DNA of 64,000 nt from Aggregatimonas sangjinii (GTDB taxonomy: Bacteria > Bacteroidota > Bacteroidia > Flavobacteriales > Flavobacteriaceae): positions 186,001 through 250,000 of the forward strand of contig NZ_CP040710.1 of NCBI RefSeq assembly GCF_005943945.1, written 5' to 3'. The notes below the pieces were generated by a model. It did not search any database. It was given only the letters and a program-made list of their open reading frames with translations, and was not told the DNA's origin. Shown here in pieces: positions 1-64,000 of the stretch. The translations under genes and the position numbers were made by a program. How positions within the stretch are numbered: the first letter of the stretch is position 1; each line of letters begins with the position of its first letter.

Positions 1-37
1 AATTTTGCCTCATAATGCATCAAAAATAGACCATAAC

Positions 38-53
38 TCCCGATGCTTCGGGA
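38..53. repeat. Short palindrome downstream of HMG-CoA reductase
   Basis: Perfect inverted repeat TCCCGA-TGCT-TCGGGA just beyond the 3' end of the minus-strand HMG-CoA reductase gene. There is no T-tract on the minus strand, so it is a weak terminator candidate. It may instead be one copy of a short interspersed palindrome. No second copy was seen in this window. Confidence 0.4.
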
Positions 54-79
54 CTAACGACATATTTCCAAACAGTCTC

Positions 80-1396
80 TTAATTATTACGTAAATTTTC
101 AAAAGCAGCGACCACCGAACTATGCGTCACGGTGTTTTTCTTGAAGTAATTGGTCAACTCCTTTTTTTCGACTTCCGTTGCACCCAGTTGGTTTAGAATA
201 TTCAACAAGTGCATTTTCATATGCCCTTCCTGTATTCCGGTAGTGACCAGTGAGCGAAGAGCGGCAAAATTTTGCGCCAAACCTGCCACGGCGACGATTT
301 GCATCAATTCGGGTGCCGAGGGTTTTCCTAAAATTTCCAGGGCAACTTTCACCAAAGGGTGCAGACTCGTGAGACCACCAACAGTGCCGAGGGCAAGTGG
401 TATTTCCATCCAAAAGTAAAATTGGCCATTTTCGATTCTCGCATGGGTTAGGCTGGTATATTTTCCATCTTTGGAAGCATAGGCATGAATTCCCGCCTCA
501 ACGGCCCGAAAATCGTTACCCGTGGCCAACACAACGGCATCTATCCCGTTCATGATTCCTTTGTTGTGCGTTACGGCTCGATGCGGCTCCGCTTGTGCGA
601 TTTGAACGGCACGGACCATCTTTTGAGCAAATTCCTCCGGTGAGACCGCACTACTTTTGAGCTCGGATACCGGACAGCTTACTTCTGCCCGTACCAGGCA
701 ATTGGGCACATAATTACTGAGGATACTCATGACAACCTCAATATTCCTCTCTGCCTCTGTGAAAGGGGTATAGTGCTGTGCCTCATTTTTTAAGGTCTTG
801 GCAAACTGCTCTAAGCAGGAGTTGATAAAATTGGCGCCCATGGCATCCAAAGTCTCGAAGGTACAATGCAATTGGTAGTACCCTTGCACATCATTTGTTT
901 TGTCCCTAAGCTCGATATTGGTTATCCCACCGCCACGCTTGACCATGTTCGCGGTAAGTTCGCTAGCATCTTCTCCTAACCGGGGTTTGATCTTTGTAAA
1001 AAATTCCCATAGTTTACTGCTATCCCCGTCAAAAATAAAATGGACTTGCCCTATTTTTTCGGTGCCGAGAATGGTTGTTTTAAATCCGCCCCGATCTTTC
1101 CAGAATTTGGCAGCCTTACTGGCCGCCGCGACCACCGAACTTTCTTCGATGGTCATAGGTATCGTATACAGTTGGTCGTTGATCAGAAAATTCGGGGCGA
1201 CTCCGAAGGGCAAATAATGGTTGGTAAGGGTGTTTTCGATAAATTCATCATGCAAGCGCTGTAGCTTCGAATCGGAGTTCCAATAGCTTTTGAGAAGCGC
1301 CTTGGCGGCATTCGGGTCTTGGGTGAAATTAGTAGTTACCCACTCTATTTTTTCGTCTTTGGTCAGCTTGGAAAATCCTTGAACGGACTTGCTCAT
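80..1396 (-). CDS. mvaA: Hydroxymethylglutaryl-CoA reductase, class II type
   Basis: 438 aa, full length for the class II (Pseudomonas mevalonii-like) family of about 430 aa. It interconverts HMG-CoA and mevalonate, here presumably in the biosynthetic direction for isoprenoids, since Flavobacteriaceae use the mevalonate pathway. Family motifs seen: ENTLTNHYLPFGVAPNF (54-70), the catalytic Glu region TIEESS (82-87), DAMGAN (184-189) of the cofactor site, HNKG with the catalytic Lys at about 279, GND with the catalytic Asp at about 295, and GHMKMH with the catalytic His at about 392. No signal peptide, so it is cytoplasmic. It is divergent from dpp4; the 132 bp between them must hold both promoters. 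The nearest minus-strand -7 candidate (TATCTTTA, about 1418) has one mismatch. Confidence 0.93.
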   Translation of the reverse strand: MSKSVQGFSKLTKDEKIEWVTTNFTQDPNAAKALLKSYWNSDSKLQRLHDEFIENTLTNHYLPFGVAPNFLINDQLYTIPMTIEESSVVAAASKAAKFWKDRGGFKTTILGTEKIGQVHFIFDGDSSKLWEFFTKIKPRLGEDASELTANMVKRGGGITNIELRDKTNDVQGYYQLHCTFETLDAMGANFINSCLEQFAKTLKNEAQHYTPFTEAERNIEVVMSILSNYVPNCLVRAEVSCPVSELKSSAVSPEEFAQKMVRAVQIAQAEPHRAVTHNKGIMNGIDAVVLATGNDFRAVEAGIHAYASKDGKYTSLTHARIENGQFYFWMEIPLALGTVGGLTSLHPLVKVALEILGKPSAPELMQIVAVAGLAQNFAALRSLVTTGIQEGHMKMHLLNILNQLGATEVEKKELTNYFKKNTVTHSSVVAAFENLRNN

Positions 1397-1528
1397 CGGG
1401 AGTTGGTTTTTGAACCGTAAAGATAATGATTCGCGTGAATTTCATGATATGCTCTTGATTTCTGGTTATGGCAAGGATTTTGACGATAAAGTTTAATTAT
1501 TCGTAAAATAATCAGTAAACTTGAAAGA

Positions 1529-3772
1529 ATGAACCAATATGTATCATTAATGAGAAAGACACTGCTTCCCCTACTATGTATAGTCGCTTTTATTTCCTTT
1601 GCGACAGCGCAAAAAAAGCAAATTACGGTCGAGGAAATCTACAACGGAGCGTTCCGAACCGAAGGTATGGATGCTTTACGATCCTTAAAAAACGGGAAAC
1701 AGTACACCATACTTAATCGCAATAGATCTGATCGCACCACTGCAATCGATAAATACGATTACAAAACGCAGAAAAAGGTCGAGACGGTGCTTTCGTCGGC
1801 CGATTTAGAGGCAATCGACAACTTTGAATCCTATGCGTTCAATGCCGATGAAACCAAGATTTTATTGGCCACGGAACTGGAGGATATCTACCGGCGTTCC
1901 AAACTGGGAGTCTATTATGTGTACGATATCGCTACAAAGACCTTGACCAAAATATCCGATTCCAAAATTCAGGAACCCACTTTATCACCTGATGGAAAAC
2001 AGGTGGCCTATGCAAGCGATAATAATCTTTACCTATTCGATATACAATCGAAAACGGCAAAGCCGATAACCACCGATGGTGAAAAGAATAAGATCATCAA
2101 TGGGATTACCGATTGGGTATATGAAGAGGAATTTGCCTTTGTAAGGGCATATGATTGGAATTCGGATGGTTCAAAAATCGCATATCTCCGGTTCGATGAA
2201 ACCGATGTACCTCAATTTTCAATGGATGTCTTTGGCACCGGATTGTACCCGACGGAGGAGGAATTCAAGTACCCAAAGGCCGGGGAGGAAAACGCAACGG
2301 TAAGCCTTCATCTATATGATGTAGCTTCGGGAACGAGCGCCGAAGTCGATTTGGGGAATGCTTACTATGTACCTCGTATCAAATGGATGAACCATCCGAA
2401 TTACCTGAGCGTACAAACTTTAAATAGGCACCAAAACCATCTGAAACTGCTGGAAGTAAACGCCAAAGACAATTCCGTTTCATTGCTCATGGAGGAGAAA
2501 GATGATGCCTATATTGACATAACGGACAACCTGACGTTTCTGGCCGACGATAGTTTTATCTGGACAAGCGAAAACGATGGCTTTAACCATATATACCTGT
2601 ACGACAGCGATGGCAATTTGATGAATCAAATTACCAAGGGCGAATGGGAGGTGACCGACTACTACGGCTATGATCAGAAAAACGATAAGGTGTATTACCA
2701 ATCTACGGAGAACGGATCTATAAATCGCGACGTGTATTCCATAAGCAGTAGTGGCAAGAACAAGAAAAGACTCTCGGAACGTGAAGGACAGAACTCCGCC
2801 GATTTTAGTGCCGATTTTTCGAATTATATCAATACGTTTTCCAGTGCAAGCACTCCATTCGAGTATACCTTGCACTCTTCTTCAAATGGTAAAAAACTCA
2901 AGAACATTACGACCAACGATGCGCTTCTCGACAAGTTAAAAGGGTATGAGATGAGTCCCAAAGAGTTTTCAACGATCAACATCAACGGGAACGATCTGCA
3001 CATGTACATGATCAAACCCGCGAATTTCGACCCCAATAAGGAATATCCATTATTGATGTTCCAGTATAGTGGCCCAGGATCACAACAGGTGTCTAATCGT
3101 TGGATGGGTGCCAATGACTATTGGCATCAGATGTTGGCATCTGAAGGCTATGTGATTGCCTGTGTAGACGGCCGTGGTACGGGTTTTAAGGGAGCTGATT
3201 TTAAAAAGAGCACTTATATGAATTTGGTGAAGTATGAGACTGAAGACCAAATTGCTGCGGCTCGGAAATTAAGCGAACTACCTTATATAGATGAGGAAAG
3301 AACAGGTATTTGGGGCTGGAGCTTTGGGGGACATATGAGCACCAATGCGCTGTTGAAGGGTAGCGATGTTTTCGAGATGGCGATTGCCGTGGCTCCGGTA
3401 ACATCATGGCGTTTTTATGACACCATTTATACGGAGCGCTTTATGCGAACCCCAGCCGAAAACCCCTCGGGTTATGATGACAACTCCCCCTTTAATTATC
3501 CGGAAAAATTGCAGGGTAAATACCTTTTGGTACATGGCTCGGGCGACGACAATGTGCATTTGCAGAATACTATGCGTATGGTCGAAGCCTTGATCCAGGC
3601 GAACAAACAATTCGAGTGGGCTATTTATCCCGATAAGAACCATGGCATTTATGGTGGAAATACTCGGATACATCTATTTAATAAAATGACCGATTTTATC
3701 CATGAAAATCTCGGAAAAGAAGTCGAGGGCAAAACCAGTATTACCGATCAGGCAGGACCGATCAAAGGATAA
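1529..3772 (+). CDS. dpp4: Dipeptidyl peptidase IV (S9B serine peptidase)
   Basis: 747 aa, the normal length for bacterial DPP-IV. It cleaves X-Pro or X-Ala dipeptides from peptide N-termini in the periplasm or outer membrane. Residues 1-27 form a signal peptide ending FATA-Q. The N-terminal half is the eight-bladed propeller, with the Glu motif YEEEF (E199-E201) that binds the substrate amino terminus. The C-terminal alpha/beta-hydrolase carries the triad: Ser598 in GWSFGG, Asp673 in GSGDDNVH and His705 in KNHG. The gene is followed 35 bp later by a POT di/tripeptide transporter, which makes functional sense: peptides are cut to dipeptides and then imported. A weak -7 candidate TAAACTTG lies at 1515-1522, one mismatch from consensus. 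Confidence 0.95.
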   Translation: MNQYVSLMRKTLLPLLCIVAFISFATAQKKQITVEEIYNGAFRTEGMDALRSLKNGKQYTILNRNRSDRTTAIDKYDYKTQKKVETVLSSADLEAIDNFESYAFNADETKILLATELEDIYRRSKLGVYYVYDIATKTLTKISDSKIQEPTLSPDGKQVAYASDNNLYLFDIQSKTAKPITTDGEKNKIINGITDWVYEEEFAFVRAYDWNSDGSKIAYLRFDETDVPQFSMDVFGTGLYPTEEEFKYPKAGEENATVSLHLYDVASGTSAEVDLGNAYYVPRIKWMNHPNYLSVQTLNRHQNHLKLLEVNAKDNSVSLLMEEKDDAYIDITDNLTFLADDSFIWTSENDGFNHIYLYDSDGNLMNQITKGEWEVTDYYGYDQKNDKVYYQSTENGSINRDVYSISSSGKNKKRLSEREGQNSADFSADFSNYINTFSSASTPFEYTLHSSSNGKKLKNITTNDALLDKLKGYEMSPKEFSTININGNDLHMYMIKPANFDPNKEYPLLMFQYSGPGSQQVSNRWMGANDYWHQMLASEGYVIACVDGRGTGFKGADFKKSTYMNLVKYETEDQIAAARKLSELPYIDEERTGIWGWSFGGHMSTNALLKGSDVFEMAIAVAPVTSWRFYDTIYTERFMRTPAENPSGYDDNSPFNYPEKLQGKYLLVHGSGDDNVHLQNTMRMVEALIQANKQFEWAIYPDKNHGIYGGNTRIHLFNKMTDFIHENLGKEVEGKTSITDQAGPIKG

Positions 3773-3807
3773 ATCAAAATACAGCTAACCAAAACCAATA
3801 ATACTAT

Positions 3808-5310
3808 ATGTCCGATATTATAAATCCTCAAGAAGGTAAAATTAAATTTAGTCACCCAAAGGGGTTGTATGTTTTGTTTGCCTCTGAAATGTGGGAGCGT
3901 TTTAGTTATTATGGTATGCGTGCCATACTTATTCTGTTTATGACCACGGATATGGCGGCCGAGGGCCTTGGCTTAACTACTGAAACAGCGGGTGCCGTGT
4001 ATGGCCTTTATACAGCTTCAGTCTATTTAATGACCTTACCGGGTGGCTGGTTGGCGGATAATATTTTTGGGCAGCGAAAGGCTGTTTTTTATGGGGGAGT
4101 GCTTATTATGATAGGGCACTTAGTTCTTGCGATACCGGGATCGCCGGCAATATTTTTTACAGGTTTGGGTTTTGTTGCTTTGGGAACAGGTTTGCTGAAA
4201 GGAAACATAAGTACTTTAGTAGGCGAGCTTTACGAAAATGAGGATGGTGCCAAGCGTGATGCCGGATTTTCTATTTTCTATATGGGAATCAACTTGGGGT
4301 CCTTTTTTGGGCAAATATTCGTCCCGCTTTTAGCGGAGTACAATTGGCATTTAGGCTTCGGGCTTGCTGCAATCGGCATGTTTTTCGGCTTAGTTGCTTA
4401 CAGGGTGTTTGCACCGAAATATCTTGAGAATATTGGAATGGAACCAAAGGTTAAATCGGTGCCCAAGACAGGTAAGTCAAATATGTCGATCACCTATGGA
4501 ATAATTGCCTTTATAATTACATTGATATTTATTCTACAGTATTTCAATTATATTGATGTTACTACCGCTACCGGTATTGCCGAAGCTCTTGGCATTATCA
4601 TTGTTACAATTACCATGGGGTATTTCGCCAATATTCTTTTTAATGGGGGATTATCTCTCCTAGACAAGAAAAAGGTATTCGTAATATTTATTCTTTTCGT
4701 AGGGATAGCCATTTTCTGGTCTGGCTTTGAACAAGCAGCATCTTCGTTAAACTTATTCACTAGAGATTTCACGGACCGTTTTATTTGGGGATGGGAAATG
4801 CCTGCGGGTATGCTACAATCCTTTAACTCAGGTTTTATAATCATATTTGCCCCAATTGTTGGAGCACTTTGGGTGAGATTAGCTGCAAGAAACATCAATG
4901 TGCGTACCCCCATTAAATTTGCCATCGGATTGATATTACTTGCATTGGGTTTCTGGGTCATGGTTGAAGCTGCACGGGTTGCAGCTAGTGGAGCCAAGGC
5001 AGGTATGTTCGCATTAATTCTAACGTATTTCTTGCATTCTATCGGGGAGTTGACTATTAGTCCGGTTGGTTTAAGTGCTACGAGCAAATTATCTCCAAAA
5101 AAATATTTAGGACAGATGATGGGTATTTGGTTTGTTGGTGCTGCTTTAGGCAACTTAATTGCGGGCCTAATCGGAGGTAATTTTGATCCAGAAAATGTTC
5201 TAGAAATGCCAAATATATTCCTTAACGTAGTATGGGTATCTGTTGGGGCTGGTCTGATATTTTTTGCTGCAAGTCCATTTATCAAAAAATGGATGGGAGA
5301 TGTTACTTGA
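3808..5310 (+). CDS. POT/PTR2-family proton-dependent oligopeptide transporter
   Basis: 500 aa, MFS fold with 12 or more hydrophobic segments. The signature ExxERFxYYG is intact at residues 27-36 (E27, E30, R31; proton coupling), and a second PTR2 signature FYMGINLGS follows at about 156-164. Such proteins import di- and tripeptides with protons across the inner membrane. It is very probably cotranscribed with dpp4 upstream. Codon use is slightly more AT-rich than in the neighbours. The gene ends 17 bp from the convergent comEC gene, and its probable terminator lies inside comEC. Confidence 0.93.
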   Translation: MSDIINPQEGKIKFSHPKGLYVLFASEMWERFSYYGMRAILILFMTTDMAAEGLGLTTETAGAVYGLYTASVYLMTLPGGWLADNIFGQRKAVFYGGVLIMIGHLVLAIPGSPAIFFTGLGFVALGTGLLKGNISTLVGELYENEDGAKRDAGFSIFYMGINLGSFFGQIFVPLLAEYNWHLGFGLAAIGMFFGLVAYRVFAPKYLENIGMEPKVKSVPKTGKSNMSITYGIIAFIITLIFILQYFNYIDVTTATGIAEALGIIIVTITMGYFANILFNGGLSLLDKKKVFVIFILFVGIAIFWSGFEQAASSLNLFTRDFTDRFIWGWEMPAGMLQSFNSGFIIIFAPIVGALWVRLAARNINVRTPIKFAIGLILLALGFWVMVEAARVAASGAKAGMFALILTYFLHSIGELTISPVGLSATSKLSPKKYLGQMMGIWFVGAALGNLIAGLIGGNFDPENVLEMPNIFLNVVWVSVGAGLIFFAASPFIKKWMGDVT

Positions 5311-5327
5311 GAGATTTTAGCGTCAAA

Positions 5328-7340
5328 CTATTCAAAATAATAAGCTCCCTTTTCGCCTGTGTAGTGAAAAGGGAGTTTTCTATTTAGACAGGTTTGCTTC
5401 CAGCGGGCTGCGTAACTTCGGAAATTGCTCCCATCGGCTATGATCCGTTTGGGGCGTAGCGAATCGATAAGCCGTTCTAGATTTATTTGGGGAGATTCAG
5501 TTAGGAGCAGATAATCGATAGGTGTTTGTGGATAGACTCCCGTACTATCGATAATCAGTACTGAATTGTTTTTCCATTTGTAGCTGTTCGAAAGCGGTTT
5601 GTTATTGATGGAAGCTATGCGCTCAGCGGTTCGGTAATCGGCTACCATACGGTCGATTTTGGAACTGTCTTTGGAAAAAACGGACAAAGCTGCGCCCGCT
5701 TGATGGAGCAGCACCGAATTGGCCGTTTGATGCAGTACCAGTAGCGCTTCCTCTTCTTTAGTTTGATAGGTAACGTACATAATATACCCTTGAAAACCGA
5801 TCATCGCGACAGCCGCGACGACAGCTTTTTTGAAGGCAGGTTTGGTCAGAAAGACGAGACCGCCGATCAGAAGGCCATAGGCCAAAACCAATTGCACCGC
5901 ATCAAATGAGATGTGTTGAAACACAAAGGCCTCCTGCTCGGCAACCCATGCTATGATGGTATTCATCCAACGGATTAGCATGTCGTAAAGGGTTGTTAAC
6001 TGGTTGGGCAGCCTATTACAAAGGGCCAGTAGGATGACGAGTATCCCTATGCCGAAAATGATTCCCAGCGCGGGAACGATCAACAGGTTCGAGATAAAGA
6101 ACAAGCCTGGGAATTGATGAAAATAATATAGACTGATCGGTAGAACGCCTGTCTGTGCAGCAATACTGACCGATAGCAATTGCCATATTTTGCGCACCAC
6201 AATGTTTCGGGGGTACCATAATTGCTGTAATAAGGGGTAAATCCAAACAATGGCAAAAACAGCAGCGTAGCTCATCTGAAAACCGACCTGAAACAAGAGC
6301 TTGGGGTCGATAACCAGCAAAATAAAGAACATGCTCAACGATAGAATGTTGAAGGTGTTGCTTGGCCTGTTCAACGTCATGGCGTAGGCAACGAACGAAA
6401 ACATGGTTACCGCGCGTATGATGGAGGCGGAGAATCCGGCTAGAAGGGCGAAACCCCATAACAGGCTAACGATAACAACGAGTTTTATCGTTTTTCCCGT
6501 TGGGAGTAGCTCCAAGGGTTTGAGCAGGAACTGCAGAAGTAGCAGTAAGATGCCAATATGTAGTCCCGATACCGCCAAAATATGAACGGCACCGGCATTT
6601 TTATAGTCGTTATAGGTTTCTTCGGAAATATCATTCCGTTGTCCCAATAGCAACGCTTGAATAATTGAAAGTTCTGCTTCCCCAAAATCGGCTTTCCGCA
6701 ATTTGGAAATGATGTGCCGTCGCAGTGCGGCGGCCCGCCCATAAATGGTTCTGGACGTCGGCGTCACAACGACCGTTCCAGACGCCCCAACCCGCAATTG
6801 ATGAAAGATGCCCAAATCTTCCATATAGGATTTATAGTTGAACTGATGCGGATTTAATGGGCCATTGACTTCCAGTAGATTACCATGTATGAACAACTCA
6901 TCATCTATTTGAATTGAACTTTTTATGGTATCGGTCGGCATGCTGATCAACAATTTTCCCGTTCTATACGCACCATCAACTGCTTTGAGCGTCGCCAAGT
7001 ATCTGTTCGAGAACGAAGTCGGTTTAAGTATTTCGATAACTTTGAGATGAAATACGTGGCTTCCCTCGTTGACCGTGTGTGTATAATGACTGGCCAGATT
7101 TTTAGGGTTTGCGATGGAAATGGCCAAACTACCGATGCTAATGGTAAGTAGAGCAGTAGTGAAAGCGAAGACGGGTGTTGTTTTACGGATATCCGTATAA
7201 GAAAGAAAACCTAGAATAGCTAAAAAAACCAGCGTACCTACAAGGGGCACGACAATCCCAAAACCGAAAAAGTTCCCCAAAACAATCCCGAAAACCAGAA
7301 AAAGCGTAAGTTGAATCGGGATGAAGCGGAGCAAACGCAT
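5328..7340 (-). CDS. comEC: ComEC/Rec2-family DNA-uptake channel protein
   Basis: 670 aa inner-membrane protein. Two TM helices are near the N-terminus, followed by a soluble DUF4131-type domain (about 100-200) and the multi-TM competence domain that begins with the motif AVHILAVSGLHIGIL (about 252-266). It is the putative channel that passes single-stranded DNA through the inner membrane in natural transformation. The C-terminal part (about 535-670) is shorter than the metallo-beta-lactamase domain of Gram-positive ComEC, and I see no HxHxDH metal motif, so that domain is degenerate or absent. One base separates it from the upstream NlpC/P60 gene; the two are likely cotranscribed. Confidence 0.9.
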   Translation of the reverse strand: MRLLRFIPIQLTLFLVFGIVLGNFFGFGIVVPLVGTLVFLAILGFLSYTDIRKTTPVFAFTTALLTISIGSLAISIANPKNLASHYTHTVNEGSHVFHLKVIEILKPTSFSNRYLATLKAVDGAYRTGKLLISMPTDTIKSSIQIDDELFIHGNLLEVNGPLNPHQFNYKSYMEDLGIFHQLRVGASGTVVVTPTSRTIYGRAAALRRHIISKLRKADFGEAELSIIQALLLGQRNDISEETYNDYKNAGAVHILAVSGLHIGILLLLLQFLLKPLELLPTGKTIKLVVIVSLLWGFALLAGFSASIIRAVTMFSFVAYAMTLNRPSNTFNILSLSMFFILLVIDPKLLFQVGFQMSYAAVFAIVWIYPLLQQLWYPRNIVVRKIWQLLSVSIAAQTGVLPISLYYFHQFPGLFFISNLLIVPALGIIFGIGILVILLALCNRLPNQLTTLYDMLIRWMNTIIAWVAEQEAFVFQHISFDAVQLVLAYGLLIGGLVFLTKPAFKKAVVAAVAMIGFQGYIMYVTYQTKEEEALLVLHQTANSVLLHQAGAALSVFSKDSSKIDRMVADYRTAERIASINNKPLSNSYKWKNNSVLIIDSTGVYPQTPIDYLLLTESPQINLERLIDSLRPKRIIADGSNFRSYAARWKQTCLNRKLPFHYTGEKGAYYFE
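5345..5379 (+). terminator. Rho-independent terminator of the peptide-transporter gene, inside comEC
   Basis: Arms CTCCCTTTTC (5345-5354) and GAAAAGGGAG (5366-5375) pair perfectly over 10 bp and are followed by TTTT on the plus strand. The structure sits within the last codons of the convergent comEC gene, so the same bases encode ComEC residues near its C-terminus. On the minus strand the U-tract is poor. Confidence 0.75.
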
Positions 7341-7341
7341 C

Positions 7342-7899
7342 TTACAAGACCCTTGTGGCCTTTACGAAGGCGTAGTTCCAATACCCCTCTCGTAAAGAGG
7401 AAACGATCACACCTCTAGAACTGGAAGAATGAATGAATTTGATTTCATCGTCCTCAATGGCGACGACCATCCCCACGTGGTTGATGCCGCGCCCTCTTTT
7501 CTGGGTACTAAAAAATAAGAGGTCACCTTTCTCGACATCTTTCACGCGAACCCTTCGCCCTTCTTCGGCCATGTTGCGGGAGACGCGGGGCAGCTGCACA
7601 TCATGTTCCCCAAAGGCCACATAGAGCAAGCCCGAACAATCCATTCCCTTTTTGGTGGTGCCACCGAATTTGTAGCGCACTCCGGAGTATTGTAAGGCGG
7701 TATTGATAATGTTGTCGACCTTTGAATTCGATGTTTTTTCGGCTTTGCGGGAGGCGACAGTAGGTCTAGCTGAACGACGCTCAGTTGAGGTCGCGTTGAC
7801 TGAAACCGTTCTAGATTTCGATGTGCTGTAGGTCGTCTTCTTTTTGGTGCCACAGCTGGCCACCGTAAAAAGTAAAACAAGTGCTAGAAATTTTCGCAT
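7342..7899 (-). CDS. NlpC/P60 (C40) cell-wall peptidase lipoprotein
   Basis: 185 aa from the ATG at 7899. An upstream in-frame start (7959) would add 20 residues and bury the signal peptide, so 7899 is preferred. It begins MRKFLALVLLFTVASC: a lipobox with Cys16, so an exported lipoprotein. A basic Ser/Thr-rich linker (17-60) leads into the NlpC/P60 domain (about 61-185) with the catalytic triad Cys88 (MDCSG), His141 (INHVG) and His157 (FIHSS). It is expected to cut peptide cross-links or stems of peptidoglycan. It sits directly upstream of comEC in the same operon. Confidence 0.9.
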   Translation of the reverse strand: MRKFLALVLLFTVASCGTKKKTTYSTSKSRTVSVNATSTERRSARPTVASRKAEKTSNSKVDNIINTALQYSGVRYKFGGTTKKGMDCSGLLYVAFGEHDVQLPRVSRNMAEEGRRVRVKDVEKGDLLFFSTQKRGRGINHVGMVVAIEDDEIKFIHSSSSRGVIVSSLREGYWNYAFVKATRVL

Positions 7900-8073
7900 G
7901 GCACGACAGGGATTGAGCTTCCTTTCGTAGTCAAAATTATATAAAAATTTTGAAAGCAAAGGAAAACCTTAAAGACAACAGAGGAGCGTAGACCATTAGA
8001 ACCCTACTTTTTCGATGTATTTCGACATCTTCTTAGGAGTGTCAAATAGCTTAAATTTCAATCGGGTAAGGCC

Positions 8074-9930
8074 TTATTCATCAGAAATTTCAGTACGATC
8101 GCTTAAGGTTCTGGCAATCCATTCATCTACCATATCTTCCAAAACGTTTAATGGCACGGCTCCGTTTACCAAAATCACATCGTGGAATTCACGAATATCG
8201 AATTTGTCGCCCAACTCGGTTTTGGCCTTTTCACGTAAGGCGAGTATTTTATTCATGCCCACTTTATATGCGGTTGCCTGGGCAGGCATTACAATATGGC
8301 GTTCTACCATTTTTATGGCATCGCTTTCGGCATTCGGGGTATTGTCGGTATAGTATGCAATGCCCTCTTCCCGTGTCCATTTTTTAGCATGTATTCCGGT
8401 ATCGACCACCAAACGGCAGGCACGCCACAGTTCCATGGCCAAGCGTCCAAAATCGGAATAGGGGTCGCTATACATCCCCATTTCTTTGGGAATGTATTCG
8501 GTATATAATCCCCATCCTTCGGTATAGGCCGTGTAGCCGCCCATTTTTCGGAACATAGGCACGTCTTCCAATTCCTGCGACATGGCCCTTTCCATATGAT
8601 GTCCTGGAATGCCCTCGTGGTAGGCCAACGCTTCCATCTGATATTTGGGCATGGCCATGATGTCGTACATATTGGCGTAATAAGTGCCGGGTCGGGAACC
8701 ATCCAAGGCAGGAGCTTGGTAAAAAGCTTTTCCCGCCGATTTTTCGCGAAAAGGCTCCACTGCCTTTACAATCATATCGGCTTTTGGCTTTCTTAAAAAG
8801 AGCTCATCCAATCTACCTTTCATAGTGTCGATAAGCATTGTCGCCCTTTTCATATAAGCCTCACGGCCTTCTTTGGTATCGGGATAATAGAATTGCTTGT
8901 CCTCTTTCATAAACTTAAAGAAGTCCTGTAAACTTCCCTTAAAACCGACGTTCTCTTTAATAGCGTTCATTTCGGCATGAATACGCTTTACTTCCGAAAG
9001 ACCAAGCTCATGAATCTCATCGGCGGTCATGCTTGTTGTGGTGGTTCTGGCAAGTGCATTGTCGAAATAGTCGCCACCATTGGGAAATTTCCATGCACCA
9101 TCATCTTCCGTTGCCCTTGTCGCTTGATCTTCCAAAAAAGCGATCAATTTATCGTAGGCGGGTTTTACCGAAACTAATAGCGCCTTTTCCGCCTCTTGTT
9201 TCAAGGTGTTTTTCTCTTCCTCGGGAATATCCAACTTTTCTACCTTCGCTGCAAAATCTTCCAATAGGGTGCTTTGTTTTTTGCCAGGTTCAAATGGAAG
9301 TCCCATTAGAATGTTCCTTGAGGATTCCAAAGCGCGTGGAAATACGAATTTAGGCGGTACTATCCCGGCGGTCTCCCGTTCTTTTAGGCCTTCAATCACC
9401 TGATCGAACATTTCGTTTACGCCATTCAAGCGCGAAATATAGGCCTCAGCATCACTTTTATCCGTAATTTGATGCATGTTGATCAAGAACGAAGGTACCT
9501 GGGAATGTATACCGAACATTTGGTTGACCGGGTAATTGTAAAGTCGGTATTTGTAATCGGCAATGTCATCCTCCATCTGCTGTACCGCCAGTTTGTAACT
9601 CAGTTTGGTCGCCTCATCCAATGCGTTCGGATGTACCGAATCCTTTAGAAAGGCCAGGCGTGTTTTGGTACGTTCCAATTCTTCCGCTTCGGCAGTTTTC
9701 GACATATCGTCCCATTTGTCGTAATCGGTCTTATCGCCCAAATAGGTCTGCGTCATAGGGGAGAGTGCCACTTCGGTATCCCACTCTTGTTGAAACCAAT
9801 CGTTTAATTCTTTTGAGGCACTCGCCATTTCTTCTGGTGAAACGGGTGTTGGTGTACTGGAATCTTCTTTGCAAGAAACGACAAGACATAAAGCCGTTAA
9901 TAGTAGCGCTGTTCGTAGTGAATTTTTCAT
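8074..9930 (-). CDS. DUF885 lipoprotein, putative zinc-type peptidase
   Basis: 618 aa. Signal peptide with lipobox VVSC (Cys20), so probably anchored in the periplasmic or outer-membrane leaflet. The rest is a DUF885 protein, with the hallmark HEGIPGHH at 438-445. This HExxxxH-like motif and the family fold suggest a metallopeptidase of the M32/M2-like type, but the substrate is not known. It lies 27 bp downstream of lpxB and may be read from the same transcript. A weak 5-bp stem (about 8012-8027) follows the stop; no good terminator is seen. Confidence 0.88.
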   Translation of the reverse strand: MKNSLRTALLLTALCLVVSCKEDSSTPTPVSPEEMASASKELNDWFQQEWDTEVALSPMTQTYLGDKTDYDKWDDMSKTAEAEELERTKTRLAFLKDSVHPNALDEATKLSYKLAVQQMEDDIADYKYRLYNYPVNQMFGIHSQVPSFLINMHQITDKSDAEAYISRLNGVNEMFDQVIEGLKERETAGIVPPKFVFPRALESSRNILMGLPFEPGKKQSTLLEDFAAKVEKLDIPEEEKNTLKQEAEKALLVSVKPAYDKLIAFLEDQATRATEDDGAWKFPNGGDYFDNALARTTTTSMTADEIHELGLSEVKRIHAEMNAIKENVGFKGSLQDFFKFMKEDKQFYYPDTKEGREAYMKRATMLIDTMKGRLDELFLRKPKADMIVKAVEPFREKSAGKAFYQAPALDGSRPGTYYANMYDIMAMPKYQMEALAYHEGIPGHHMERAMSQELEDVPMFRKMGGYTAYTEGWGLYTEYIPKEMGMYSDPYSDFGRLAMELWRACRLVVDTGIHAKKWTREEGIAYYTDNTPNAESDAIKMVERHIVMPAQATAYKVGMNKILALREKAKTELGDKFDIREFHDVILVNGAVPLNVLEDMVDEWIARTLSDRTEISDE

Positions 9931-9957
9931 AATGATGCTCTAATGGATTACTGTAAA

Positions 9958-11076
9958 CTATTCTGCTGTTTGTTTTACGATGTACTCGGCCGCTTTACGA
10001 CTTGCCCCGGGGCCACCGAGTTTTTGGATCAAAGTCTCATAATCTTCTAATTGGCGTTCACGATGTTCCCCCGTCACGATTTTCGATAGTTCCGACGATA
10101 GGTTTTCGGTTGTCAATTCGTTTTGGATCAATTCCCTGACGACTTCTTTCCTCATAATCAAATTGACCAAGGAGATGTAGTCTAAGGTGATAATGCGCTT
10201 CGCGATTTGGTACGATACCCAGTTCGCGCGGTAACAAACCACCTGAGGCACCTTAAAAAGAGCCGTTTCAAGAGTTGCGGTGCCGCTGGTGACCAAGGCC
10301 GCATGTGCGATGCTCAACAAGTCATAGGTGCGGTTCGCGACAAAACCAACATTCGGATTGTCCAGGAACGGTGTATAGAAATCCCGATCAAGACTAGGTG
10401 CGCCCGCGATAACAAACTCATAATTCGAAAAATCCCTGACTACCGAAAGCATCAAGGTAAGCATTTTTTCTACCTCCTGCTGCCGGCTTCCGGGCAATAG
10501 CGCTATGATGCGCTTTTCGCTATCCAATTTGTTCTCTTTTCGAAAGTTTCTTTCGTTTAAGGTTGGTCTGTTATCAAGGGCATCCAACAGCGGATGGCCA
10601 ACAAAACGTACTGGGAAGTTGTGTTTTTCTTCGTAAAATTCTTTTTCAAAAGGAAGGATGACATACATCGCATCGATATCTCGCTTTATTTTTTCAATTC
10701 TGCCCTCTCTTGACGCCCAAATTTGCGGGGAAATATAATAATTGGTGCGAAAACCCTTCTGCTTCGCCCATTTGGCGATGCGGAGGTTAAAGCCCGAATA
10801 GTCTATGAAAATGATGGCATCCGGGGTGAAACGTTCAATATCGCTTTTACAAAATTTGATATTCTTGTAGATGGTGCCGAGATTTGACAGGACCTCCAAA
10901 AAGCCCATAAAGGCCATTTCCTTATAATGCTTTACCAACTGTGCACCCGCGGCCTGCATTAAATCCCCGCCCCAACAGCGAATTTCGGCCTGCGCATCTC
11001 TGGCCTTTAAGGCCCTGATAAGGTTGGCCCCATGAAGGTCTCCCGATGCTTCCCCCGCGATGATGTAGTATTTCAT
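9958..11076 (-). CDS. lpxB: Lipid-A-disaccharide synthase
   Basis: 372 aa, the usual size of GT19 LpxB. It joins UDP-2,3-diacylglucosamine and lipid X to form the lipid A disaccharide at the inner face of the cytoplasmic membrane. Seen: the N-terminal motif GEASGDLHGANLI (residues 8-20), LPGSRQQEVE in the second Rossmann half, and the donor-site stretch SGTATLETALFKVPQVVCYR (about 261-281). It is part of surE - small membrane gene - lpxB, an order common in Flavobacteriia. A perfect -7 box lies immediately upstream of the ATG. Confidence 0.95.
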   Translation of the reverse strand: MKYYIIAGEASGDLHGANLIRALKARDAQAEIRCWGGDLMQAAGAQLVKHYKEMAFMGFLEVLSNLGTIYKNIKFCKSDIERFTPDAIIFIDYSGFNLRIAKWAKQKGFRTNYYISPQIWASREGRIEKIKRDIDAMYVILPFEKEFYEEKHNFPVRFVGHPLLDALDNRPTLNERNFRKENKLDSEKRIIALLPGSRQQEVEKMLTLMLSVVRDFSNYEFVIAGAPSLDRDFYTPFLDNPNVGFVANRTYDLLSIAHAALVTSGTATLETALFKVPQVVCYRANWVSYQIAKRIITLDYISLVNLIMRKEVVRELIQNELTTENLSSELSKIVTGEHRERQLEDYETLIQKLGGPGASRKAAEYIVKQTAE

Positions 11077-11080
11077 TTTT

Positions 11081-11088
11081 CAAATGTA
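11081..11088 (-). promoter_or_regulatory. -7 promoter element (TACATTTG) of lpxB
   Basis: On the minus strand this reads TACATTTG, a perfect TAnnTTTG. TTG trinucleotides that could serve as a -33 element lie 17 and 22 bp upstream. Only AAAA separates the box from the ATG, so the mRNA would be nearly leaderless if this promoter is used. The region is AT-rich, so a chance match is possible. Confidence 0.4.
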
Positions 11089-11254
11089 AAACTCAAATAC
11101 AAATTCAATTCAATGTTAATTTGTAAGTTGAATTACTTCATGTTTTGCGCTATTCGGTCGTAAACTTGGCGTAACCGATGCGTAACAACGCAAATAAATT
11201 ACTAAGAACGAATACAGGTCGACTACCACGTTATTTTGAATTTGTATTTTAATT

Positions 11255-11539
11255 TTAAAACACTTTGTAATACACGATAACCAAGGCCGTTAAAACGGTG
11301 GCCAGCAGCACACCTTTTGCCCGCTGATCCCTTCGAATGCGTAGGAAGGCAAAAAAAGCGATCAAGTTAAGAATGGCACCGAGGGCCAGAAGACTACCCA
11401 CGTGACCTTGACTCACTGCCGCTTTAAAAGTCTCTTCAATGCCATAGTCCGAGAAAAGTAAAATGTATAAAAGTGTCCCCAAGGTATTCGCAATAATACC
11501 CACGATAAAACCTATAAGCAGTTCTTTCTTACTATTCAT
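11255..11539 (-). CDS. Small membrane protein of unknown function
   Basis: 94 aa with three predicted TM helices (about 8-30, 48-68, 75-92) and a short basic loop RIRRDQRAKG (67-76). I do not recognise a named family. It lies between surE (54 bp upstream) and lpxB (178 bp downstream) on the same strand. Similar small membrane proteins at this place are common in Flavobacteriia, so a link to envelope biogenesis is possible but is inference. The 178 bp before lpxB contains no other ORF. Confidence 0.75.
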   Translation of the reverse strand: MNSKKELLIGFIVGIIANTLGTLLYILLFSDYGIEETFKAAVSQGHVGSLLALGAILNLIAFFAFLRIRRDQRAKGVLLATVLTALVIVYYKVF

Positions 11540-11593
11540 TATTTTCTAAGCTATCTATTTTAAAATGATTCAAATTTTCAAACATCAAACATC

Positions 11594-12367
11594 CTACAAA
11601 TCCCAAGAATTGAGTTGCTGGATGCTATGGTGTGCCGTAAGGTCGAATTGTGTCGGTACTACCGAGATGTAATCATTGGCCAAGGCCCATTCATCGGTAT
11701 CCTCGCCTTTGTCCAAAAGCTCGAACTCGCCTGTAAGCCAATAGTAATCCTTGCCCATAGGGCTGGTTCGTTTGTCGAATTTTTCCTTCCAGTTCGCCCG
11801 TGCCTGTCGGCATATCTTAATACCCTTTATTTCGTGTTTTTCCAGTTTGGGAATGTTGACGTTCAGAACGACTCCCGGGGGAATTCCGTTTTCCAAAGCT
11901 TCCCGAACGATATTTTGCACAAATTCTTTTGCATGCGAAAAGTCGGCTTTCCAAGTGTAGTCGCACAATGAAAAACCAATGGCTGGAATACCTTCTATAC
12001 CCGCTTCAATGGCCGCGCTCATGGTACCGGAATAAATCACGTTTATCGAAGCGTTCGAACCGTGATTGATACCACTTAAACAGATATCCGGTTTTCGTTC
12101 CAAAAGCTCCTGAAGTCCTAGCTTTACGCAGTCGGCCGGGGTGCCGCTACAGCTGTACTCGGCCTTGGCGCCATCTTCGTCAACCGTAGTCATCTTAGTG
12201 GCATAGAGCGTATTATTGATCGTAATGGCATGCCCCATTCCCGACTGTGGACTGTCTGGAGCTACCACGACCACATCGCCGATTTCACTAATAAAACGCA
12301 CTAAATTTCGTAACCCCGGAGCCGTAATTCCGTCATCATTGGTCATCAATATCAAAGGTTTTTCCAT
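11594..12367 (-). CDS. surE: 5'/3'-nucleotidase SurE
   Basis: 257 aa, the normal length. A metal-dependent phosphatase acting on nucleoside 5'- and 3'-monophosphates and short polyphosphates. The metal-binding motif TNDDGI is at residues 9-14 (Asp11, Asp12), the conserved SPQSGMGHAIT lies around residue 39-49, and SGINHGSN around 98-105. It is cytoplasmic. First gene of the surE - membrane protein - lpxB - DUF885 group on the minus strand. Confidence 0.95.
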   Translation of the reverse strand: MEKPLILMTNDDGITAPGLRNLVRFISEIGDVVVVAPDSPQSGMGHAITINNTLYATKMTTVDEDGAKAEYSCSGTPADCVKLGLQELLERKPDICLSGINHGSNASINVIYSGTMSAAIEAGIEGIPAIGFSLCDYTWKADFSHAKEFVQNIVREALENGIPPGVVLNVNIPKLEKHEIKGIKICRQARANWKEKFDKRTSPMGKDYYWLTGEFELLDKGEDTDEWALANDYISVVPTQFDLTAHHSIQQLNSWDL

Positions 12368-12385
12368 TTAAGATAATTTACGACG

Positions 12386-12393
12386 CAAAAATA
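12386..12393 (-). promoter_or_regulatory. -7 promoter element (TATTTTTG) of surE
   Basis: Minus-strand TATTTTTG, a perfect match to TAnnTTTG, 18 bp before the ATG at 12367. No clear -33 TTG/TTTG at 19-21 bp spacing was found, so the call rests on the -7 box and its position alone. Confidence 0.45.
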
Positions 12394-12542
12394 CGTTTTT
12401 AAAAAGGATATGTTCTTTAGAATACTTTAACTAAGAAATCACTTTCGTGTTTTAACATGGCACGGTTTTTTCATTATCTTAGGGAATTCGTAGAAATTTA
12501 TGAATGCAGCCTTGATATTTAGGCGGCAAAAACAGCTAATAC

Positions 12543-14690
12543 ATGAAAAGGAATCTTGCCTACGCTTTATTTGTAATGTTGATTGCGGTAGCTTCGTGCA
12601 GCTTCACCAACAAGTCCGCCGAGGATTTTGAGAATGACGACAAAGACAAATTGTTGTTGGATCTTATTACCTATGTGCTACAAAAAGCACATTATGACCC
12701 CAAAGACATCAACGATGATTTTTCGATAGGGGTGTATGAGGATTTTATTGAAATACTCGACCCTACCAAACGGTTTTTTCTTCAAGAGGATATCGCCGAA
12801 TTTGAGAAATATAAGTTTCAGATAGACGATCAAGTGAAAAATACCGATATCGCTTTTTTCAATTTGGTCTATGATAAATTGATGCTGCGTATGAACGAAG
12901 CCAAAGGCATCTACGGAGAGGTATTGGACGAAGCGTTTGACTACAATGCAAAAGAAACTATTGATATCGATTACAAAGAAGTGCCTTTTGCAGATTCTAG
13001 AAAAGACCTGAAAGAACGGTGGAGAAAGCAGTTGAAATATATTACCATGGGCACCTATGACGCTAAACTCACCGCAAGCGAAAAAGATGCTGAAGGGGTG
13101 ATCAACGATGTTGAGGATTTGACATTGTCTCCTGCCGAAGCGGAAAAGTCTTCTCGAGAAAGCACTAAAAAGACCTTGGACGAGTATTTCGATTTTATCG
13201 ATGACCTGCAACGCAAAGATTGGTTTGTACAGTATTTGAACACCATCGTTGATGAATTCGACCCGCATACCTATTATTTCGCTCCGGAAGACAAGGAAAA
13301 GTTCGATGCCAGTATGTCGGGCAAGTTCGAGGGTATTGGCGCTCGGTTACAGAAAAAACCGGAGGGTGCTAAGGTCACCGATATTATTTCGGGCGGCCCC
13401 GTATGGCGTGACGCGCGTATCGAGGTCGGTGATATGATCATCAAGGTAGGACAGAAGGGAGAACTTCCTGTTGATATTGTAGGCATGCGTTTAGACGATG
13501 CCATTAAAATGATTAAAGGCCCTGAAGGTACGGTGGTCAACCTTACCATTCGCAAAATAGACGGTTCTACGGATATTATCTCGCTCACCCGCGACGTAGT
13601 CGAATTGGAAGAGTCGTTTGCGAAATCGGCGAATATTATCAAGGAAACCGAAAAATTCGGCCTGATCCACCTGCCCAAATTCTATGTCGATTTTGACGAT
13701 TATACCGAAAGAAACGCCGCTTCCGACGTGGCAAAGGAAGTAGAGCGTCTTAAAGATGAGGGCATGGAAGGCCTGATATTGGATCTTCGCGATAATGGTG
13801 GCGGGTCATTAAAGACCGTAGTCGATATGGCGGGACTCTTTATCAAAGACGGCCCTATTGTACAGGTACAGTCTTCTGGAGAACAAAAAGAGGTACATGA
13901 GGATAAGGATGAGCGTATTCAATGGGACGGGCCTTTGGTCGTTCTGGTCAATGAACTTTCCGCCTCGGCCTCGGAGATTTTGGCGGCGGCCTTACAGGAT
14001 TATAAACGTGCCATCGTTATCGGGAGCAAGCAGACTTTCGGCAAAGGAACGGTTCAAAATGTAATTGCCTTGAACAATATCGTCCGTAACAGCGAACATG
14101 GCGATTTGGGCGCACTAAAGTTGACCACGCAAAAATTCTACAGGGTGAACGGTGGTTCTACCCAATTAAAGGGAGTAGCAAGCGATATTGTCGTTCCGGA
14201 CCGGTATAGTTACATCGACCTTGGGGAACGCGATCAAAGTAACCCATTGGATTGGGATAAGATTTCGCCCGCTGATTACACTCCTTGGAAGAACTACATC
14301 AATTACGAGGAAACACTGGAAAAAAGTAAGGCGCGTATGGCGAACAACAAGCAGGTGATGCTTATTGAGGAAAATGCAAAGTGGTTAAAAGCGGAGCAGG
14401 ACGAAACGGAAGTATCCCTGAACTATGAGGTGTATAAAGAAGAGAAAAGCAAGGACAAAGAACAGTCTGACTATTTCAAAAAATTACAGGACTACGACTC
14501 CAAATTGACCTTTACTTCGTTACGGTACGAACAAGAACTGTTTACGCAAGACTCCGTACTACGCGAAAAAAGAGATCGTTGGCACAAAAACTTGGCCAAG
14601 GACGTTTATGTGGAAGAAGCGGTAAACGTACTACGGGATTTAAAAGTAAACAACATCAAAAACGGAAAGCTAGCCAGTGTAAAAGGGTAG
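12543..14690 (+). CDS. prc: Carboxy-terminal processing protease, Prc/Tsp type (S41A)
   Basis: 715 aa lipoprotein: lipobox VASC with Cys19. The N-terminal Tsp domain is followed by a PDZ domain (about 245-335) and the S41 peptidase core. The catalytic dyad is Ser475 in LSASASEI and Lys501 in TFGKG, plus the C-terminal DUF3340-type region (about 560-715), as in E. coli Prc (682 aa). It degrades or trims periplasmic proteins from the C-terminus, including cell-wall enzymes and lipoproteins. It stands alone between divergent surE and a bidirectional terminator. Confidence 0.95.
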   Translation: MKRNLAYALFVMLIAVASCSFTNKSAEDFENDDKDKLLLDLITYVLQKAHYDPKDINDDFSIGVYEDFIEILDPTKRFFLQEDIAEFEKYKFQIDDQVKNTDIAFFNLVYDKLMLRMNEAKGIYGEVLDEAFDYNAKETIDIDYKEVPFADSRKDLKERWRKQLKYITMGTYDAKLTASEKDAEGVINDVEDLTLSPAEAEKSSRESTKKTLDEYFDFIDDLQRKDWFVQYLNTIVDEFDPHTYYFAPEDKEKFDASMSGKFEGIGARLQKKPEGAKVTDIISGGPVWRDARIEVGDMIIKVGQKGELPVDIVGMRLDDAIKMIKGPEGTVVNLTIRKIDGSTDIISLTRDVVELEESFAKSANIIKETEKFGLIHLPKFYVDFDDYTERNAASDVAKEVERLKDEGMEGLILDLRDNGGGSLKTVVDMAGLFIKDGPIVQVQSSGEQKEVHEDKDERIQWDGPLVVLVNELSASASEILAAALQDYKRAIVIGSKQTFGKGTVQNVIALNNIVRNSEHGDLGALKLTTQKFYRVNGGSTQLKGVASDIVVPDRYSYIDLGERDQSNPLDWDKISPADYTPWKNYINYEETLEKSKARMANNKQVMLIEENAKWLKAEQDETEVSLNYEVYKEEKSKDKEQSDYFKKLQDYDSKLTFTSLRYEQELFTQDSVLREKRDRWHKNLAKDVYVEEAVNVLRDLKVNNIKNGKLASVKG

Positions 14691-14706
14691 TTGACCGCAT
14701 AACATT

Positions 14707-14751
14707 ACCAAAAACCCCATTCAATTAAGTTTTTTGAATGGGGTTTTTGGT
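14707..14751. terminator. Bidirectional terminator between prc and the four-TM gene
   Basis: Perfect 18-bp arms (14707-14724 and 14734-14751) around a 9-nt loop. Each arm carries an A/T run, so the structure works as a terminator for both convergent genes. Confidence 0.92.
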
Positions 14752-14774
14752 ACGCATATTTTGATGACCGAAAA

Positions 14775-15374
14775 TTAAGACTGCAAGTCCCGCAATAGCT
14801 TTTCAGCCGCCCCTGTCATTCTTGAATACTTGCGATATCCCCAAAAGGAAAAGGGAATCACTAAAACAAGCATGACCAATATATACCATCCCCAGACCGA
14901 GCTTTGTTCGACAAAAAGGTCCTTCCCCTTCAATAATTTGCTGGATACCGGTAGTATCAATACCAACAGGAAGAAATTTAAGAAGATGGCCGTACGTTGC
15001 CAAAATAAAAACTGTTTTCGCTTCTTTGTAAATTCGATCAACGACTGCCTGTAATTGTTTTCAACCATATCGATACGTTTCATTTGAGCGATTTTTTTCA
15101 GAACAATCCAGGGAATCAGTACAAGATATGCGATGACAACGATGCCGCTGGCCAAAAGATACCAGGTATCCAATTTTCCGATGTTTACGATGATGGCCAG
15201 GGCTGCAAGAAAGCAAATAACGGCTCCTAAAGATTCATACCGTGCGATCCTACTAATCTTGTTCCTGAATTTCTCTTGTTTCATATTGATGATCAATGTA
15301 TCGGTCAATCGTTTTTGTTCGTCTATTTTTTCGGTCATTTCCGACCAAACGTGTTGCATTTCCTCTAAAGTCAT
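14775..15374 (-). CDS. Four-helix membrane protein paired with an ECF sigma factor
   Basis: 199 aa. A charged N-terminal cytoplasmic part (1-44) is followed by four hydrophobic segments (about 45-63, 70-91, 125-145, 160-180). Its start is 8 bp after the stop of the ECF sigma gene, so the two are surely one operon. Position, and a soluble N-terminal helix in front of the membrane part, suggest an anti-sigma or sensor role, but I see no zinc anti-sigma HxxxCxxC motif and no FecR domain. The function is therefore inferred from context only. Confidence 0.7.
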   Translation of the reverse strand: MTLEEMQHVWSEMTEKIDEQKRLTDTLIINMKQEKFRNKISRIARYESLGAVICFLAALAIIVNIGKLDTWYLLASGIVVIAYLVLIPWIVLKKIAQMKRIDMVENNYRQSLIEFTKKRKQFLFWQRTAIFLNFFLLVLILPVSSKLLKGKDLFVEQSSVWGWYILVMLVLVIPFSFWGYRKYSRMTGAAEKLLRDLQS

Positions 15375-15382
15375 GTTCTCGT

Positions 15383-15871
15383 TTATTTTTTGAGTTGTTG
15401 TCGCATTTTATTTTTTATCCTAGAAATACGGGTGCCCACATTGCTCGCCGTAAAACCTGTAATGGCAGCAATTTCACTATATCTTTTTCCTTCCAAAAAC
15501 AACAGTATCAATCCCTTTTCAATTTCGTCAAGTTGATCGATCTGCTGGTATACCAGGTGAAGACGTGCTTCAAATTCGCCGGAGTATCCTTCGGCCTGCC
15601 TCAAAAATAAGTGGTCTAATTCAACCCTATGTCCGGCCCTCCGATCTTTGCGCCATTGCGATATCGAAGTATTCATAGCAACCCGATAGAGCCATGTACC
15701 AATTTTGGACTTTCCCTTAAAAGTGGGGAACGATTTCCAGAGTTGATAAACGATTTCTTGGTACAGGTCATTTCTATCGTCGGCCGTTTTGGTATAGGTA
15801 CGGGCTATCTTGTAAATGATACCTTCGTTTTCTTTGATCACCCGCACGAATTCGGTTTCTTCTGCTGTCAA
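15383..15871 (-). CDS. ECF-type RNA polymerase sigma factor
   Basis: 162 aa, typical of group IV sigma factors. Region 2 covers about 18-85, with DLYQEIVYQLWKSF and the stretch TWLYRVAMNTS (about 59-69). Region 4 covers about 107-158, with YSEIAAITGFTASNVGTRISR as the helix-turn-helix. It directs RNA polymerase to a dedicated regulon. The downstream gene encodes a membrane protein that may control it. No SusC/FecR-like genes lie next to it, so it is not a typical carbohydrate or iron ECF pair. Confidence 0.92.
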   Translation of the reverse strand: MTAEETEFVRVIKENEGIIYKIARTYTKTADDRNDLYQEIVYQLWKSFPTFKGKSKIGTWLYRVAMNTSISQWRKDRRAGHRVELDHLFLRQAEGYSGEFEARLHLVYQQIDQLDEIEKGLILLFLEGKRYSEIAAITGFTASNVGTRISRIKNKMRQQLKK

Positions 15872-15972
15872 AAGCTATTGTTTTAACTATTAGTAGGAAA
15901 CAATTCAAAAAATCACAAAAAGTATCGAAATTTTGACCGTGAAGAGAAATTAGCGGATCAAGTGATGGCGTT

Positions 15973-17682
15973 CTAGCGCTGTTTAAATGGAAAGTCGGTC
16001 AGCGTCAAGGCCTCAATATCCTGTGCATTGAAATAACGTACTTCAATGAGTTCGTAGCCCGGGTTTACCCATATCTTTTTGTTCAGAATGAAATATGGCA
16101 CGACTTGGTTATGGCTACCACTTAGGGTAATGACATCGGGAACTTGTAATCCGTTTGGGAAGGCAAGATTGCTGTCATATTCGTCACTATCGCCGTCGTA
16201 ACGGTTTTCAATACCGTCCTTATCATCATCTTTGGGCAGCGAGGTCATATCGGAAAGAGGGGCATACCCGCCGGTAAAAGCGGTAAAGCTTGGTAGGTCA
16301 TCACCGGTAAAACCATCGCCATTGATTATCGACCCTGTATTGTTGATCGCGTTTTCAATGGCGAGTTCATCAAAATTATCCCGATAAAGACTGGCGCCAA
16401 CATGCGAAAGCAATTCGCTTTCCAAAGCTGTCGCTTCCAATACTCGAGCAGTATCAATCGAGAAATCGAATGGATTATCGACTTGATGCACTTCGGGATG
16501 CTGGGCGCCTCTATTGTCGTCCCAGGCACCCACGACCTGCCACTCTGGATTTTCTAACGAAGGTCGCTTAGGGCTAAGATTTCCTTTTACATATAGGCGA
16601 TGTTGCGAATAGTTCAGATTTGTATACCGGTAGCCGTCATAGTTGCCACTGGGCATCGAGGGCCACATAAAACCGTAGCGGCGCTCTTTTGATTGTGGCC
16701 CGTTTTTCCAATAATTGTTGACCACGTTTACGTTAAAAACACCTTTAGCGGGTAGCAACTGAATTCCGAAAATACCGCGATTGTAAAAAAAGTTACTGGT
16801 GATGTCTACCTTAGTAATACCTGTGGCCTTGGCTTCTATCAATGGATTACGGTCGTTGTTATTGGCAAACAAGTTCCCGAACCAACTACATTCCGCAGTA
16901 TCGGAGGTAAGCGACCCTTTTGAATGCCCGGTCGCATAATTGCTGTCACCGGGTTTGTTGTATTGATGCGTGGCCCATTTGAGACCAAATGCCGAAATGG
17001 AATATTGCACCGTGTAACCGCCAACCGACGGAAAACTTACATTTTGGTCGGTGCTAAATGCGAAAGAGCAATGATCCATTATAAATCGCTTTTCCGTTCC
17101 CCATGGGGTAAAATTATCTCCGCAACATTCGCCCAAAATACCAATGCCCCTACGGTATCGGATATAGCGGGTAACATGATTTCCAAACCCTTCACCGTTT
17201 TTATTTCCGAACAACGGGCCCATATATCGGTTAGACTGGTCCATTTTAAAACTGATGCCCTGACCTTTGTTTCGGAATGCACTTTGTCCCAAGACCGTCT
17301 TGTCATCTTTGGGTGAAATTCTTTGATTCTTCACATTTATGTATCCGGCCGTCTCGAAAATGATGTATCCCGGAGTTTCCGACTCCCAGGCCTTTCGTGC
17401 ACTGCCGTCGCCGGTGTCTTTCCTATTGGAGACCAGAAGGACTTCCCCGCCACGACCCCCTGTGACGTACTTCCCGAAACCTTCCGCAGACGGGAAGGCT
17501 TTTAATTCGTCATATAACCAAGGATGGGCTACCCCCACACCGTTATGCAGACCTATCCAATCGACCAAGGGCATTCTTGAAGAAAAGGGGAGTTTTTGTT
17601 TTTGTGAATTCCCCGAATCCTTAATCGGACGCAGCCCCAGAATACAAAACACCGATACTATGAGAAAAAGGAATTTCTTCAT
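15973..17682 (-). CDS. Secreted pectate-lyase-like (PL1-type) beta-helix protein
   Basis: 569 aa with a signal peptide (about 1-17). The segment from about 62 (AFPSAEGFGKYVTGGRGG) and the stretch FIMDHCSFAFSTDQN (200-214) match the right-handed beta-helix of family 1 pectate lyases. Asn/Gly-rich turns continue to about 420. Near residue 490 an Asp-rich segment (DDDKDGIENRYDGDSDEYDS) resembles thrombospondin-type-3 calcium loops. The last 50 residues do not look like a T9SS sorting domain. Likely substrate is an acidic polysaccharide; this is family inference. Unusually, it follows msrA by only 7 bp, apparently in the same operon. Confidence 0.78.
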   Translation of the reverse strand: MKKFLFLIVSVFCILGLRPIKDSGNSQKQKLPFSSRMPLVDWIGLHNGVGVAHPWLYDELKAFPSAEGFGKYVTGGRGGEVLLVSNRKDTGDGSARKAWESETPGYIIFETAGYINVKNQRISPKDDKTVLGQSAFRNKGQGISFKMDQSNRYMGPLFGNKNGEGFGNHVTRYIRYRRGIGILGECCGDNFTPWGTEKRFIMDHCSFAFSTDQNVSFPSVGGYTVQYSISAFGLKWATHQYNKPGDSNYATGHSKGSLTSDTAECSWFGNLFANNNDRNPLIEAKATGITKVDITSNFFYNRGIFGIQLLPAKGVFNVNVVNNYWKNGPQSKERRYGFMWPSMPSGNYDGYRYTNLNYSQHRLYVKGNLSPKRPSLENPEWQVVGAWDDNRGAQHPEVHQVDNPFDFSIDTARVLEATALESELLSHVGASLYRDNFDELAIENAINNTGSIINGDGFTGDDLPSFTAFTGGYAPLSDMTSLPKDDDKDGIENRYDGDSDEYDSNLAFPNGLQVPDVITLSGSHNQVVPYFILNKKIWVNPGYELIEVRYFNAQDIEALTLTDFPFKQR

Positions 17683-17689
17683 ACCACGA

Positions 17690-18214
17690 TTACGTTAGTT
17701 TATCGGCATGCATTTTCCGTAGTTTAGCCAGTTTGGGATTGATAACGGCCGTACAATAGCCTTGGGAACTATTGTTTCGATAGTAATTTTGGTGGGACTG
17801 TTCCGCTGCATAAAACGTACCTATTTCGGTAAGCTCGGTCACGATGGGATTAGTAAAATACGCCGCCATTTCCGTAAGTATCGCTTTTGCGATTTCTTGC
17901 TGTTGCTCATTGTGGTAATAGATGACCGATCGGTATTGCGTACCGGCGTCGGCACCTTGCCGATTAAGCGTAGTAGGGTCGTGGGTAGTCATAAAGATGA
18001 TAAGAATATCCTGATAGGAGATTTCGCGCTCATCGTAGGTGATTTGAACCACTTCGGCATGGCCCGTGCGCCCCGAGCATACTTCGCGATAGGTGGGTCT
18101 GCCGGGAGCAGTACCGCCGGTATAGCCCGATACTACTTTCTTGACTCCCTTGACCTCCTGAAAAACGGCTTCGGTACACCAAAAGCATCCGCCGCCAACT
18201 GTAGCTATTTCCAT
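17690..18214 (-). CDS. msrA: Peptide-methionine (S)-S-oxide reductase MsrA
   Basis: 174 aa from the ATG at 18214. A longer in-frame reading from 18271 adds 19 residues with no family similarity. The catalytic motif GGGCFWC puts the nucleophile at Cys10; the C-terminal GYC (about 155) provides the resolving Cys. It reduces the S-epimer of methionine sulfoxide in proteins and free amino acid. It follows msrB, so both epimers are handled by one transcription unit. No signal peptide. Confidence 0.95.
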   Translation of the reverse strand: MEIATVGGGCFWCTEAVFQEVKGVKKVVSGYTGGTAPGRPTYREVCSGRTGHAEVVQITYDEREISYQDILIIFMTTHDPTTLNRQGADAGTQYRSVIYYHNEQQQEIAKAILTEMAAYFTNPIVTELTEIGTFYAAEQSHQNYYRNNSSQGYCTAVINPKLAKLRKMHADKLT

Positions 18215-18263
18215 ATTTTTTTGAATCGATAAATTAAAATTAAAAAAGTGGTATGCTTTTAAC

Positions 18264-18300
18264 CTTCTCACTTCTCACTTCTCACTTCTCACTTCTCACT
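18264..18300. repeat. Five tandem copies of the 7-mer CTTCTCA
   Basis: Five exact copies of CTTCTCA (TGAGAAG on the minus strand) plus two bases. The tract spans the msrB stop codon and runs into the msrB-msrA spacer. Copy-number change cannot alter MsrB, because an in-frame TGA is already present in the first units. It could change the spacing to msrA. Confidence 0.9.
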
Positions 18301-18747
18301 GCCCACTTCAGCTAATTGCATCGAAGCTGAATTGATGCAATACCGGAGTCCGCTTGGCTCGGGCCCATCAGGGAATACATGACCCAAATGGCCGTCACAA
18401 GTATTGCACATTACCTCTACACGCACCATGCCAAAGGCAGTATCCTTTTCGTATTTGATGGCATTTTCTTTAATCGGTTGGGTAAAACTTGGCCATCCCG
18501 TGCCTGATTCAAATTTTATGGTGGAGTCGAACAAAGGGGTATCGCAACCTGCGCAATTGTACTTGCCTGCTTCATGGCTGCTGCAAAGTGCTCCGGTATG
18601 GGGTGCTTCGGTACCCTTTTTCCGAAGAACACGGAAGGCTTCCGGATCGAGAATTTCACGCCATTCGGCTTCCGTTTTTTCTACCCGACGATCTGGTTCG
18701 GGATTTCCTTTTGTACAAAAATGGATAACTTCTTTCCAAGTAAGCAT
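18289..18747 (-). CDS. msrB: Peptide-methionine (R)-S-oxide reductase MsrB
   Basis: 152 aa. Zinc site Cys65/Cys68 and Cys114/Cys117 (two CxxC pairs), catalytic Cys137 in RYCINS, and Cys55 as the probable resolving residue. It reduces the R-epimer of methionine sulfoxide in proteins. No signal peptide, so it is cytoplasmic. It is followed by msrA after a heptanucleotide repeat; the last codons of the gene lie inside the repeat. Confidence 0.95.
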   Translation of the reverse strand: MLTWKEVIHFCTKGNPEPDRRVEKTEAEWREILDPEAFRVLRKKGTEAPHTGALCSSHEAGKYNCAGCDTPLFDSTIKFESGTGWPSFTQPIKENAIKYEKDTAFGMVRVEVMCNTCDGHLGHVFPDGPEPSGLRYCINSASMQLAEVGSEK

Positions 18748-18895
18748 AGCGCTATTTTTAAATTAATATTTTTCTTTGCAAATTACGGATTATCACTTAG
18801 AACTCAAGACGAGTTCTTAAATGCGCCGTCTTGATTAGTCGAAGTTTTGTTCGAAAACATACACTTTGCCGGCGCTTGCTTTGCAAATGATTTTC

Positions 18896-18903
18896 TACTT
18901 TTG
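18896..18903 (+). promoter_or_regulatory. -7 promoter element (TACTTTTG) of the endonuclease gene
   Basis: Perfect TAnnTTTG that ends four bases before the ATG at 18908. A TTG at 18876-18878 is 17 bp upstream, slightly short for a -33 box. If used, the transcript would start at or next to the initiation codon. Confidence 0.4.
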
Positions 18904-18907
18904 AGGA

Positions 18908-19729
18908 ATGCCTATACTGCGGTCTAACAGCAACAACAAAACCATTTATACCCTATTGATGATTGCCTGTATCGTCGGATTTTGGGCATTTCAGAATTTC
19001 TACACACCTGCTACCTATTCGAATACAGATGGAACGACCGATCCTGAACCCATAGCTCCCTACTTTCTCCCCAGTTCGACCACCGGTGATATTATAAGCC
19101 ATAACTACTATACCTTATCGTACAACGAACCTTTTGAACAGGCGGAGTGGGTAGCGTATGTATTGAAAAAAGGACATTTAACTGCAGATGATCGAAAACG
19201 ACCTTACTTTATAGAGGATCCAAAAGTAAAAAGCAAGTCTGCCGACTGGAGAAACTATAAGGGCTCTGGTTATGATAGGGGGCATTTTTGTCCGGCCGGC
19301 GATCGAAGATTTTCGGAACAGGCGTATAACGAAACCTTTTACACCAGTAATATCAGTCCTCAAGACAGGGCGTTTAATGCTGGGATATGGAACAGGCTTG
19401 AGCAGCGCATACGCTTGTGGGCGAGAAATTATGGAAGTGTTTTCGTCGTAACGGGCGGCGTGCTGGAAAACGGGCTCAAGGAAATCGGGGTAGAAGACGT
19501 AGCTGTTCCCAACTATTATTATAAGATCGTGGCCAAAGGCGATGCCGACGATATGGAGGTCATTGCTTTTTTGATGGAAGGCAAGGAAAGTGCCAGGCCT
19601 TTACAAGAGTTCACGGTTTCGGTAGATGAAATAGAAAGGCGCACGGGCATTGATTTTTTTGAGAAACTGCCGACTGCTATACAGCAAAAATTGGAAAAGG
19701 AAGTCGATTCCAAAGGATGGAAATTTTAA
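18908..19729 (+). CDS. DNA/RNA non-specific endonuclease (NUC1 type), exported
   Basis: 273 aa. A hydrophobic helix at about 13-30 acts as a signal anchor or uncleaved signal, so the nuclease domain (about 65-265) faces the periplasm or outside. The beta-beta-alpha-metal motif is DRGH (123-126, catalytic His126), followed by NISPQDRAFNAGIWNRLE with the Mg-binding Asn around 157. It degrades DNA and RNA without sequence preference, as in Serratia nuclease; a nutrient-scavenging role is inferred. It converges on rodA with only 16 bp between stops and no terminator. Confidence 0.92.
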   Translation: MPILRSNSNNKTIYTLLMIACIVGFWAFQNFYTPATYSNTDGTTDPEPIAPYFLPSSTTGDIISHNYYTLSYNEPFEQAEWVAYVLKKGHLTADDRKRPYFIEDPKVKSKSADWRNYKGSGYDRGHFCPAGDRRFSEQAYNETFYTSNISPQDRAFNAGIWNRLEQRIRLWARNYGSVFVVTGGVLENGLKEIGVEDVAVPNYYYKIVAKGDADDMEVIAFLMEGKESARPLQEFTVSVDEIERRTGIDFFEKLPTAIQQKLEKEVDSKGWKF

Positions 19730-19745
19730 CTTCCGCTAGCCGTCA

Positions 19746-21029
19746 TCAAATACCTTCTTTTAACCGATTGGTGTCTAACTTTAGGAAGATGAACAGCAAA
19801 GCGGTAAAACCGAGCATATTAGACCCCCCATAACTAAAAAACGGTAAGGGAATGCCTATGGTCGGTAGTACGCCGATGACCATGCCGATGTTGATGAAGT
19901 AGTGTATCAATAAGATAGAGATTACCCCATACCCGAACATTCGGCTAAAACTGTTCTTTTGACGCTCTGCCAAGTAGACAAGGCGTAGTAACATAAACGT
20001 AAAAAGAAGAATTACCGCCGAAGTACCGATAAATCCCCATTCTTCCCCAATAGTCGTAAAAATGTAGTCGGAATGCTGTTCAGGAACAAAATCGCCTTTT
20101 GTACGGGTTCCTTCCAAAAATCCTTTTCCAAAAAACCCGCCCGATTCTATGGCTTTTTCCGATTGGTATGTATTGTAGCCGATGGTCTTTCGTATTTTTT
20201 CAAGTTTTACCGGGTCATTTTCCAAGCGCAGCCATAAACTAAAACGGTCTCTGTGCCTATCTTGAAAGACATTGTTAAAAACGAAATTTACCGATAAGGA
20301 AAAGACAATGGAAATAAGTACGAACCCGATAATGGGAGTCACTGGAATCTTAAATTTTTTCTTTTTCAAGAGGAAGAAAAGCACGAGCATAATGCCCAAG
20401 AAAATACAGACCCATACCGTTCCGAATTTCAGGGTGGTAACGAAGACAAGAATGGCCAGAAAAGCGATGCCCAAGTAATAGAGTGGTAGGCCTTCCCTGA
20501 AAATGACGAAAGCCATTGCAAAAAAGACCAGGGCACTTCCCGGGTCGGGCTGTGGAACGATAAGTACCGCGGGAATCAGTAAGATGAGGAAAGCATACAA
20601 TTGATCTTTTCCTCTTTTGATATCGGTTTGTATATCGCTTAAATACTTAGCCAACGCCAAAGCCGTCGCTACTTTGGCCGGTTCTGAAGGTTGCAGGTTA
20701 AAAAAGCCGAGGTCGTACCAAGAGGTGGCCCCGGCAATGGTCTTTCCAAATAGGAAAAGTCCTATGAGCGAAACCATTGAAATCACATAAAAAAGGCTTG
20801 AAAATCGTTCGAAAAAGCTAGCTTCCAAAGCGAGGATTATGAGAATGCTCACAAAGCTTGCTCCAATAAAGAATAGCTGCTTGCCGTGTAGCGTCGTGTA
20901 GTCGAATATAGATTGATCGTTATCGGTAAAAGTACTGGAGTAAATACTGACCCAACCAATGGCCACCAATGCCAAATAAAAAAATATGGTCAGCCAGTCA
21001 ATACGCTTAAAAACACTCTTACCAGCCAT
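19746..21029 (-). CDS. rodA: Rod-shape peptidoglycan glycosyltransferase RodA (SEDS)
   Basis: 427 aa with about 10 TM helices; SEDS family. It polymerises lipid II into glycan strands during cell elongation, working with PBP2. Family features include the conserved loop GATSWYDLGFFNLQPSEPAK (about 109-128) and the C-terminal GIPLPFFSYGGSN (about 391-403). It lies 6 bp after mrdA, the last gene of the mreB-mreC-mreD-mrdA-rodA cluster. Confidence 0.96.
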   Translation of the reverse strand: MAGKSVFKRIDWLTIFFYLALVAIGWVSIYSSTFTDNDQSIFDYTTLHGKQLFFIGASFVSILIILALEASFFERFSSLFYVISMVSLIGLFLFGKTIAGATSWYDLGFFNLQPSEPAKVATALALAKYLSDIQTDIKRGKDQLYAFLILLIPAVLIVPQPDPGSALVFFAMAFVIFREGLPLYYLGIAFLAILVFVTTLKFGTVWVCIFLGIMLVLFFLLKKKKFKIPVTPIIGFVLISIVFSLSVNFVFNNVFQDRHRDRFSLWLRLENDPVKLEKIRKTIGYNTYQSEKAIESGGFFGKGFLEGTRTKGDFVPEQHSDYIFTTIGEEWGFIGTSAVILLFTFMLLRLVYLAERQKNSFSRMFGYGVISILLIHYFINIGMVIGVLPTIGIPLPFFSYGGSNMLGFTALLFIFLKLDTNRLKEGI

Positions 21030-21035
21030 AATCGT

Positions 21036-22946
21036 TTATCTTGAGCGAGTCTCGGGTTCCGGTTTTATGGCGTCTTGGCTCCAATCGTATTCGTTGATCT
21101 TGAATTCTTTTCCGCTATACGGTTTGGCGTATTCGCGTTCCAAGGTTCTTTCAAGCATGCGTTTTTCCAAATCTTTTCGGGTAATTTCACCCTTCAGGTA
21201 TTTTTCGATCATCAAAGAGGCGATATGCCCGGCGTATCGTGCGCCGTAATACCCGTTTTCAATATAAACGGCAATCGCTATTTTAGGATTGTCGACAGGG
21301 GCAAACGCCACAAAAACCGAATTATCGGTCAACTGCGTTTTCACACTATCGATTTTCATGAAATTCTCAACGGTTCCCGTTTTACCGGCTATTCTAATAT
21401 CTGGAATTTGGACACCTCTAGCCGTTCCCTTTTCATACACATCGGCCATGCCTTGAACGACGGGTTCAAAGTGCCTTTTATCAATGGTAGTGTGTTTGGC
21501 TTCCGTAAATTTGGGATTTTGAATATCCTCTCCGTTTACCTTTTTTAGGATATGGGGCGTAAAAAAGTGTCCGCGATTGGCGATGGCAGCGGTCATGTTC
21601 GCTAATTGTAAAGGCGTTACGGCAACCTCTCCCTGCCCGATGGAATTGGATATAATGTAAGAGGAGACCCATCTGTTATCGCCGTACCATTTGTCGTACA
21701 TTTCTTTACTCGGAACCCGTCCTTTTCGTCCCGTATGAAGGTCAGAGCCTAGATATTGCCCCAGGCCAAAGCTCTTAATATGGTCCACCCAAACATCATG
21801 GCCCTTATCGGTCGTCTCGAACTTATCGTAAATCTTACGGTAGGTTCCCGCGAAATAGGCGTTACACGATTTATAGATACCCACATTCAAGTTTCTACTG
21901 CCACCCCCACAATGACACCCCCTCTTGGTCCGACCCACATAAAAACCGTTTAGACACCGAACAGTAGTATTGGGCGTGATGACGCCCTCTTGTAGAGCGA
22001 CCAATGCGTTTAGGGTTTTGAAAGGTGAACCAGGTGCCTTTTCGAATGAAATGGAACGGTCGAAAAGTGGCTTGGCAATCGAGTCGTAGTGCAATTTGCT
22101 GTAATTGGCAGAACGTTCCCTTCCTACCAACAACGATGGGTCGTAGGTAGGCCCGGAAATCATCGAAAGTATTTCTCCCGAAGCGGGTTCTATGGCGACA
22201 ATACCCCCGCGTTTACCGTGCATCAAACGCTCGCCGTATTCCTGTAAAAGTTTATCTATGGTCAGATGAATTTCTTTTCCCTGTTCCGGGAGCGTATCCA
22301 TCACTCCATCCTTATAAGGCCCTATATCACGATTGAAACGGTCTTTTTGAATATACTGTACACCTTTTCTGCCTCGAAGTACATCGTCATATACCTTTTC
22401 TACTCCGATGCGACCGGTTAATTCACCTTGAATATAATACGGGTTCTTGGCAAGATCGGCCTCATTCACTTCACTGATATACCCCAATACATTGGCCCCA
22501 CTGTTAGTGTCGTAATACCGCAGCGAACGTTTTTGAATATAAAACCCGGTATAACGTCTCATTTTCTCCTGTAACCGTGCATAATCCTGCTTTGACAATT
22601 GTGGTACCAATACCGACGGTAGTCTCGGCGAATACACACGGGCCTTGTTCAATTCCTTTTTAAATTTTTGGATATCGATATTAAGGAGTTTGCAAAACTC
22701 CGTAGTGTCCAACGCCCTTACATCGCGCGGAATGATCATAACGTCATATGCTGGATCGTTGGCAACCAGAAGCCTGCCCTCGCGATCATAGATGTAACCC
22801 CGTTCCGGATAGTCGTATACCCTCTTTATCGCCGGGTCTTCCAAGACTTGATCTGGGGAAAAACTGAATATCTGAAGGTATGAAAGCCTACCGAGAAAGG
22901 TTATCCCGATGATGATGATGATCGATGAAAGCAATATCTTCTTCAT
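21036..22946 (-). CDS. mrdA: Penicillin-binding protein 2 (elongation transpeptidase)
   Basis: 636 aa class B PBP. It has an N-terminal TM anchor (about 4-22), a dimerisation/pedestal region, and a transpeptidase domain with the active-site SxxK at Ser307-Lys310 (GSPFK) and the KTG box at 522-524 (GKTGTVEN). It cross-links peptidoglycan during lateral growth together with RodA. The gap to mreD upstream is 120 bp, the largest within this cluster. I see no ORF or terminator in it. Confidence 0.95.
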   Translation of the reverse strand: MKKILLSSIIIIIGITFLGRLSYLQIFSFSPDQVLEDPAIKRVYDYPERGYIYDREGRLLVANDPAYDVMIIPRDVRALDTTEFCKLLNIDIQKFKKELNKARVYSPRLPSVLVPQLSKQDYARLQEKMRRYTGFYIQKRSLRYYDTNSGANVLGYISEVNEADLAKNPYYIQGELTGRIGVEKVYDDVLRGRKGVQYIQKDRFNRDIGPYKDGVMDTLPEQGKEIHLTIDKLLQEYGERLMHGKRGGIVAIEPASGEILSMISGPTYDPSLLVGRERSANYSKLHYDSIAKPLFDRSISFEKAPGSPFKTLNALVALQEGVITPNTTVRCLNGFYVGRTKRGCHCGGGSRNLNVGIYKSCNAYFAGTYRKIYDKFETTDKGHDVWVDHIKSFGLGQYLGSDLHTGRKGRVPSKEMYDKWYGDNRWVSSYIISNSIGQGEVAVTPLQLANMTAAIANRGHFFTPHILKKVNGEDIQNPKFTEAKHTTIDKRHFEPVVQGMADVYEKGTARGVQIPDIRIAGKTGTVENFMKIDSVKTQLTDNSVFVAFAPVDNPKIAIAVYIENGYYGARYAGHIASLMIEKYLKGEITRKDLEKRMLERTLEREYAKPYSGKEFKINEYDWSQDAIKPEPETRSR

Positions 22947-23066
22947 ACTGTACTACTACTTTTTCAATTCCGCTTTGAAGGGAATGAACGCTACTTTTAT
23001 AACTGTCTCCGGACCTTCCTATCTTAAATGAATAGGGTGGTAGTCCTTTATTTTGGCCACTTCCGA

Positions 23067-23573
23067 TTATGGTCTTTTTACACTGAACAGCGATGTGAAC
23101 AACAGGCAAAGTATCAGGGTTGCCGTACCAATGGCCATTGTCTTTTTAAGAATCAATAGTGTATTTGCAAAGCTAAAAATCTCCAGCGTAAAGAAGACGA
23201 GATGGTGCACTACTATTAATAACGCCAAAAACGTGATTTGTTGTGCCTTTGTGGAACTCCCTAGTCTGAAACTTTGAAATTCGATATTGACACCGAAAAC
23301 GAAACGCATGATCGCAGGTCTAATGTACGCTATTGTAACGGTCGAAGCCGCATGCAAGGCCATGGAATCCGAAAAGAAATCGATCGATAGTCCCAAGACA
23401 AAGCTCAAGCCGATAAAAGCGGCGCGATTTTCCTTGATGGGGTACCAGTATAAAAAGAGAATATACACCATAGGGTTGATGAACCCAAAGAAATTAAGTT
23501 GATTGAACACCAAAACCTGCACGAGTACGAGCAGGATAAAACGGATGGTATTTACGAAATAACTATTATTCAT
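23067..23573 (-). CDS. mreD: Rod-shape-determining protein MreD
   Basis: 168 aa, five hydrophobic helices, inner membrane. Part of the elongasome with MreB and MreC. The start overlaps the end of mreC by 8 bp, which suggests translational coupling. Sequence conservation in MreD is low; the call rests on length, topology and position between mreC and mrdA. Confidence 0.9.
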   Translation of the reverse strand: MNNSYFVNTIRFILLVLVQVLVFNQLNFFGFINPMVYILFLYWYPIKENRAAFIGLSFVLGLSIDFFSDSMALHAASTVTIAYIRPAIMRFVFGVNIEFQSFRLGSSTKAQQITFLALLIVVHHLVFFTLEIFSFANTLLILKKTMAIGTATLILCLLFTSLFSVKRP

Positions 23574-24381
23574 CTTCGGTGATTGCCTCGAGCTCTAAAA
23601 TTTCCTCACGATCGGTATTTTGCACGATATAGACATTTTTGACATTTGTCATGTCATTAAAAAGCTTCACATCAATGGTGTAAAAACTATTAGAAGTATC
23701 CAAATCGAATTTTTGAATGCTTCCGACCAAAACGTTCTCGGGAAAAATACTGCTCATACCGCCGGTAACGATCGTATCGCCCACACTAAGTTTTACCAAC
23801 CTGGGAATATCGACCAGTTGCACTACATCGTACCGTTTTGCATTCCAGACCAGCGATCCAAAATGATCGGTATTCTTGATTTTTGCATTGATGTTCGATT
23901 TTTCGTTCAACACACTTTGTACGGTCGCGAAGTTACGTGAGGTATTCTCGACGATTCCAAGAATACCCTTGGTGGTGATTACCCCCATATCGGGCTTAAT
24001 ACTGTCCTTCTCACCCTTATTCAGGGTCAGATAGTTTCTGGCCTTCGCAAAATTGTTGTTAATGATCTGACCCGACGTAATCGTATAGGCAAGTGCTACC
24101 GAATCTAAGCGTATGGTATCCTCTTGTTTTATATTAAAAAGTATGTTGCGCAACCGTTTGTTCTCCTCGACCAGTTTTTTGTTTTCCTCGGTCAACCCGA
24201 AATAGGTGGTAACGCTGTTAGAGGCGTTATAGATATTCCCGGTAAGCCAATTAGACGAATTAAAAAAACTGGATTGATGGTAGGAATGGGATTGAATGGT
24301 GAATCCCAAAGAAATCATCAACAAGAAGATATAAAGCAAAAAATGTTTATATCGAATTACAAAATTGATGATCTGCTGCAT
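23566..24381 (-). CDS. mreC: Rod-shape-determining protein MreC
   Basis: 271 aa. A TM helix at about 13-30 is followed by a coiled coil (about 60-85, EENKKLVEENKRLRN) and the periplasmic beta-barrel domains that contact PBP2. Features such as GVITTKGILGIVENTSRNFA and VTGGMSSIFPENVLVG are typical of the family. It links cytoplasmic MreB to the periplasmic cell-wall synthases. A hairpin with a T-run precedes it, between mreB and mreC. Confidence 0.94.
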   Translation of the reverse strand: MQQIINFVIRYKHFLLYIFLLMISLGFTIQSHSYHQSSFFNSSNWLTGNIYNASNSVTTYFGLTEENKKLVEENKRLRNILFNIKQEDTIRLDSVALAYTITSGQIINNNFAKARNYLTLNKGEKDSIKPDMGVITTKGILGIVENTSRNFATVQSVLNEKSNINAKIKNTDHFGSLVWNAKRYDVVQLVDIPRLVKLSVGDTIVTGGMSSIFPENVLVGSIQKFDLDTSNSFYTIDVKLFNDMTNVKNVYIVQNTDREEILELEAITEDE

Positions 24382-24394
24382 GCGCTATTCGTTT

Positions 24395-24430
24395 AAAAAA
24401 GGAAGCATTTTCGAAAAAGAAACTTCCTTT
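24395..24430 (-). terminator. Hairpin plus U-tract between mreB and mreC
   Basis: On the minus strand, arms AAAGGAAG (24430-24423) and CTTCCTTT (24405-24398) pair perfectly and run into a stretch of T (24400-24395). It lies after mreB and before mreC, so it would stop part of the transcription and give more MreB than MreCD. Confidence 0.65.
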
Positions 24431-24469
24431 AGATAAGAAGTCGTAATCACGGTCTTTCGATTTGCAGTG

Positions 24470-25498
24470 CTATTTGATCAAGATGCTCTTGTAGCGTTCC
24501 AGATTTTTCAAAGCGATTCCGGTACCTCGAACAACAGCTCGTAAGGGGTCTTCGGCAATATATACAGGAAGGTCCGTTTTTTGTGAAAGTCTTCTATCCA
24601 AACCTCTTAGCATCGACCCTCCACCAGCTAAATAAATACCTGTATTGTAGATGTCAGCTGCAAGTTCTGGCGGTGTTTGCGATAAGGTCTCCATGACGGC
24701 ATCCTCTACGCGAAGAATCGATTTATCCAAGGCTTTTGCAATTTCCCGGTACGAAATCTGAACCTGTTTTGGTTTTCCTGTCAAGAGATCACGCCCTTGT
24801 ACCGATTTCTCTTCGGGTGGGTTTTGAAGGTCTTCCGTCGCCGATCCGATTTCGATTTTTATACTCTCCGCGGTCGCTTCTCCAACATAAAGGTTGTGTT
24901 GCGTACGCATGTAATAAATAATATCATTGGTAAAGACGTCGCCCGCAATCTTGACTGATTTATCGCATACGATTCCGCCCAAGGCGATCACCGCGATTTC
25001 AGTGGTACCACCCCCGATATCGACGATCATGTTTCCCTTGGGTTGCATAATATCAAGACCGATACCAATGGCCGCTGCCATTGGTTCGTGAATGAGATAC
25101 ACTTCCTTGCCGTTTACACGTTCGGCCGATTCCTTTACCGCCCGCATTTCGACCTCTGTAATTCCCGAAGGAATACAAATGACCATACGTAAAGCCGGTG
25201 GGAACCACTTTTTCTTTAAAGCGGGAATATTTTTGATGAACATATTGATCATCTTTTCAGATGCGTCAAAATCCGCAATAACCCCATCTTTCAAGGGTCT
25301 AATGGTCTTTATATTTTCATGGGTCTTACCCTGCATCATGTTGGCCTCTTTCCCGACCGCGATGATTTTTCCAGAAATACGATCTCTGGCTACGATAGAC
25401 GGACTATCGACCACAACTTTATCGTTGTGAATAATAAGGGTATTCGCCGTGCCTAAGTCAATGGCAATTTCCTCTGTCAAGAAATCAAAAAATCCCAT
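24470..25498 (-). CDS. mreB: Rod-shape-determining protein MreB (actin homologue)
   Basis: 342 aa, the usual length. Actin-fold ATPase that forms membrane-associated filaments and positions the elongation machinery. Seen: phosphate 1 motif IDLGTANT (13-20), phosphate 2 region MIVDIGGGTTEIA (about 157-169) and the adenosine motif YLAGGGSMLRGLD (about 289-301). It is preceded by a -7 box and about 90 nt of leader. It heads the mre cluster. Confidence 0.97.
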   Translation of the reverse strand: MGFFDFLTEEIAIDLGTANTLIIHNDKVVVDSPSIVARDRISGKIIAVGKEANMMQGKTHENIKTIRPLKDGVIADFDASEKMINMFIKNIPALKKKWFPPALRMVICIPSGITEVEMRAVKESAERVNGKEVYLIHEPMAAAIGIGLDIMQPKGNMIVDIGGGTTEIAVIALGGIVCDKSVKIAGDVFTNDIIYYMRTQHNLYVGEATAESIKIEIGSATEDLQNPPEEKSVQGRDLLTGKPKQVQISYREIAKALDKSILRVEDAVMETLSQTPPELAADIYNTGIYLAGGGSMLRGLDRRLSQKTDLPVYIAEDPLRAVVRGTGIALKNLERYKSILIK

Positions 25499-25591
25499 TT
25501 GTAATCTTCTTTGGTTATGTTACTAGTTAGAGTGGGGTTATACTAACGCAATCAAATGAAAAAAATTCTATGACCGGGTGTATTTCGTCGA

Positions 25592-25599
25592 CAAAAGTA
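25592..25599 (-). promoter_or_regulatory. -7 promoter element (TACTTTTG) of mreB
   Basis: Minus-strand TACTTTTG, a perfect TAnnTTTG, about 94 bp before the mreB ATG. It implies that mreB can be expressed separately from purH upstream. No good -33 box was found at the usual spacing. Confidence 0.5.
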
Positions 25600-25691
25600 G
25601 TAAAATATGCTGCTGTTTGGCTTTTTTACCATTGTAATTTTACAGGCCCAGAGCATGATGAAACACCTATATTTCGTTGATAAATGTGCCG

Positions 25692-27221
25692 TTAGTGCTT
25701 GAAATGACGCGTGCCGGTCATTACCATGGCGACTTCATTCTCGTTGCAGTAATCAATACTTAGTTGGTCTTTTATCGATCCTCCCGGCTGTATAACGCAT
25801 GAAATACCGTTTTTATGCGCGATTTCAACACAATCCGGAAAGGGAAAGAACGCATCGCTCGCCATCACCGCCCCGTTCAAATCAAAGTTGAAGGATTTTG
25901 CTTTGTGGATTGCCTGATTCAGGGCGTCTACTCGAGACGTTTGCCCCGTACCACTGGCACATAACTGCTTATTTTTCGCCAAGACTATGGTATTGCTTTT
26001 GGTATGCTTACACAGTTTTGAAGCAAAAATAAGATCCTCTACATCACTATCCGAGGGTTTTCTGTTCGTGGCATAGGTCAAATCGGCAATAGCGTCCGTT
26101 TTATGGTCTTTTTCTTGTAACAATATGCCGTTCAAACAAGTTCGGACGATCATCTCGGGCATGGCTACGTCATTTTGTACAAGGATGATTCGATTCTTCT
26201 TCCCTTTCAGGATTTCTAGGGCATCACTGGCATAGCTCGGAGCGATAACGACCTCACAGAATAGTTTATGAATCTCTTCTGCCGTTGCCTTATCGATTTC
26301 CTTGTTGCTGATCAATACTCCCCCGAAGGCCGATACGGGATCTCCGGCCAAGGCATCGACATACGCTTGATGTAGCGTATCGCGTTGTGCCAGTCCGCAA
26401 GCGTTATTGTGTTTCAGGATGGCAAAGGTAGGAGCGTCATTTTTGAATTCGAGCATCAGGTTTACGGCGGCGTCCACATCAAGTAGATTGTTGTAAGACA
26501 ACTCTTTACCATGAAGTTTGGAGAACATCGCATCGAAATCACCGAAGAAAAATCCTTTTTGATGCGGATTTTCCCCATACCGCAACACCTTACCGTTCGT
26601 CTCGCTCACCTTCAATGCCGCCAAATCGTGATTTTTGTTGAAGTAATTGAAAATGGCCGTATCGTAATGCGAGGATACGTTAAACGATTTTGCCGCAAAA
26701 CGCTTGCGATCTTCCAGCGTAGTGCTTCCATCTCCCTTGGATATCAAATCCAGAACCTCAGAATAGTCTTCCATGGAAGAAACACATAGGACATCCTTAA
26801 AATTCTTCGCCGCAGCGCGGATAAGGGAAATCCCGCCGATATCTATTTTTTCGATGATGTCCTGCTCGGAAGCCCCGCTTGCCACGGTCTTTTCGAAGGG
26901 GTACAGGTCTACGATGACGATATCCAATTGCGGAATCTCAAATTCGGCCAGCTGTGCCACATCACTTTCATTATCCTGTCGATTCAATATGCCCCCGAAA
27001 ACCTTGGGATGCAATGTTTTTACACGACCGCCCAAAATGGAAGGGTAGCTGGTCACGTCTTCCACCGGGATAACTTCAATGCCGAGGTCCTTAATGAATT
27101 TTTCAGTACCCCCTGTAGAATATATGGTGATACCCAATTCTTGAAACTTTCTTACGATGGCTTCCAACCCATCTTTGTGAAATACGGAAATAAGTGCTGA
27201 GGAAGCTTTTTTGGTGCTCAT
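25692..27221 (-). CDS. purH: Bifunctional AICAR transformylase / IMP cyclohydrolase
   Basis: 509 aa, normal length. It catalyses the last two steps of purine synthesis: formylation of AICAR to FAICAR and ring closure to IMP. The N-terminal MGS-like cyclohydrolase domain begins KASSALISVFHKDGL and includes YSTGGTEKFI (about 34-43) and GGRVKTLHPKVFGGIL (about 64-79). The AICAR transformylase domain follows, with YGENPHQKG (about 215-223) and LKHNNACG. It lies directly upstream of mreB on the same strand, an order common in this family. Confidence 0.97.
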   Translation of the reverse strand: MSTKKASSALISVFHKDGLEAIVRKFQELGITIYSTGGTEKFIKDLGIEVIPVEDVTSYPSILGGRVKTLHPKVFGGILNRQDNESDVAQLAEFEIPQLDIVIVDLYPFEKTVASGASEQDIIEKIDIGGISLIRAAAKNFKDVLCVSSMEDYSEVLDLISKGDGSTTLEDRKRFAAKSFNVSSHYDTAIFNYFNKNHDLAALKVSETNGKVLRYGENPHQKGFFFGDFDAMFSKLHGKELSYNNLLDVDAAVNLMLEFKNDAPTFAILKHNNACGLAQRDTLHQAYVDALAGDPVSAFGGVLISNKEIDKATAEEIHKLFCEVVIAPSYASDALEILKGKKNRIILVQNDVAMPEMIVRTCLNGILLQEKDHKTDAIADLTYATNRKPSDSDVEDLIFASKLCKHTKSNTIVLAKNKQLCASGTGQTSRVDALNQAIHKAKSFNFDLNGAVMASDAFFPFPDCVEIAHKNGISCVIQPGGSIKDQLSIDYCNENEVAMVMTGTRHFKH

Positions 27222-27265
27222 GGTTCGCTTTTGAAGATTAGCAGCTGGTTCGAATGATAAGCAAG

Positions 27266-27273
27266 CAAAAGTA
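27266..27273 (-). promoter_or_regulatory. -7 promoter element (TACTTTTG) of purH
   Basis: Minus-strand TACTTTTG, a perfect TAnnTTTG, 44 bp before the purH ATG. The same octamer is found before mreB and the endonuclease gene. No clear -33 element was seen at 19-21 bp. Confidence 0.5.
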
Positions 27274-27338
27274 CTTTTTTTGAGCCTAGGAAATGGATGA
27301 GGTTATCAACAATTGGGGTTAAGTTTTGAACTGAAATG

Positions 27339-27474
27339 GACGTGAGATGTTAGATATGAGATATTAGAGAGGCTCACTTCTTGTAGAGAAAGGAAATAGT
27401 ATATGAAAAATTTTTTTCTGTAATTCCTCCTAAGACTGGCTATTTCTAAACAAATAGAACCCTAATCTCACGTC
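27339..27474. repeat. Inverted GACGTGAGAT repeat in the purH/GAF spacer
   Basis: Perfect inverted 10-mers GACGTGAGAT (27339-27348) and ATCTCACGTC (27465-27474) flank an AT-rich, non-coding stretch. The left side continues with degenerate TGAGAT/TTAGAT units, similar in character to the TGAGAAG heptamer near msrB. No gene was found in this 259-bp spacer, and the inner bases do not form a convincing terminator. Confidence 0.5.
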
Positions 27475-27480
27475 TATAAT

Positions 27481-27933
27481 CTAAAGCATAGCGGCCACTT
27501 GCGCATTCACAAACTCCAAAAACCGTTCATCCTCTTCGGTAAACGGATCGGGAGTGTTGGAATCGATATCTATTTGACCGATATTCTGGCCATTAACGAA
27601 CAATGGAACAACGATTTCGGCCTTTACGGTGATGCTACAGGCGATATAGTTGTCTTGGGCGCTAACATCGGGTACCACGAAATTTTTGTTCGAGACCGCA
27701 ACTTGACCGCAAATACCTTTTCCGAAGGGAATGATCGTATGGTCGGTAGGTTCTCCTGTATATGGTCCTAATTTAAGTTCGTCTTTGTCACCGTTCTTAA
27801 AATAAAAACCGACCCAATCGTAGGAGGGAACGGTGTTTTGGAGCAGGTCGCAGATACTTTGTAACCGCTCATCGACCGAAAGGGCGTCATTTTTAATTTG
27901 GGTGTTCACTTGTCGTTTTAAGTCATCGAACAT
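27481..27933 (-). CDS. GAF-domain protein, free methionine-(R)-sulfoxide reductase type
   Basis: 150 aa from the ATG at 27933. The longer reading begins at a TTG (27951) that lies inside a promoter -7 box, so the ATG is preferred. The single GAF domain matches the fRMsr family (E. coli YebR), which reduces free Met-R-sulfoxide: GKGICG with Cys75, YIACS with Cys99 (counterpart of the catalytic Cys118), EIVVPLF and IDIDSNTPDPFTEED. The counterpart of E. coli Cys84 is missing (TDHTIIPF at that place), so the disulfide chemistry may use Cys75-Cys99 only. Cytoplasmic; no operon partner. Confidence 0.8.
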   Translation of the reverse strand: MFDDLKRQVNTQIKNDALSVDERLQSICDLLQNTVPSYDWVGFYFKNGDKDELKLGPYTGEPTDHTIIPFGKGICGQVAVSNKNFVVPDVSAQDNYIACSITVKAEIVVPLFVNGQNIGQIDIDSNTPDPFTEEDERFLEFVNAQVAAML

Positions 27934-27948
27934 GGCTTCAATTTTCGA

Positions 27949-27956
27949 CAAAAATA
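27949..27956 (-). promoter_or_regulatory. -7 promoter element (TATTTTTG) of the GAF gene
   Basis: Minus-strand TATTTTTG, a perfect TAnnTTTG, 15 bp before the preferred ATG at 27933. It argues against the upstream TTG start, which would be within the promoter. The predicted leader is about 9 nt. Confidence 0.45.
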
Positions 27957-28040
27957 ACTGTTTTAGATTTTGTTTTTGAGGGTTCTCCCATTTGTCAATT
28001 TAAATCATGTATAACTTCGATTCATTAAGTGCATCCAAAA

Positions 28041-28072
28041 AAAGGAGATGCCTATTGCTAGACATCTCCTTT
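28041..28072 (-). terminator. Rho-independent terminator, minus strand
   Basis: Arms AAAGGAGATG and CATCTCCTTT (28041-28050 and 28063-28072, 10 bp perfect, 12-nt loop). On the minus strand a run of T follows (TTTTTTT-GG). It lies 16 bp after the stop of the short ORF at 28088-28209 and about 200 bp after the stop of the lipoprotein gene at 28280. Confidence 0.85.
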
Positions 28073-28087
28073 GATGAATTTAATTTG

Positions 28088-28209
28088 TTACATTTCCGTT
28101 GATTCTACCCCGAAGTCTTTGTATCTACCTTCCCATGGGGTGGATGAAATTGTTGGAGGCAATCTCGGGTGTTGCAAACGATAGTATTTCGATTCTTAAA
28201 GTTGATCAT
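28088..28209 (-). pseudogene. Possible small gene with an internal frameshift (about 40 aa)
   Basis: The minus strand has an ATG at 28209 (MINFK...) and, one base out of frame, a protein-like stretch that begins ESKYYRLQHPRLPP and ends YKDFGVESTEM at the TAA at 28090-28088. Joining the two needs one extra base near 28197-28201 and would give a 40-residue peptide; as written the second frame is closed by a TAA just upstream and would have to start at a TTG. The stop is 16 bp before a strong terminator of the same strand, which is where a real gene should end. The family is not recognised. Alternatives: a sequencing error, a decayed gene tail, or chance. Confidence 0.35.
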
Positions 28210-28279
28210 ATGGAACCGTCCCAATATCGTTATCGCTACAGTTTTATTTGAGAACAGTGAGTCTCAAGAAATTTTATAA

Positions 28280-29374
28280 TCAAGGTTGGATCTTTACATC
28301 AAATACAATGAAATCATTGGTATTAAAACCAGCCTCTATTTCAGTGATTTTAATAAGTCCTTTTTTACCATAATTATCCACAAATTCAATGACATCACCG
28401 ACTTCCAGATTTGTTATTTTCTGACTGTTCGATTTGGCGATGTTTTCCAGGTCACCGGATAAGACCACACCATCGAAACCAGCGGCATCTAAACTTGAAA
28501 TGGCGAAGAACGCTTCGTTCAAGGTTTCGTTTTCTACGTCGTCTTCATCCATTCTTGGTTGTAGTCCTTCAACCGGAAACCCAAAGGATGCGTCAAAGGT
28601 TGCTGTAGAGGCGAATGATGCATTTTCCCCGTCAGATACACCGGAGGCACCGAAATAGTAACCAAAATCCCAAAAAGCCCTAAATGCAGGCCCTTCGTTT
28701 ATGCGATACACTTCTTCGTTTAATAAAGAAAAGAAAGATTCGGTAGTTCCATCTGCTGCCGGTGCAAACAATTTGATATTCGTGAAATCACGAACTTCGG
28801 CAGCGGGGTTGGCTCCGGTACCTACTGTTACCGTAATGGTTCCTACACCTAAAGCCAATCTTTTGGAGAAGTCCCTGAAATCACCTTTTCCGGTAGTCGT
28901 CCAAAAGCTGTAAACAATAGACCCGTTGTCAATGTCCGGAACGGGAAGACTAAATGTAAAGTCGATTTCTTTTTTGGTGGCACCGTCCAAATCGATGGAG
29001 CCATCGGCCTTAAGCGCTTTGGTGAGTTCGGTGTCGCCCAATTGAAAATTATTGAAGGGCATATCGCCGCCACCGGAGACGTTCTGTGTGATGTACATTC
29101 TACGTTGGGTAGTAGCGTCTGAGGTAAAGATGATTCTTCCAGGAACAGCGGTACCAACCTCGCCACTGGCGCTGGCAGAGATAACGTTGTTCGACGGATC
29201 TGCTTCATTGAAAACAAGGGTAGCTACTTCTTCCTCGTCATCATCCCCTGTTTCATCGCCGGGTAACGGAGAGTCGAATACCGACCCATCATCCGAGCTA
29301 CAGCTAGTTACGAACAGCGCCATGGTACATACCAAAAAGCCATATTTCAAAATTGATTTTAATCCTTTTTTCAT
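28280..29374 (-). CDS. Secreted lipoprotein of unknown function
   Basis: 364 aa from the ATG at 29374 (an upstream ATG adds 8 residues before the signal peptide). Signal peptide and lipobox VTSC (Cys25), followed by a very acidic linker with runs of Asp/Glu (about 37-51), as in many surface-exposed Bacteroidetes lipoproteins. The rest is beta-rich with Thr, Ser, Gly and Asp. A central part with FTFSLPVPDIDNGS and a C-terminal part with EVGDVIEFVDNYGKKGLIKI are visible. No named domain was recognised; a surface adhesin or binding role is only a guess. Confidence 0.75.
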   Translation of the reverse strand: MKKGLKSILKYGFLVCTMALFVTSCSSDDGSVFDSPLPGDETGDDDEEEVATLVFNEADPSNNVISASASGEVGTAVPGRIIFTSDATTQRRMYITQNVSGGGDMPFNNFQLGDTELTKALKADGSIDLDGATKKEIDFTFSLPVPDIDNGSIVYSFWTTTGKGDFRDFSKRLALGVGTITVTVGTGANPAAEVRDFTNIKLFAPAADGTTESFFSLLNEEVYRINEGPAFRAFWDFGYYFGASGVSDGENASFASTATFDASFGFPVEGLQPRMDEDDVENETLNEAFFAISSLDAAGFDGVVLSGDLENIAKSNSQKITNLEVGDVIEFVDNYGKKGLIKITEIEAGFNTNDFIVFDVKIQP

Positions 29375-29614
29375 AATTTGGTTATTATTGGACTCCACGG
29401 ATAAAATGCTTTAAATTATCGGTGAACTCCATTTATGTATTTGTTCAAGACCTTAACTACAAAAAGTGAAATAAAGTATGCAGGGTATCGTTTTTAAAAT
29501 AGGAGCTAGTGTTTTGTTGAATTGAACATGATAAAGTTCTTGCAGCGACATATAGAATTGGCGCTAATATTTCGTTAAACGGTAGCACGTCGATGTTAAA
29601 GATTGATTATTTCG

Positions 29615-29622
29615 TATTTTTG
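29615..29622 (+). promoter_or_regulatory. -7 promoter element (TATTTTTG) at the head of the metal island
   Basis: Perfect TAnnTTTG that ends 5 bp before the ATG of the HYC_CC_PP gene (29628). It is the likely entry promoter for the whole plus-strand metal block. No -33 TTG/TTTG at the usual distance is present, which would fit a promoter that needs an activator. The leader would be at most a few bases. Confidence 0.4.
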
Positions 29623-29627
29623 TACTA

Positions 29628-30041
29628 ATGAAACAAGGGCTACATAAAATATTTGCAATTACCATGGCCTTTTTGCTATTGGCTTCTACGGTATCGTGGA
29701 CGGTTGGAAAGCATTATTGTATGGGGCGCCTGATGGATGTTTCTCTGTTTGAACATGCTGAAGATTGTGGTATGGCGATGGATGAAGTGCCCGAATACGC
29801 TACCGCTGATACCCTGGAATCCTGCTGTAATGACGAATTGGTTGTTATTGAAGGACAGGAGGACCTGAAAATGTCATCTGACCGTCTTACCATTGATCAA
29901 CAATTATTCGTTAGCTCTTTCGTATTCGCTTACATCAATCGCTATGAAGGATTGGATGAAAATATAGTTCCCTTCAAAGACTATTCGCCTCCTCCGCTGA
30001 TACGGGATGTACAGATTCTAGATCAGACCTTTCTCATTTGA
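29628..30041 (+). CDS. HYC_CC_PP family small exported protein
   Basis: 137 aa with an N-terminal hydrophobic segment (about 8-26, signal peptide or anchor). It has the three landmarks that name the family: HYC (29-31), a CC pair (66-67) and PP (121-123), plus Cys47. In Bacteroidetes such proteins are commonly found in front of heavy-metal efflux genes, as here before the CusA pump. The Cys and Met content suggests binding of soft metals such as Cu(I) in the periplasm; that role is inferred, not shown. Confidence 0.85.
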   Translation: MKQGLHKIFAITMAFLLLASTVSWTVGKHYCMGRLMDVSLFEHAEDCGMAMDEVPEYATADTLESCCNDELVVIEGQEDLKMSSDRLTIDQQLFVSSFVFAYINRYEGLDENIVPFKDYSPPPLIRDVQILDQTFLI

Positions 30042-30080
30042 TTTTAAACTTTAGAAAAATACGCCCAACGGCCCTGCTTT

Positions 30081-30098
30081 ACTTGGGCTGAACCTGCT
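30081..30098 (-). repeat. 18-bp repeat, left copy (inverted partner at 35212)
   Basis: The minus strand of this stretch and the plus strand at 35212-35229 agree in 17 of 18 bases (AGCAGGTTCAGC[C/A]CAAGT). The two copies flank the cusA-tolC pair in inverted orientation. Chance cannot be excluded. Confidence 0.35.
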
Positions 30099-30149
30099 AT
30101 ACGCTTTGTTTTCTCAACGTGTTTTCTAAATGTTTACTAATCAATTCCT

Positions 30150-33100
30150 ATGCTCAACAAAGGCATTAAATTTCTAATAGAGAATAAATTGGTTGCGGTA
30201 TTAATCCTCCTTCTCTTTGTGGGGTGGGGTACCGTCAATGCACCCTTTAATTGGGATACCGGCATTCTACCAAGCGACCCTGTTGCGGTCGATGCCATTC
30301 CCGATATCGGCGAGAACCAGCAGATTGTCTTCACCAAATGGCCAGGACGTTCGCCTCAAGATATCGAAGACCAGATTTCCTATCCGTTGACCACATCGCT
30401 TTTGGGTATTCCGGGGGTCAAGACGATACGGAGTTCCTCGATGTTCGGGTTCTCCAGCATTTATATCATTTTTGAGGAGGATGTGGAATTCTATTGGAGC
30501 CGCAGCCGTATCCTTGAAAAATTGAATTCGCTTTCCAGTAATCTCTTGCCGGAAGGCGTGAATCCCGCACTGGGTCCGGATGCCACGGGATTGGGTCAAA
30601 TATTCTGGTACACCCTTGAAGGGAGGGACGAAGATGGAAATGTAACCGGCGGTTGGGACTTACAGGAGTTACGAAGCATTCAGGACTATTATGTAAAATA
30701 TGCTCTATCCGCAGCAAGCGGGGTTTCCGAAGTGTCCTCCATTGGGGGCTACGTACAGGAATATCAAATCGATGTGAATCCCGAATTGATGAAGCAGTAC
30801 ACTATCGGTCTTCATCAAGTGGTCAACGCCGTCAAGCAAAGTAATCGCGACATCGGGGCACAGACCTTGGAAATCAACCAAGCAGAATATTTGGTACGAG
30901 GTCTAGGTTATGTAAAGTCTTTGGATGATATCAAAAATGCCGTGGTCACTTCTGAGGATTTTACCTCGATTCGTGTGAAGGATATTGCCAATGTTTCCCT
31001 TGGTCCAGCGGTTCGTCGCGGAATTCTTGATAAGGAAGGTGCCGAGGTAGTTGGCGGGGTCGTGGTAGCCAGGTATGGAGCAAACCCCTTAGAGGTCATC
31101 AACAATGTCAAGGATAAAATCAAGGAGCTCAGCTCCGGACTCCCTTCCAAAGAATTAAGCGATGGCCGTACATCGCAATTGACCATTGTCCCTTTTTATG
31201 ACCGTACCGAACTCATTCAGGAAACCCTGGGAACGCTCAATGAAGCATTGACCTTGGAAATACTGATTACCATCTTGGTCATCATTATCATGGTATTCAA
31301 TCTCCGGGCCTCCGTGCTCATTTCAGGGCTTTTGCCCGTAGCCGTTTTAATGGTTTTCATCGCCATGAAGTTATTCGGGGTCGATGCCAATATCGTGGCC
31401 CTTTCGGGTATTGCCATCGCCATTGGTACGATGGTCGATGTCGGGGTCATCCTTTCCGAAAATATCATTCGGCATTTGGACGAGAACAAGGATAAGCTCC
31501 CCATAAATGAAGTAGTTTACAACGCTTCCGCTGAAGTCTCAGGTGCCATTTTAACAGCGGTAATGACCACCGTTATCAGTTTTATTCCCGTGTTCACGAT
31601 GATCGGTGCCGAAGGAAAATTATTCCGTCCGTTGGCGTTCACAAAGACCTTCGCGTTAACGGCTTCCATTATTGTTGCCCTGTTTTTAATTCCACCGTTT
31701 GCAGCTTTCCTCTTTAGAAAGAAGCGTAGCAAAAGTATAATGGGATACGTATTCAGCATACTACTCGTCGTTATCGGACTTATCGCGGTAGTGTACGGCT
31801 ATTGGTTAGGACTGGCGTTAATGGCATTCGGGACCATAAGACCTTTAAAGAACGCTGAAATTGCAGGGCGTTTGTTCAATGGGTTCTCGTTATCCGACAA
31901 ACAGGCCAGCCTTTTGAATATCCTAATTTCGGCAACGGCCATTGTATTCCTTTTGGCAACTTACTGGAGACCCTTGGGCTTGGACAGAAGTATTTTTATC
32001 AACCTGATTTTTGTAGGGTTCATATGCTTTGGATTGTTGGGCGTGTTCATCCTATTCAGAAAATACTATACGCGCATACTGCAATGGGCATTGCGGAATA
32101 AATTGGCCTTTCTCTCCATACCGACGGTCATTGTTGTTTTCGGGATACTGATTATGCAAAATACGGGCAAGGAGTTTATGCCTGCTCTTAACGAAGGTTC
32201 TTTTTTATTAATGCCAACCTCGCTTCCGCATGCGGGCGTCGAGGAGAACAAACGCGTATTACAACAGTTGGATATGGCAGTTGCCAGCATCCCGGAAATC
32301 GAAACGGTCGTGGGCAAGGCAGGACGCACGGAATCCGCATTGGATCCCGCGCCTATGTCGATGTACGAAAACATCATCCAGTACAAATCGGAGTACATGC
32401 AGAACGAGACCGGAAAGCGCCAACGCTTTAAAGTCAATGATGATGGTTTGTTTGCGTTGAGGGATGGTAATTTCCTTTTGAACCCGAATACAGTTCTCGA
32501 AGAGAACACTTCGGGGTATACCGAATCCGAAATCGAGAATTTCTCGGAAATCCGTTATGAAAATCTAATCCCTGATGACAGCGGCGAATACTACAGAAAC
32601 TGGCGGCCAGAAATACAATACCCAGATGACATTTGGAATGAAATCGTGCGTGTGACACGATTGCCCGGAGTGACATCCGCACCAAAGTTACAGCCCATCG
32701 AAACCCGGCTGGTCATGTTACAGACCGGTATGCGTGCGCCCATGGGCATCAAGGTAAAAGGCCAAGATCTACGAGAAATCGAGGCTTTTGGAATCCAGTT
32801 GGAGAATATTTTAAAGGAAGCGGAAGGTGTAAAAGACGAAGCCGTATTCGCCGATAGAATCGTGGGCAAACCGTATCTCCTTATCGATATTGATAGGGAG
32901 GCTTTGGCCAGATATGGCATTTTAGTCGAAGACGTACAACGGGTCTTGGAGGTTGCCGTTGGCGGGATGACCCTGACCCAGACCGTTGAGGGAAGGGAGC
33001 GTTACGGCGTGCGGGTACGTTACCCTAGGGAACTTCGCGAAAATCCGACGGATATAAAGAATATCTATGTCCCAGTGGCAAAAGGCAGTCCGATTCCTTT

Positions 33101-33950
33101 GAGCGAATTGGTCACGATTCGCTATGAAAAAGGGCCACAGGTCATCAAAAGTGAGGATACGTTTTTGGTCGGCTATGTCCTCTTTGATAAATTGGACGGT
33201 TTCGCGGAAGTGAACGTGGTGGAAAACGCCCAAGCCCTCATCCAAGAAAAAATCGCCAATGGCGAATTGGTCGTTCCCAAAGGCATCAATTATCAATTTA
33301 CGGGTACGTATGAAAATCAGCTACGAGCCGAAAAGACCTTATCGGTAGTAGTGCCTTTGGCCTTGTTCATCATCTTTTTAATCCTGTATTTCCAATTTCG
33401 TTCGGTATCTACTTCGTTGATGGTATTTACAGGAATTGCCGTAGCCTTTGCCGGGGGCTTCTTGATGATTTGGTGCTATGGCCAGGATTGGTTCCTCAAC
33501 TTCAATTTCTTCGGGGAGAACCTACGCGATTTGTTCCAAATGCATACCATCAACCTTAGCGTAGCGGTATGGGTAGGATTCATAGCACTCTTTGGTATCG
33601 CGACGGATGATGGCGTGGTCATGGCCACCTATCTCACACAGACTTTTGACCGGAACAAACCAAAGACTTTGGAAGCGGTCAGGGCATCGGTCGTTGAAGC
33701 AGGTGAAAAACGGATTCGTCCTTGTCTCATGACAACGGCCACAACGATTCTGGCATTGCTGCCCGTTTTGACCTCAACGGGAAGGGGAAGCGATATTATG
33801 ATCCCCATGGCCATTCCTTCTTTTGGGGGAATGTTGATTGCGCTGATTACCCTGTTGGTGGTTCCGGTGCTGTATAGTTGGAGGGCTGAGTATTCATTAG
33901 AAAAGAGAGAACGGAATATAGAGAATAGACTAAAAACCGAAGTACAATGA
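30150..33950 (+). CDS. cusA: CusA/CzcA-type heavy-metal RND efflux pump
   Basis: 1266 aa inner-membrane antiporter of the HME-RND family. With an adaptor and an outer-membrane channel it expels periplasmic metal ions. Seen: the porter domains, the TM4 region GIAIAIGTMVDVGVILSENI (about 420-440) with the proton-relay Asp/Glu, and the matching half with GIATDDGVVMATYL. It is about 200 residues longer than E. coli CusA. The extra length lies mainly at about 525-640, where three more hydrophobic stretches sit between the two repeat halves, and in the second periplasmic loop. Substrate is most likely Cu/Ag from the neighbours. The stop overlaps the tolC-like start (ATGA). Confidence 0.93.
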   Translation: MLNKGIKFLIENKLVAVLILLLFVGWGTVNAPFNWDTGILPSDPVAVDAIPDIGENQQIVFTKWPGRSPQDIEDQISYPLTTSLLGIPGVKTIRSSSMFGFSSIYIIFEEDVEFYWSRSRILEKLNSLSSNLLPEGVNPALGPDATGLGQIFWYTLEGRDEDGNVTGGWDLQELRSIQDYYVKYALSAASGVSEVSSIGGYVQEYQIDVNPELMKQYTIGLHQVVNAVKQSNRDIGAQTLEINQAEYLVRGLGYVKSLDDIKNAVVTSEDFTSIRVKDIANVSLGPAVRRGILDKEGAEVVGGVVVARYGANPLEVINNVKDKIKELSSGLPSKELSDGRTSQLTIVPFYDRTELIQETLGTLNEALTLEILITILVIIIMVFNLRASVLISGLLPVAVLMVFIAMKLFGVDANIVALSGIAIAIGTMVDVGVILSENIIRHLDENKDKLPINEVVYNASAEVSGAILTAVMTTVISFIPVFTMIGAEGKLFRPLAFTKTFALTASIIVALFLIPPFAAFLFRKKRSKSIMGYVFSILLVVIGLIAVVYGYWLGLALMAFGTIRPLKNAEIAGRLFNGFSLSDKQASLLNILISATAIVFLLATYWRPLGLDRSIFINLIFVGFICFGLLGVFILFRKYYTRILQWALRNKLAFLSIPTVIVVFGILIMQNTGKEFMPALNEGSFLLMPTSLPHAGVEENKRVLQQLDMAVASIPEIETVVGKAGRTESALDPAPMSMYENIIQYKSEYMQNETGKRQRFKVNDDGLFALRDGNFLLNPNTVLEENTSGYTESEIENFSEIRYENLIPDDSGEYYRNWRPEIQYPDDIWNEIVRVTRLPGVTSAPKLQPIETRLVMLQTGMRAPMGIKVKGQDLREIEAFGIQLENILKEAEGVKDEAVFADRIVGKPYLLIDIDREALARYGILVEDVQRVLEVAVGGMTLTQTVEGRERYGVRVRYPRELRENPTDIKNIYVPVAKGSPIPLSELVTIRYEKGPQVIKSEDTFLVGYVLFDKLDGFAEVNVVENAQALIQEKIANGELVVPKGINYQFTGTYENQLRAEKTLSVVVPLALFIIFLILYFQFRSVSTSLMVFTGIAVAFAGGFLMIWCYGQDWFLNFNFFGENLRDLFQMHTINLSVAVWVGFIALFGIATDDGVVMATYLTQTFDRNKPKTLEAVRASVVEAGEKRIRPCLMTTATTILALLPVLTSTGRGSDIMIPMAIPSFGGMLIALITLLVVPVLYSWRAEYSLEKRERNIENRLKTEVQ

Positions 33951-35191
33951 AATCAAAAAAGTCGAAACGAATGACAAAAGGAGTCTATATTCTCTTTTCA
34001 GTTTTCTCTTTTCTTTCAGCACAAAGTCAAGACTTGGAATCGTATATCCAAGAAGCGGAAACCAATAGTCCTGAGGTACAGGCATTTGAAATAAGCTACA
34101 ACATAGCCAAGGAAAAAGTGGAAGAGGCGAATGCATTGCCCAACACAGAGGTAAGCGCAGGAGTCTTCGTAAGTGAACCTGAAACCCGAACAGGGGCACA
34201 AAAGGCACGGTTTTCGGTCAAGCAGATGCTTCCTTGGTTCGGTACCATAACCGCTAGGGAAAACTACGCCAGTGCCGTGGCTGAGGTCGATTATTTGGAT
34301 GTAACGATTACAAAGAGGAAATTGCGGCTATCCGTTTCGCAATCCTACTATAAACTGTACGCTATCACGGAAAAGCAGAAAGTTCTCGACGAAAATATGC
34401 GATTGCTAAAAACCTATGAGCGCCTGGCATTGACCTCCGTGGAAGTGGGCAATGCCTCCGCGGTGGACGTATTGCGTTTGCAAATCCGTCAAAATGAACT
34501 GCAAGAGCAAAAGGAGGTACTGAGGCAGGAATACCTTTCGGAGCAAGGCGTTTTTAATAAGTTGCTGAACCGAAAGAAAACACTTGCCATCGACCTAATC
34601 GATAGCTTGACGATAGTCCCTGTGGTGGAACAAACCATCACCGAATTGGAACTGCATCCCGAACTCGAAAAGTACGACATGTTATACGAATCCGTAACAC
34701 GATCCGAACTATTGAACCAAAAGGAAGCGAATCCCAATTTAGGTTTCGGATTGGATTACATTCCCGTCGCAGAAAGGGCCGGAATGGATTTTAGCGATAA
34801 CGGCAAGGATATTTTGATGCCGATGGTATCGCTCTCCATTCCCATTTTCAACAACAAATACAAATCCCGTACGGTGCAAAATGAAATGCGTCAAGAGGAA
34901 ATCAATGCGCATAAATCGAATCGGAGAAATCTACTGCAGACTATTTTAAATACTTCCCTAAGCGATAAGGAAGCGGCCAGAATCAAATTCAATACACAAA
35001 TGAAGAATTTGAAACAGGCCAGGAACGCAGAGGAAATCCTGATTAAAAATTATGAAACGGGAACCATCGATTTTAACGACGTACTTGACATTCAAGAACT
35101 GCAATTGAAGTTTCAGATGAATCAAATTGAAGCCTTAAAAAACTATTATTCACAAATGGCTGTCATTAACTATTTAACGAATCAATACTGA
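33947..35191 (+). CDS. TolC/CusC-family outer-membrane efflux channel
   Basis: 414 aa with a signal peptide that ends ...FLSAQS-Q (about 27). Long alpha-helical hairpins rich in Glu, Gln and Lys (two OEP repeats) and short beta segments are typical of the trimeric outer-membrane channels. The start overlaps the cusA stop by 4 bp (ATGA), which indicates translational coupling and the same efflux complex. Another in-frame ATG at 33971 would give a shorter, less basic signal sequence. It has no lipobox Cys, unlike E. coli CusC. Confidence 0.9.
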   Translation: MKSKKSKRMTKGVYILFSVFSFLSAQSQDLESYIQEAETNSPEVQAFEISYNIAKEKVEEANALPNTEVSAGVFVSEPETRTGAQKARFSVKQMLPWFGTITARENYASAVAEVDYLDVTITKRKLRLSVSQSYYKLYAITEKQKVLDENMRLLKTYERLALTSVEVGNASAVDVLRLQIRQNELQEQKEVLRQEYLSEQGVFNKLLNRKKTLAIDLIDSLTIVPVVEQTITELELHPELEKYDMLYESVTRSELLNQKEANPNLGFGLDYIPVAERAGMDFSDNGKDILMPMVSLSIPIFNNKYKSRTVQNEMRQEEINAHKSNRRNLLQTILNTSLSDKEAARIKFNTQMKNLKQARNAEEILIKNYETGTIDFNDVLDIQELQLKFQMNQIEALKNYYSQMAVINYLTNQY

Positions 35192-35211
35192 AATAGGTCT
35201 GCCTGACGACA

Positions 35212-35229
35212 AGCAGGTTCAGCACAAGT
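35212..35229 (+). repeat. 18-bp repeat, right copy (inverted partner at 30081)
   Basis: Partner of the 30081-30098 repeat, 17 of 18 bases, opposite orientation. It sits just after the TolC-type gene, in the 91-bp spacer before the DUF3347 gene, next to a CTGCCTG...CAGG sequence. Confidence 0.35.
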
Positions 35230-35282
35230 GAAAACGTATAGACAACCAATTGAAAAGAAATGTTTAATCTAAATTAAGAAAA

Positions 35283-35849
35283 ATGAAAATCAGTAAAACA
35301 AACATGATGAATCGAAACAAGATATTAGTGGTAAGTGCTGCGGTGACTATGACTTTCGTATCCTGTGGAGAACAAAAAAACAAAAAAGATGCAGAGATCA
35401 GCACCCCACAGGCAGTAGAACAATCGAAGATTGAAACTGCGGATATCGCGGACGCTTCTTTCTCTGATGAAATGACCGGAAAGGTATTCCGTAAGTACCA
35501 ACAATTACGAGTGGCCTTGGTCAATTCCGATGCCGACGAAGTACAAACGGTTGCGGGAAATCTTGCGGAAAGTTTTTCGCAAGAACGGGAAGATATGAAA
35601 ACAATGGCTTTGGCCATGGCAGAAGCGGCGGATATTGAAAAACAGCGCGAACTCTTTTCGGAATTCACGGAAAAGGTCGAACCTATATTGAAGGAGTCCA
35701 TCTCCGAAGGAACGATTTACAAACAATTTTGCCCCATGGCTTTTGATGGTAAGGGCGGCTATTGGATCTCCGATGTAGATGAGATTCGCAATCCGTATTA
35801 CGGCGATAAAATGCTCAAATGCGGTAAGGTAGTCGAAGAGATACAGTAA
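35283..35849 (+). CDS. DUF3347 lipoprotein, periplasmic metal-island protein
   Basis: 188 aa. Signal peptide with lipobox FVSC (Cys28), then a linker and a DUF3347 domain (about 58-188). The helical part is followed by the conserved C-terminal motif FCPMAF (about 149-154) and YYGDKMLKCGKV (about 172-183), where Cys and Met could hold a soft metal. In other Bacteroidetes this domain occurs alone or fused to CusB-type adaptors, so a metal-shuttle role for the pump is likely. Other in-frame ATGs at about 35304 and 35307 are possible starts. Confidence 0.85.
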   Translation: MKISKTNMMNRNKILVVSAAVTMTFVSCGEQKNKKDAEISTPQAVEQSKIETADIADASFSDEMTGKVFRKYQQLRVALVNSDADEVQTVAGNLAESFSQEREDMKTMALAMAEAADIEKQRELFSEFTEKVEPILKESISEGTIYKQFCPMAFDGKGGYWISDVDEIRNPYYGDKMLKCGKVVEEIQ

Positions 35850-35929
35850 AAATCGTTTTTGAGGGAAAGGAATTTATATGTGAAGAGCCGTTAAAATTCC
35901 TACCCCTTTCAAGTGCAAAAAAGAAACGT

Positions 35930-37156
35930 ATGAATGATTTTCTAAAACAATGGGGAGAAGCGGCCTATACGACTACCGGATTCTTCTGGATGGCGCTTTG
36001 GGCTTTCATATTGGGTTACATTATCAGTAGTATGATCCAGATATTTGTCACCGAAAAAAGAATGCAGAAAGCAATGGGCGATAATGAAGGGAAGAGTGTT
36101 CTACTCGGCACCTTCTTTGGCTTTATAAGCAGTTCGTGCAGCTTTGCGGCGCTGGCTTCGACCAAATCAATTTTTAAAAAGGGTGCGAGCTTCGTTTCGT
36201 CTATAGCCTTTTTGCTAGCATCTACCAATTTGGTGATTGAGCTCGGAATCCTTATTTCCATATTCTTAGGATGGCAGTTTGTGGTAGGGGAATATGCCGG
36301 GGGTATTCTTTTGATAGGAATTAGTTGGGTTCTCATTCGGATTATCAACCCTAAGAAACTGATTGAGAATGCCCGAAAAAATCTGGAAGGTCAGGAGAAT
36401 GATGAAATGGATGATGCTAAAAATTGGAAAAAACAGATTCAGCAAGAAAACAGTTGGGCACGCGTCGCAAAAAAATATAAAATGGAATGGCAGATGGTCT
36501 GGAAAGATGTTACCGTAGGCTTTACCATTGCGGGAATCGTGGCTGCTTTCGTTCCCGATTCTTTTTTTGAGACGCTATTTATAAATAGCGGTCAAGGTAA
36601 TACTGATTTTACATTTCTCGAAATTCTCGAACACATAGTAGTGGGGCCGGTCGCCGCATTTTTGACCTTTATCGGTTCTATGGGAAATATTCCGTTAGCT
36701 GCGCTTCTTTTTGGAAAAGGCGTAAGTTTTGCTGGGGTAATGGCCTTTATTTTTAGCGATTTGGTTGTTTTTCCCGTATTGCGTATCAATGCAAAGTACT
36801 ACGGATGGAAGATGTCGTTCTTCATCCTATTTCTATTATTTACGGCTCTCGTTGGTACGGCCCTTGCCCTGCATTATTCGTTTGATCTGCTCGGTATTCT
36901 GCCAGACCCGTCACGGGTAAAGATTCAGGATAGTGAATTTTTTAAGATCGATTATACCTTCTATTTAAATATTGCCTTTTTAGCAATCTCAGCCTATCTG
37001 ATTTATCTGGGCTTTTTCAAGAAGAAGGATATCGAGCATTCCATGAGCGAGATGGCACCAAAAAGCCCGTTGTTGGAAAGTATTTTAAAGTATGCAGCCT
37101 TCATCTGCTATTTATGGCTTGCTGGTGGACTGATTGTGAAATTCTTAATTCAATGA
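35930..37156 (+). CDS. YraQ/UPF0718-family permease
   Basis: 408 aa, about 8-10 TM helices. The family signature lies near residue 63-100: SSSCSFAALAS, FKKGASF and AFLLASTNLVIE, repeated in weaker form in the second half (VGPVAAFLTFIGSMGNIPLA). UPF0718 permeases include arsenical exporters of the ArsP type, but the ion moved is unknown for most members. Its place between metal-efflux genes suggests export of a metal or metal complex. Its last codons overlap the start of the next gene (ATGA). Confidence 0.88.
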   Translation: MNDFLKQWGEAAYTTTGFFWMALWAFILGYIISSMIQIFVTEKRMQKAMGDNEGKSVLLGTFFGFISSSCSFAALASTKSIFKKGASFVSSIAFLLASTNLVIELGILISIFLGWQFVVGEYAGGILLIGISWVLIRIINPKKLIENARKNLEGQENDEMDDAKNWKKQIQQENSWARVAKKYKMEWQMVWKDVTVGFTIAGIVAAFVPDSFFETLFINSGQGNTDFTFLEILEHIVVGPVAAFLTFIGSMGNIPLAALLFGKGVSFAGVMAFIFSDLVVFPVLRINAKYYGWKMSFFILFLLFTALVGTALALHYSFDLLGILPDPSRVKIQDSEFFKIDYTFYLNIAFLAISAYLIYLGFFKKKDIEHSMSEMAPKSPLLESILKYAAFICYLWLAGGLIVKFLIQ

Positions 37157-37869
37157 CAATGAAGAAAATACGCTCCATAGTTCTCGCAGGTCTGATAGTA
37201 GCAGGTTGTACTATTGCCCCTAAAACTCAGAATGTTAAATTCTCAGGGGCGCTACGCACAATGATGTCGGGTAATTTAGAGGCAACAATCTCTTTGGATT
37301 CGCTTTCTCGAAAGTCGCATTTGTACGCCTTGGGCGCTTTTGAAAATCTCAAAGGCGAAATTCAGATTTTCGATGGTGAGGCTTTCAATACCTCGGTAGA
37401 TTCCAACGAAGTTAGTTTTGACAGGAGTTTTAATGAGAAGGCAGCATTACTCGTTTATGCCGAAGTTACAAGTTGGCAAAGCAAAGCAATTCCAACGGAA
37501 ATAAATACGCTAAACGAACTGGAAGAATTTATTGAAAAACGAGCAAAGCAATCAGGTTTGAGTATGGAAAAGCCATTCCCGTTTTTAATCACTGGAAAGG
37601 TTGATTCACTGCAATGGCATGTTATCGACTGGGTTGAAGGCGATACGCTTCATACGCATCAAAAACATCAGGAATCGGGTTTAAACGGCACCTTGAAGGA
37701 TAGGGATATTGAGATAATTGGCTTTTTCTCTAAATCGCACAAGGCTGTTTTTACCCATCATACCAGATTTGTTCATATGCACTTCAAGGATAAGTATGAA
37801 GAAATAGCTGGTCATGTAGATGAACTACGCTTAGGCTCGAACATGGAATTGAAATTGCCTAAAATCTAA
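37153..37869 (+). CDS. Acetolactate-decarboxylase-fold lipoprotein in the metal island
   Basis: 236-238 aa; starts at the ATG at 37153 (overlaps the permease stop) or 37159. The longer reading from 37114 is out of keeping with the signal peptide. From 37159: lipobox IVAGC (Cys17), then a domain like alpha-acetolactate decarboxylase (BudA, PF03306): YALGAFENLKGEIQIFDG (56-73), LNELEEFIEKR, PFLITGKVDSL and HMHF...AGHVDEL. His206, His208 and His219 have the same 2/11 spacing as the zinc ligands His194/196/207 of the Brevibacillus enzyme. The catalytic Arg region reads LQWHVID, so Arg appears lost. Many extra His (HTHQKH, SHKAVFTHH). It may be a metal-binding protein and not an enzyme. Confidence 0.72.
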   Translation: MTMKKIRSIVLAGLIVAGCTIAPKTQNVKFSGALRTMMSGNLEATISLDSLSRKSHLYALGAFENLKGEIQIFDGEAFNTSVDSNEVSFDRSFNEKAALLVYAEVTSWQSKAIPTEINTLNELEEFIEKRAKQSGLSMEKPFPFLITGKVDSLQWHVIDWVEGDTLHTHQKHQESGLNGTLKDRDIEIIGFFSKSHKAVFTHHTRFVHMHFKDKYEEIAGHVDELRLGSNMELKLPKI

Positions 37870-37872
37870 AAG

Positions 37873-40401
37873 ATGAAGCACACCTATCACATACACGGAA
37901 TGACCTGCAATGGATGCCGAACGCATGTCGAGAAAACACTTTCCAAAGTTGAAGGGGTAACCAAAGCATCCGTCAATTTAGAAAAAGCCGAGGCGACCAT
38001 TGAGATGGAGAATCACATTCCCATTGAAAATTTTCAAGAGGCTTTGAAAAAAGATGGCGGTTCGTACTCCATCCATAAACCGGGCGAGCAGCCCCACCTA
38101 ACCTTCCCAAAGGATGGGAATAAAACACAAGAAAGGAAAGCCCCCTATGGGGGATTAGGGGGCGGTACTTTCTACTGCCCGATGCATTGCGAGGGCGATA
38201 AGACCTATGATAAACCGGGCGATTGCCCTGTCTGCGGAATGGATTTGGTAGAAGAACAAAACCTATCTGCAACGACCTCTGAACAATGGACGTGCCCAAT
38301 GCACCCAGAGATTATAAGGGATGAACCGGGAAGCTGTCCCATTTGCGGAATGGATTTAGTGCCAATGAAACCCAACCTTTCCGCAGAGGAGAAGACCTTA
38401 AAGAAACTGCTCAAAAAGTTTTGGATAGCTGTCGCGTTCACCCTGCCCATCTTTCTGATTGCGATGTCCGAAATGTTGTCCAATAATCCACTTTATGACC
38501 TCATGGAGCAGAAAAACTGGAATTGGATTCAGTTCGCGCTTTCCATTCCAGTAGTGTTCTATGCCACTTGGATGTTCTTTGAACGTGCCTACCGAAGCAT
38601 CAAAACATGGAACCTGAACATGTTTACATTAATCGGTTTCGGTGCAGGGGTAGCATGGCTTTTCAGTGTTTTCGGGATGTTCTTCCCCGATTTCTTTCCG
38701 GCCCAATTCAAATCGGAATCGGGTAGCGTTCATGTCTACTTTGAAGCGGCAACGGTTATCTTAACCCTAGTGCTTTTAGGTCAAGTTTTGGAAGCACGGG
38801 CGCATAGTAAGACCAATTCCGCGGTAAAGGAATTGTTGAAACTTGCCCCGAATAAGGCCATCAAGGTTGTTGATGGCGAAGAACAAGAAGTGGCTATCGA
38901 CAAAATCGAACTGGGAGATGTGCTTCGCGTAAAGCCAGGCGATAAAATTCCTGTGGATGGTGTGTTGACTGAAGGACATACTTCAATTGATGAATCGATG
39001 ATAACGGGCGAACCCATTCCCATAGATAAATTCGAAGGGGATAAGGTCAGCAGTGGTACCATCAATGGCAACCAATCCTTTCTGATGAAGGCCGAGAAAA
39101 TAGGTTCGGATACGTTGTTGTCGCAAATCATCCATATGGTCAACGACGCTAGCCGCAGCCGTGCGCCAATCCAAAAACTGGCCGATACGGTTTCAGGGTA
39201 TTTTGTGCCAATAGTGGTCATCATAGCGATCATCACTTACGGGGTTTGGGCTATTTGGGGACCCGAACCTACCTATGTGTATGCCCTGGTCAATGCTATT
39301 GCCGTGTTGATAATCGCCTGTCCCTGTGCCTTGGGATTGGCTACGCCGATGTCCGTCATGGTCGGTGTGGGGAAGGGTGCACAGAACGGGGTGCTCATCA
39401 AAAATGCGGAAGCCCTTGAAAAAATGGACAAGGTAGATACATTGATCGTGGACAAGACCGGGACGATTACCGAGGGAAAACCGACGGCCGAAAAAGTGGG
39501 TTCATTTGCTAACGATTTCACTGATAGTAAAGTGCTGCAATATATCATTTCGCTCAACAGTCAAAGCGAACATCCTTTAGCGGAAGCAACAGTAAAGTAC
39601 GGTAAGGAACAAAAAGCGGAATTCCTAAAGGCCGAAAGGTTTAATGCCGTTACCGGAAAGGGTGTCGAAGGAACCGTCAACGAAAAGAAAGTGGCTCTGG
39701 GTAACGCCAAGATGATGGAACAGGTCAACGCAACTGTTTCCGAGGCGATGGAAGATGAAGCCCAATCGTATCAAAAGCAGGGTAAGACCGTTTCGTATCT
39801 CGCCATTGACGGGAGTACCGTCGGCTTTATTGTGATAGGGGATAAAATCAAGGAAACCAGTAAGAAGGCCATCAAAGCTTTACAGGACAAAGGTATCGAA
39901 GTCATCATGCTGACAGGGGATAATCACGACACCGCACAGGCTGTGGCCAGCGAACTCGATCTAGCCGATTTTAAGGCGGGAATGCTTCCAGAGGATAAAT
40001 TGAAAGAAGTCGAAAAACTTCAAAAAAATGGAAGAACGGTCGCGATGGCGGGGGACGGCATCAATGATGCCCCGGCGCTAGCCAAAAGTGATGTGGGGAT
40101 TGCAATGGGTACCGGAACCGATGTCGCCATTGAAAGCGCTTCCATGACTTTGGTAAAAGGTGATTTGCACGGTATTGTAAAGGCCCGGAACCTGAGCAAT
40201 AAAGTGATGCGGAATATCAAGCAAAACCTTTTCTTTGCGCTTGTTTACAATGTTCTAGGTGTACCGATTGCGGCGGGTGTGCTGTACCCGTTTTTTGGAG
40301 TATTGCTTTCTCCAATGATAGCAGCGGCTGCCATGAGCTTTAGTTCTGTCTCTGTTATAGCAAATGCATTAAGGCTACGAACGGCAAGAATTAATTTATG
40401 A
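37873..40401 (+). CDS. copA: CopA-type copper/silver P1B-ATPase with HMA and two HMBD modules
   Basis: 842 aa. In order: an N-terminal HMA domain (1-68, CNGC with Cys12/Cys15), a low-complexity linker with a palindromic element (about 89-99), two heavy-metal-binding modules of the form CPMH...PGxCPxCGMDL (about 101-125 and 140-164), then the ATPase. The transport site CPC is Cys483-Pro-Cys485, the phosphorylated residue is Asp527 (DKTGT), and the P-domain has TGDN and GDGINDAPAL. It exports Cu(I)/Ag(I) from the cytoplasm to the periplasm. It starts 3 bp after the preceding lipoprotein gene. The CPC motif rules against a Zn/Cd type (also CPC) less strongly than the context does. Confidence 0.93.
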   Translation: MKHTYHIHGMTCNGCRTHVEKTLSKVEGVTKASVNLEKAEATIEMENHIPIENFQEALKKDGGSYSIHKPGEQPHLTFPKDGNKTQERKAPYGGLGGGTFYCPMHCEGDKTYDKPGDCPVCGMDLVEEQNLSATTSEQWTCPMHPEIIRDEPGSCPICGMDLVPMKPNLSAEEKTLKKLLKKFWIAVAFTLPIFLIAMSEMLSNNPLYDLMEQKNWNWIQFALSIPVVFYATWMFFERAYRSIKTWNLNMFTLIGFGAGVAWLFSVFGMFFPDFFPAQFKSESGSVHVYFEAATVILTLVLLGQVLEARAHSKTNSAVKELLKLAPNKAIKVVDGEEQEVAIDKIELGDVLRVKPGDKIPVDGVLTEGHTSIDESMITGEPIPIDKFEGDKVSSGTINGNQSFLMKAEKIGSDTLLSQIIHMVNDASRSRAPIQKLADTVSGYFVPIVVIIAIITYGVWAIWGPEPTYVYALVNAIAVLIIACPCALGLATPMSVMVGVGKGAQNGVLIKNAEALEKMDKVDTLIVDKTGTITEGKPTAEKVGSFANDFTDSKVLQYIISLNSQSEHPLAEATVKYGKEQKAEFLKAERFNAVTGKGVEGTVNEKKVALGNAKMMEQVNATVSEAMEDEAQSYQKQGKTVSYLAIDGSTVGFIVIGDKIKETSKKAIKALQDKGIEVIMLTGDNHDTAQAVASELDLADFKAGMLPEDKLKEVEKLQKNGRTVAMAGDGINDAPALAKSDVGIAMGTGTDVAIESASMTLVKGDLHGIVKARNLSNKVMRNIKQNLFFALVYNVLGVPIAAGVLYPFFGVLLSPMIAAAAMSFSSVSVIANALRLRTARINL
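38140..38163. repeat. GC-rich palindromic element inside copA
   Basis: Perfect inverted repeat GCCCCCTA (38140-38147) / TAGGGGGC (38156-38163) around the octamer TGGGGGAT. It is read in frame as KAPYGGLGGGT between the HMA domain and the first HMBD module. This G/C-block pattern resembles short palindromic repeats usually found between genes of Flavobacteriia. Confidence 0.7.
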
Positions 40402-40467
40402 AAAACTACTGTGCAATGAGCCATATCAAAGGGCGAATTACTTAGGACCTTAATAAAACAATAACAG

Positions 40468-41763
40468 ATGAAAAAAAATAGTATTTACATCGGATTGGCC
40501 GTTTTAGTGGGGCTTTTGGCCGGATATTTGATTTTCGGAAATAGTTCTGATGAAATAACAGCCGAAGAACATCATCATAGTCAGGAAACGGCAGCAACGC
40601 AAATGTGGACATGCTCTATGGATCCCCAAGTGATGCAGCCCGAACCGGGGGATTGTCCCATTTGTGGTATGGATTTAATTCCCGCGGAGTCGGATAGTGA
40701 AGGTCTGTCAATAGGTGAGTTCAAAATGACCAAAAACGCCATGGCACTGGCCGGTATTCAGACCATTAAAGTTGGCTCCGGCGGTTCCGGCGACAATACC
40801 TTAAAACTTTCGGGAACGATAGAAGAGAACGAAAAAGCGGTGGCCACCCAAGCCTCTTATTTTGATGGTCGTATCGAAAAACTTTTTGTCAACTTTAAGG
40901 GCGAAGAGGTCAGGAACGGACAACAATTGGCGACCATTTACTCCCCAGAACTGGTTTCGGCCCAACAGGAACTAATCACTGCCGCAAGTTTAAAAGAATC
41001 ACAACCATCTTTATACAAAGCAGTGCGCAACAAACTGAAGTTATGGAAACTCTCCGAAAAACAAATCGAAAATATTGAAAGGTCTGGTCAAGTTCAGGAG
41101 AATTTTCCGGTTTATGCGAATGTCTCCGGTACGGTTTCCGAAATCATGGTCGAGGCCGGGGATTATGTAAAAAAGGGTTCGGCCTTGTTTAAAATCGCTG
41201 ATTTGGGTACCGTTTGGGCGGTCTTCGACGCTTATGAAAATCAGGTTTCACAATTAAGAGAAGGACAGCAAATCGAAATCATTACCAAATCGTATCCCGA
41301 TAAAAAATTCGATGCGAAGATTTCCTTTATAGACCCTGTGTTGAATTCATCCACAAGAACCATTGAAGTTAGGGCGGTATTACAGAATGCCAAAGGGCTA
41401 TTTAAACCCGGAATGTTCGTGGCAGGAACGCTGGAATTGTCCGCCGACAAAAAAGAGGATATGATTATAATCCCGGAAAGTGCGGTACTTTGGACAGGCG
41501 AACGCTCCGTGGTATACCTGAAAACCAGCGCCGAGGACAGGACTTTCGAAATGCGGGAAGTTATGGTCGGCGATATCGTGAATGGTGGATACCAAGTCTT
41601 ATCCGGTTTGCAGATTGGGGATGAAATTGTAACGAATGGAACGTTCACCATAGACGCCGCAGCACAACTAAAAGGGAAAAAATCGATGATGAACGAAGAT
41701 GGCGAAAAGGCGATGACCGGGCATGAGGGGCATCAAAGTATGCAGGATGACAAAATTGAGTAA
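40468..41763 (+). CDS. cusB: CusB-type RND periplasmic adaptor with a heavy-metal-binding module
   Basis: 431 aa membrane-fusion protein. An N-terminal TM anchor or signal (about 6-24) and a His-rich patch (EEHHHSQE, 33-40) are followed by an HMBD module (about 47-72: TCSMDPQ...CPICGMDLIP), then lipoyl/barrel-sandwich, hairpin and beta-barrel domains (about 95-410). It joins the CusA pump to the outer-membrane channel and passes on metal. Its gene is separated from cusA and the channel gene by four genes, an unusual order. The HMBD matches the two in CopA. Confidence 0.92.
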   Translation: MKKNSIYIGLAVLVGLLAGYLIFGNSSDEITAEEHHHSQETAATQMWTCSMDPQVMQPEPGDCPICGMDLIPAESDSEGLSIGEFKMTKNAMALAGIQTIKVGSGGSGDNTLKLSGTIEENEKAVATQASYFDGRIEKLFVNFKGEEVRNGQQLATIYSPELVSAQQELITAASLKESQPSLYKAVRNKLKLWKLSEKQIENIERSGQVQENFPVYANVSGTVSEIMVEAGDYVKKGSALFKIADLGTVWAVFDAYENQVSQLREGQQIEIITKSYPDKKFDAKISFIDPVLNSSTRTIEVRAVLQNAKGLFKPGMFVAGTLELSADKKEDMIIIPESAVLWTGERSVVYLKTSAEDRTFEMREVMVGDIVNGGYQVLSGLQIGDEIVTNGTFTIDAAAQLKGKKSMMNEDGEKAMTGHEGHQSMQDDKIE

Positions 41764-41839
41764 CGGGTGTACTACTAGAACCGGAATATCCCGACGCTCA
41801 AGGGTGTCATATCAGGGTGTTATAGTTTATTTGAGAACA

Positions 41840-44137
41840 ATGGATAAATTTAAATTGGCGGTATTATTCTTCGTTTTTCAAACGGCTTGCTTCGCGCAAG
41901 ACAAAATTGATGGGGTGGTTTTAGAAATGACCGCGGCTAACAAAGAAGTTGCGTTGCAGGGAGCCAATGTCTATTGGTTGAACTCCCAAATAGGCACGAT
42001 TACCAATGGCAAAGGCGAGTTTAATATTGCTTTTTCCGACGAGTACAACAAGTTGGTCATCAGTTATGTAGGTTTTGAAACCGATACCTTGACCATTACA
42101 TCGCCCGGTACCATTACCCACATCCTACGACCGTCGAGCGAATTGGACGAGGTCGTGGTGGAAAAAAAGCGCGATGCCGTGCAAAAATCGTTCGCCAGTA
42201 CCCAAAACGTAATTACAGTAAACAGCGCCGAATTGCTAAAGGCGGCCTGTTGTAACCTGTCGGAGAGTTTTGAGACCAATCCGGCTATAGATGTGAACTT
42301 TTCGGATGCCTTAACGGGCACCAAGCAGATCCAGATGTTGGGCCTTACCAGTCCGTATCTGTTGATTACCCAAGAGAACATTCCCATGGTGCGGGGCGCC
42401 TCACAGGCATACGGACTCACATTTACCCCAGGTACTTGGGTAGAGAGCATTCAGATTACCAAGGGTGCGGGTAGCGTAGTGAATGGCTATGAAAGTATTT
42501 CGGGGCAGATCAATACCGAGCTGGTGAAGCCTTTTACGGATGAACTTTTATTTGTAAACGCTTACGGGAATGTTAATGGTCGCCTCGAGTTGAATACGCA
42601 CATCAATACAAAACTGTCGGATAAAATAGGTACGGGAATATACATCCATGGAAATCTCAGGAATAAAAAGGAAGAGAACAACGGCGATGGTTTTTTGGAT
42701 GCCCCTGTGGCCGATCAAATCAATATCATGAACCGATGGCAATACCAGAATGCCGAAAAGGGGTGGGTTAGTTTTTTGAATCTACGGTATTTGAACGATG
42801 AAAAGCAGACCGGGGAAATCGATTTTGATCCGGATGCCTGGATTCGACTTCGTTCGGCCAACGAATCGGGCAGTTTAGACGATAGTACATATCGTACCCA
42901 GAGCGAAGCCTTAGGGTGGGGTAGCGAAATCAATACCCAGCGCTTTGACGCTTCTTTAAAGTTGGGGTATGTATTTCCGGAGCTTCCCTTTCAGAGTTTC
43001 GGATTCCAAACCTCGTATAGTGACCATCGGCAGGATTCCTACTATGGCTTCAATCGATACGATATCGACCATAAAAGTGTATTCTCCAACCTTTTGTTCA
43101 ATTCGATCATCGGCGATACGCGGAACAAGTTCACCACTGGGCTCACCTATGCCTATGACCGTTATAACGAGTTGGTGAACACTGGCAATTTTTCTAGGCA
43201 GGATGTATCCGCAGGTGCGTTCTTTGAGTATAGCTATGAGAATTTGGAGAAATTGAGTTTAACGGCCGGCCTCCGTATCGATAGCCACAATCGCTTGGGT
43301 ACCTACCTCACCCCGCGTCTTCACATGCGGTATACTCCTTGGGATCGTGGGAGTTTGCGTGCCTCTTTTGGAAGAGGAAGGCGGGCGGCCAATATTTTTG
43401 CCGAAAACCAACAACTGTTCGCATCGGCAAGGGCAATCCAAATTTTGGATACCGAAGGTAGTATTTATGGCCTAGACCCCGAAGATGCATGGAATTATGG
43501 TGTCAGCTTTCTGCAAGGCTTCACTTTTTTAAATCGGCCTGGGAACATTACATTGGACTATTATAAAACAGATTTTAAGAACCAGGTAGTGGTCGATTGG
43601 GAGAATCCGAACGCGGTGTTTTTTTATAATTTGGACGGAAAAAGTGTTGCCAATAGTTTTCAGGTAGAGGTAAATCATGAAATCCTGAATAGTTTAGAGC
43701 TACGAACAGCTTATAAATATTACGATGTCAATACCGACTATAGGAACGGCAATTTGCAAAAACCGCTGCAAGCGCAGCACCGCTTTTTTGTGAATTTGGG
43801 CTATGAGACGCAAGCAAAAGAGAATGGAGCCCAATGGAAATTCGATTATACCTTGCATACCCTTGGGGAGCAACGTTTGCCGAATACCGACGTAAACCCG
43901 CCGGAATTTCGACTGGGTGAATTCGCCCAAGGATATAGTTTGATGAACGCACAGGTCACCAAGGTGTTTTCAAAAGCAATGGAAGTCTATGTCGGAGGCG
44001 AGAATTTGACTAATTTTAAACAACAAAATCCCGTATTGGGAGCAGAGGACCCTTTTGGCGCAAATTTTGATACCAGCATCGTGTACGCTCCTATAATGGG
44101 AAGAATGTTTTATGCGGGGTTTCGATATAAATTGTGA
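41840..44137 (+). CDS. TonB-dependent receptor of the metal island
   Basis: 765 aa from the ATG at 41840 (the upstream extension to 41723 overlaps cusB and lacks a signal peptide). Signal peptide to Ala19 (CFA-Q), a carboxypeptidase-like regulatory domain (about 22-105), a plug domain (about 110-235) and a 22-strand barrel that ends in a Phe/aromatic C-terminus (FYAGFRYKL). The plug begins with a vicinal Cys pair, KAACCNLSESFE (Cys137, Cys138), that could hold a soft metal. There is no SusD partner, so this is not a glycan system; a copper- or metal-related substrate is likely from context. Confidence 0.9.
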   Translation: MDKFKLAVLFFVFQTACFAQDKIDGVVLEMTAANKEVALQGANVYWLNSQIGTITNGKGEFNIAFSDEYNKLVISYVGFETDTLTITSPGTITHILRPSSELDEVVVEKKRDAVQKSFASTQNVITVNSAELLKAACCNLSESFETNPAIDVNFSDALTGTKQIQMLGLTSPYLLITQENIPMVRGASQAYGLTFTPGTWVESIQITKGAGSVVNGYESISGQINTELVKPFTDELLFVNAYGNVNGRLELNTHINTKLSDKIGTGIYIHGNLRNKKEENNGDGFLDAPVADQINIMNRWQYQNAEKGWVSFLNLRYLNDEKQTGEIDFDPDAWIRLRSANESGSLDDSTYRTQSEALGWGSEINTQRFDASLKLGYVFPELPFQSFGFQTSYSDHRQDSYYGFNRYDIDHKSVFSNLLFNSIIGDTRNKFTTGLTYAYDRYNELVNTGNFSRQDVSAGAFFEYSYENLEKLSLTAGLRIDSHNRLGTYLTPRLHMRYTPWDRGSLRASFGRGRRAANIFAENQQLFASARAIQILDTEGSIYGLDPEDAWNYGVSFLQGFTFLNRPGNITLDYYKTDFKNQVVVDWENPNAVFFYNLDGKSVANSFQVEVNHEILNSLELRTAYKYYDVNTDYRNGNLQKPLQAQHRFFVNLGYETQAKENGAQWKFDYTLHTLGEQRLPNTDVNPPEFRLGEFAQGYSLMNAQVTKVFSKAMEVYVGGENLTNFKQQNPVLGAEDPFGANFDTSIVYAPIMGRMFYAGFRYKL

Positions 44138-44247
44138 TAAGAGAAGAACAAAAAGAGAAAAGAGAAAAGAATAGAGAGTAGAACACGGGCGTGTCGACTA
44201 TTCTATTCTGTTCCCTCAATTATACAAAGTGTATTAAATCAAAAATC

Positions 44248-44604
44248 ATGAAGAAGCTATTTTTAGTACTTGTATTGGCATTGACTACCACCTTGGCGTT
44301 TGCCCAGGATAAGAACAAGAAAATGACCATGGAGGTCGACGGCAAATGCGATATGTGCAAAGCACGCATTGAAAAGGCGGCGCTTGGGGTAAAAGGGGTA
44401 AAGTATGCGTATTGGGATATTCCCACCCATCAATTATCATTGATATTGGACGAGCGCAAGACCGACCCGATGCAGGTGAAAACCGCCTTGGTCGCTGTTG
44501 GCCATGACACGAAAGAATTGAAGGCCACCGAGGAAGCCTACAATGCCGTACACCCCTGTTGTAAATATCGGGACGATGCCACCGACGATAGCGAAAAGCA
44601 TTAA
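44248..44604 (+). CDS. Secreted heavy-metal-associated (HMA) protein
   Basis: 118 aa from the ATG at 44248; the longer reading from 44191 lacks a signal peptide. Signal peptide to about residue 19 (LAFA-Q), one HMA ferredoxin-like domain with the metal motif CDMC (Cys34, Cys37), and a C-terminal HPCCKYR with a second Cys pair (104-105). It is probably a periplasmic copper-binding protein that works with the CopA/Cus system. It is the last gene of the island and is followed by a strong hairpin. Confidence 0.88.
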   Translation: MKKLFLVLVLALTTTLAFAQDKNKKMTMEVDGKCDMCKARIEKAALGVKGVKYAYWDIPTHQLSLILDERKTDPMQVKTALVAVGHDTKELKATEEAYNAVHPCCKYRDDATDDSEKH

Positions 44605-44617
44605 CTACATACATAGC

Positions 44618-44664
44618 GACGCGTCCAGATCTTAAGAAGAATGCTCTTCTGACCTGGACGCGTC
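44618..44664. terminator. Long hairpin terminator at the end of the metal island
   Basis: Outer arms GACGCGTCCAG (44618-44628) and CTGGACGCGTC (44654-44664) pair perfectly. An inner stem AGAAGA/TCTTCT (44635-44640 / 44645-44650) closes a four-base loop. The T-tract is weak (TTCATATT). It separates the HMA gene from the convergent T9SS gene and may serve both. Confidence 0.75.
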
Positions 44665-44679
44665 TTCATATTCATCAGG

Positions 44680-47007
44680 CTAGCGGTTATCGACTAAAAT
44701 TGAATGTACTTGCCTTCGTAATCTACTCTCCAATATGAGATAATATAGCCCATCCGGCAGTTCGTTCATGCTCATCCGCTCCAAGGAGGCGTGGTCGGTA
44801 TTAAAAACCTTTTCGGAAACCGATTGGCCGTTCGAATTGAATACCGTTGCGGTCAGTTTTTGATTTTCATACCCTCTAAGGTCGATGTTCAATTCCCCTT
44901 TCGTTGGATTGGGGTATACCATCGAAACGGTTTCACCCCTACTCGAACTGCCTTCATTCGCAACGGTAACCGTTAAATCGATAGTGGTTCGGCACCCCTC
45001 GGAAGAGGTCAACACATACGTCCCACTGTTGGCAGCGGTAACGGCCCCGATATTATAATCATCGCCTACCACCGTCCCATCTGGAAAGGCAACGGTAACA
45101 CTAATGTTATTGGGTAGCATACTGAACATGACCTCGGTACCAGAGGTAACGGTCAAGGCGTTTTGTCCGCTCGACCAGACGCCATTCAACCGATATTCCG
45201 GTATAATTCGACCAGGGGCACAGCTTTCCGAGCTCTCTGTTACCTTCAAATCAACGACCGTAGTGCAACCTTCGGAGGAAGTCAATAGGTACGGGCCACT
45301 ATTGGCCGGGGTAACGGCCCCAAGGTTGTAATCGTCGCCCACGACGGTACCATTGGGAAGTTCCACGGTAACCCCAATGTTATTCGGTAGCATACTGAAC
45401 ATGACCTCGGTGCCGTAGGCCACGGTCAAATCGTTCTGGCCGCTTGACCAAACACCATCCAGCCGATATTCCGGTATGATCTGACCAGGGGAGCAGCCCT
45501 CTTCATCGCCTTCCACGGTCAAATTGATGATTGTGGTACAGCCCTCAGATGAGGTCAGCAGGTAAGGGCCATCATTAGCTGGGGTCACTGCCCCGAGGTT
45601 GTAATCGTCACCTACAATCGTGCCGTCGGGCAATTCTATGGTAAGCCCGATATTATTCGGCAGCATACTGAACATCACCTCGGTGCCATAGGTAACGGTC
45701 AGCTCATTTTCTCCGCTCTCCCATACGCCATCCAAACGATATTCGGGGATGATTTCCCCTGAGGCACAATCTTCTTCTTCGGGAGTCGGTGCGGTATAGG
45801 CGCTCAACTCCGCAACATAGGCATCCACCGAAATCCCATCATCCGACCCACTCCAGTCACTTCCGAACAATAAGCGCGTTCCGGAGGGACTGATAGTAAC
45901 ATGCGGTTCTCCCCAATAGTCGATTTCGTCCTCGTCGGATCGATGATGAGCTACGCGATACACTTCACCATCAAATTCATTTACTTTGGCGATAAAGAGC
46001 TCCTGATCCAAGATTTCGACTCCGTCTTTTTCATACCCCATAGAAGACACCGCGACCCAACCACTTTCTGAATTTTTATGTGCCAAGGCTGAAATATGTG
46101 TTCCCGATTTCGAATAGCCGTAATCCTCGGTCGGTGTTACCGCAAAACAGTTGCCCGTGGTAGCATTATGTGCCACCAGCGTGCCTAGACAACCCCCATC
46201 CGGACCTTCGGCAAAGGAAATGGCAAAATAGGCATCGTCGCCATTGCTTAATTTTCCCAGACAGGAGTGTTCTCCCTTTTCGATGTTGAGGTCCCTTACA
46301 AAGTTGCCGTCACCGTCATAGACCGAGGTGTTGTGGTAGAATAAATTTCCGCTGGGAAAGGGCATAGGTGCCGTATAGTTGATATCGGTTATGTTGAATT
46401 CGGTAAGGACACCTGTTGATATTCTATAGTAAAAGGCACTGGAATTGCCGCATCTAAACGAGAACACATCGCTGTCCCATGACATCATTTGAACATCGTT
46501 GCCCGAACTCAATCCGGCAGAGCAACCGCTCAGCGCTCTCATATTATCAATTATCGTCTTAGATTGCGTGTTGACATTGTAGCGGATTAAATCGTCGGTA
46601 TTGTTATCCATATAGAATAGGATATCGGGATCTGAAAAATGCCAAAATACGGCTTCTAAATCATCAGGTCGGATATCCGATAGGTCGCGTATGAAGGTAT
46701 AATCCGTGCCATTCAATAACCTATGGCCGCTCCTTACCGCGTAAACGATGAGCAGACTTTCATCGGCGTTCCAAGCTTGAATCGTACTGTACATGGGTAC
46801 GATCGATCTTCCGGAATTCGCCTCCGAAATTCTTCTAATCGATGTATTGGGAAAGGAAGAGTCGGTAACGGCATCCAGATAGGCGGGTTTCGCCAAGGGC
46901 TGCATCGGGTACTGTGTGAGGTCGTTAGCGGAATACCCTTCGGATAAATCCTGCGAAAACACGCTAAAAATCGAAAATAAAGCAATAAGGGAAATGTACT
47001 TTTTCAT
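44680..47007 (-). CDS. T9SS-secreted propeller protein with three Ig-like repeats
   Basis: 775 aa. Signal peptide (1-18); an N-terminal part (about 30-400) with WD/TolB-like turns (HVTISPSGTRLLFGSDW and similar) that looks like a beta-propeller; three near-identical repeats of about 90 residues starting near 414, 504 and 595 (each C-[AS]-x-G-x-IIPEYRL-[DN]-GVW...SSEGC); and a C-terminal type IX sorting domain from about 690 (MVYPNPTKGELNIDL). It is exported through the outer membrane by T9SS and attached to or released from the surface. The Cys at both ends of each repeat may form a disulfide. The ligand is unknown. Confidence 0.85.
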   Translation of the reverse strand: MKKYISLIALFSIFSVFSQDLSEGYSANDLTQYPMQPLAKPAYLDAVTDSSFPNTSIRRISEANSGRSIVPMYSTIQAWNADESLLIVYAVRSGHRLLNGTDYTFIRDLSDIRPDDLEAVFWHFSDPDILFYMDNNTDDLIRYNVNTQSKTIIDNMRALSGCSAGLSSGNDVQMMSWDSDVFSFRCGNSSAFYYRISTGVLTEFNITDINYTAPMPFPSGNLFYHNTSVYDGDGNFVRDLNIEKGEHSCLGKLSNGDDAYFAISFAEGPDGGCLGTLVAHNATTGNCFAVTPTEDYGYSKSGTHISALAHKNSESGWVAVSSMGYEKDGVEILDQELFIAKVNEFDGEVYRVAHHRSDEDEIDYWGEPHVTISPSGTRLLFGSDWSGSDDGISVDAYVAELSAYTAPTPEEEDCASGEIIPEYRLDGVWESGENELTVTYGTEVMFSMLPNNIGLTIELPDGTIVGDDYNLGAVTPANDGPYLLTSSEGCTTIINLTVEGDEEGCSPGQIIPEYRLDGVWSSGQNDLTVAYGTEVMFSMLPNNIGVTVELPNGTVVGDDYNLGAVTPANSGPYLLTSSEGCTTVVDLKVTESSESCAPGRIIPEYRLNGVWSSGQNALTVTSGTEVMFSMLPNNISVTVAFPDGTVVGDDYNIGAVTAANSGTYVLTSSEGCRTTIDLTVTVANEGSSSRGETVSMVYPNPTKGELNIDLRGYENQKLTATVFNSNGQSVSEKVFNTDHASLERMSMNELPDGLYYLILESRLRRQVHSILVDNR
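44960..45770 (-). repeat. Three tandem gene-internal repeats of about 270 bp
   Basis: The three Ig-like repeats of the T9SS protein are also strongly similar at DNA level (stretches such as GGTAGCATACTGAACATGAC recur). Repeat starts fall near 45767, 45498 and 45225 on the minus strand. This arrangement suggests recent duplication and allows copy-number change by recombination. Confidence 0.8.
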
Positions 47008-47214
47008 AGGTCAACTAGTTTAGGGGTTATTGACTTACTACTTTGCGTACAAATCGGTTTGGGGATAAAATACTAGTTACAAGATACAATTTATTTTGGG
47101 AGTGGGATATTGTTTATGTCAGTAGATGCGAAACCAGTGGATTCCTGTTTTATTTTGAACAATTGCCAAATTAATTGCGCGATTTGTATTTCTTTGCATT
47201 TCTAATAGTGATGT

Positions 47215-47772
47215 ATGGAGTGGATATATGAACCTTGGCCGTGGTATGTTTCAGGCCCAATGATCGCCCTTATTATGTTCTTGCTGCTCATGGTAGGAAA
47301 GAATTTTGGAATGTCTTCGAACCTTCGAACCCTATGTACCATCTGTGGCGCTGGAAATACTGCGGACTTTTTTAAATTTGATTGGAAAGCGCAACGCTGG
47401 AATCTTGTAGTGGTCTTGGGAGCCGTAATCGGCGGTTTTATCGGGGACCAGTTCCTTTCGATGGATACGGCCGTCGCCATTAATCCTGAGACGGTAAGCG
47501 ACTTGAAATCTCTCGGATTCGAAAGCGCAGGCACCGCCTACATGCCATTCGAACTTTTCGATATCAGCGCGTTTACCGATGTCAAAAGCCTCGCGGTTTT
47601 GACAATTGGGGGTCTTTTGGTTGGTTTTGGTACACGCTACGCAGGCGGATGTACATCTGGACACGCTATTTCCGGTCTGAGCGATTTACAACTCCCTTCC
47701 TTGATAGCCGTTATCGGATTCTTTATTGGTGGCCTGACCATGATTCATTTTATCTACCCCCTAATTTTTTAA
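47215..47772 (+). CDS. YeeE/YedE-family transporter, N-terminal half protein
   Basis: 185 aa with about five TM helices (PF04143). Key features: the Cys motif GGCTSGH (Cys146), typical of sulfur-compound (thiosulfate) uptake channels of the YeeE type, and CTICG (Cys41, Cys44). Full YeeE proteins are about 350 aa; here the two halves are separate genes, this one followed 4 bp later by the DUF6691 half. They probably form one transporter for thiosulfate or another small sulfur compound. Confidence 0.85.
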   Translation: MEWIYEPWPWYVSGPMIALIMFLLLMVGKNFGMSSNLRTLCTICGAGNTADFFKFDWKAQRWNLVVVLGAVIGGFIGDQFLSMDTAVAINPETVSDLKSLGFESAGTAYMPFELFDISAFTDVKSLAVLTIGGLLVGFGTRYAGGCTSGHAISGLSDLQLPSLIAVIGFFIGGLTMIHFIYPLIF

Positions 47773-47776
47773 TATC

Positions 47777-48190
47777 ATGAGAACCGTATCCTATTTGATT
47801 ATCGGTATCCTTTTTGGTATTACCATGTTTAAGTCAGAGGCAGCATCGTGGTTTCGAATCTATGAAATGTTCAAGTTTGAATCTTTTCATATGTACGGCA
47901 TCATAGGTTCAGCCTTGGTCCTTGGCATTATTGTGGTTCAAGCAATCAAACTATTGCCGATAAAATCGTTTTATGGGGAAAAAATCAATTTCAGTCCAAA
48001 AGCCAAGAGCTTCAGCAGGTATATGTTCGGGGGCATAATTTTCGGATTGGGTTGGGCGTTGGCAGGAGCTTGCCCCGGACCTATGTTTACCTTGGTGGGT
48101 GCCGGCTTCGCACCCATTTTGGTGGTTATCGTATCTTCCATTCTCGGAACTTTTTTATACGGTCTTTTAAGAAATAAACTACCCCATTAG
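47777..48190 (+). CDS. DUF6691 YeeE/YedE-like transporter, second half
   Basis: 137 aa with four TM helices. The motif GWALAGACPGP (about 92-102, Cys99) is the counterpart of the GGCTSGH motif of the partner gene. The gene starts 4 bp after the partner, so the two make one unit. In many bacteria this pair accompanies genes for sulfide or persulfide handling. No such enzyme (SQR, persulfide dioxygenase, rhodanese) is visible in this window. Confidence 0.87.
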   Translation: MRTVSYLIIGILFGITMFKSEAASWFRIYEMFKFESFHMYGIIGSALVLGIIVVQAIKLLPIKSFYGEKINFSPKAKSFSRYMFGGIIFGLGWALAGACPGPMFTLVGAGFAPILVVIVSSILGTFLYGLLRNKLPH

Positions 48191-48330
48191 CTAATTGCCA
48201 TAGCATCTCTAGCTTCGATTTCATAGACTCAAAAGGAGTGTAAGCAGATGTTAAAACACGGGATGAATTTATTAAAGCTGTAAGGAAGGCTTCCATTTCA
48301 ACACTAAATCGGTATTGTCCTGAAGTTGAA

Positions 48331-49296
48331 ATGATGCGGATTCTTTTTCTAAGTCTTTTTTTGGCGGGTTGTCAGCCGCTTTTATCCCAAACTTGTTGTT
48401 CGGGCGGGGTGCCGTTGTCCAATAATCTGGGTCTTCCCAATGAAGGTGGAGGGTCTTTGACCCTTGGTCTGAATTATGATTACAACAACCTGAATACCTT
48501 GAATGTAGGCTCCGACAAGTTAGACGATGATTCCAGGTTGCGAAACACCAATTCTTTATTGCTGAATCTGGGGTATTCCTTTACCGATCGGTTATCTGTA
48601 GAATCGCTGTTCACTTGGGTCAACCAAACCCGCACCATAGCCCAATTCGGAAACGAAAATTTTACGGAGACCACGGGTTTGGGCGACGCTGTTTTATTGA
48701 TAAAATACGCCTTCCCGGAAGTATTGGGCGGCAGCTCGGTGTTGAATTTGGGAGCGGGGGGAAAAATCCCACTAGGAAAATCTGATTTGACGACCGAAGA
48801 AGGAGTACAGTTGAACGCAGATCTTCAGCCGGGAAGCGGCGCTTGGGATGCCCTTGGTTGGATGTCGATTTCTAAAAATTTGGGATTTAGACCTTCGGCC
48901 ACCCTTTCGGGGAGTGTTACCTATAGATATACCGGAAAGAACGATTCCTATTTGAACAATACGGCGGTCTATGAATTCGGAAACGTACTTCAGGCCAATG
49001 TGGGGTATACCGATCAATTCTTGCTGTTCAATACCGTCTTTAATCCCGGTTTAATCGTCAAGTACCGCAAGGCGGATTCCGACGAAATCGATACCACTAC
49101 CTTACCCAATACCGGAGGGGAATGGATTTTTATCAGGCCTGAGCTGCTGGCAAAAATTACCCCTGCCCTGACGCTTTCGACCCGATTGGAAATACCAATT
49201 TATAGCTATGTAGATGGTACACAGCTGACCCCGACCTTGCGCTTTAGCGCCGGCTTGTCGTATACATTTAAAAAGAGTACCGTATTGAACCCTTAA
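48331..49296 (+). CDS. Outer-membrane beta-barrel protein of unknown substrate
   Basis: 321 aa. A signal peptide (about 1-20) is followed directly by a Cys pair (TCCSGG, 22-23). The mature part has alternating strands with Gly/Tyr-rich turns (LTLGLNYDYNNL, LLNLGYSF, LNLGAGGKIPLGKSD, RFSAGLSYTF), like the transporter/phenol-MetA-degradation-type porins. The signal segment includes FLAGC, so lipidation is possible but unlikely for a barrel. It lies 140 bp after the YeeE pair and 12 bp before the DUF3179 gene. I see only an 11-codon frame in the 140-bp spacer. Confidence 0.72.
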   Translation: MMRILFLSLFLAGCQPLLSQTCCSGGVPLSNNLGLPNEGGGSLTLGLNYDYNNLNTLNVGSDKLDDDSRLRNTNSLLLNLGYSFTDRLSVESLFTWVNQTRTIAQFGNENFTETTGLGDAVLLIKYAFPEVLGGSSVLNLGAGGKIPLGKSDLTTEEGVQLNADLQPGSGAWDALGWMSISKNLGFRPSATLSGSVTYRYTGKNDSYLNNTAVYEFGNVLQANVGYTDQFLLFNTVFNPGLIVKYRKADSDEIDTTTLPNTGGEWIFIRPELLAKITPALTLSTRLEIPIYSYVDGTQLTPTLRFSAGLSYTFKKSTVLNP

Positions 49297-49308
49297 ATAG
49301 ATTACACT

Positions 49309-50361
49309 ATGAGAAATGCAATCCTACTACTATTAGTTTCCTCGACCTTATTATGTCAATGTAGCACATCAAGTACTAACAGTCAAACGGTTGATTCCAA
49401 TGCCACGGAATGGAGCATACCCATTTCGGAAGTTTTGGATGGCGGCCCGGGCCGAGACGGTATTCCCGCCTTGGAAAACCCTAGTTTTTTAACTGCTACA
49501 GAGGCTACTTTCTTGGTTGATAACGATTTGGTTATCGGTTACAAAAATGGGGATGATGTTCGGGCATATCCGCATAATATCCTCGATTGGCATGAGATTG
49601 TTAACGATAACATCGGTGATGTCTCGCTTGCCGTAACTTATTGCCCCTTGACCGGTACCGGTATTGGGTGGAACCGGATTATTCGAGGCCAGGAAACCAC
49701 CTTCGGCGTTTCAGGGTTATTGTATCAAACGAACTTGATGCCTTTTGATAGGGCAACGGAAAGTAACTGGTCACAGCTATTGAACGAATCGGTCAATGGA
49801 AGTCTTATCGGTGAAAAGATAGACGTGATCACTCTCGTGGAAACCGATTGGAAAACATGGAAGGACCTCTATCCGGATACCAAAGTAGTTGGTCGGGATA
49901 CCGGTTTTTCAAGAACCTATGGCACTTATCCGTATGGGGATTACAGGACGAACAACACTTCTTTTTTGTTTCCTACACCAAAAGATGATAGGTTGCCCGC
50001 TAAAGATAGGGTTCACGCCATCATTGATGAATCGAACGCCAAAGTATTTCAATTTAGCGATTTCACCAGTACTCCTGTAATCAAAGACACCTTTATGGGG
50101 CGGAATTACCTTCTTGTGGGCAATGAAAATTTTATCATGTCTTATGCGCTGAACAGTTCGCAGGATGCGCTGGATTTTGAGTATGCCTTCGACGGTAACT
50201 CAGAGGTCATTTTTTCGGATAATGAAGGGAATTCCTGGAATATTTTCGGGGAAGCGGTCGCAGGCCCTAGGGAAGGGGAGCGGTTAGCGTCCTCTACGGC
50301 GTTTATGGCCTATTGGTTTTCCATTCCTGCATTCTATGAAACGGAAATTTTTGGCAATTAG
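49309..50361 (+). CDS. DUF3179 lipoprotein
   Basis: 350 aa. Signal peptide with possible lipobox LCQC (Cys18). The DUF3179 hallmark segments are present: DGIPALENPSF (50-60), AYPHNILDWHEIVND (87-101, with two His) and VTYCPLTGTG (109-118, with Cys112). The His and Cys residues could bind a metal. The function of the family is not known. It is 12 bp downstream of the barrel gene and ends at a good hairpin, so it closes this small operon. Confidence 0.87.
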   Translation: MRNAILLLLVSSTLLCQCSTSSTNSQTVDSNATEWSIPISEVLDGGPGRDGIPALENPSFLTATEATFLVDNDLVIGYKNGDDVRAYPHNILDWHEIVNDNIGDVSLAVTYCPLTGTGIGWNRIIRGQETTFGVSGLLYQTNLMPFDRATESNWSQLLNESVNGSLIGEKIDVITLVETDWKTWKDLYPDTKVVGRDTGFSRTYGTYPYGDYRTNNTSFLFPTPKDDRLPAKDRVHAIIDESNAKVFQFSDFTSTPVIKDTFMGRNYLLVGNENFIMSYALNSSQDALDFEYAFDGNSEVIFSDNEGNSWNIFGEAVAGPREGERLASSTAFMAYWFSIPAFYETEIFGN

Positions 50362-50388
50362 GTATTTCCTTGTCCCCGAAATCTAAAG

Positions 50389-50417
50389 AACCGTTCACTA
50401 CCGGCTAGTGGGCGGTT
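50389..50417 (+). terminator. Terminator after the DUF3179 gene
   Basis: Arms 50389-50400 (AACCGTTCACTA) and 50406-50417 (TAGTGGGCGGTT) form a 12-bp stem that includes two G-U pairs, with a five-base loop and TTTT at the 3' side. Confidence 0.7.
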
Positions 50418-50505
50418 TTGAGTTTGTGTGCCCTTAATCGGCATCATCGACCATCCTACCCCTGTGGAAGGAAAAGCCTGTATTTTTGGTTAGAGTCCAT
50501 AGACC

Positions 50506-52797
50506 CTAATTCACGCGAATGGTTTGAACTTCAGAAAATAACGTACCATCTTGACTCATACCTTCGATATAAAGTTTCAGGTTTTCCAGTCCGTATTTGG
50601 GGATTTTAAGGCTAGTCTTTCCTTGCATATCCACTAATAGGGCAGGCTCCCAATGAACTGAACCGTATTGGAGATAATCTTGGGAAGAATAGGAAGAATA
50701 TTTAGGATTGTAATACTCTTTCGGTCTCTCAAAGCCTTCGTTCAATAGAATATTAGCTTTGGTCTCTAAAGGCTTTTTTCTTTTGCTGGTCACCAATATC
50801 GGTCCATGGGTGCTTTGATATATTACGTAGTCAAAAAGGGCCATCGAGTTATCGTAAAAACCAAAGTCGTTGATTCCATCGATTATTACTCCTACTGGAA
50901 TTTTTTCGGGCCCTCTGGTGTAAAACGCATAGGTTAAACCGCTCTTGTAATCAAAAAAGGTTCGAAAGCCTAGTTTTCTAATGAAATTGGCAAGGGTTCC
51001 CTTTTCATCCGTAATTTTCAAACCTGTCATCGAGCTGTTCCTTAAGAAGAATTTTTTTTGCATTTCAGTACTGACGGTAACATTTTCCAGAGTAATGATA
51101 TTTTCGTTGTCATTAGTTTCTAAACCGGAGAGACTTGAATAGGAGGGGTAGTCCCCAACTTTTTCGGGGTAGCGATACTTGCCAATGTCCAAATCGTCAG
51201 GTTCGATAGCCGAGAATGCCTTGAGCTCAACCTTTGGCTTCGAGGGTTTTCCTTCGCCATCAAATAGGATAGCGGATACTGGACTATCTTTAAACACAAT
51301 AGCGTTCGGAATATCGAATTGTCCCGAATCATTGATTTTTGCAACATACTGGCTATTTGTGCTTCCTTCCAAAAGAAAAATAGTTCGCTTATCCTTCTTC
51401 ACATTCTGTACGCTGCCGGTCAAAGAAATCCCTTTTTCCATCGATACTTCGTTGTTGGTTTGAGACGTAAATACGTTCGTCCAATCATACTTGCTCCAGC
51501 CTTGGCTCAGTAAAAGATTGTCGAGCTCATAACTTTTTTTCCGATCCATATCCCGAAAATAGTAAGGCGCATTTTCTACCTGGGTTTTAATGTAGGGGCG
51601 TAATAGGAAAGCGGAGGTTATCGAATTGTTGGGGTGGTTTGCCTTTGTTTCCGAAGGCAGGATGGAGATACTCAGGTTAGTAGGCGTATACTCTTGAGAA
51701 AATAGATCGAGCTGAATACTTAGGGAATCTTTGAGATTTTTTTGGCGGCCTATTTTCGTGGAAACATTTCCGATTTTGAGGCCGGCATTATTGAACAAAA
51801 GTCGCTCTGCGATTGGGTTCAAGTCTTGGTCGAATAAGGTCAGAATATTGATCCCGGGCCATAATTTATCCTTGGTAAAGGCCAAGGTCTTTTCTTCACC
51901 TTCGAACTGAAAGCTGTTCAGCATTAACAGACCATCTCGATGTATGGCAATATGAAAATCTTTGCCCTTTATATTGGTTAGGGTTTTGGCATTCGTATGT
52001 AAGGCGATGGTTATTTTCTCTTCATTGAGATTGTTCGCTGAGAAGACAACCCCAGTATCCATTGCTTTGGGTATGGCCTTGGTAATGGTTTTTTCATTTG
52101 GCAATGTAATGACCAGCGAATACGCTTTATTCTCTTGATAATAAAAATTGAACTTTCCGATTCCGTAAGTATTACTGTATATGTGTTCCAGGACCTGCGA
52201 GCCATCGGTGGCCACGACCTTGCCCTCCTGAAAGGGAACGCCCCTCCCATTTTGGTCCACAAGCTTAAAACTTATCGTATTCCGAGCTTCGGAAAGCATA
52301 TGTCCCCCTTCTGGCAATAATTGAATACCATAATTCTCGGAGAGTTCGGTATCCTGAGCTGGGCGGGAGCCGTCCCGAATCTCTATTTTTTGGACATAGG
52401 AATCATCTTCCTTGAAGTTTTTCATCCATTTTGTATGGGCTTTTACGAAAAAATCCCCGTTACCATATACAGGCTTCACTTCGAAAGAACCTATGGCAAT
52501 ACCTTCGTTTACGTAAAAAACACCTTTGGTCAATTGTTTGCCCTCCGAATTGTAAAGGCCGCAATATAAATTCGTGGTTTTATTGAAGGGTAGACCGGTT
52601 TTTGCGTCGTAGAGATAAGCAGTGAACCAAATGTGTTCCCCGTTCAGGTAGGACGTCTTGTTCAGGTGTAAGTATACTTTTTCCCTTGGAAGTTCAAAGT
52701 AACGGGAATAGGTACTTTCAAGTTCTTCTACCTCGTTGTTCTGGGAAAAACCGGATTGTAGAAGGGCTAGGAGGATAGCAAATATGAATTTTTTCAT
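50506..52797 (-). CDS. Large secreted protein with an MG2-like beta-sandwich start, function unknown
   Basis: 763 aa with a signal peptide (about 1-18, GFS-Q). The N-terminal part, with EKVYLHLNKTSYLNGEHIWF (about 39-58), resembles the macroglobulin (MG2-type) beta-sandwich seen in many Bacteroidetes surface proteins. A plug-like segment occurs near 580-680 (LENVTVSTEM..., IPVGVIIDGINDFG), similar to the TonB receptor plug domains in proteins of this kind, but there is no barrel. It may help to assemble or position surface proteins; this is a guess. The gene stands alone; a groEL terminator lies upstream. Confidence 0.72.
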   Translation of the reverse strand: MKKFIFAILLALLQSGFSQNNEVEELESTYSRYFELPREKVYLHLNKTSYLNGEHIWFTAYLYDAKTGLPFNKTTNLYCGLYNSEGKQLTKGVFYVNEGIAIGSFEVKPVYGNGDFFVKAHTKWMKNFKEDDSYVQKIEIRDGSRPAQDTELSENYGIQLLPEGGHMLSEARNTISFKLVDQNGRGVPFQEGKVVATDGSQVLEHIYSNTYGIGKFNFYYQENKAYSLVITLPNEKTITKAIPKAMDTGVVFSANNLNEEKITIALHTNAKTLTNIKGKDFHIAIHRDGLLMLNSFQFEGEEKTLAFTKDKLWPGINILTLFDQDLNPIAERLLFNNAGLKIGNVSTKIGRQKNLKDSLSIQLDLFSQEYTPTNLSISILPSETKANHPNNSITSAFLLRPYIKTQVENAPYYFRDMDRKKSYELDNLLLSQGWSKYDWTNVFTSQTNNEVSMEKGISLTGSVQNVKKDKRTIFLLEGSTNSQYVAKINDSGQFDIPNAIVFKDSPVSAILFDGEGKPSKPKVELKAFSAIEPDDLDIGKYRYPEKVGDYPSYSSLSGLETNDNENIITLENVTVSTEMQKKFFLRNSSMTGLKITDEKGTLANFIRKLGFRTFFDYKSGLTYAFYTRGPEKIPVGVIIDGINDFGFYDNSMALFDYVIYQSTHGPILVTSKRKKPLETKANILLNEGFERPKEYYNPKYSSYSSQDYLQYGSVHWEPALLVDMQGKTSLKIPKYGLENLKLYIEGMSQDGTLFSEVQTIRVN

Positions 52798-52844
52798 GAT
52801 TTTTAAGCAAGGTTCCCTTTAAAGATAAAGCATAAAAACGAAAA

Positions 52845-52871
52845 AACCGCCCTTGGGATACATGGGCGGTT
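52845..52871 (-). terminator. Rho-independent terminator of groEL
   Basis: On the minus strand, stem AACCGCCC/GGGCGGTT (8 bp, 11-nt loop) is followed by TTTTTTCG. It begins 33 bp after the groEL stop. Confidence 0.85.
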
Positions 52872-52903
52872 CTGACAACTAAATTGTTATTAGTAGGTTA
52901 CCA

Positions 52904-54705
<1,802 letters not shown>

Positions 54706-54719
54706 ACGTAACGATAATG

Positions 54720-54998
54720 CTAAATGATTGCAATGATGTACTTCTCTTGCATCATGAGGTAATCGTTACCTTCCCATTTTAGCTCTGTACCACCGAATTT
54801 CTCGTAGATAACTTTGTCGCCGACCTTAACGGAGATTTTTTCGTCTTTGGTGCCGGGACCTACGGCAATAACCTTACCTTTTTGGGGTTTTTCTTTGGCG
54901 GTATCGGGAATGTAAATACCTGAAGCGGTTTTGGTTTCGGCCGCCATTGGTTCAATAAGAACCCTATCAGCCAATGGTTTAATACTTACTTTAGCCAT
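54720..54998 (-). CDS. groES: 10-kDa co-chaperonin GroES
   Basis: 92 aa. It caps the GroEL ring. Seen: [12 protein letters not shown], the mobile loop [20 protein letters not shown] (about 22-41) and the roof segment. It starts after the secG terminator, so it has its own promoter in the 103 bp upstream; I could not find a clear TAnnTTTG box nor a CIRCE-type repeat there. Confidence 0.97.
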
Positions 54999-55101
54999 AT
55001 GATTTTTAGTTTTAAGTTGAAATTTATATTTGTGTTCTTGAAAAGTTGTATAAAAAGCAGAAATTATGCCATGGTATAAAAACTGACACTTTGTGAAAAC
55101 A

Positions 55102-55134
55102 AAAATGCCAGCTTGTCATTTGGGCTGGCATTTT
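55102..55134 (-). terminator. Terminator after secG
   Basis: Arms 55102-55112 and 55124-55134 (AAAATGCCAGC/GCTGGCATTTT, 11 bp perfect). The minus strand continues TTTTTGTTTTC. It ends the miaB-secG operon and separates it from groES. Confidence 0.88.
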
Positions 55135-55153
55135 GTATGATGTTCTCTTTATG

Positions 55154-55543
55154 TTATTGAGCGCTGTCACCTGGAGTCGGTTCCGAAGGTACCGCAGTTG
55201 GCAAATCAGCTTCTGGAACGGTTTCGGGAATCGCATCGGGTAATTCTTCGGGTACGGTCGTTTCGATACCGTCACCGTTCAATAATTTAGAGTCGCCATC
55301 ACCGAACTTACCCGGTAAGGCGATGTTGGATGCTAAAATCAATGCGACCAATATGGCACCTAGCGTCCATGTACTTTTATCAAGAAAATCCCCTGTCTTC
55401 TTTACCCCGCCGACAACCTGACTTCCACCTCCGCCAAATGAGGACGACAATCCGCCGCCTTTAGGGTTTTGTACCATAATGACCAAAACCAACAAGAAAC
55501 AGACTACAATGATGAGAATCAGAAATATTGTAAATGTGCTCAT
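55154..55543 (-). CDS. secG: Preprotein translocase subunit SecG
   Basis: 129 aa. Two TM helices (about 5-23 and 58-75) with the typical loop MVQNPKGGGLSSSFGGGGSQ between them. It assists SecYEG in protein export. The C-terminal tail (about 85-129) is rich in Pro, Glu and Asp and is longer than in E. coli SecG (110 aa). It begins 6 bp after the upstream TPR-like gene. Confidence 0.95.
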   Translation of the reverse strand: MSTFTIFLILIIVVCFLLVLVIMVQNPKGGGLSSSFGGGGSQVVGGVKKTGDFLDKSTWTLGAILVALILASNIALPGKFGDGDSKLLNGDGIETTVPEELPDAIPETVPEADLPTAVPSEPTPGDSAQ

Positions 55544-55549
55544 GCGTAC

Positions 55550-56452
55550 TTAGGAATTTTCTTTTTGAATTTTTTCTACCGCTTTAATTCGGTCTGCAAA
55601 GAAACCACTTTTTTCCGGATATTTCAAACTTAAAATTTTGTAGGCCTGTAGGGCTTTTTTATACTTTTTTTGCTCTACGTATACCCGTGCCAAGGTTTCG
55701 GTCATGAGCTCATTTTGATTGATGTTGACCGACGATGAAATGTCTACTTTAGGACTGTCTTTAGTAGGCACGATTTTCGGATTTTCGGCGATGAACTTGT
55801 CGATCAATTCGAATTTTTTGTGCTTCAAAACATCTTCTTCCAACGGAAAGGAAATCGGTTCGAGATCATCTCCGCTTTTGTATTTGTCTTTTCGCTTTAT
55901 CGTTTTGAGTGAGGCCAGTTGCAACCATTCGCTAAAAGAATGCTTTTCTCTTTTGGTAAAGGGTAGGGGCTCGCCTATTTCCAGAGTTTCGTGTTCGGTG
56001 GTCGGCTGTGCGGTCTTTTTGGCTTCAAAAAGTTCTGGGTCCAAAATGGTCTCAGCGTCGGCAACGGTAAGCGGCAGGGGTTGGTCTTCGGTGGATGCCT
56101 CTACCGATTTAGTTATGGGTTTGACATCAGCTACGATTTCCTCGGAAGTCGTTTCTATTTCGGCCAAGGGAGTGGCCTTACCGGAAATACGGTCTGCAAT
56201 GTCGTTTTGTAGAAATTCTTCGGAAGTGATGTAATCGAATAAAATATCCCTATCGGTGGTATAGGCAGCGGCCAATTTCAGGGCATTGTTGTACTTGAAA
56301 CTATTCAAATTTCGAAGTCCCTTTAAATGAAGAGCCCGCGCAGCCTGAAAATAAGGATACTCGTTAAGGACATCTTCCAATTGATTGGTTTGCTCGGAGG
56401 AAACCACCTTATCGGGATGTTGCAAAAGATATGTAAAATCAGGTACGTTCAA
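55550..56452 (-). CDS. TPR-like protein of the miaB-secG operon
   Basis: 300 aa, no signal peptide. The N-terminal part (about 1-80) is helical with the motif VLNEYPYFQAARALHLKGL. The middle is acidic and low-complexity. The C-terminal part (about 245-300) has TPR-like helices (ETLARVYVEQKKYKKALQAYKILSLKYPEKS). This protein is conserved at this place in Flavobacteriia, between lptE and secG, but its function is not known; a role in envelope or secretion is inferred from position. Confidence 0.8.
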   Translation of the reverse strand: MNVPDFTYLLQHPDKVVSSEQTNQLEDVLNEYPYFQAARALHLKGLRNLNSFKYNNALKLAAAYTTDRDILFDYITSEEFLQNDIADRISGKATPLAEIETTSEEIVADVKPITKSVEASTEDQPLPLTVADAETILDPELFEAKKTAQPTTEHETLEIGEPLPFTKREKHSFSEWLQLASLKTIKRKDKYKSGDDLEPISFPLEEDVLKHKKFELIDKFIAENPKIVPTKDSPKVDISSSVNINQNELMTETLARVYVEQKKYKKALQAYKILSLKYPEKSGFFADRIKAVEKIQKENS

Positions 56453-56557
56453 ATTTCAAGTGTCAAATACAAATAAAAAATTCAAATTCAAGTTTTGCAT
56501 TATGGGTTAGGCGAGGAATGCCAGATTTTTTTTTCAATACTTTTCTAAAATCCAACA

Positions 56558-57079
56558 TTACCAATCCGCCAAGGAGGCATTAAAAATATCCTGTGTGATC
56601 CGCTCAAAGATGATTTCGTGTGCTTCCGACTTTACGGTGGCTAGCTGTAAGTTCGCATCATAATCGAAGAAGAAGGAAAACCGCTGGTCAAAATCGGCAT
56701 CTTCTTTTGTGTTGTTGTAAAAACGGACTTTCACTGCAATCGTCAATCTATTCTGCGCGGCGTTTTGATCGGCGGTAGCGGTCATGGGAGAAATTCGGTA
56801 TTCCACGATTTCTCCTTCGTACAATAAATCGGCATTGCCGTTGTTCACCAAGGTCAAGGTCGACTGATCCTGTATGCGGTCTTGCAAGGCCAAGGTGAAA
56901 TCGCGATCCATACCAGGTTCAAAAGTAGAACCTGGACTCTGGCTCGCATAGTTCTGAAAGTAGTTGACCTGAAAAGTTTCGGCCGTACCTACGTTACCGC
57001 CGGTAAAGTTGTACACACCGCATCCGCTTGCGAATAGGGCAAGTACTACGACTAGGATACTATTCTTACTAATATTCAA
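56558..57079 (-). CDS. lptE: LPS-assembly lipoprotein LptE
   Basis: 173 aa. Lipobox ASGC (Cys20); the mature part, which begins GVYNFTGG, fits the Bacteroidetes LptE family. With the LptD barrel it inserts lipopolysaccharide in the outer membrane. Sequence similarity to E. coli LptE is low, so the call rests on the family pattern (YNFTGG..., VNYFQN, DRIQDQSTLTLV, GEIVEYRISP) and on the operon with the sigma-54 activator and secG. Confidence 0.85.
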   Translation of the reverse strand: MNISKNSILVVVLALFASGCGVYNFTGGNVGTAETFQVNYFQNYASQSPGSTFEPGMDRDFTLALQDRIQDQSTLTLVNNGNADLLYEGEIVEYRISPMTATADQNAAQNRLTIAVKVRFYNNTKEDADFDQRFSFFFDYDANLQLATVKSEAHEIIFERITQDIFNASLADW

Positions 57080-57163
57080 ATTTTTTCGTTTATTTCAAAT
57101 ATCAAATTCAAATAGCCGAATTACAAATAAGAAATCGGCTTTTATCAAAACTTTAATACCGGA

Positions 57164-58438
57164 CTATAAATCGTACTGCTTTATTTTTCGATACAAGGTG
57201 CGTTCGGAAATGCCTAATTCTGCTGCAGCGGCCTTTCTTTTGCCTCTATTGCGATCGAGCGATTTTTTGATAAGTTCCACTTCCTTTTCCTGCAACGACA
57301 AGGTTTCCTCTTCTTCGATTTCCTCTGCGAAATGATACTTGTCCTCGGTTACGGGTGCTGAATAGGAAGGATTCTCCTGTCTTGATTCCGGCAGATGAAG
57401 CACCTCGAGCGCATCTTTTTCTTCTTCGTCCTGAGTGGTTTCGCCGTTGTCGCCGTAGATTTTTTGTATGAGTGTTTCGTTCTCTTCCTGAACCTTTTCG
57501 GTATCATTGTTCTTCAACAACTCCAACGTAAGCTTTTTTAAATCGTTCAGGTCACCTTTCATATCGAACAATACCTTATAAAGTATCTCCCTTTCATTGC
57601 TAAAGTCGCTCTCTTTGCTTTTTTGGCCAACCACCGCCGGAAGGTTAGAGCCACCAGTAGTGGGTAAGTAGCTGCTTAAGGCTGCTGAACTAATGATTCT
57701 GCTTTCCTCTAAGACTGAAATTTGCTCTGCGATATTTCGCAATTGGCGAATGTTTCCAGGCCAACGGTACTTTAATAATATCTGAACGGCATCGTCTTGC
57801 AGGCGAATGGTGGGCATTTTGTATTTCTGCCCGAAATCGGAGGCAAACTTTCGAAATAATAAATGAATATCCTCGGTACGTTCCCGTAATGGCGGGATGT
57901 TGATCTCAACGGTACTCAATCGATAATAAAGATCTTCACGGAATTTTTCTTTTTTGATGGCTTCGAACATATTCACGTTGGTGGCCGCTACGATTCGCAC
58001 ATCGGTTTTTTGGGTTTGCGAAGACCCCACTTTCAAAAATTCACCATTTTCAAGTACCCGCAACAGTCGCACTTGGGTGGTTAACGGCAACTCGCCCACT
58101 TCATCCAAGAAAATGGTTCCGCCATCGGCGACTTCAAAATAACCGCTACGGGTCTGCGTGGCACCGGTAAAAGCACCTTTCTCATGACCGAAAAGTTCAC
58201 TGTCGATCGTGCCTTCGGGAATCGCCCCGCAATTTACCGCAATATATTTCGCATGCTTTCTATGGGATAACGAATGTATGATTTTGGGAATGGATTCTTT
58301 TCCAACACCACTTTCACCCGTCACCAAGACCGAGATGTCGGTGGGTGCCACTTGGGTAGCCTTTTCTATTGCGCGGTTGAGTTTGGGATCGTTCCCGATA
58401 ATCTCAAACCGTTGTTTTATAGACTGTATGTTTTCCAT
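57164..58438 (-). CDS. Sigma-54-dependent transcriptional activator without receiver domain
   Basis: 424 aa. The AAA+ domain begins almost at the N-terminus: Walker A GESGVGKE (41-48), the sigma-54 contact loop GAFTGA (88-93), and Walker B GTIFLDE (107-113). A long acidic linker (about 270-380) leads to a Fis-type helix-turn-helix at the C-terminus (KAAAAELGISERTLYRKIKQ). It opens sigma-54 promoters. There is no receiver, GAF or PAS input domain, so control must come through the linker, a partner or its own amount. It is 7 bp after miaB. Confidence 0.93.
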   Translation of the reverse strand: MENIQSIKQRFEIIGNDPKLNRAIEKATQVAPTDISVLVTGESGVGKESIPKIIHSLSHRKHAKYIAVNCGAIPEGTIDSELFGHEKGAFTGATQTRSGYFEVADGGTIFLDEVGELPLTTQVRLLRVLENGEFLKVGSSQTQKTDVRIVAATNVNMFEAIKKEKFREDLYYRLSTVEINIPPLRERTEDIHLLFRKFASDFGQKYKMPTIRLQDDAVQILLKYRWPGNIRQLRNIAEQISVLEESRIISSAALSSYLPTTGGSNLPAVVGQKSKESDFSNEREILYKVLFDMKGDLNDLKKLTLELLKNNDTEKVQEENETLIQKIYGDNGETTQDEEEKDALEVLHLPESRQENPSYSAPVTEDKYHFAEEIEEEETLSLQEKEVELIKKSLDRNRGKRKAAAAELGISERTLYRKIKQYDL

Positions 58439-58445
58439 TTTCTCT

Positions 58446-59891
58446 CTAATTGTTCTCAGAATACCCCACGGCCTCCCCCATCAAGGTGGCAGAGGTACAA
58501 CTGGTCATTTTTACCATCACGAAATCGCCTACTTTATAGTGTTCCTTGGGAAAAACAGCCACTGTGTTTTGTGAATTGCGTCCCTTCCAATGGGTATCCG
58601 ACTTCTTGGATAGGCCCTCAATCAGGATTTCCTGCGTTTTCCCTACGTGCTGTTCGGTCCGGTATTGACAGTGTTCACGCTGCAATGCGATAATTTCGGC
58701 CAAGCGTCTTTTTTTGGTTTCCAGGGGTACGTCGTCTTTCAGTTTTCGAGCGGCCATTGTACCCGGTCGTTCGGAGTACGCATACATAAATCCGTAGTCG
58801 TACTTTACATACTCCAACAAAGACAGGGTATCCTGATGATCTTCTTCCGTTTCGGTCGGAAAACCGCTGATCATGTCTTGGGAGATGGCACAATCTGGAA
58901 TGATCTTGCGAATATTATCGATCAATTCAAAATATTCTTCCCTGGTATGCAAACGGTTCATTTTCTTCAAAATCCTATTGCTGCCGCTCTGCACCGGTAA
59001 ATGAATATAGTTGGGAATGTTATCATTTTTGGCCATGACATGAATTACATCCAAGGTCATATCCTGTGGATTGGAAGTGGAAAACCGAAAGCGCATTTTA
59101 GGTTGGGCCTGCGCCGCCATTTCCAGCAATTGTGCAAAGTCGACAGCCGTGGCTTTTTGCATTTCGGAGGCTTTTTCGAACCCCTTTTTCAATCCGCCGC
59201 CGTACCATAGGTAGCTATCAACATTCTGACCAAGTAAGGTAACTTCCTTGAAACCCTTATCCCACAACTCGTTGATTTCATTAATAATCGACTGTGGTTC
59301 CCGACTGCGTTCCCTTCCTCTGGTAAAAGGCACAACGCAAAAGGTGCACATATTGTCGCAACCCCGGGTGATCGACACAAATGCCGTTACCCCATTGCTG
59401 TTCAGGCGAACGGGTGCGACATCGCCATAGGTTTCTTCTTTCGAAAGGATGACGTTTACCGCATTTCGCCCTTCGTCTATTTCTTGAATTAGATTGGGAA
59501 GGTCTTTATAGGCATCCGGCCCTACGACCATGTCTACGATTTTTTCTTCTTCCAGTAATTGGCTTTTGAGTCGCTCGGCCATACAGCCCAAAACGCCGAC
59601 TTTCATATGCGGTCTTTCTTTTTTGATGGCGTTGAACTTCTCTAAGCGCTTGCGAACGGTAAGTTCTGCCTTCTCCCGGATAGAGCAGGTGTTGACCAGC
59701 ACCAAATCGGCTTCTTCGAGCCGTTCCGTAGTGTTGAAACCTTCGGTGGCCAAGATGGACGCCACGATTTCGCTATCGGAAAAATTCATTTGGCAGCCAT
59801 AGCTCTCAATATAGAGTTTACGCGTATTCTTTGCGTTTTTCGCTATCGAGAGCGAAGAGCCCTGAACCGATTCGTCTATAATTTTTTCCAT
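58446..59891 (-). CDS. miaB: tRNA-2-methylthio-N6-dimethylallyladenosine synthase MiaB
   Basis: 481 aa. Radical-SAM methylthiotransferase that adds the 2-methylthio group to i6A37 in tRNA. The N-terminal MTTase domain holds Cys33 (YGCQMN), Cys69 and Cys103. The radical-SAM cluster is Cys178, Cys182 and Cys185 ([10 protein letters not shown]), and a C-terminal TRAM domain follows (about 410-475). First gene of the operon that ends with secG. Confidence 0.96.
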
Positions 59892-59927
59892 TTTGTACCT
59901 ATCGCATTAGGGGAAGGCAAAGATAGC

Positions 59928-59960
59928 ACTAAATACAGGTTTGTGACAAATTGACAGGCA
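59928..59960 (-). promoter_or_regulatory. Promoter of the miaB-secG operon
   Basis: The minus strand has TTTG (59960-59957), a 21-bp spacer and TATCTTTG (59935-59928). This is a complete match to the Bacteroidetes primary-sigma consensus TTTG-N19..21-TAnnTTTG. The expected leader is about 30 nt before the ATG at 59891. It is the best promoter in the window. Confidence 0.75.
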
Positions 59961-60111
59961 AAAATTAACCGTAATTGGGAATGATATTCTAACTCATTTG
60001 CAAGTGCATTTGAAAATCGATTAGTTATTTTACAGCGGTTTTCGCGCAATCAGGCTGATATGCAAAACTAACCCAAAACAATACCATGCCCAATCAGCAT
60101 TTATAGCAGTG

Positions 60112-60119
60112 TACCTTTG
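60112..60119 (+). promoter_or_regulatory. -7 promoter candidate (TACCTTTG) of the LVIVD gene
   Basis: Perfect TAnnTTTG on the plus strand, 114 bp before the ATG at 60234; no -33 box at the usual distance. The rest of the 342-bp spacer 59892-60233 is AT-rich. Apart from this box and the miaB promoter I see no gene or stable hairpin in it. Confidence 0.35.
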
Positions 60120-60233
60120 TCTTTCCGGTTGGCGCGATTCCTTTTCACATCGAAATATTAAAATTTTCTTGCTCGAACGCAACTATTAGGTATTTTGCTC
60201 ATCTTTAGGGTGTAACCAATAAATACTCCTCAA

Positions 60234-61508
60234 ATGAAACTCAAGATGCTTTTTTGCGTTTTCGTCGCCTGTTTCTATCTTCTATCTTGCGACGACCAAG
60301 ACGATAAATACGGTAATTACCTTGTGGCCACTCCGCTAACGATGAACCTGTCGGAATTTAAGGATGATGCGATTGCAGTAACCGATCCCGTACCTATCGA
60401 AGTTTCAGGGAAAATATACGCCTATGGCAATTATATTTTCGTGAACGATGTCAATCGTGGTTTTCACGTACTCGATAATACCGATGCCACCGCCCCCAAG
60501 AATATCGCCTTTATTAAATTGGAAGGCAATTACGATATCTCGATTAAGAACAATAGGCTTTATGCCGATAGTTATGGCGATTTGGTGGTGATGGATATCT
60601 CGGACATTGACAACATTCAGATGATAACAAGGGTCGACAATGCCATTTACGACGATTATGGATATACCTTTCCGACCTACGTAGAATGGCCTCAAGCAGA
60701 TTTTTATGAATATGGTGATCTTGATTATGCCACCGATGCCATCATCGGGTGGGAAGTACGTACCGAAAAGAGGTTGATTTCCGAGTTTGAAGAACGGTCT
60801 AATAATGCGACCTTGGATAATTTCGCCGTCAATAGTGCGGAATCGGGTGCGCCTTCTACCGGCCAAGGGGGTTCTTTGGCCCGCTTTAAAATAGTCGACG
60901 AGTATCTCTATGCAGTAGACTATAGTAGCATAAATATTTTTGATATTTCGGATTTGAACAATCCACAGACCCTAGAGAAGGTTTGGGCCAACGGCACCAT
61001 TGAAACCATCTTCAATCAGGGCGATCTACTTTTCTTGGGCGGTACCCAGGGCATGTATATTTATGATATCTCTACACCGGCCACACCTACCTTTGTTTCG
61101 GAATTTCGACATGGCACTGCTTGTGATCCTGTTGTCGTAGATGGGGACTATGCCTACGTTACCCTTCGCGGGGGCAATGTCTGTGGGGGCACCGAAAGCG
61201 GATTGTACGTAGTGGATATCTCAACTCTGGAAACCCCCGAATTGAAGACCTTCTATGCCATGAGCGAACCCTATGGTCTCGGCTTCAAGGGAGATAGGCT
61301 TTTTGTCTGCGATGGCAGCAATGGGTTGAAGGTGTTCAATAAAGCGCTGTCGCCGAACCTCATACAAATCAATCATTTTAAGGATATAAATACCTACGAT
61401 GTGATACCCTTACCAAACTCACTTTTGATGATCGGGGACAAGGTGCTCCATCAATACGAGTACACTCAGGATAACATTCGTCTGCTCAGCAGCTTTCAAC
61501 TGGATTAA
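60234..61508 (+). CDS. LVIVD-repeat lipoprotein
   Basis: 424 aa. Lipobox LLSC (Cys19), followed by a beta-propeller made of LVIVD-type units such as LVVMDISDIDN (about 121-131), INIFDISDLNNPQ, MYIYDISTPATPT and LYVVDISTLETPE. Such lipoproteins are common on Bacteroidetes surfaces; the ligand is unknown. The gene has an upstream -7 candidate and converges on the BNR gene with 49 bp between stops; no terminator was recognised there. Confidence 0.85.
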   Translation: MKLKMLFCVFVACFYLLSCDDQDDKYGNYLVATPLTMNLSEFKDDAIAVTDPVPIEVSGKIYAYGNYIFVNDVNRGFHVLDNTDATAPKNIAFIKLEGNYDISIKNNRLYADSYGDLVVMDISDIDNIQMITRVDNAIYDDYGYTFPTYVEWPQADFYEYGDLDYATDAIIGWEVRTEKRLISEFEERSNNATLDNFAVNSAESGAPSTGQGGSLARFKIVDEYLYAVDYSSINIFDISDLNNPQTLEKVWANGTIETIFNQGDLLFLGGTQGMYIYDISTPATPTFVSEFRHGTACDPVVVDGDYAYVTLRGGNVCGGTESGLYVVDISTLETPELKTFYAMSEPYGLGFKGDRLFVCDGSNGLKVFNKALSPNLIQINHFKDINTYDVIPLPNSLLMIGDKVLHQYEYTQDNIRLLSSFQLD

Positions 61509-61557
61509 GATGTGGTCTTAAAGTATGCATACGCTCTTCGTAAGTATCGGGCGAGAA

Positions 61558-64000
61558 CTATTCCAAGGATATCATTTTGATTTTGTTTTCCGTAACTTGA
61601 TTATTGATGGTGTCGATATATTCCTGCATTAAAGCATTTAGTGCGTTAATTTCGGTATCCAATTCTTTGGTAATCTCCGCGAAGAATTCCAGCGCCTGAT
61701 CGGTCGGTGGGTAATCGCCTCGTTGCGAATCGGCCATTAAAAAAGCAAGGCGATTGTTGATTCGTATACCGTAATTCAAGGGGTCTTGCCGGCTTTGGTT
61801 TTTGGTCATATGAATGTTGTTCTCTATTACATCGATTTTCGTTTCGAACGCTTTGATAAGGTCCTGAAGTTGTTGATGATCTTTCGATTTTCTTTTGAGA
61901 TAGTCCAAATCTTTCTTTACCGTTCTGATTTCGGTGATGGCGTTGTTGGCACGGCTCACTTGGTCGCGAACGGCCATAAGAAAATCGAATTGCTTTTTGA
62001 AGTCCATTTCCGTGTTGGGCAGTCTGGGGTCTTTTAAAACCGAAAAAGTTTCTTCCAATACCTCGCCATTATAGGTCATTCTCACCTTATAGTCGCCAGG
62101 TATCGCCTTAGGGCCAACATTGGGCGACGAGTAAAAAACCATCCCTTCGAAAGTCTGATAGCCCGGATACCTCATATTCCAGATAAGCCGATTTCCACCT
62201 GAGGTTACTTTTAAAGGTTTCTCGGCCTCCGGGTCCAATTTGTTTTCCTTGGCAGTGGTAGCGAATTTTTGGATGGGTGTCCCGTCCATTTCGAGAATTT
62301 CAATCCGCACGGTATCGGTTTTCTTGCTGTCTTTTATGTAATAATTTATAATGGCCCCGTTAGGATGGTTTTGCCCGTAAAGTTTCGTGTTCGGTTCTCC
62401 CCTTCCATCGGATTGTTGCATGCGATAGGCCCGATCTGGTTTGAATAGATGAAAGTCCTTCCCGGCCATTTTCGATGAAAGCTGATGTAATGGCGTTAGG
62501 TCATCTATCATCCAAAAACTACGACCATGGGTCGCAGCGATCAAGTCGTTGTCCCGTACCTCAAGATCTCGAATGGCGGTTATGGGCAAATTCAGTTGAA
62601 AAGACGACCAATTGGCCCCATCGTCAAAAGAGACGTACATGCCCCATTCGGTTCCGGCGTATAAAAGTCCTTCCCTGGTCTTGTCGGAGCGGATGGCGCG
62701 GGTGTAGTGGTTTTTTGCTATTCCAGAAGTGATGACTTTCCATGTTTTTCCATAATCGGCGGTTTTATATATGTATGGTGTATAATCGCCGAATTTGTAG
62801 GAGGTCGCCGCGACATAGGCCGTTCCTTTTTGAAATGGGCTGGGGTCGATGCAGTTGATCATGTTCAATTTCGGGCTCATAGCGGCGGGGGGTGTGATGT
62901 CTTCCCAGTTGGCACCATTGTCACGGGTAATGTGAATGAGGCCATCATCGCTACCTACCCAAATGACACCTTCTTCCAGTGGCGATTCATTGATGGCAAA
63001 GAGGTTCGAGTAGAATTCCGCTCCAGTATTGTCCTGGGTAATCGGGCCGCCCGAAGACTTTATGGTTTCCGGAAGACCGCGTGTCAGGTCCGGTGAAATG
63101 GTCTTCCAAGTCTGTCCTTCATTGGTAGTGGCATGCAGGAAGTTCGATCCGGCATACAGGGTGTTCTGATCGTGAATGCTAAATTTTACGGGGAAATTCC
63201 AATTAAAGCGGTATTTCATGACTTCGGCTCCCGAGCCTGCGGGATTATCGGGCCAAATGTTGATGGAACGGGTTTGGTCGATGCTGTGATCGGTGCGCAT
63301 CATATATCCTTTATAGGTGCCTCCGTACACAATATCCGTATTCTTTGGATCGGGAGCCAAGTGCGCACTTTCGCCACCCGCGGTAGGTTCCCAATCGCGT
63401 TCTGTAATAGTGGCTCCCGAGCTACGACTTTTTATGCGCACGGTACTATTGTCTTGTTGCGCCCCGTAAATGCGATACGGAAATGTATTATCGGTCACGA
63501 TTCTGTAGAACTGGGCGGTTGGCTGATTGTAATAGGTAGACCAATTGTTACCACCGTCATTCGAGATTTGGGCCCCGCCATCATCGGCGATGACCATGCG
63601 CTTATTGTTTTCCGGGTCTATCCAAAGGTCGTGGTGGTCTCCATGGGGCGCATTCTTTAATTCGAAAGTTTTGCCACCGTCGGTCGAAACCCCGTAACTC
63701 ACGTTCATTACATAGAGCTTGTCTTTGTTTTGGGTATCGGCATAAATGCGCGTATAGTACCAAGCTCGCTGTCGCAGCGCTCTGTTTTCATTTATTTTTT
63801 CCCAAGTCTTTCCGGCATCATCGGAGCGATAGAGTCCGCCGGCCTCTGCCTCTATCAAGGCCCAGACCCTATTGGAGTCTACCGGCGATACGCTTATGCC
63901 CACTATGCCCCATGGTCCTCCGGGCAATCCGGGAAGTTTCGAAATATCGGTCCATGAGTCGCCAGCATCCGTGCTTTTAAACAGTTTACTGCCCGGGCCG
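61558..64000 (-). CDS. BNR/VPS10 (sortilin-like) beta-propeller protein, 5' end outside the window
   Basis: At least 813 codons; the frame stays open to the right edge (LFKSTDAGDSWTDISKLP), so the N-terminus and signal peptide lie beyond 64000. The TTG at 63927 is only an internal codon. Asp-box (BNR) motifs SxDxGxxW recur: DAGDSWTDI, DDAGKTWEKI, DGGNNWS, DNGANWEDI, DYGKTWKVI and DDGANWSSF. After the propeller (to about residue 480 of the visible part) comes a beta-sandwich linker and a helical C-terminal segment (about 650-780). In Bacteroidetes such proteins of about 1000 aa are annotated as VPS10/sortilin-like or as glycosyl hydrolases; catalytic activity is unproven. Confidence 0.85.
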   Translation of the reverse strand, partial: GPGSKLFKSTDAGDSWTDISKLPGLPGGPWGIVGISVSPVDSNRVWALIEAEAGGLYRSDDAGKTWEKINENRALRQRAWYYTRIYADTQNKDKLYVMNVSYGVSTDGGKTFELKNAPHGDHHDLWIDPENNKRMVIADDGGAQISNDGGNNWSTYYNQPTAQFYRIVTDNTFPYRIYGAQQDNSTVRIKSRSSGATITERDWEPTAGGESAHLAPDPKNTDIVYGGTYKGYMMRTDHSIDQTRSINIWPDNPAGSGAEVMKYRFNWNFPVKFSIHDQNTLYAGSNFLHATTNEGQTWKTISPDLTRGLPETIKSSGGPITQDNTGAEFYSNLFAINESPLEEGVIWVGSDDGLIHITRDNGANWEDITPPAAMSPKLNMINCIDPSPFQKGTAYVAATSYKFGDYTPYIYKTADYGKTWKVITSGIAKNHYTRAIRSDKTREGLLYAGTEWGMYVSFDDGANWSSFQLNLPITAIRDLEVRDNDLIAATHGRSFWMIDDLTPLHQLSSKMAGKDFHLFKPDRAYRMQQSDGRGEPNTKLYGQNHPNGAIINYYIKDSKKTDTVRIEILEMDGTPIQKFATTAKENKLDPEAEKPLKVTSGGNRLIWNMRYPGYQTFEGMVFYSSPNVGPKAIPGDYKVRMTYNGEVLEETFSVLKDPRLPNTEMDFKKQFDFLMAVRDQVSRANNAITEIRTVKKDLDYLKRKSKDHQQLQDLIKAFETKIDVIENNIHMTKNQSRQDPLNYGIRINNRLAFLMADSQRGDYPPTDQALEFFAEITKELDTEINALNALMQEYIDTINNQVTENKIKMISLE

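Follow-up and report, generated by a model that had tools for sequence, protein, structure and literature searches.

The window analysed here, a 64,000-nucleotide stretch of Aggregatimonas sangjinii DNA, contains a gene for a lipoprotein with the predicted fold of acetolactate decarboxylase (ALDC), and the linkage of its subfamily to copper-export genes beyond chance is well supported. The product is probably an unrecognised copper-handling protein of marine Bacteroidota rather than the enzyme named in databases. In its specific form, our reading is that of a periplasmic lipoprotein, with putative copper binding, which reuses the ALDC fold and its 3-His/Glu pocket as an accessory of copper export; we hold this tentatively, as falling just short of evenly balanced.

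The gene and its copper island

The ORF begins with the ATG at 37153, its stop codon ends at 37869 and it encodes 238 aa. Residue numbers given here count from this ATG; those of the first-pass annotation counted from a second ATG in frame (37159) and are 2 lower. The gene, which a genome-wide search found to be the sole PF03306 gene of its genome, and the island around it are made up as follows:

30150..33950 (+): CusA-type metal RND pump (TIGR00914 above cut-off, 795 bits for the joined pieces)
33947..35191 (+): TolC-type outer-membrane channel (PF02321)
35283..35849 (+): DUF3347 protein, recurring in these copper loci (PF11827)
35930..37156 (+): PF03773 (ArsP_1) permease, between the DUF3347 gene and the ALDC-like gene (Pfam match)
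37153..37156 (+): ATGA overlap of the ALDC-like gene's start codon with the stop of the upstream permease gene (from the sequence)
37153..37869 (+): ORF of the predicted ALDC-fold lipoprotein, 238 aa, P0001 (PF03306, AlphaFold2 model, Foldseek matches 1xv2/4bt2/5xne)
37159..37161 (+): second ATG in frame (from the sequence), source of the earlier numbering
37873..40401 (+): CopA, Cu(I) P-type ATPase with HMA and two HMBD domains (domain matches)
40468..41763 (+): CusB-type periplasmic adaptor with HMBD (domain matches)
41723..44137 (+): the island's TonB-dependent receptor, adjacent to copA also in related loci (domain match)
44191..44604 (+): small HMA-like protein, last gene of the island (PF00403, 24.1 bits, just below the cut-off of 24.8)

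As the first-pass annotation had described, the gene overlaps the permease gene and copA starts 3 bp past its stop codon; the ATGA overlap may couple the translation of the two genes. No PF03773 permease was seen beside the ALDC-like gene in the copper-linked relatives surveyed, and it is not a conserved neighbour.

The island lies near mreB and purH (AICARFT; window 24470-27221), as in several other Flavobacteriaceae, which suggests a conserved chromosomal site for the copper island. Within copA, an in-frame insert, CCCCCTATGGGGGATTAGGGGG, GC-rich and palindrome-like, stands in the linker between HMA and HMBD (window 38140-38165) and is absent from aligned relatives. A dispersed repeat was considered for this insert and ruled out, as it occurs as a single copy in the genome.

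Predicted fold, export signal and metal site

The window protein matches PF03306 with E = 7e-13 (48.8 bits; gathering cut-off 25) and fails the curated ALDC equivalog TIGR01252 (29 bits; cut-off 180.65). An AlphaFold2 model built from an alignment of 61 homologues has a mean pLDDT of 92.3 and a pTM of 0.86, and includes an N-terminal helix. When this model was compared with the PDB by Foldseek, ranks 1-14 were all ALDC chains, with probability 1.00 for all ALDC structures found and 1xv2 as the best match (E 9.5e-14, TM 0.74-0.75); the next match, human PTD012 (1xcr), was weaker (TM 0.47-0.59). On this model the protein is predicted to have the three-dimensional fold of ALDC. The motif order of ALDC had been read earlier from the letters, with a structure mismatching PF03306 named beforehand as refuting; the predicted model matches the ALDC structures.

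Characterised ALDCs (BudA/AlsD, PF03306, TIGR01252; 4bt2-4bt7, 5xne, 5yho, 6inb, 6j92, 1xv2) share with the window protein the fold, the 3-His triad with its 2/11 spacing and the equivalent of Glu65, whereas the window protein is 14-17% identical to them, has His in place of Arg145, lacks the C-terminal tail, is a lipoprotein far under the equivalog cut-off, and lies in a copper locus. PTD012/C11orf54 (PF08925) has a related zinc-containing fold with three His, but is a eukaryotic sugar-metabolism enzyme, identified in PMC12435205 as a zinc 3-dehydro-L-gulonate decarboxylase.

The relatives of the window protein could be divided into three sets: group A, its own subfamily (44-67% identity to it); group B, a sister group of A (~30% identity), from Flavobacteriaceae and others; and group C, high-scoring PF03306 proteins, which in Flavobacteriaceae are lipoproteins too. 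Close pairs are under purifying selection, with dN/dS values mostly of 0.13-0.29 and of 0.6-0.7 in three short-distance pairs. The following residues were compared, the ALDC equivalents (Glu65, Arg145, His194, His196 and His207) having been obtained by counting along the 4bt2 chain:

37198..37209 (+): lipobox VAG-Cys19 (sequence; Cys conserved in the family)
37357..37359 (+): Glu69, equivalent of the ALDC catalytic Glu65 (4bt2 alignment)
37618..37620 (+): His156, at the place of ALDC Arg145 (ungapped 4bt2 correspondence)
37651..37668 (+): HxHxKH motif with His167, His169 and His172, specific to group A (family alignment)
37738..37761 (+): His196 and Thr201-His202-His203, common to groups A and B only (family alignment)
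37774..37815 (+): putative metal-site triad His208, His210 and His221, ALDC His194/196/207 (4bt2 and family alignments)
37819..37821 (+): Asp223, invariant in groups A and B and placed two residues past the last His of the triad (family alignment)

The lipobox proposed earlier (VAGC) is well preserved: none of the 42 non-redundant group A sequences departs from Cys19, nor do the aligned sequences of groups B and C. An export signal, either lipobox or signal peptide, occurs in all three groups compared; most A and B members have the lipobox, and in some members from outside Flavobacteriaceae a plain signal peptide takes its place. Hence the earlier phrase "cytoplasmic fermentation enzyme fold" undersold the wide occurrence of exported PF03306 proteins in Bacteroidota. 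In lipoproteins of this phylum an acidic motif after the Cys is the signal for surface export; since no such signal was evident after Cys19 in the N termini examined, the lipoprotein is assumed to face inward, to the periplasm.

The three His noted earlier as His206, His208 and His219 correspond to His208, His210 and His221, and their 2/11 spacing is as described. Together with Glu69, whose conservation answers the earlier call to inspect the Glu65 equivalent, they show no variation across groups A, B and C save for single exceptions. The loss of the catalytic Arg, earlier called apparent, was found throughout the subfamily. Arg145 of 4bt2_A stands 8 residues past Gly137, and His156 stands 8 past the homologous Gly148; His occupies this place in all 42 sequences of group A and all 17 of group B. 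The protein ends at LPKI, at the end of the last strand and well short of the tail of 4bt2, and thus lacks the C-terminal tail. Both Arg145 and this tail, which brings a Glu to the active site, matter for ALDC catalysis.

An ordinary acetolactate decarboxylase on display in the envelope, which the name derived from PF03306 would imply, is therefore very improbable. An ALDC of Bacillus brevis is known as an exoenzyme, and the fold, the three His and the Glu are as in ALDC, but the equivalog score lies far below its cut-off, each member of group A has His where ALDC has Arg, the tail is absent, no acetolactate synthase gene was recognised nearby, and the context is one of copper.

In group C of Flavobacteriaceae (L002-L013), 10 of 12 proteins also have no equivalent of Arg145, with Gly or Ala instead. 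At least one of these, L005, passes TIGR01252 (200.7 vs 180.65 bits), so that this cut-off is no guarantee of the Arg.

The window protein has 11 His, 10 of which are invariant or nearly so among the 42 non-redundant group A sequences, in keeping with the many additional His reported at first. The HxHxKH motif (His167 in 42/42, His169 in 41/42 and His172 in 42/42) is absent from groups B and C. A 36-sequence alignment of group A has 43 invariant columns, including W155, H156, W160, H167, H172, H196, T201, H202, H210, H221 and D223. Glu69, Lys67, Gln71, Trp155 and Trp160, also invariant, look like an enzyme active site. The exported lipoproteins of group B (L014-L031 type, Flavobacteriaceae) resemble the window protein in the Arg-to-His replacement, His196, THH, Asp223 and the lipobox, but do not have HxHxKH.

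Three further relatives are worth noting: 1) A SASA carbohydrate acetylesterase of the sialic-acid type (PF03629) is fused to a group B PF03306 domain (L147:6072-7595, minus strand). 2) A PF03306 domain is fused to FmdE (PF02663), with a second PF03306 gene following in tandem (L150:5984-8016, minus strand). 3) A homologue of 28% identity on a plasmid of Acinetobacter sp. LoGeW2-3 (L132:7977-8729), annotated as acetolactate decarboxylase, adjoins an ammonium transporter and a cluster resembling glnT/glutamate synthase, with no copper genes nearby. Spread of the family on plasmids was considered and set aside, as only three distant homologues were present in the plasmid collection.

Linkage to copper-export genes

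Among 59 group A loci, which were fetched by similarity (a choice that could be biased) and include a few near-identical copies, well over half have a CusA, CusB or CopA homologue within 5 kb. The usual order is cusA-tolC-(DUF3347)-ALDC-like gene-copA or HMA gene-cusB. In copper-linked loci the gap between the gene and its neighbour is usually at most 4 bp, and often there is a 4-bp overlap.

A less biased test used 300 sampled Flavobacteriaceae genomes, searched with the window protein and the window CusA. They contained 17 group A genes (45-100% identity), all 17 in copper loci and 13 within ~4 kb of a CusA. The remaining four (G090, G101, G294 and G199) lie in DUF3347/HMA/TonB-receptor loci. 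A full CopA is present in three of these loci, and these three, like the window, have homologues of purH (AICARFT) and mreB close by, recognised in L166-L168 from N-terminal sequences rather than by family scan. Group B differs in that CusA, CusB, CopA or multicopper oxidase was found within 5 kb in none of the 14 loci read, L148 (below) being the one relative near copper genes; among the CusA places listed, none comes within 5 kb of any group B gene, the nearest being ~10 kb away (G099). The contrast (13/17 vs 0/38) gives p about 2e-9 in a Fisher test confined to the CusA places listed and taking related genomes as independent. The window genome has two CusA/CzcA-type pumps and one Cu-ATPase over cut-off, so the background is ~1% of the genome within 5 kb of one. 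About 200 genomes have a close CusA, and the gene stands beside CusA in only 13; it is thus an accessory component.

Copper linkage was also found in other Bacteroidota. One locus (L142) has a CusA(61%)/ALDC-like/TolC/CusB arrangement, and in a Saprospiraceae genome (L064) the gene is next to CusB. Two Hymenobacter plasmids have islands in which the ALDC-like gene follows TolC and adaptor genes and which also encode RND, HMBD, DUF305 and four-helix copper proteins; homology of the Hymenobacter protein was detected by hhalign (probability 97.8%, E 1.3e-12), and only this homology and the context are used, as its tree row has a very long branch and an untrusted position. The cluster in L148 includes a copper-resistance multicopper oxidase, and in it a group B-type gene is followed after ~10 bp by a Cu-ATPase gene. 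In L138 the gene comes after an RND/adaptor pair and has a cupredoxin, SCO1/SenC and a protein with a Cu-oxidase domain in its vicinity. In a 78-row tree, the copper label changes at least five times, three of these changes being forced by well-supported branches; this is a quick tree with several long branches, in which the copper label of L154 was assigned by hand and L138 carries no label.

These placements bear on whether the gene is a passenger on a mobile copper island, with no role in copper handling. The islands are common to several genera almost intact (L053-L057) and the gene occurs in a minority of CusA loci only, as expected of a passenger. Against this stand the several separate placements in copper loci of differing build, the tight coupling to neighbours together with purifying selection, and the presence of every Flavobacteriaceae copy in a copper locus, which make a passenger unlikely to a high degree.

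The Saprospirales-type part of group A had no copper neighbours at the loci read and retains the conserved His. All group A relatives of Saprospirales and Flavobacteriales without copper neighbours keep the same His, D223 and Trp; these residues were therefore not acquired for copper export, and the idea that the extra His arose together with copper linkage was rejected. The Hymenobacter copper-island homologues retain the metal triad along with the Glu and the Asp, and have lost His156, the THH motif and the extra His, which suggests that copper loci need the core site rather than the extra His. The first-pass proposal of an exported metal binder in a copper island stands as to fold, 3-His site, lost Arg, envelope location and copper-locus link, but metal binding as the function is not established, given that non-copper relatives keep the extra His and that residues resembling an active site are invariant.

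Possible roles of the lipoprotein

In the copper-export reading, the ALDC fold and its 3-His/Glu metal pocket would have been reused in a periplasm-facing lipoprotein of CusCBA/CopA loci. His156 and further conserved His would widen this pocket, which would hold copper or another late transition metal, and the metal so held may either be buffered after delivery by CopA or be handed to the CusB/CusA pump; acetoin production would not be the role. Such a protein would resemble the periplasmic copper accessory proteins CusF, the NosL-type lipoproteins and the DUF3347 proteins, which are likewise exported, small and encoded in or near copper-export loci. A plausible role as copper ligand is common to all, in the window protein a putative one read from its sequence. 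These proteins have another fold and Met/Cys sites, whereas the window protein is His-rich.

Alternatively, the protein may be a redesigned periplasmic metal-dependent enzyme (a lyase, hydrolase or decarboxylase acting on another substrate), in which His156 would serve as acid/base and a small molecule would be made or removed under copper stress. We consider this a serious possibility, if one that more probably fails than holds. Glu69 and the three His are kept almost without exception in all three groups and also in Hymenobacter, many invariant residues are not His, the same residues are retained by non-copper relatives, such characterised relatives with this fold as were found, PTD012/C11orf54 included, are enzymes, and related domains occur in fusions with SASA esterase and FmdE. 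However, the Arg and the C-terminal tail are lost, no metabolic neighbour is common to the loci examined (none conserved was found for group B or for non-copper group A genes), and the genes that recur beside it encode copper exporters and copper proteins, not the enzymes of one pathway.

Extended beyond the window, the copper-export reading would define a class of decarboxylase-fold copper-handling lipoproteins, in which the change of Arg to His would have made a His-rich copper site out of the zinc pocket, for use in RND and P-type ATPase copper export across Bacteroidota; this wider claim is possible but somewhat doubtful. A full-text search of open-licence papers returned no link between ALDC-like proteins and copper export, and the copper paper on Bizionia argentinensis does not mention acetolactate.

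The window protein combines an already known fold with a putative new role. Since one homologue, on the Acinetobacter plasmid, is annotated as acetolactate decarboxylase, such genes can be misread as fermentation genes. A defined subfamily of PF03306 is tied to copper export and copper proteins, and its replacement of Arg145 by His offers a concrete, testable swap. If the copper-handling role is true, the copper systems of marine Bacteroidota would have an extra component.
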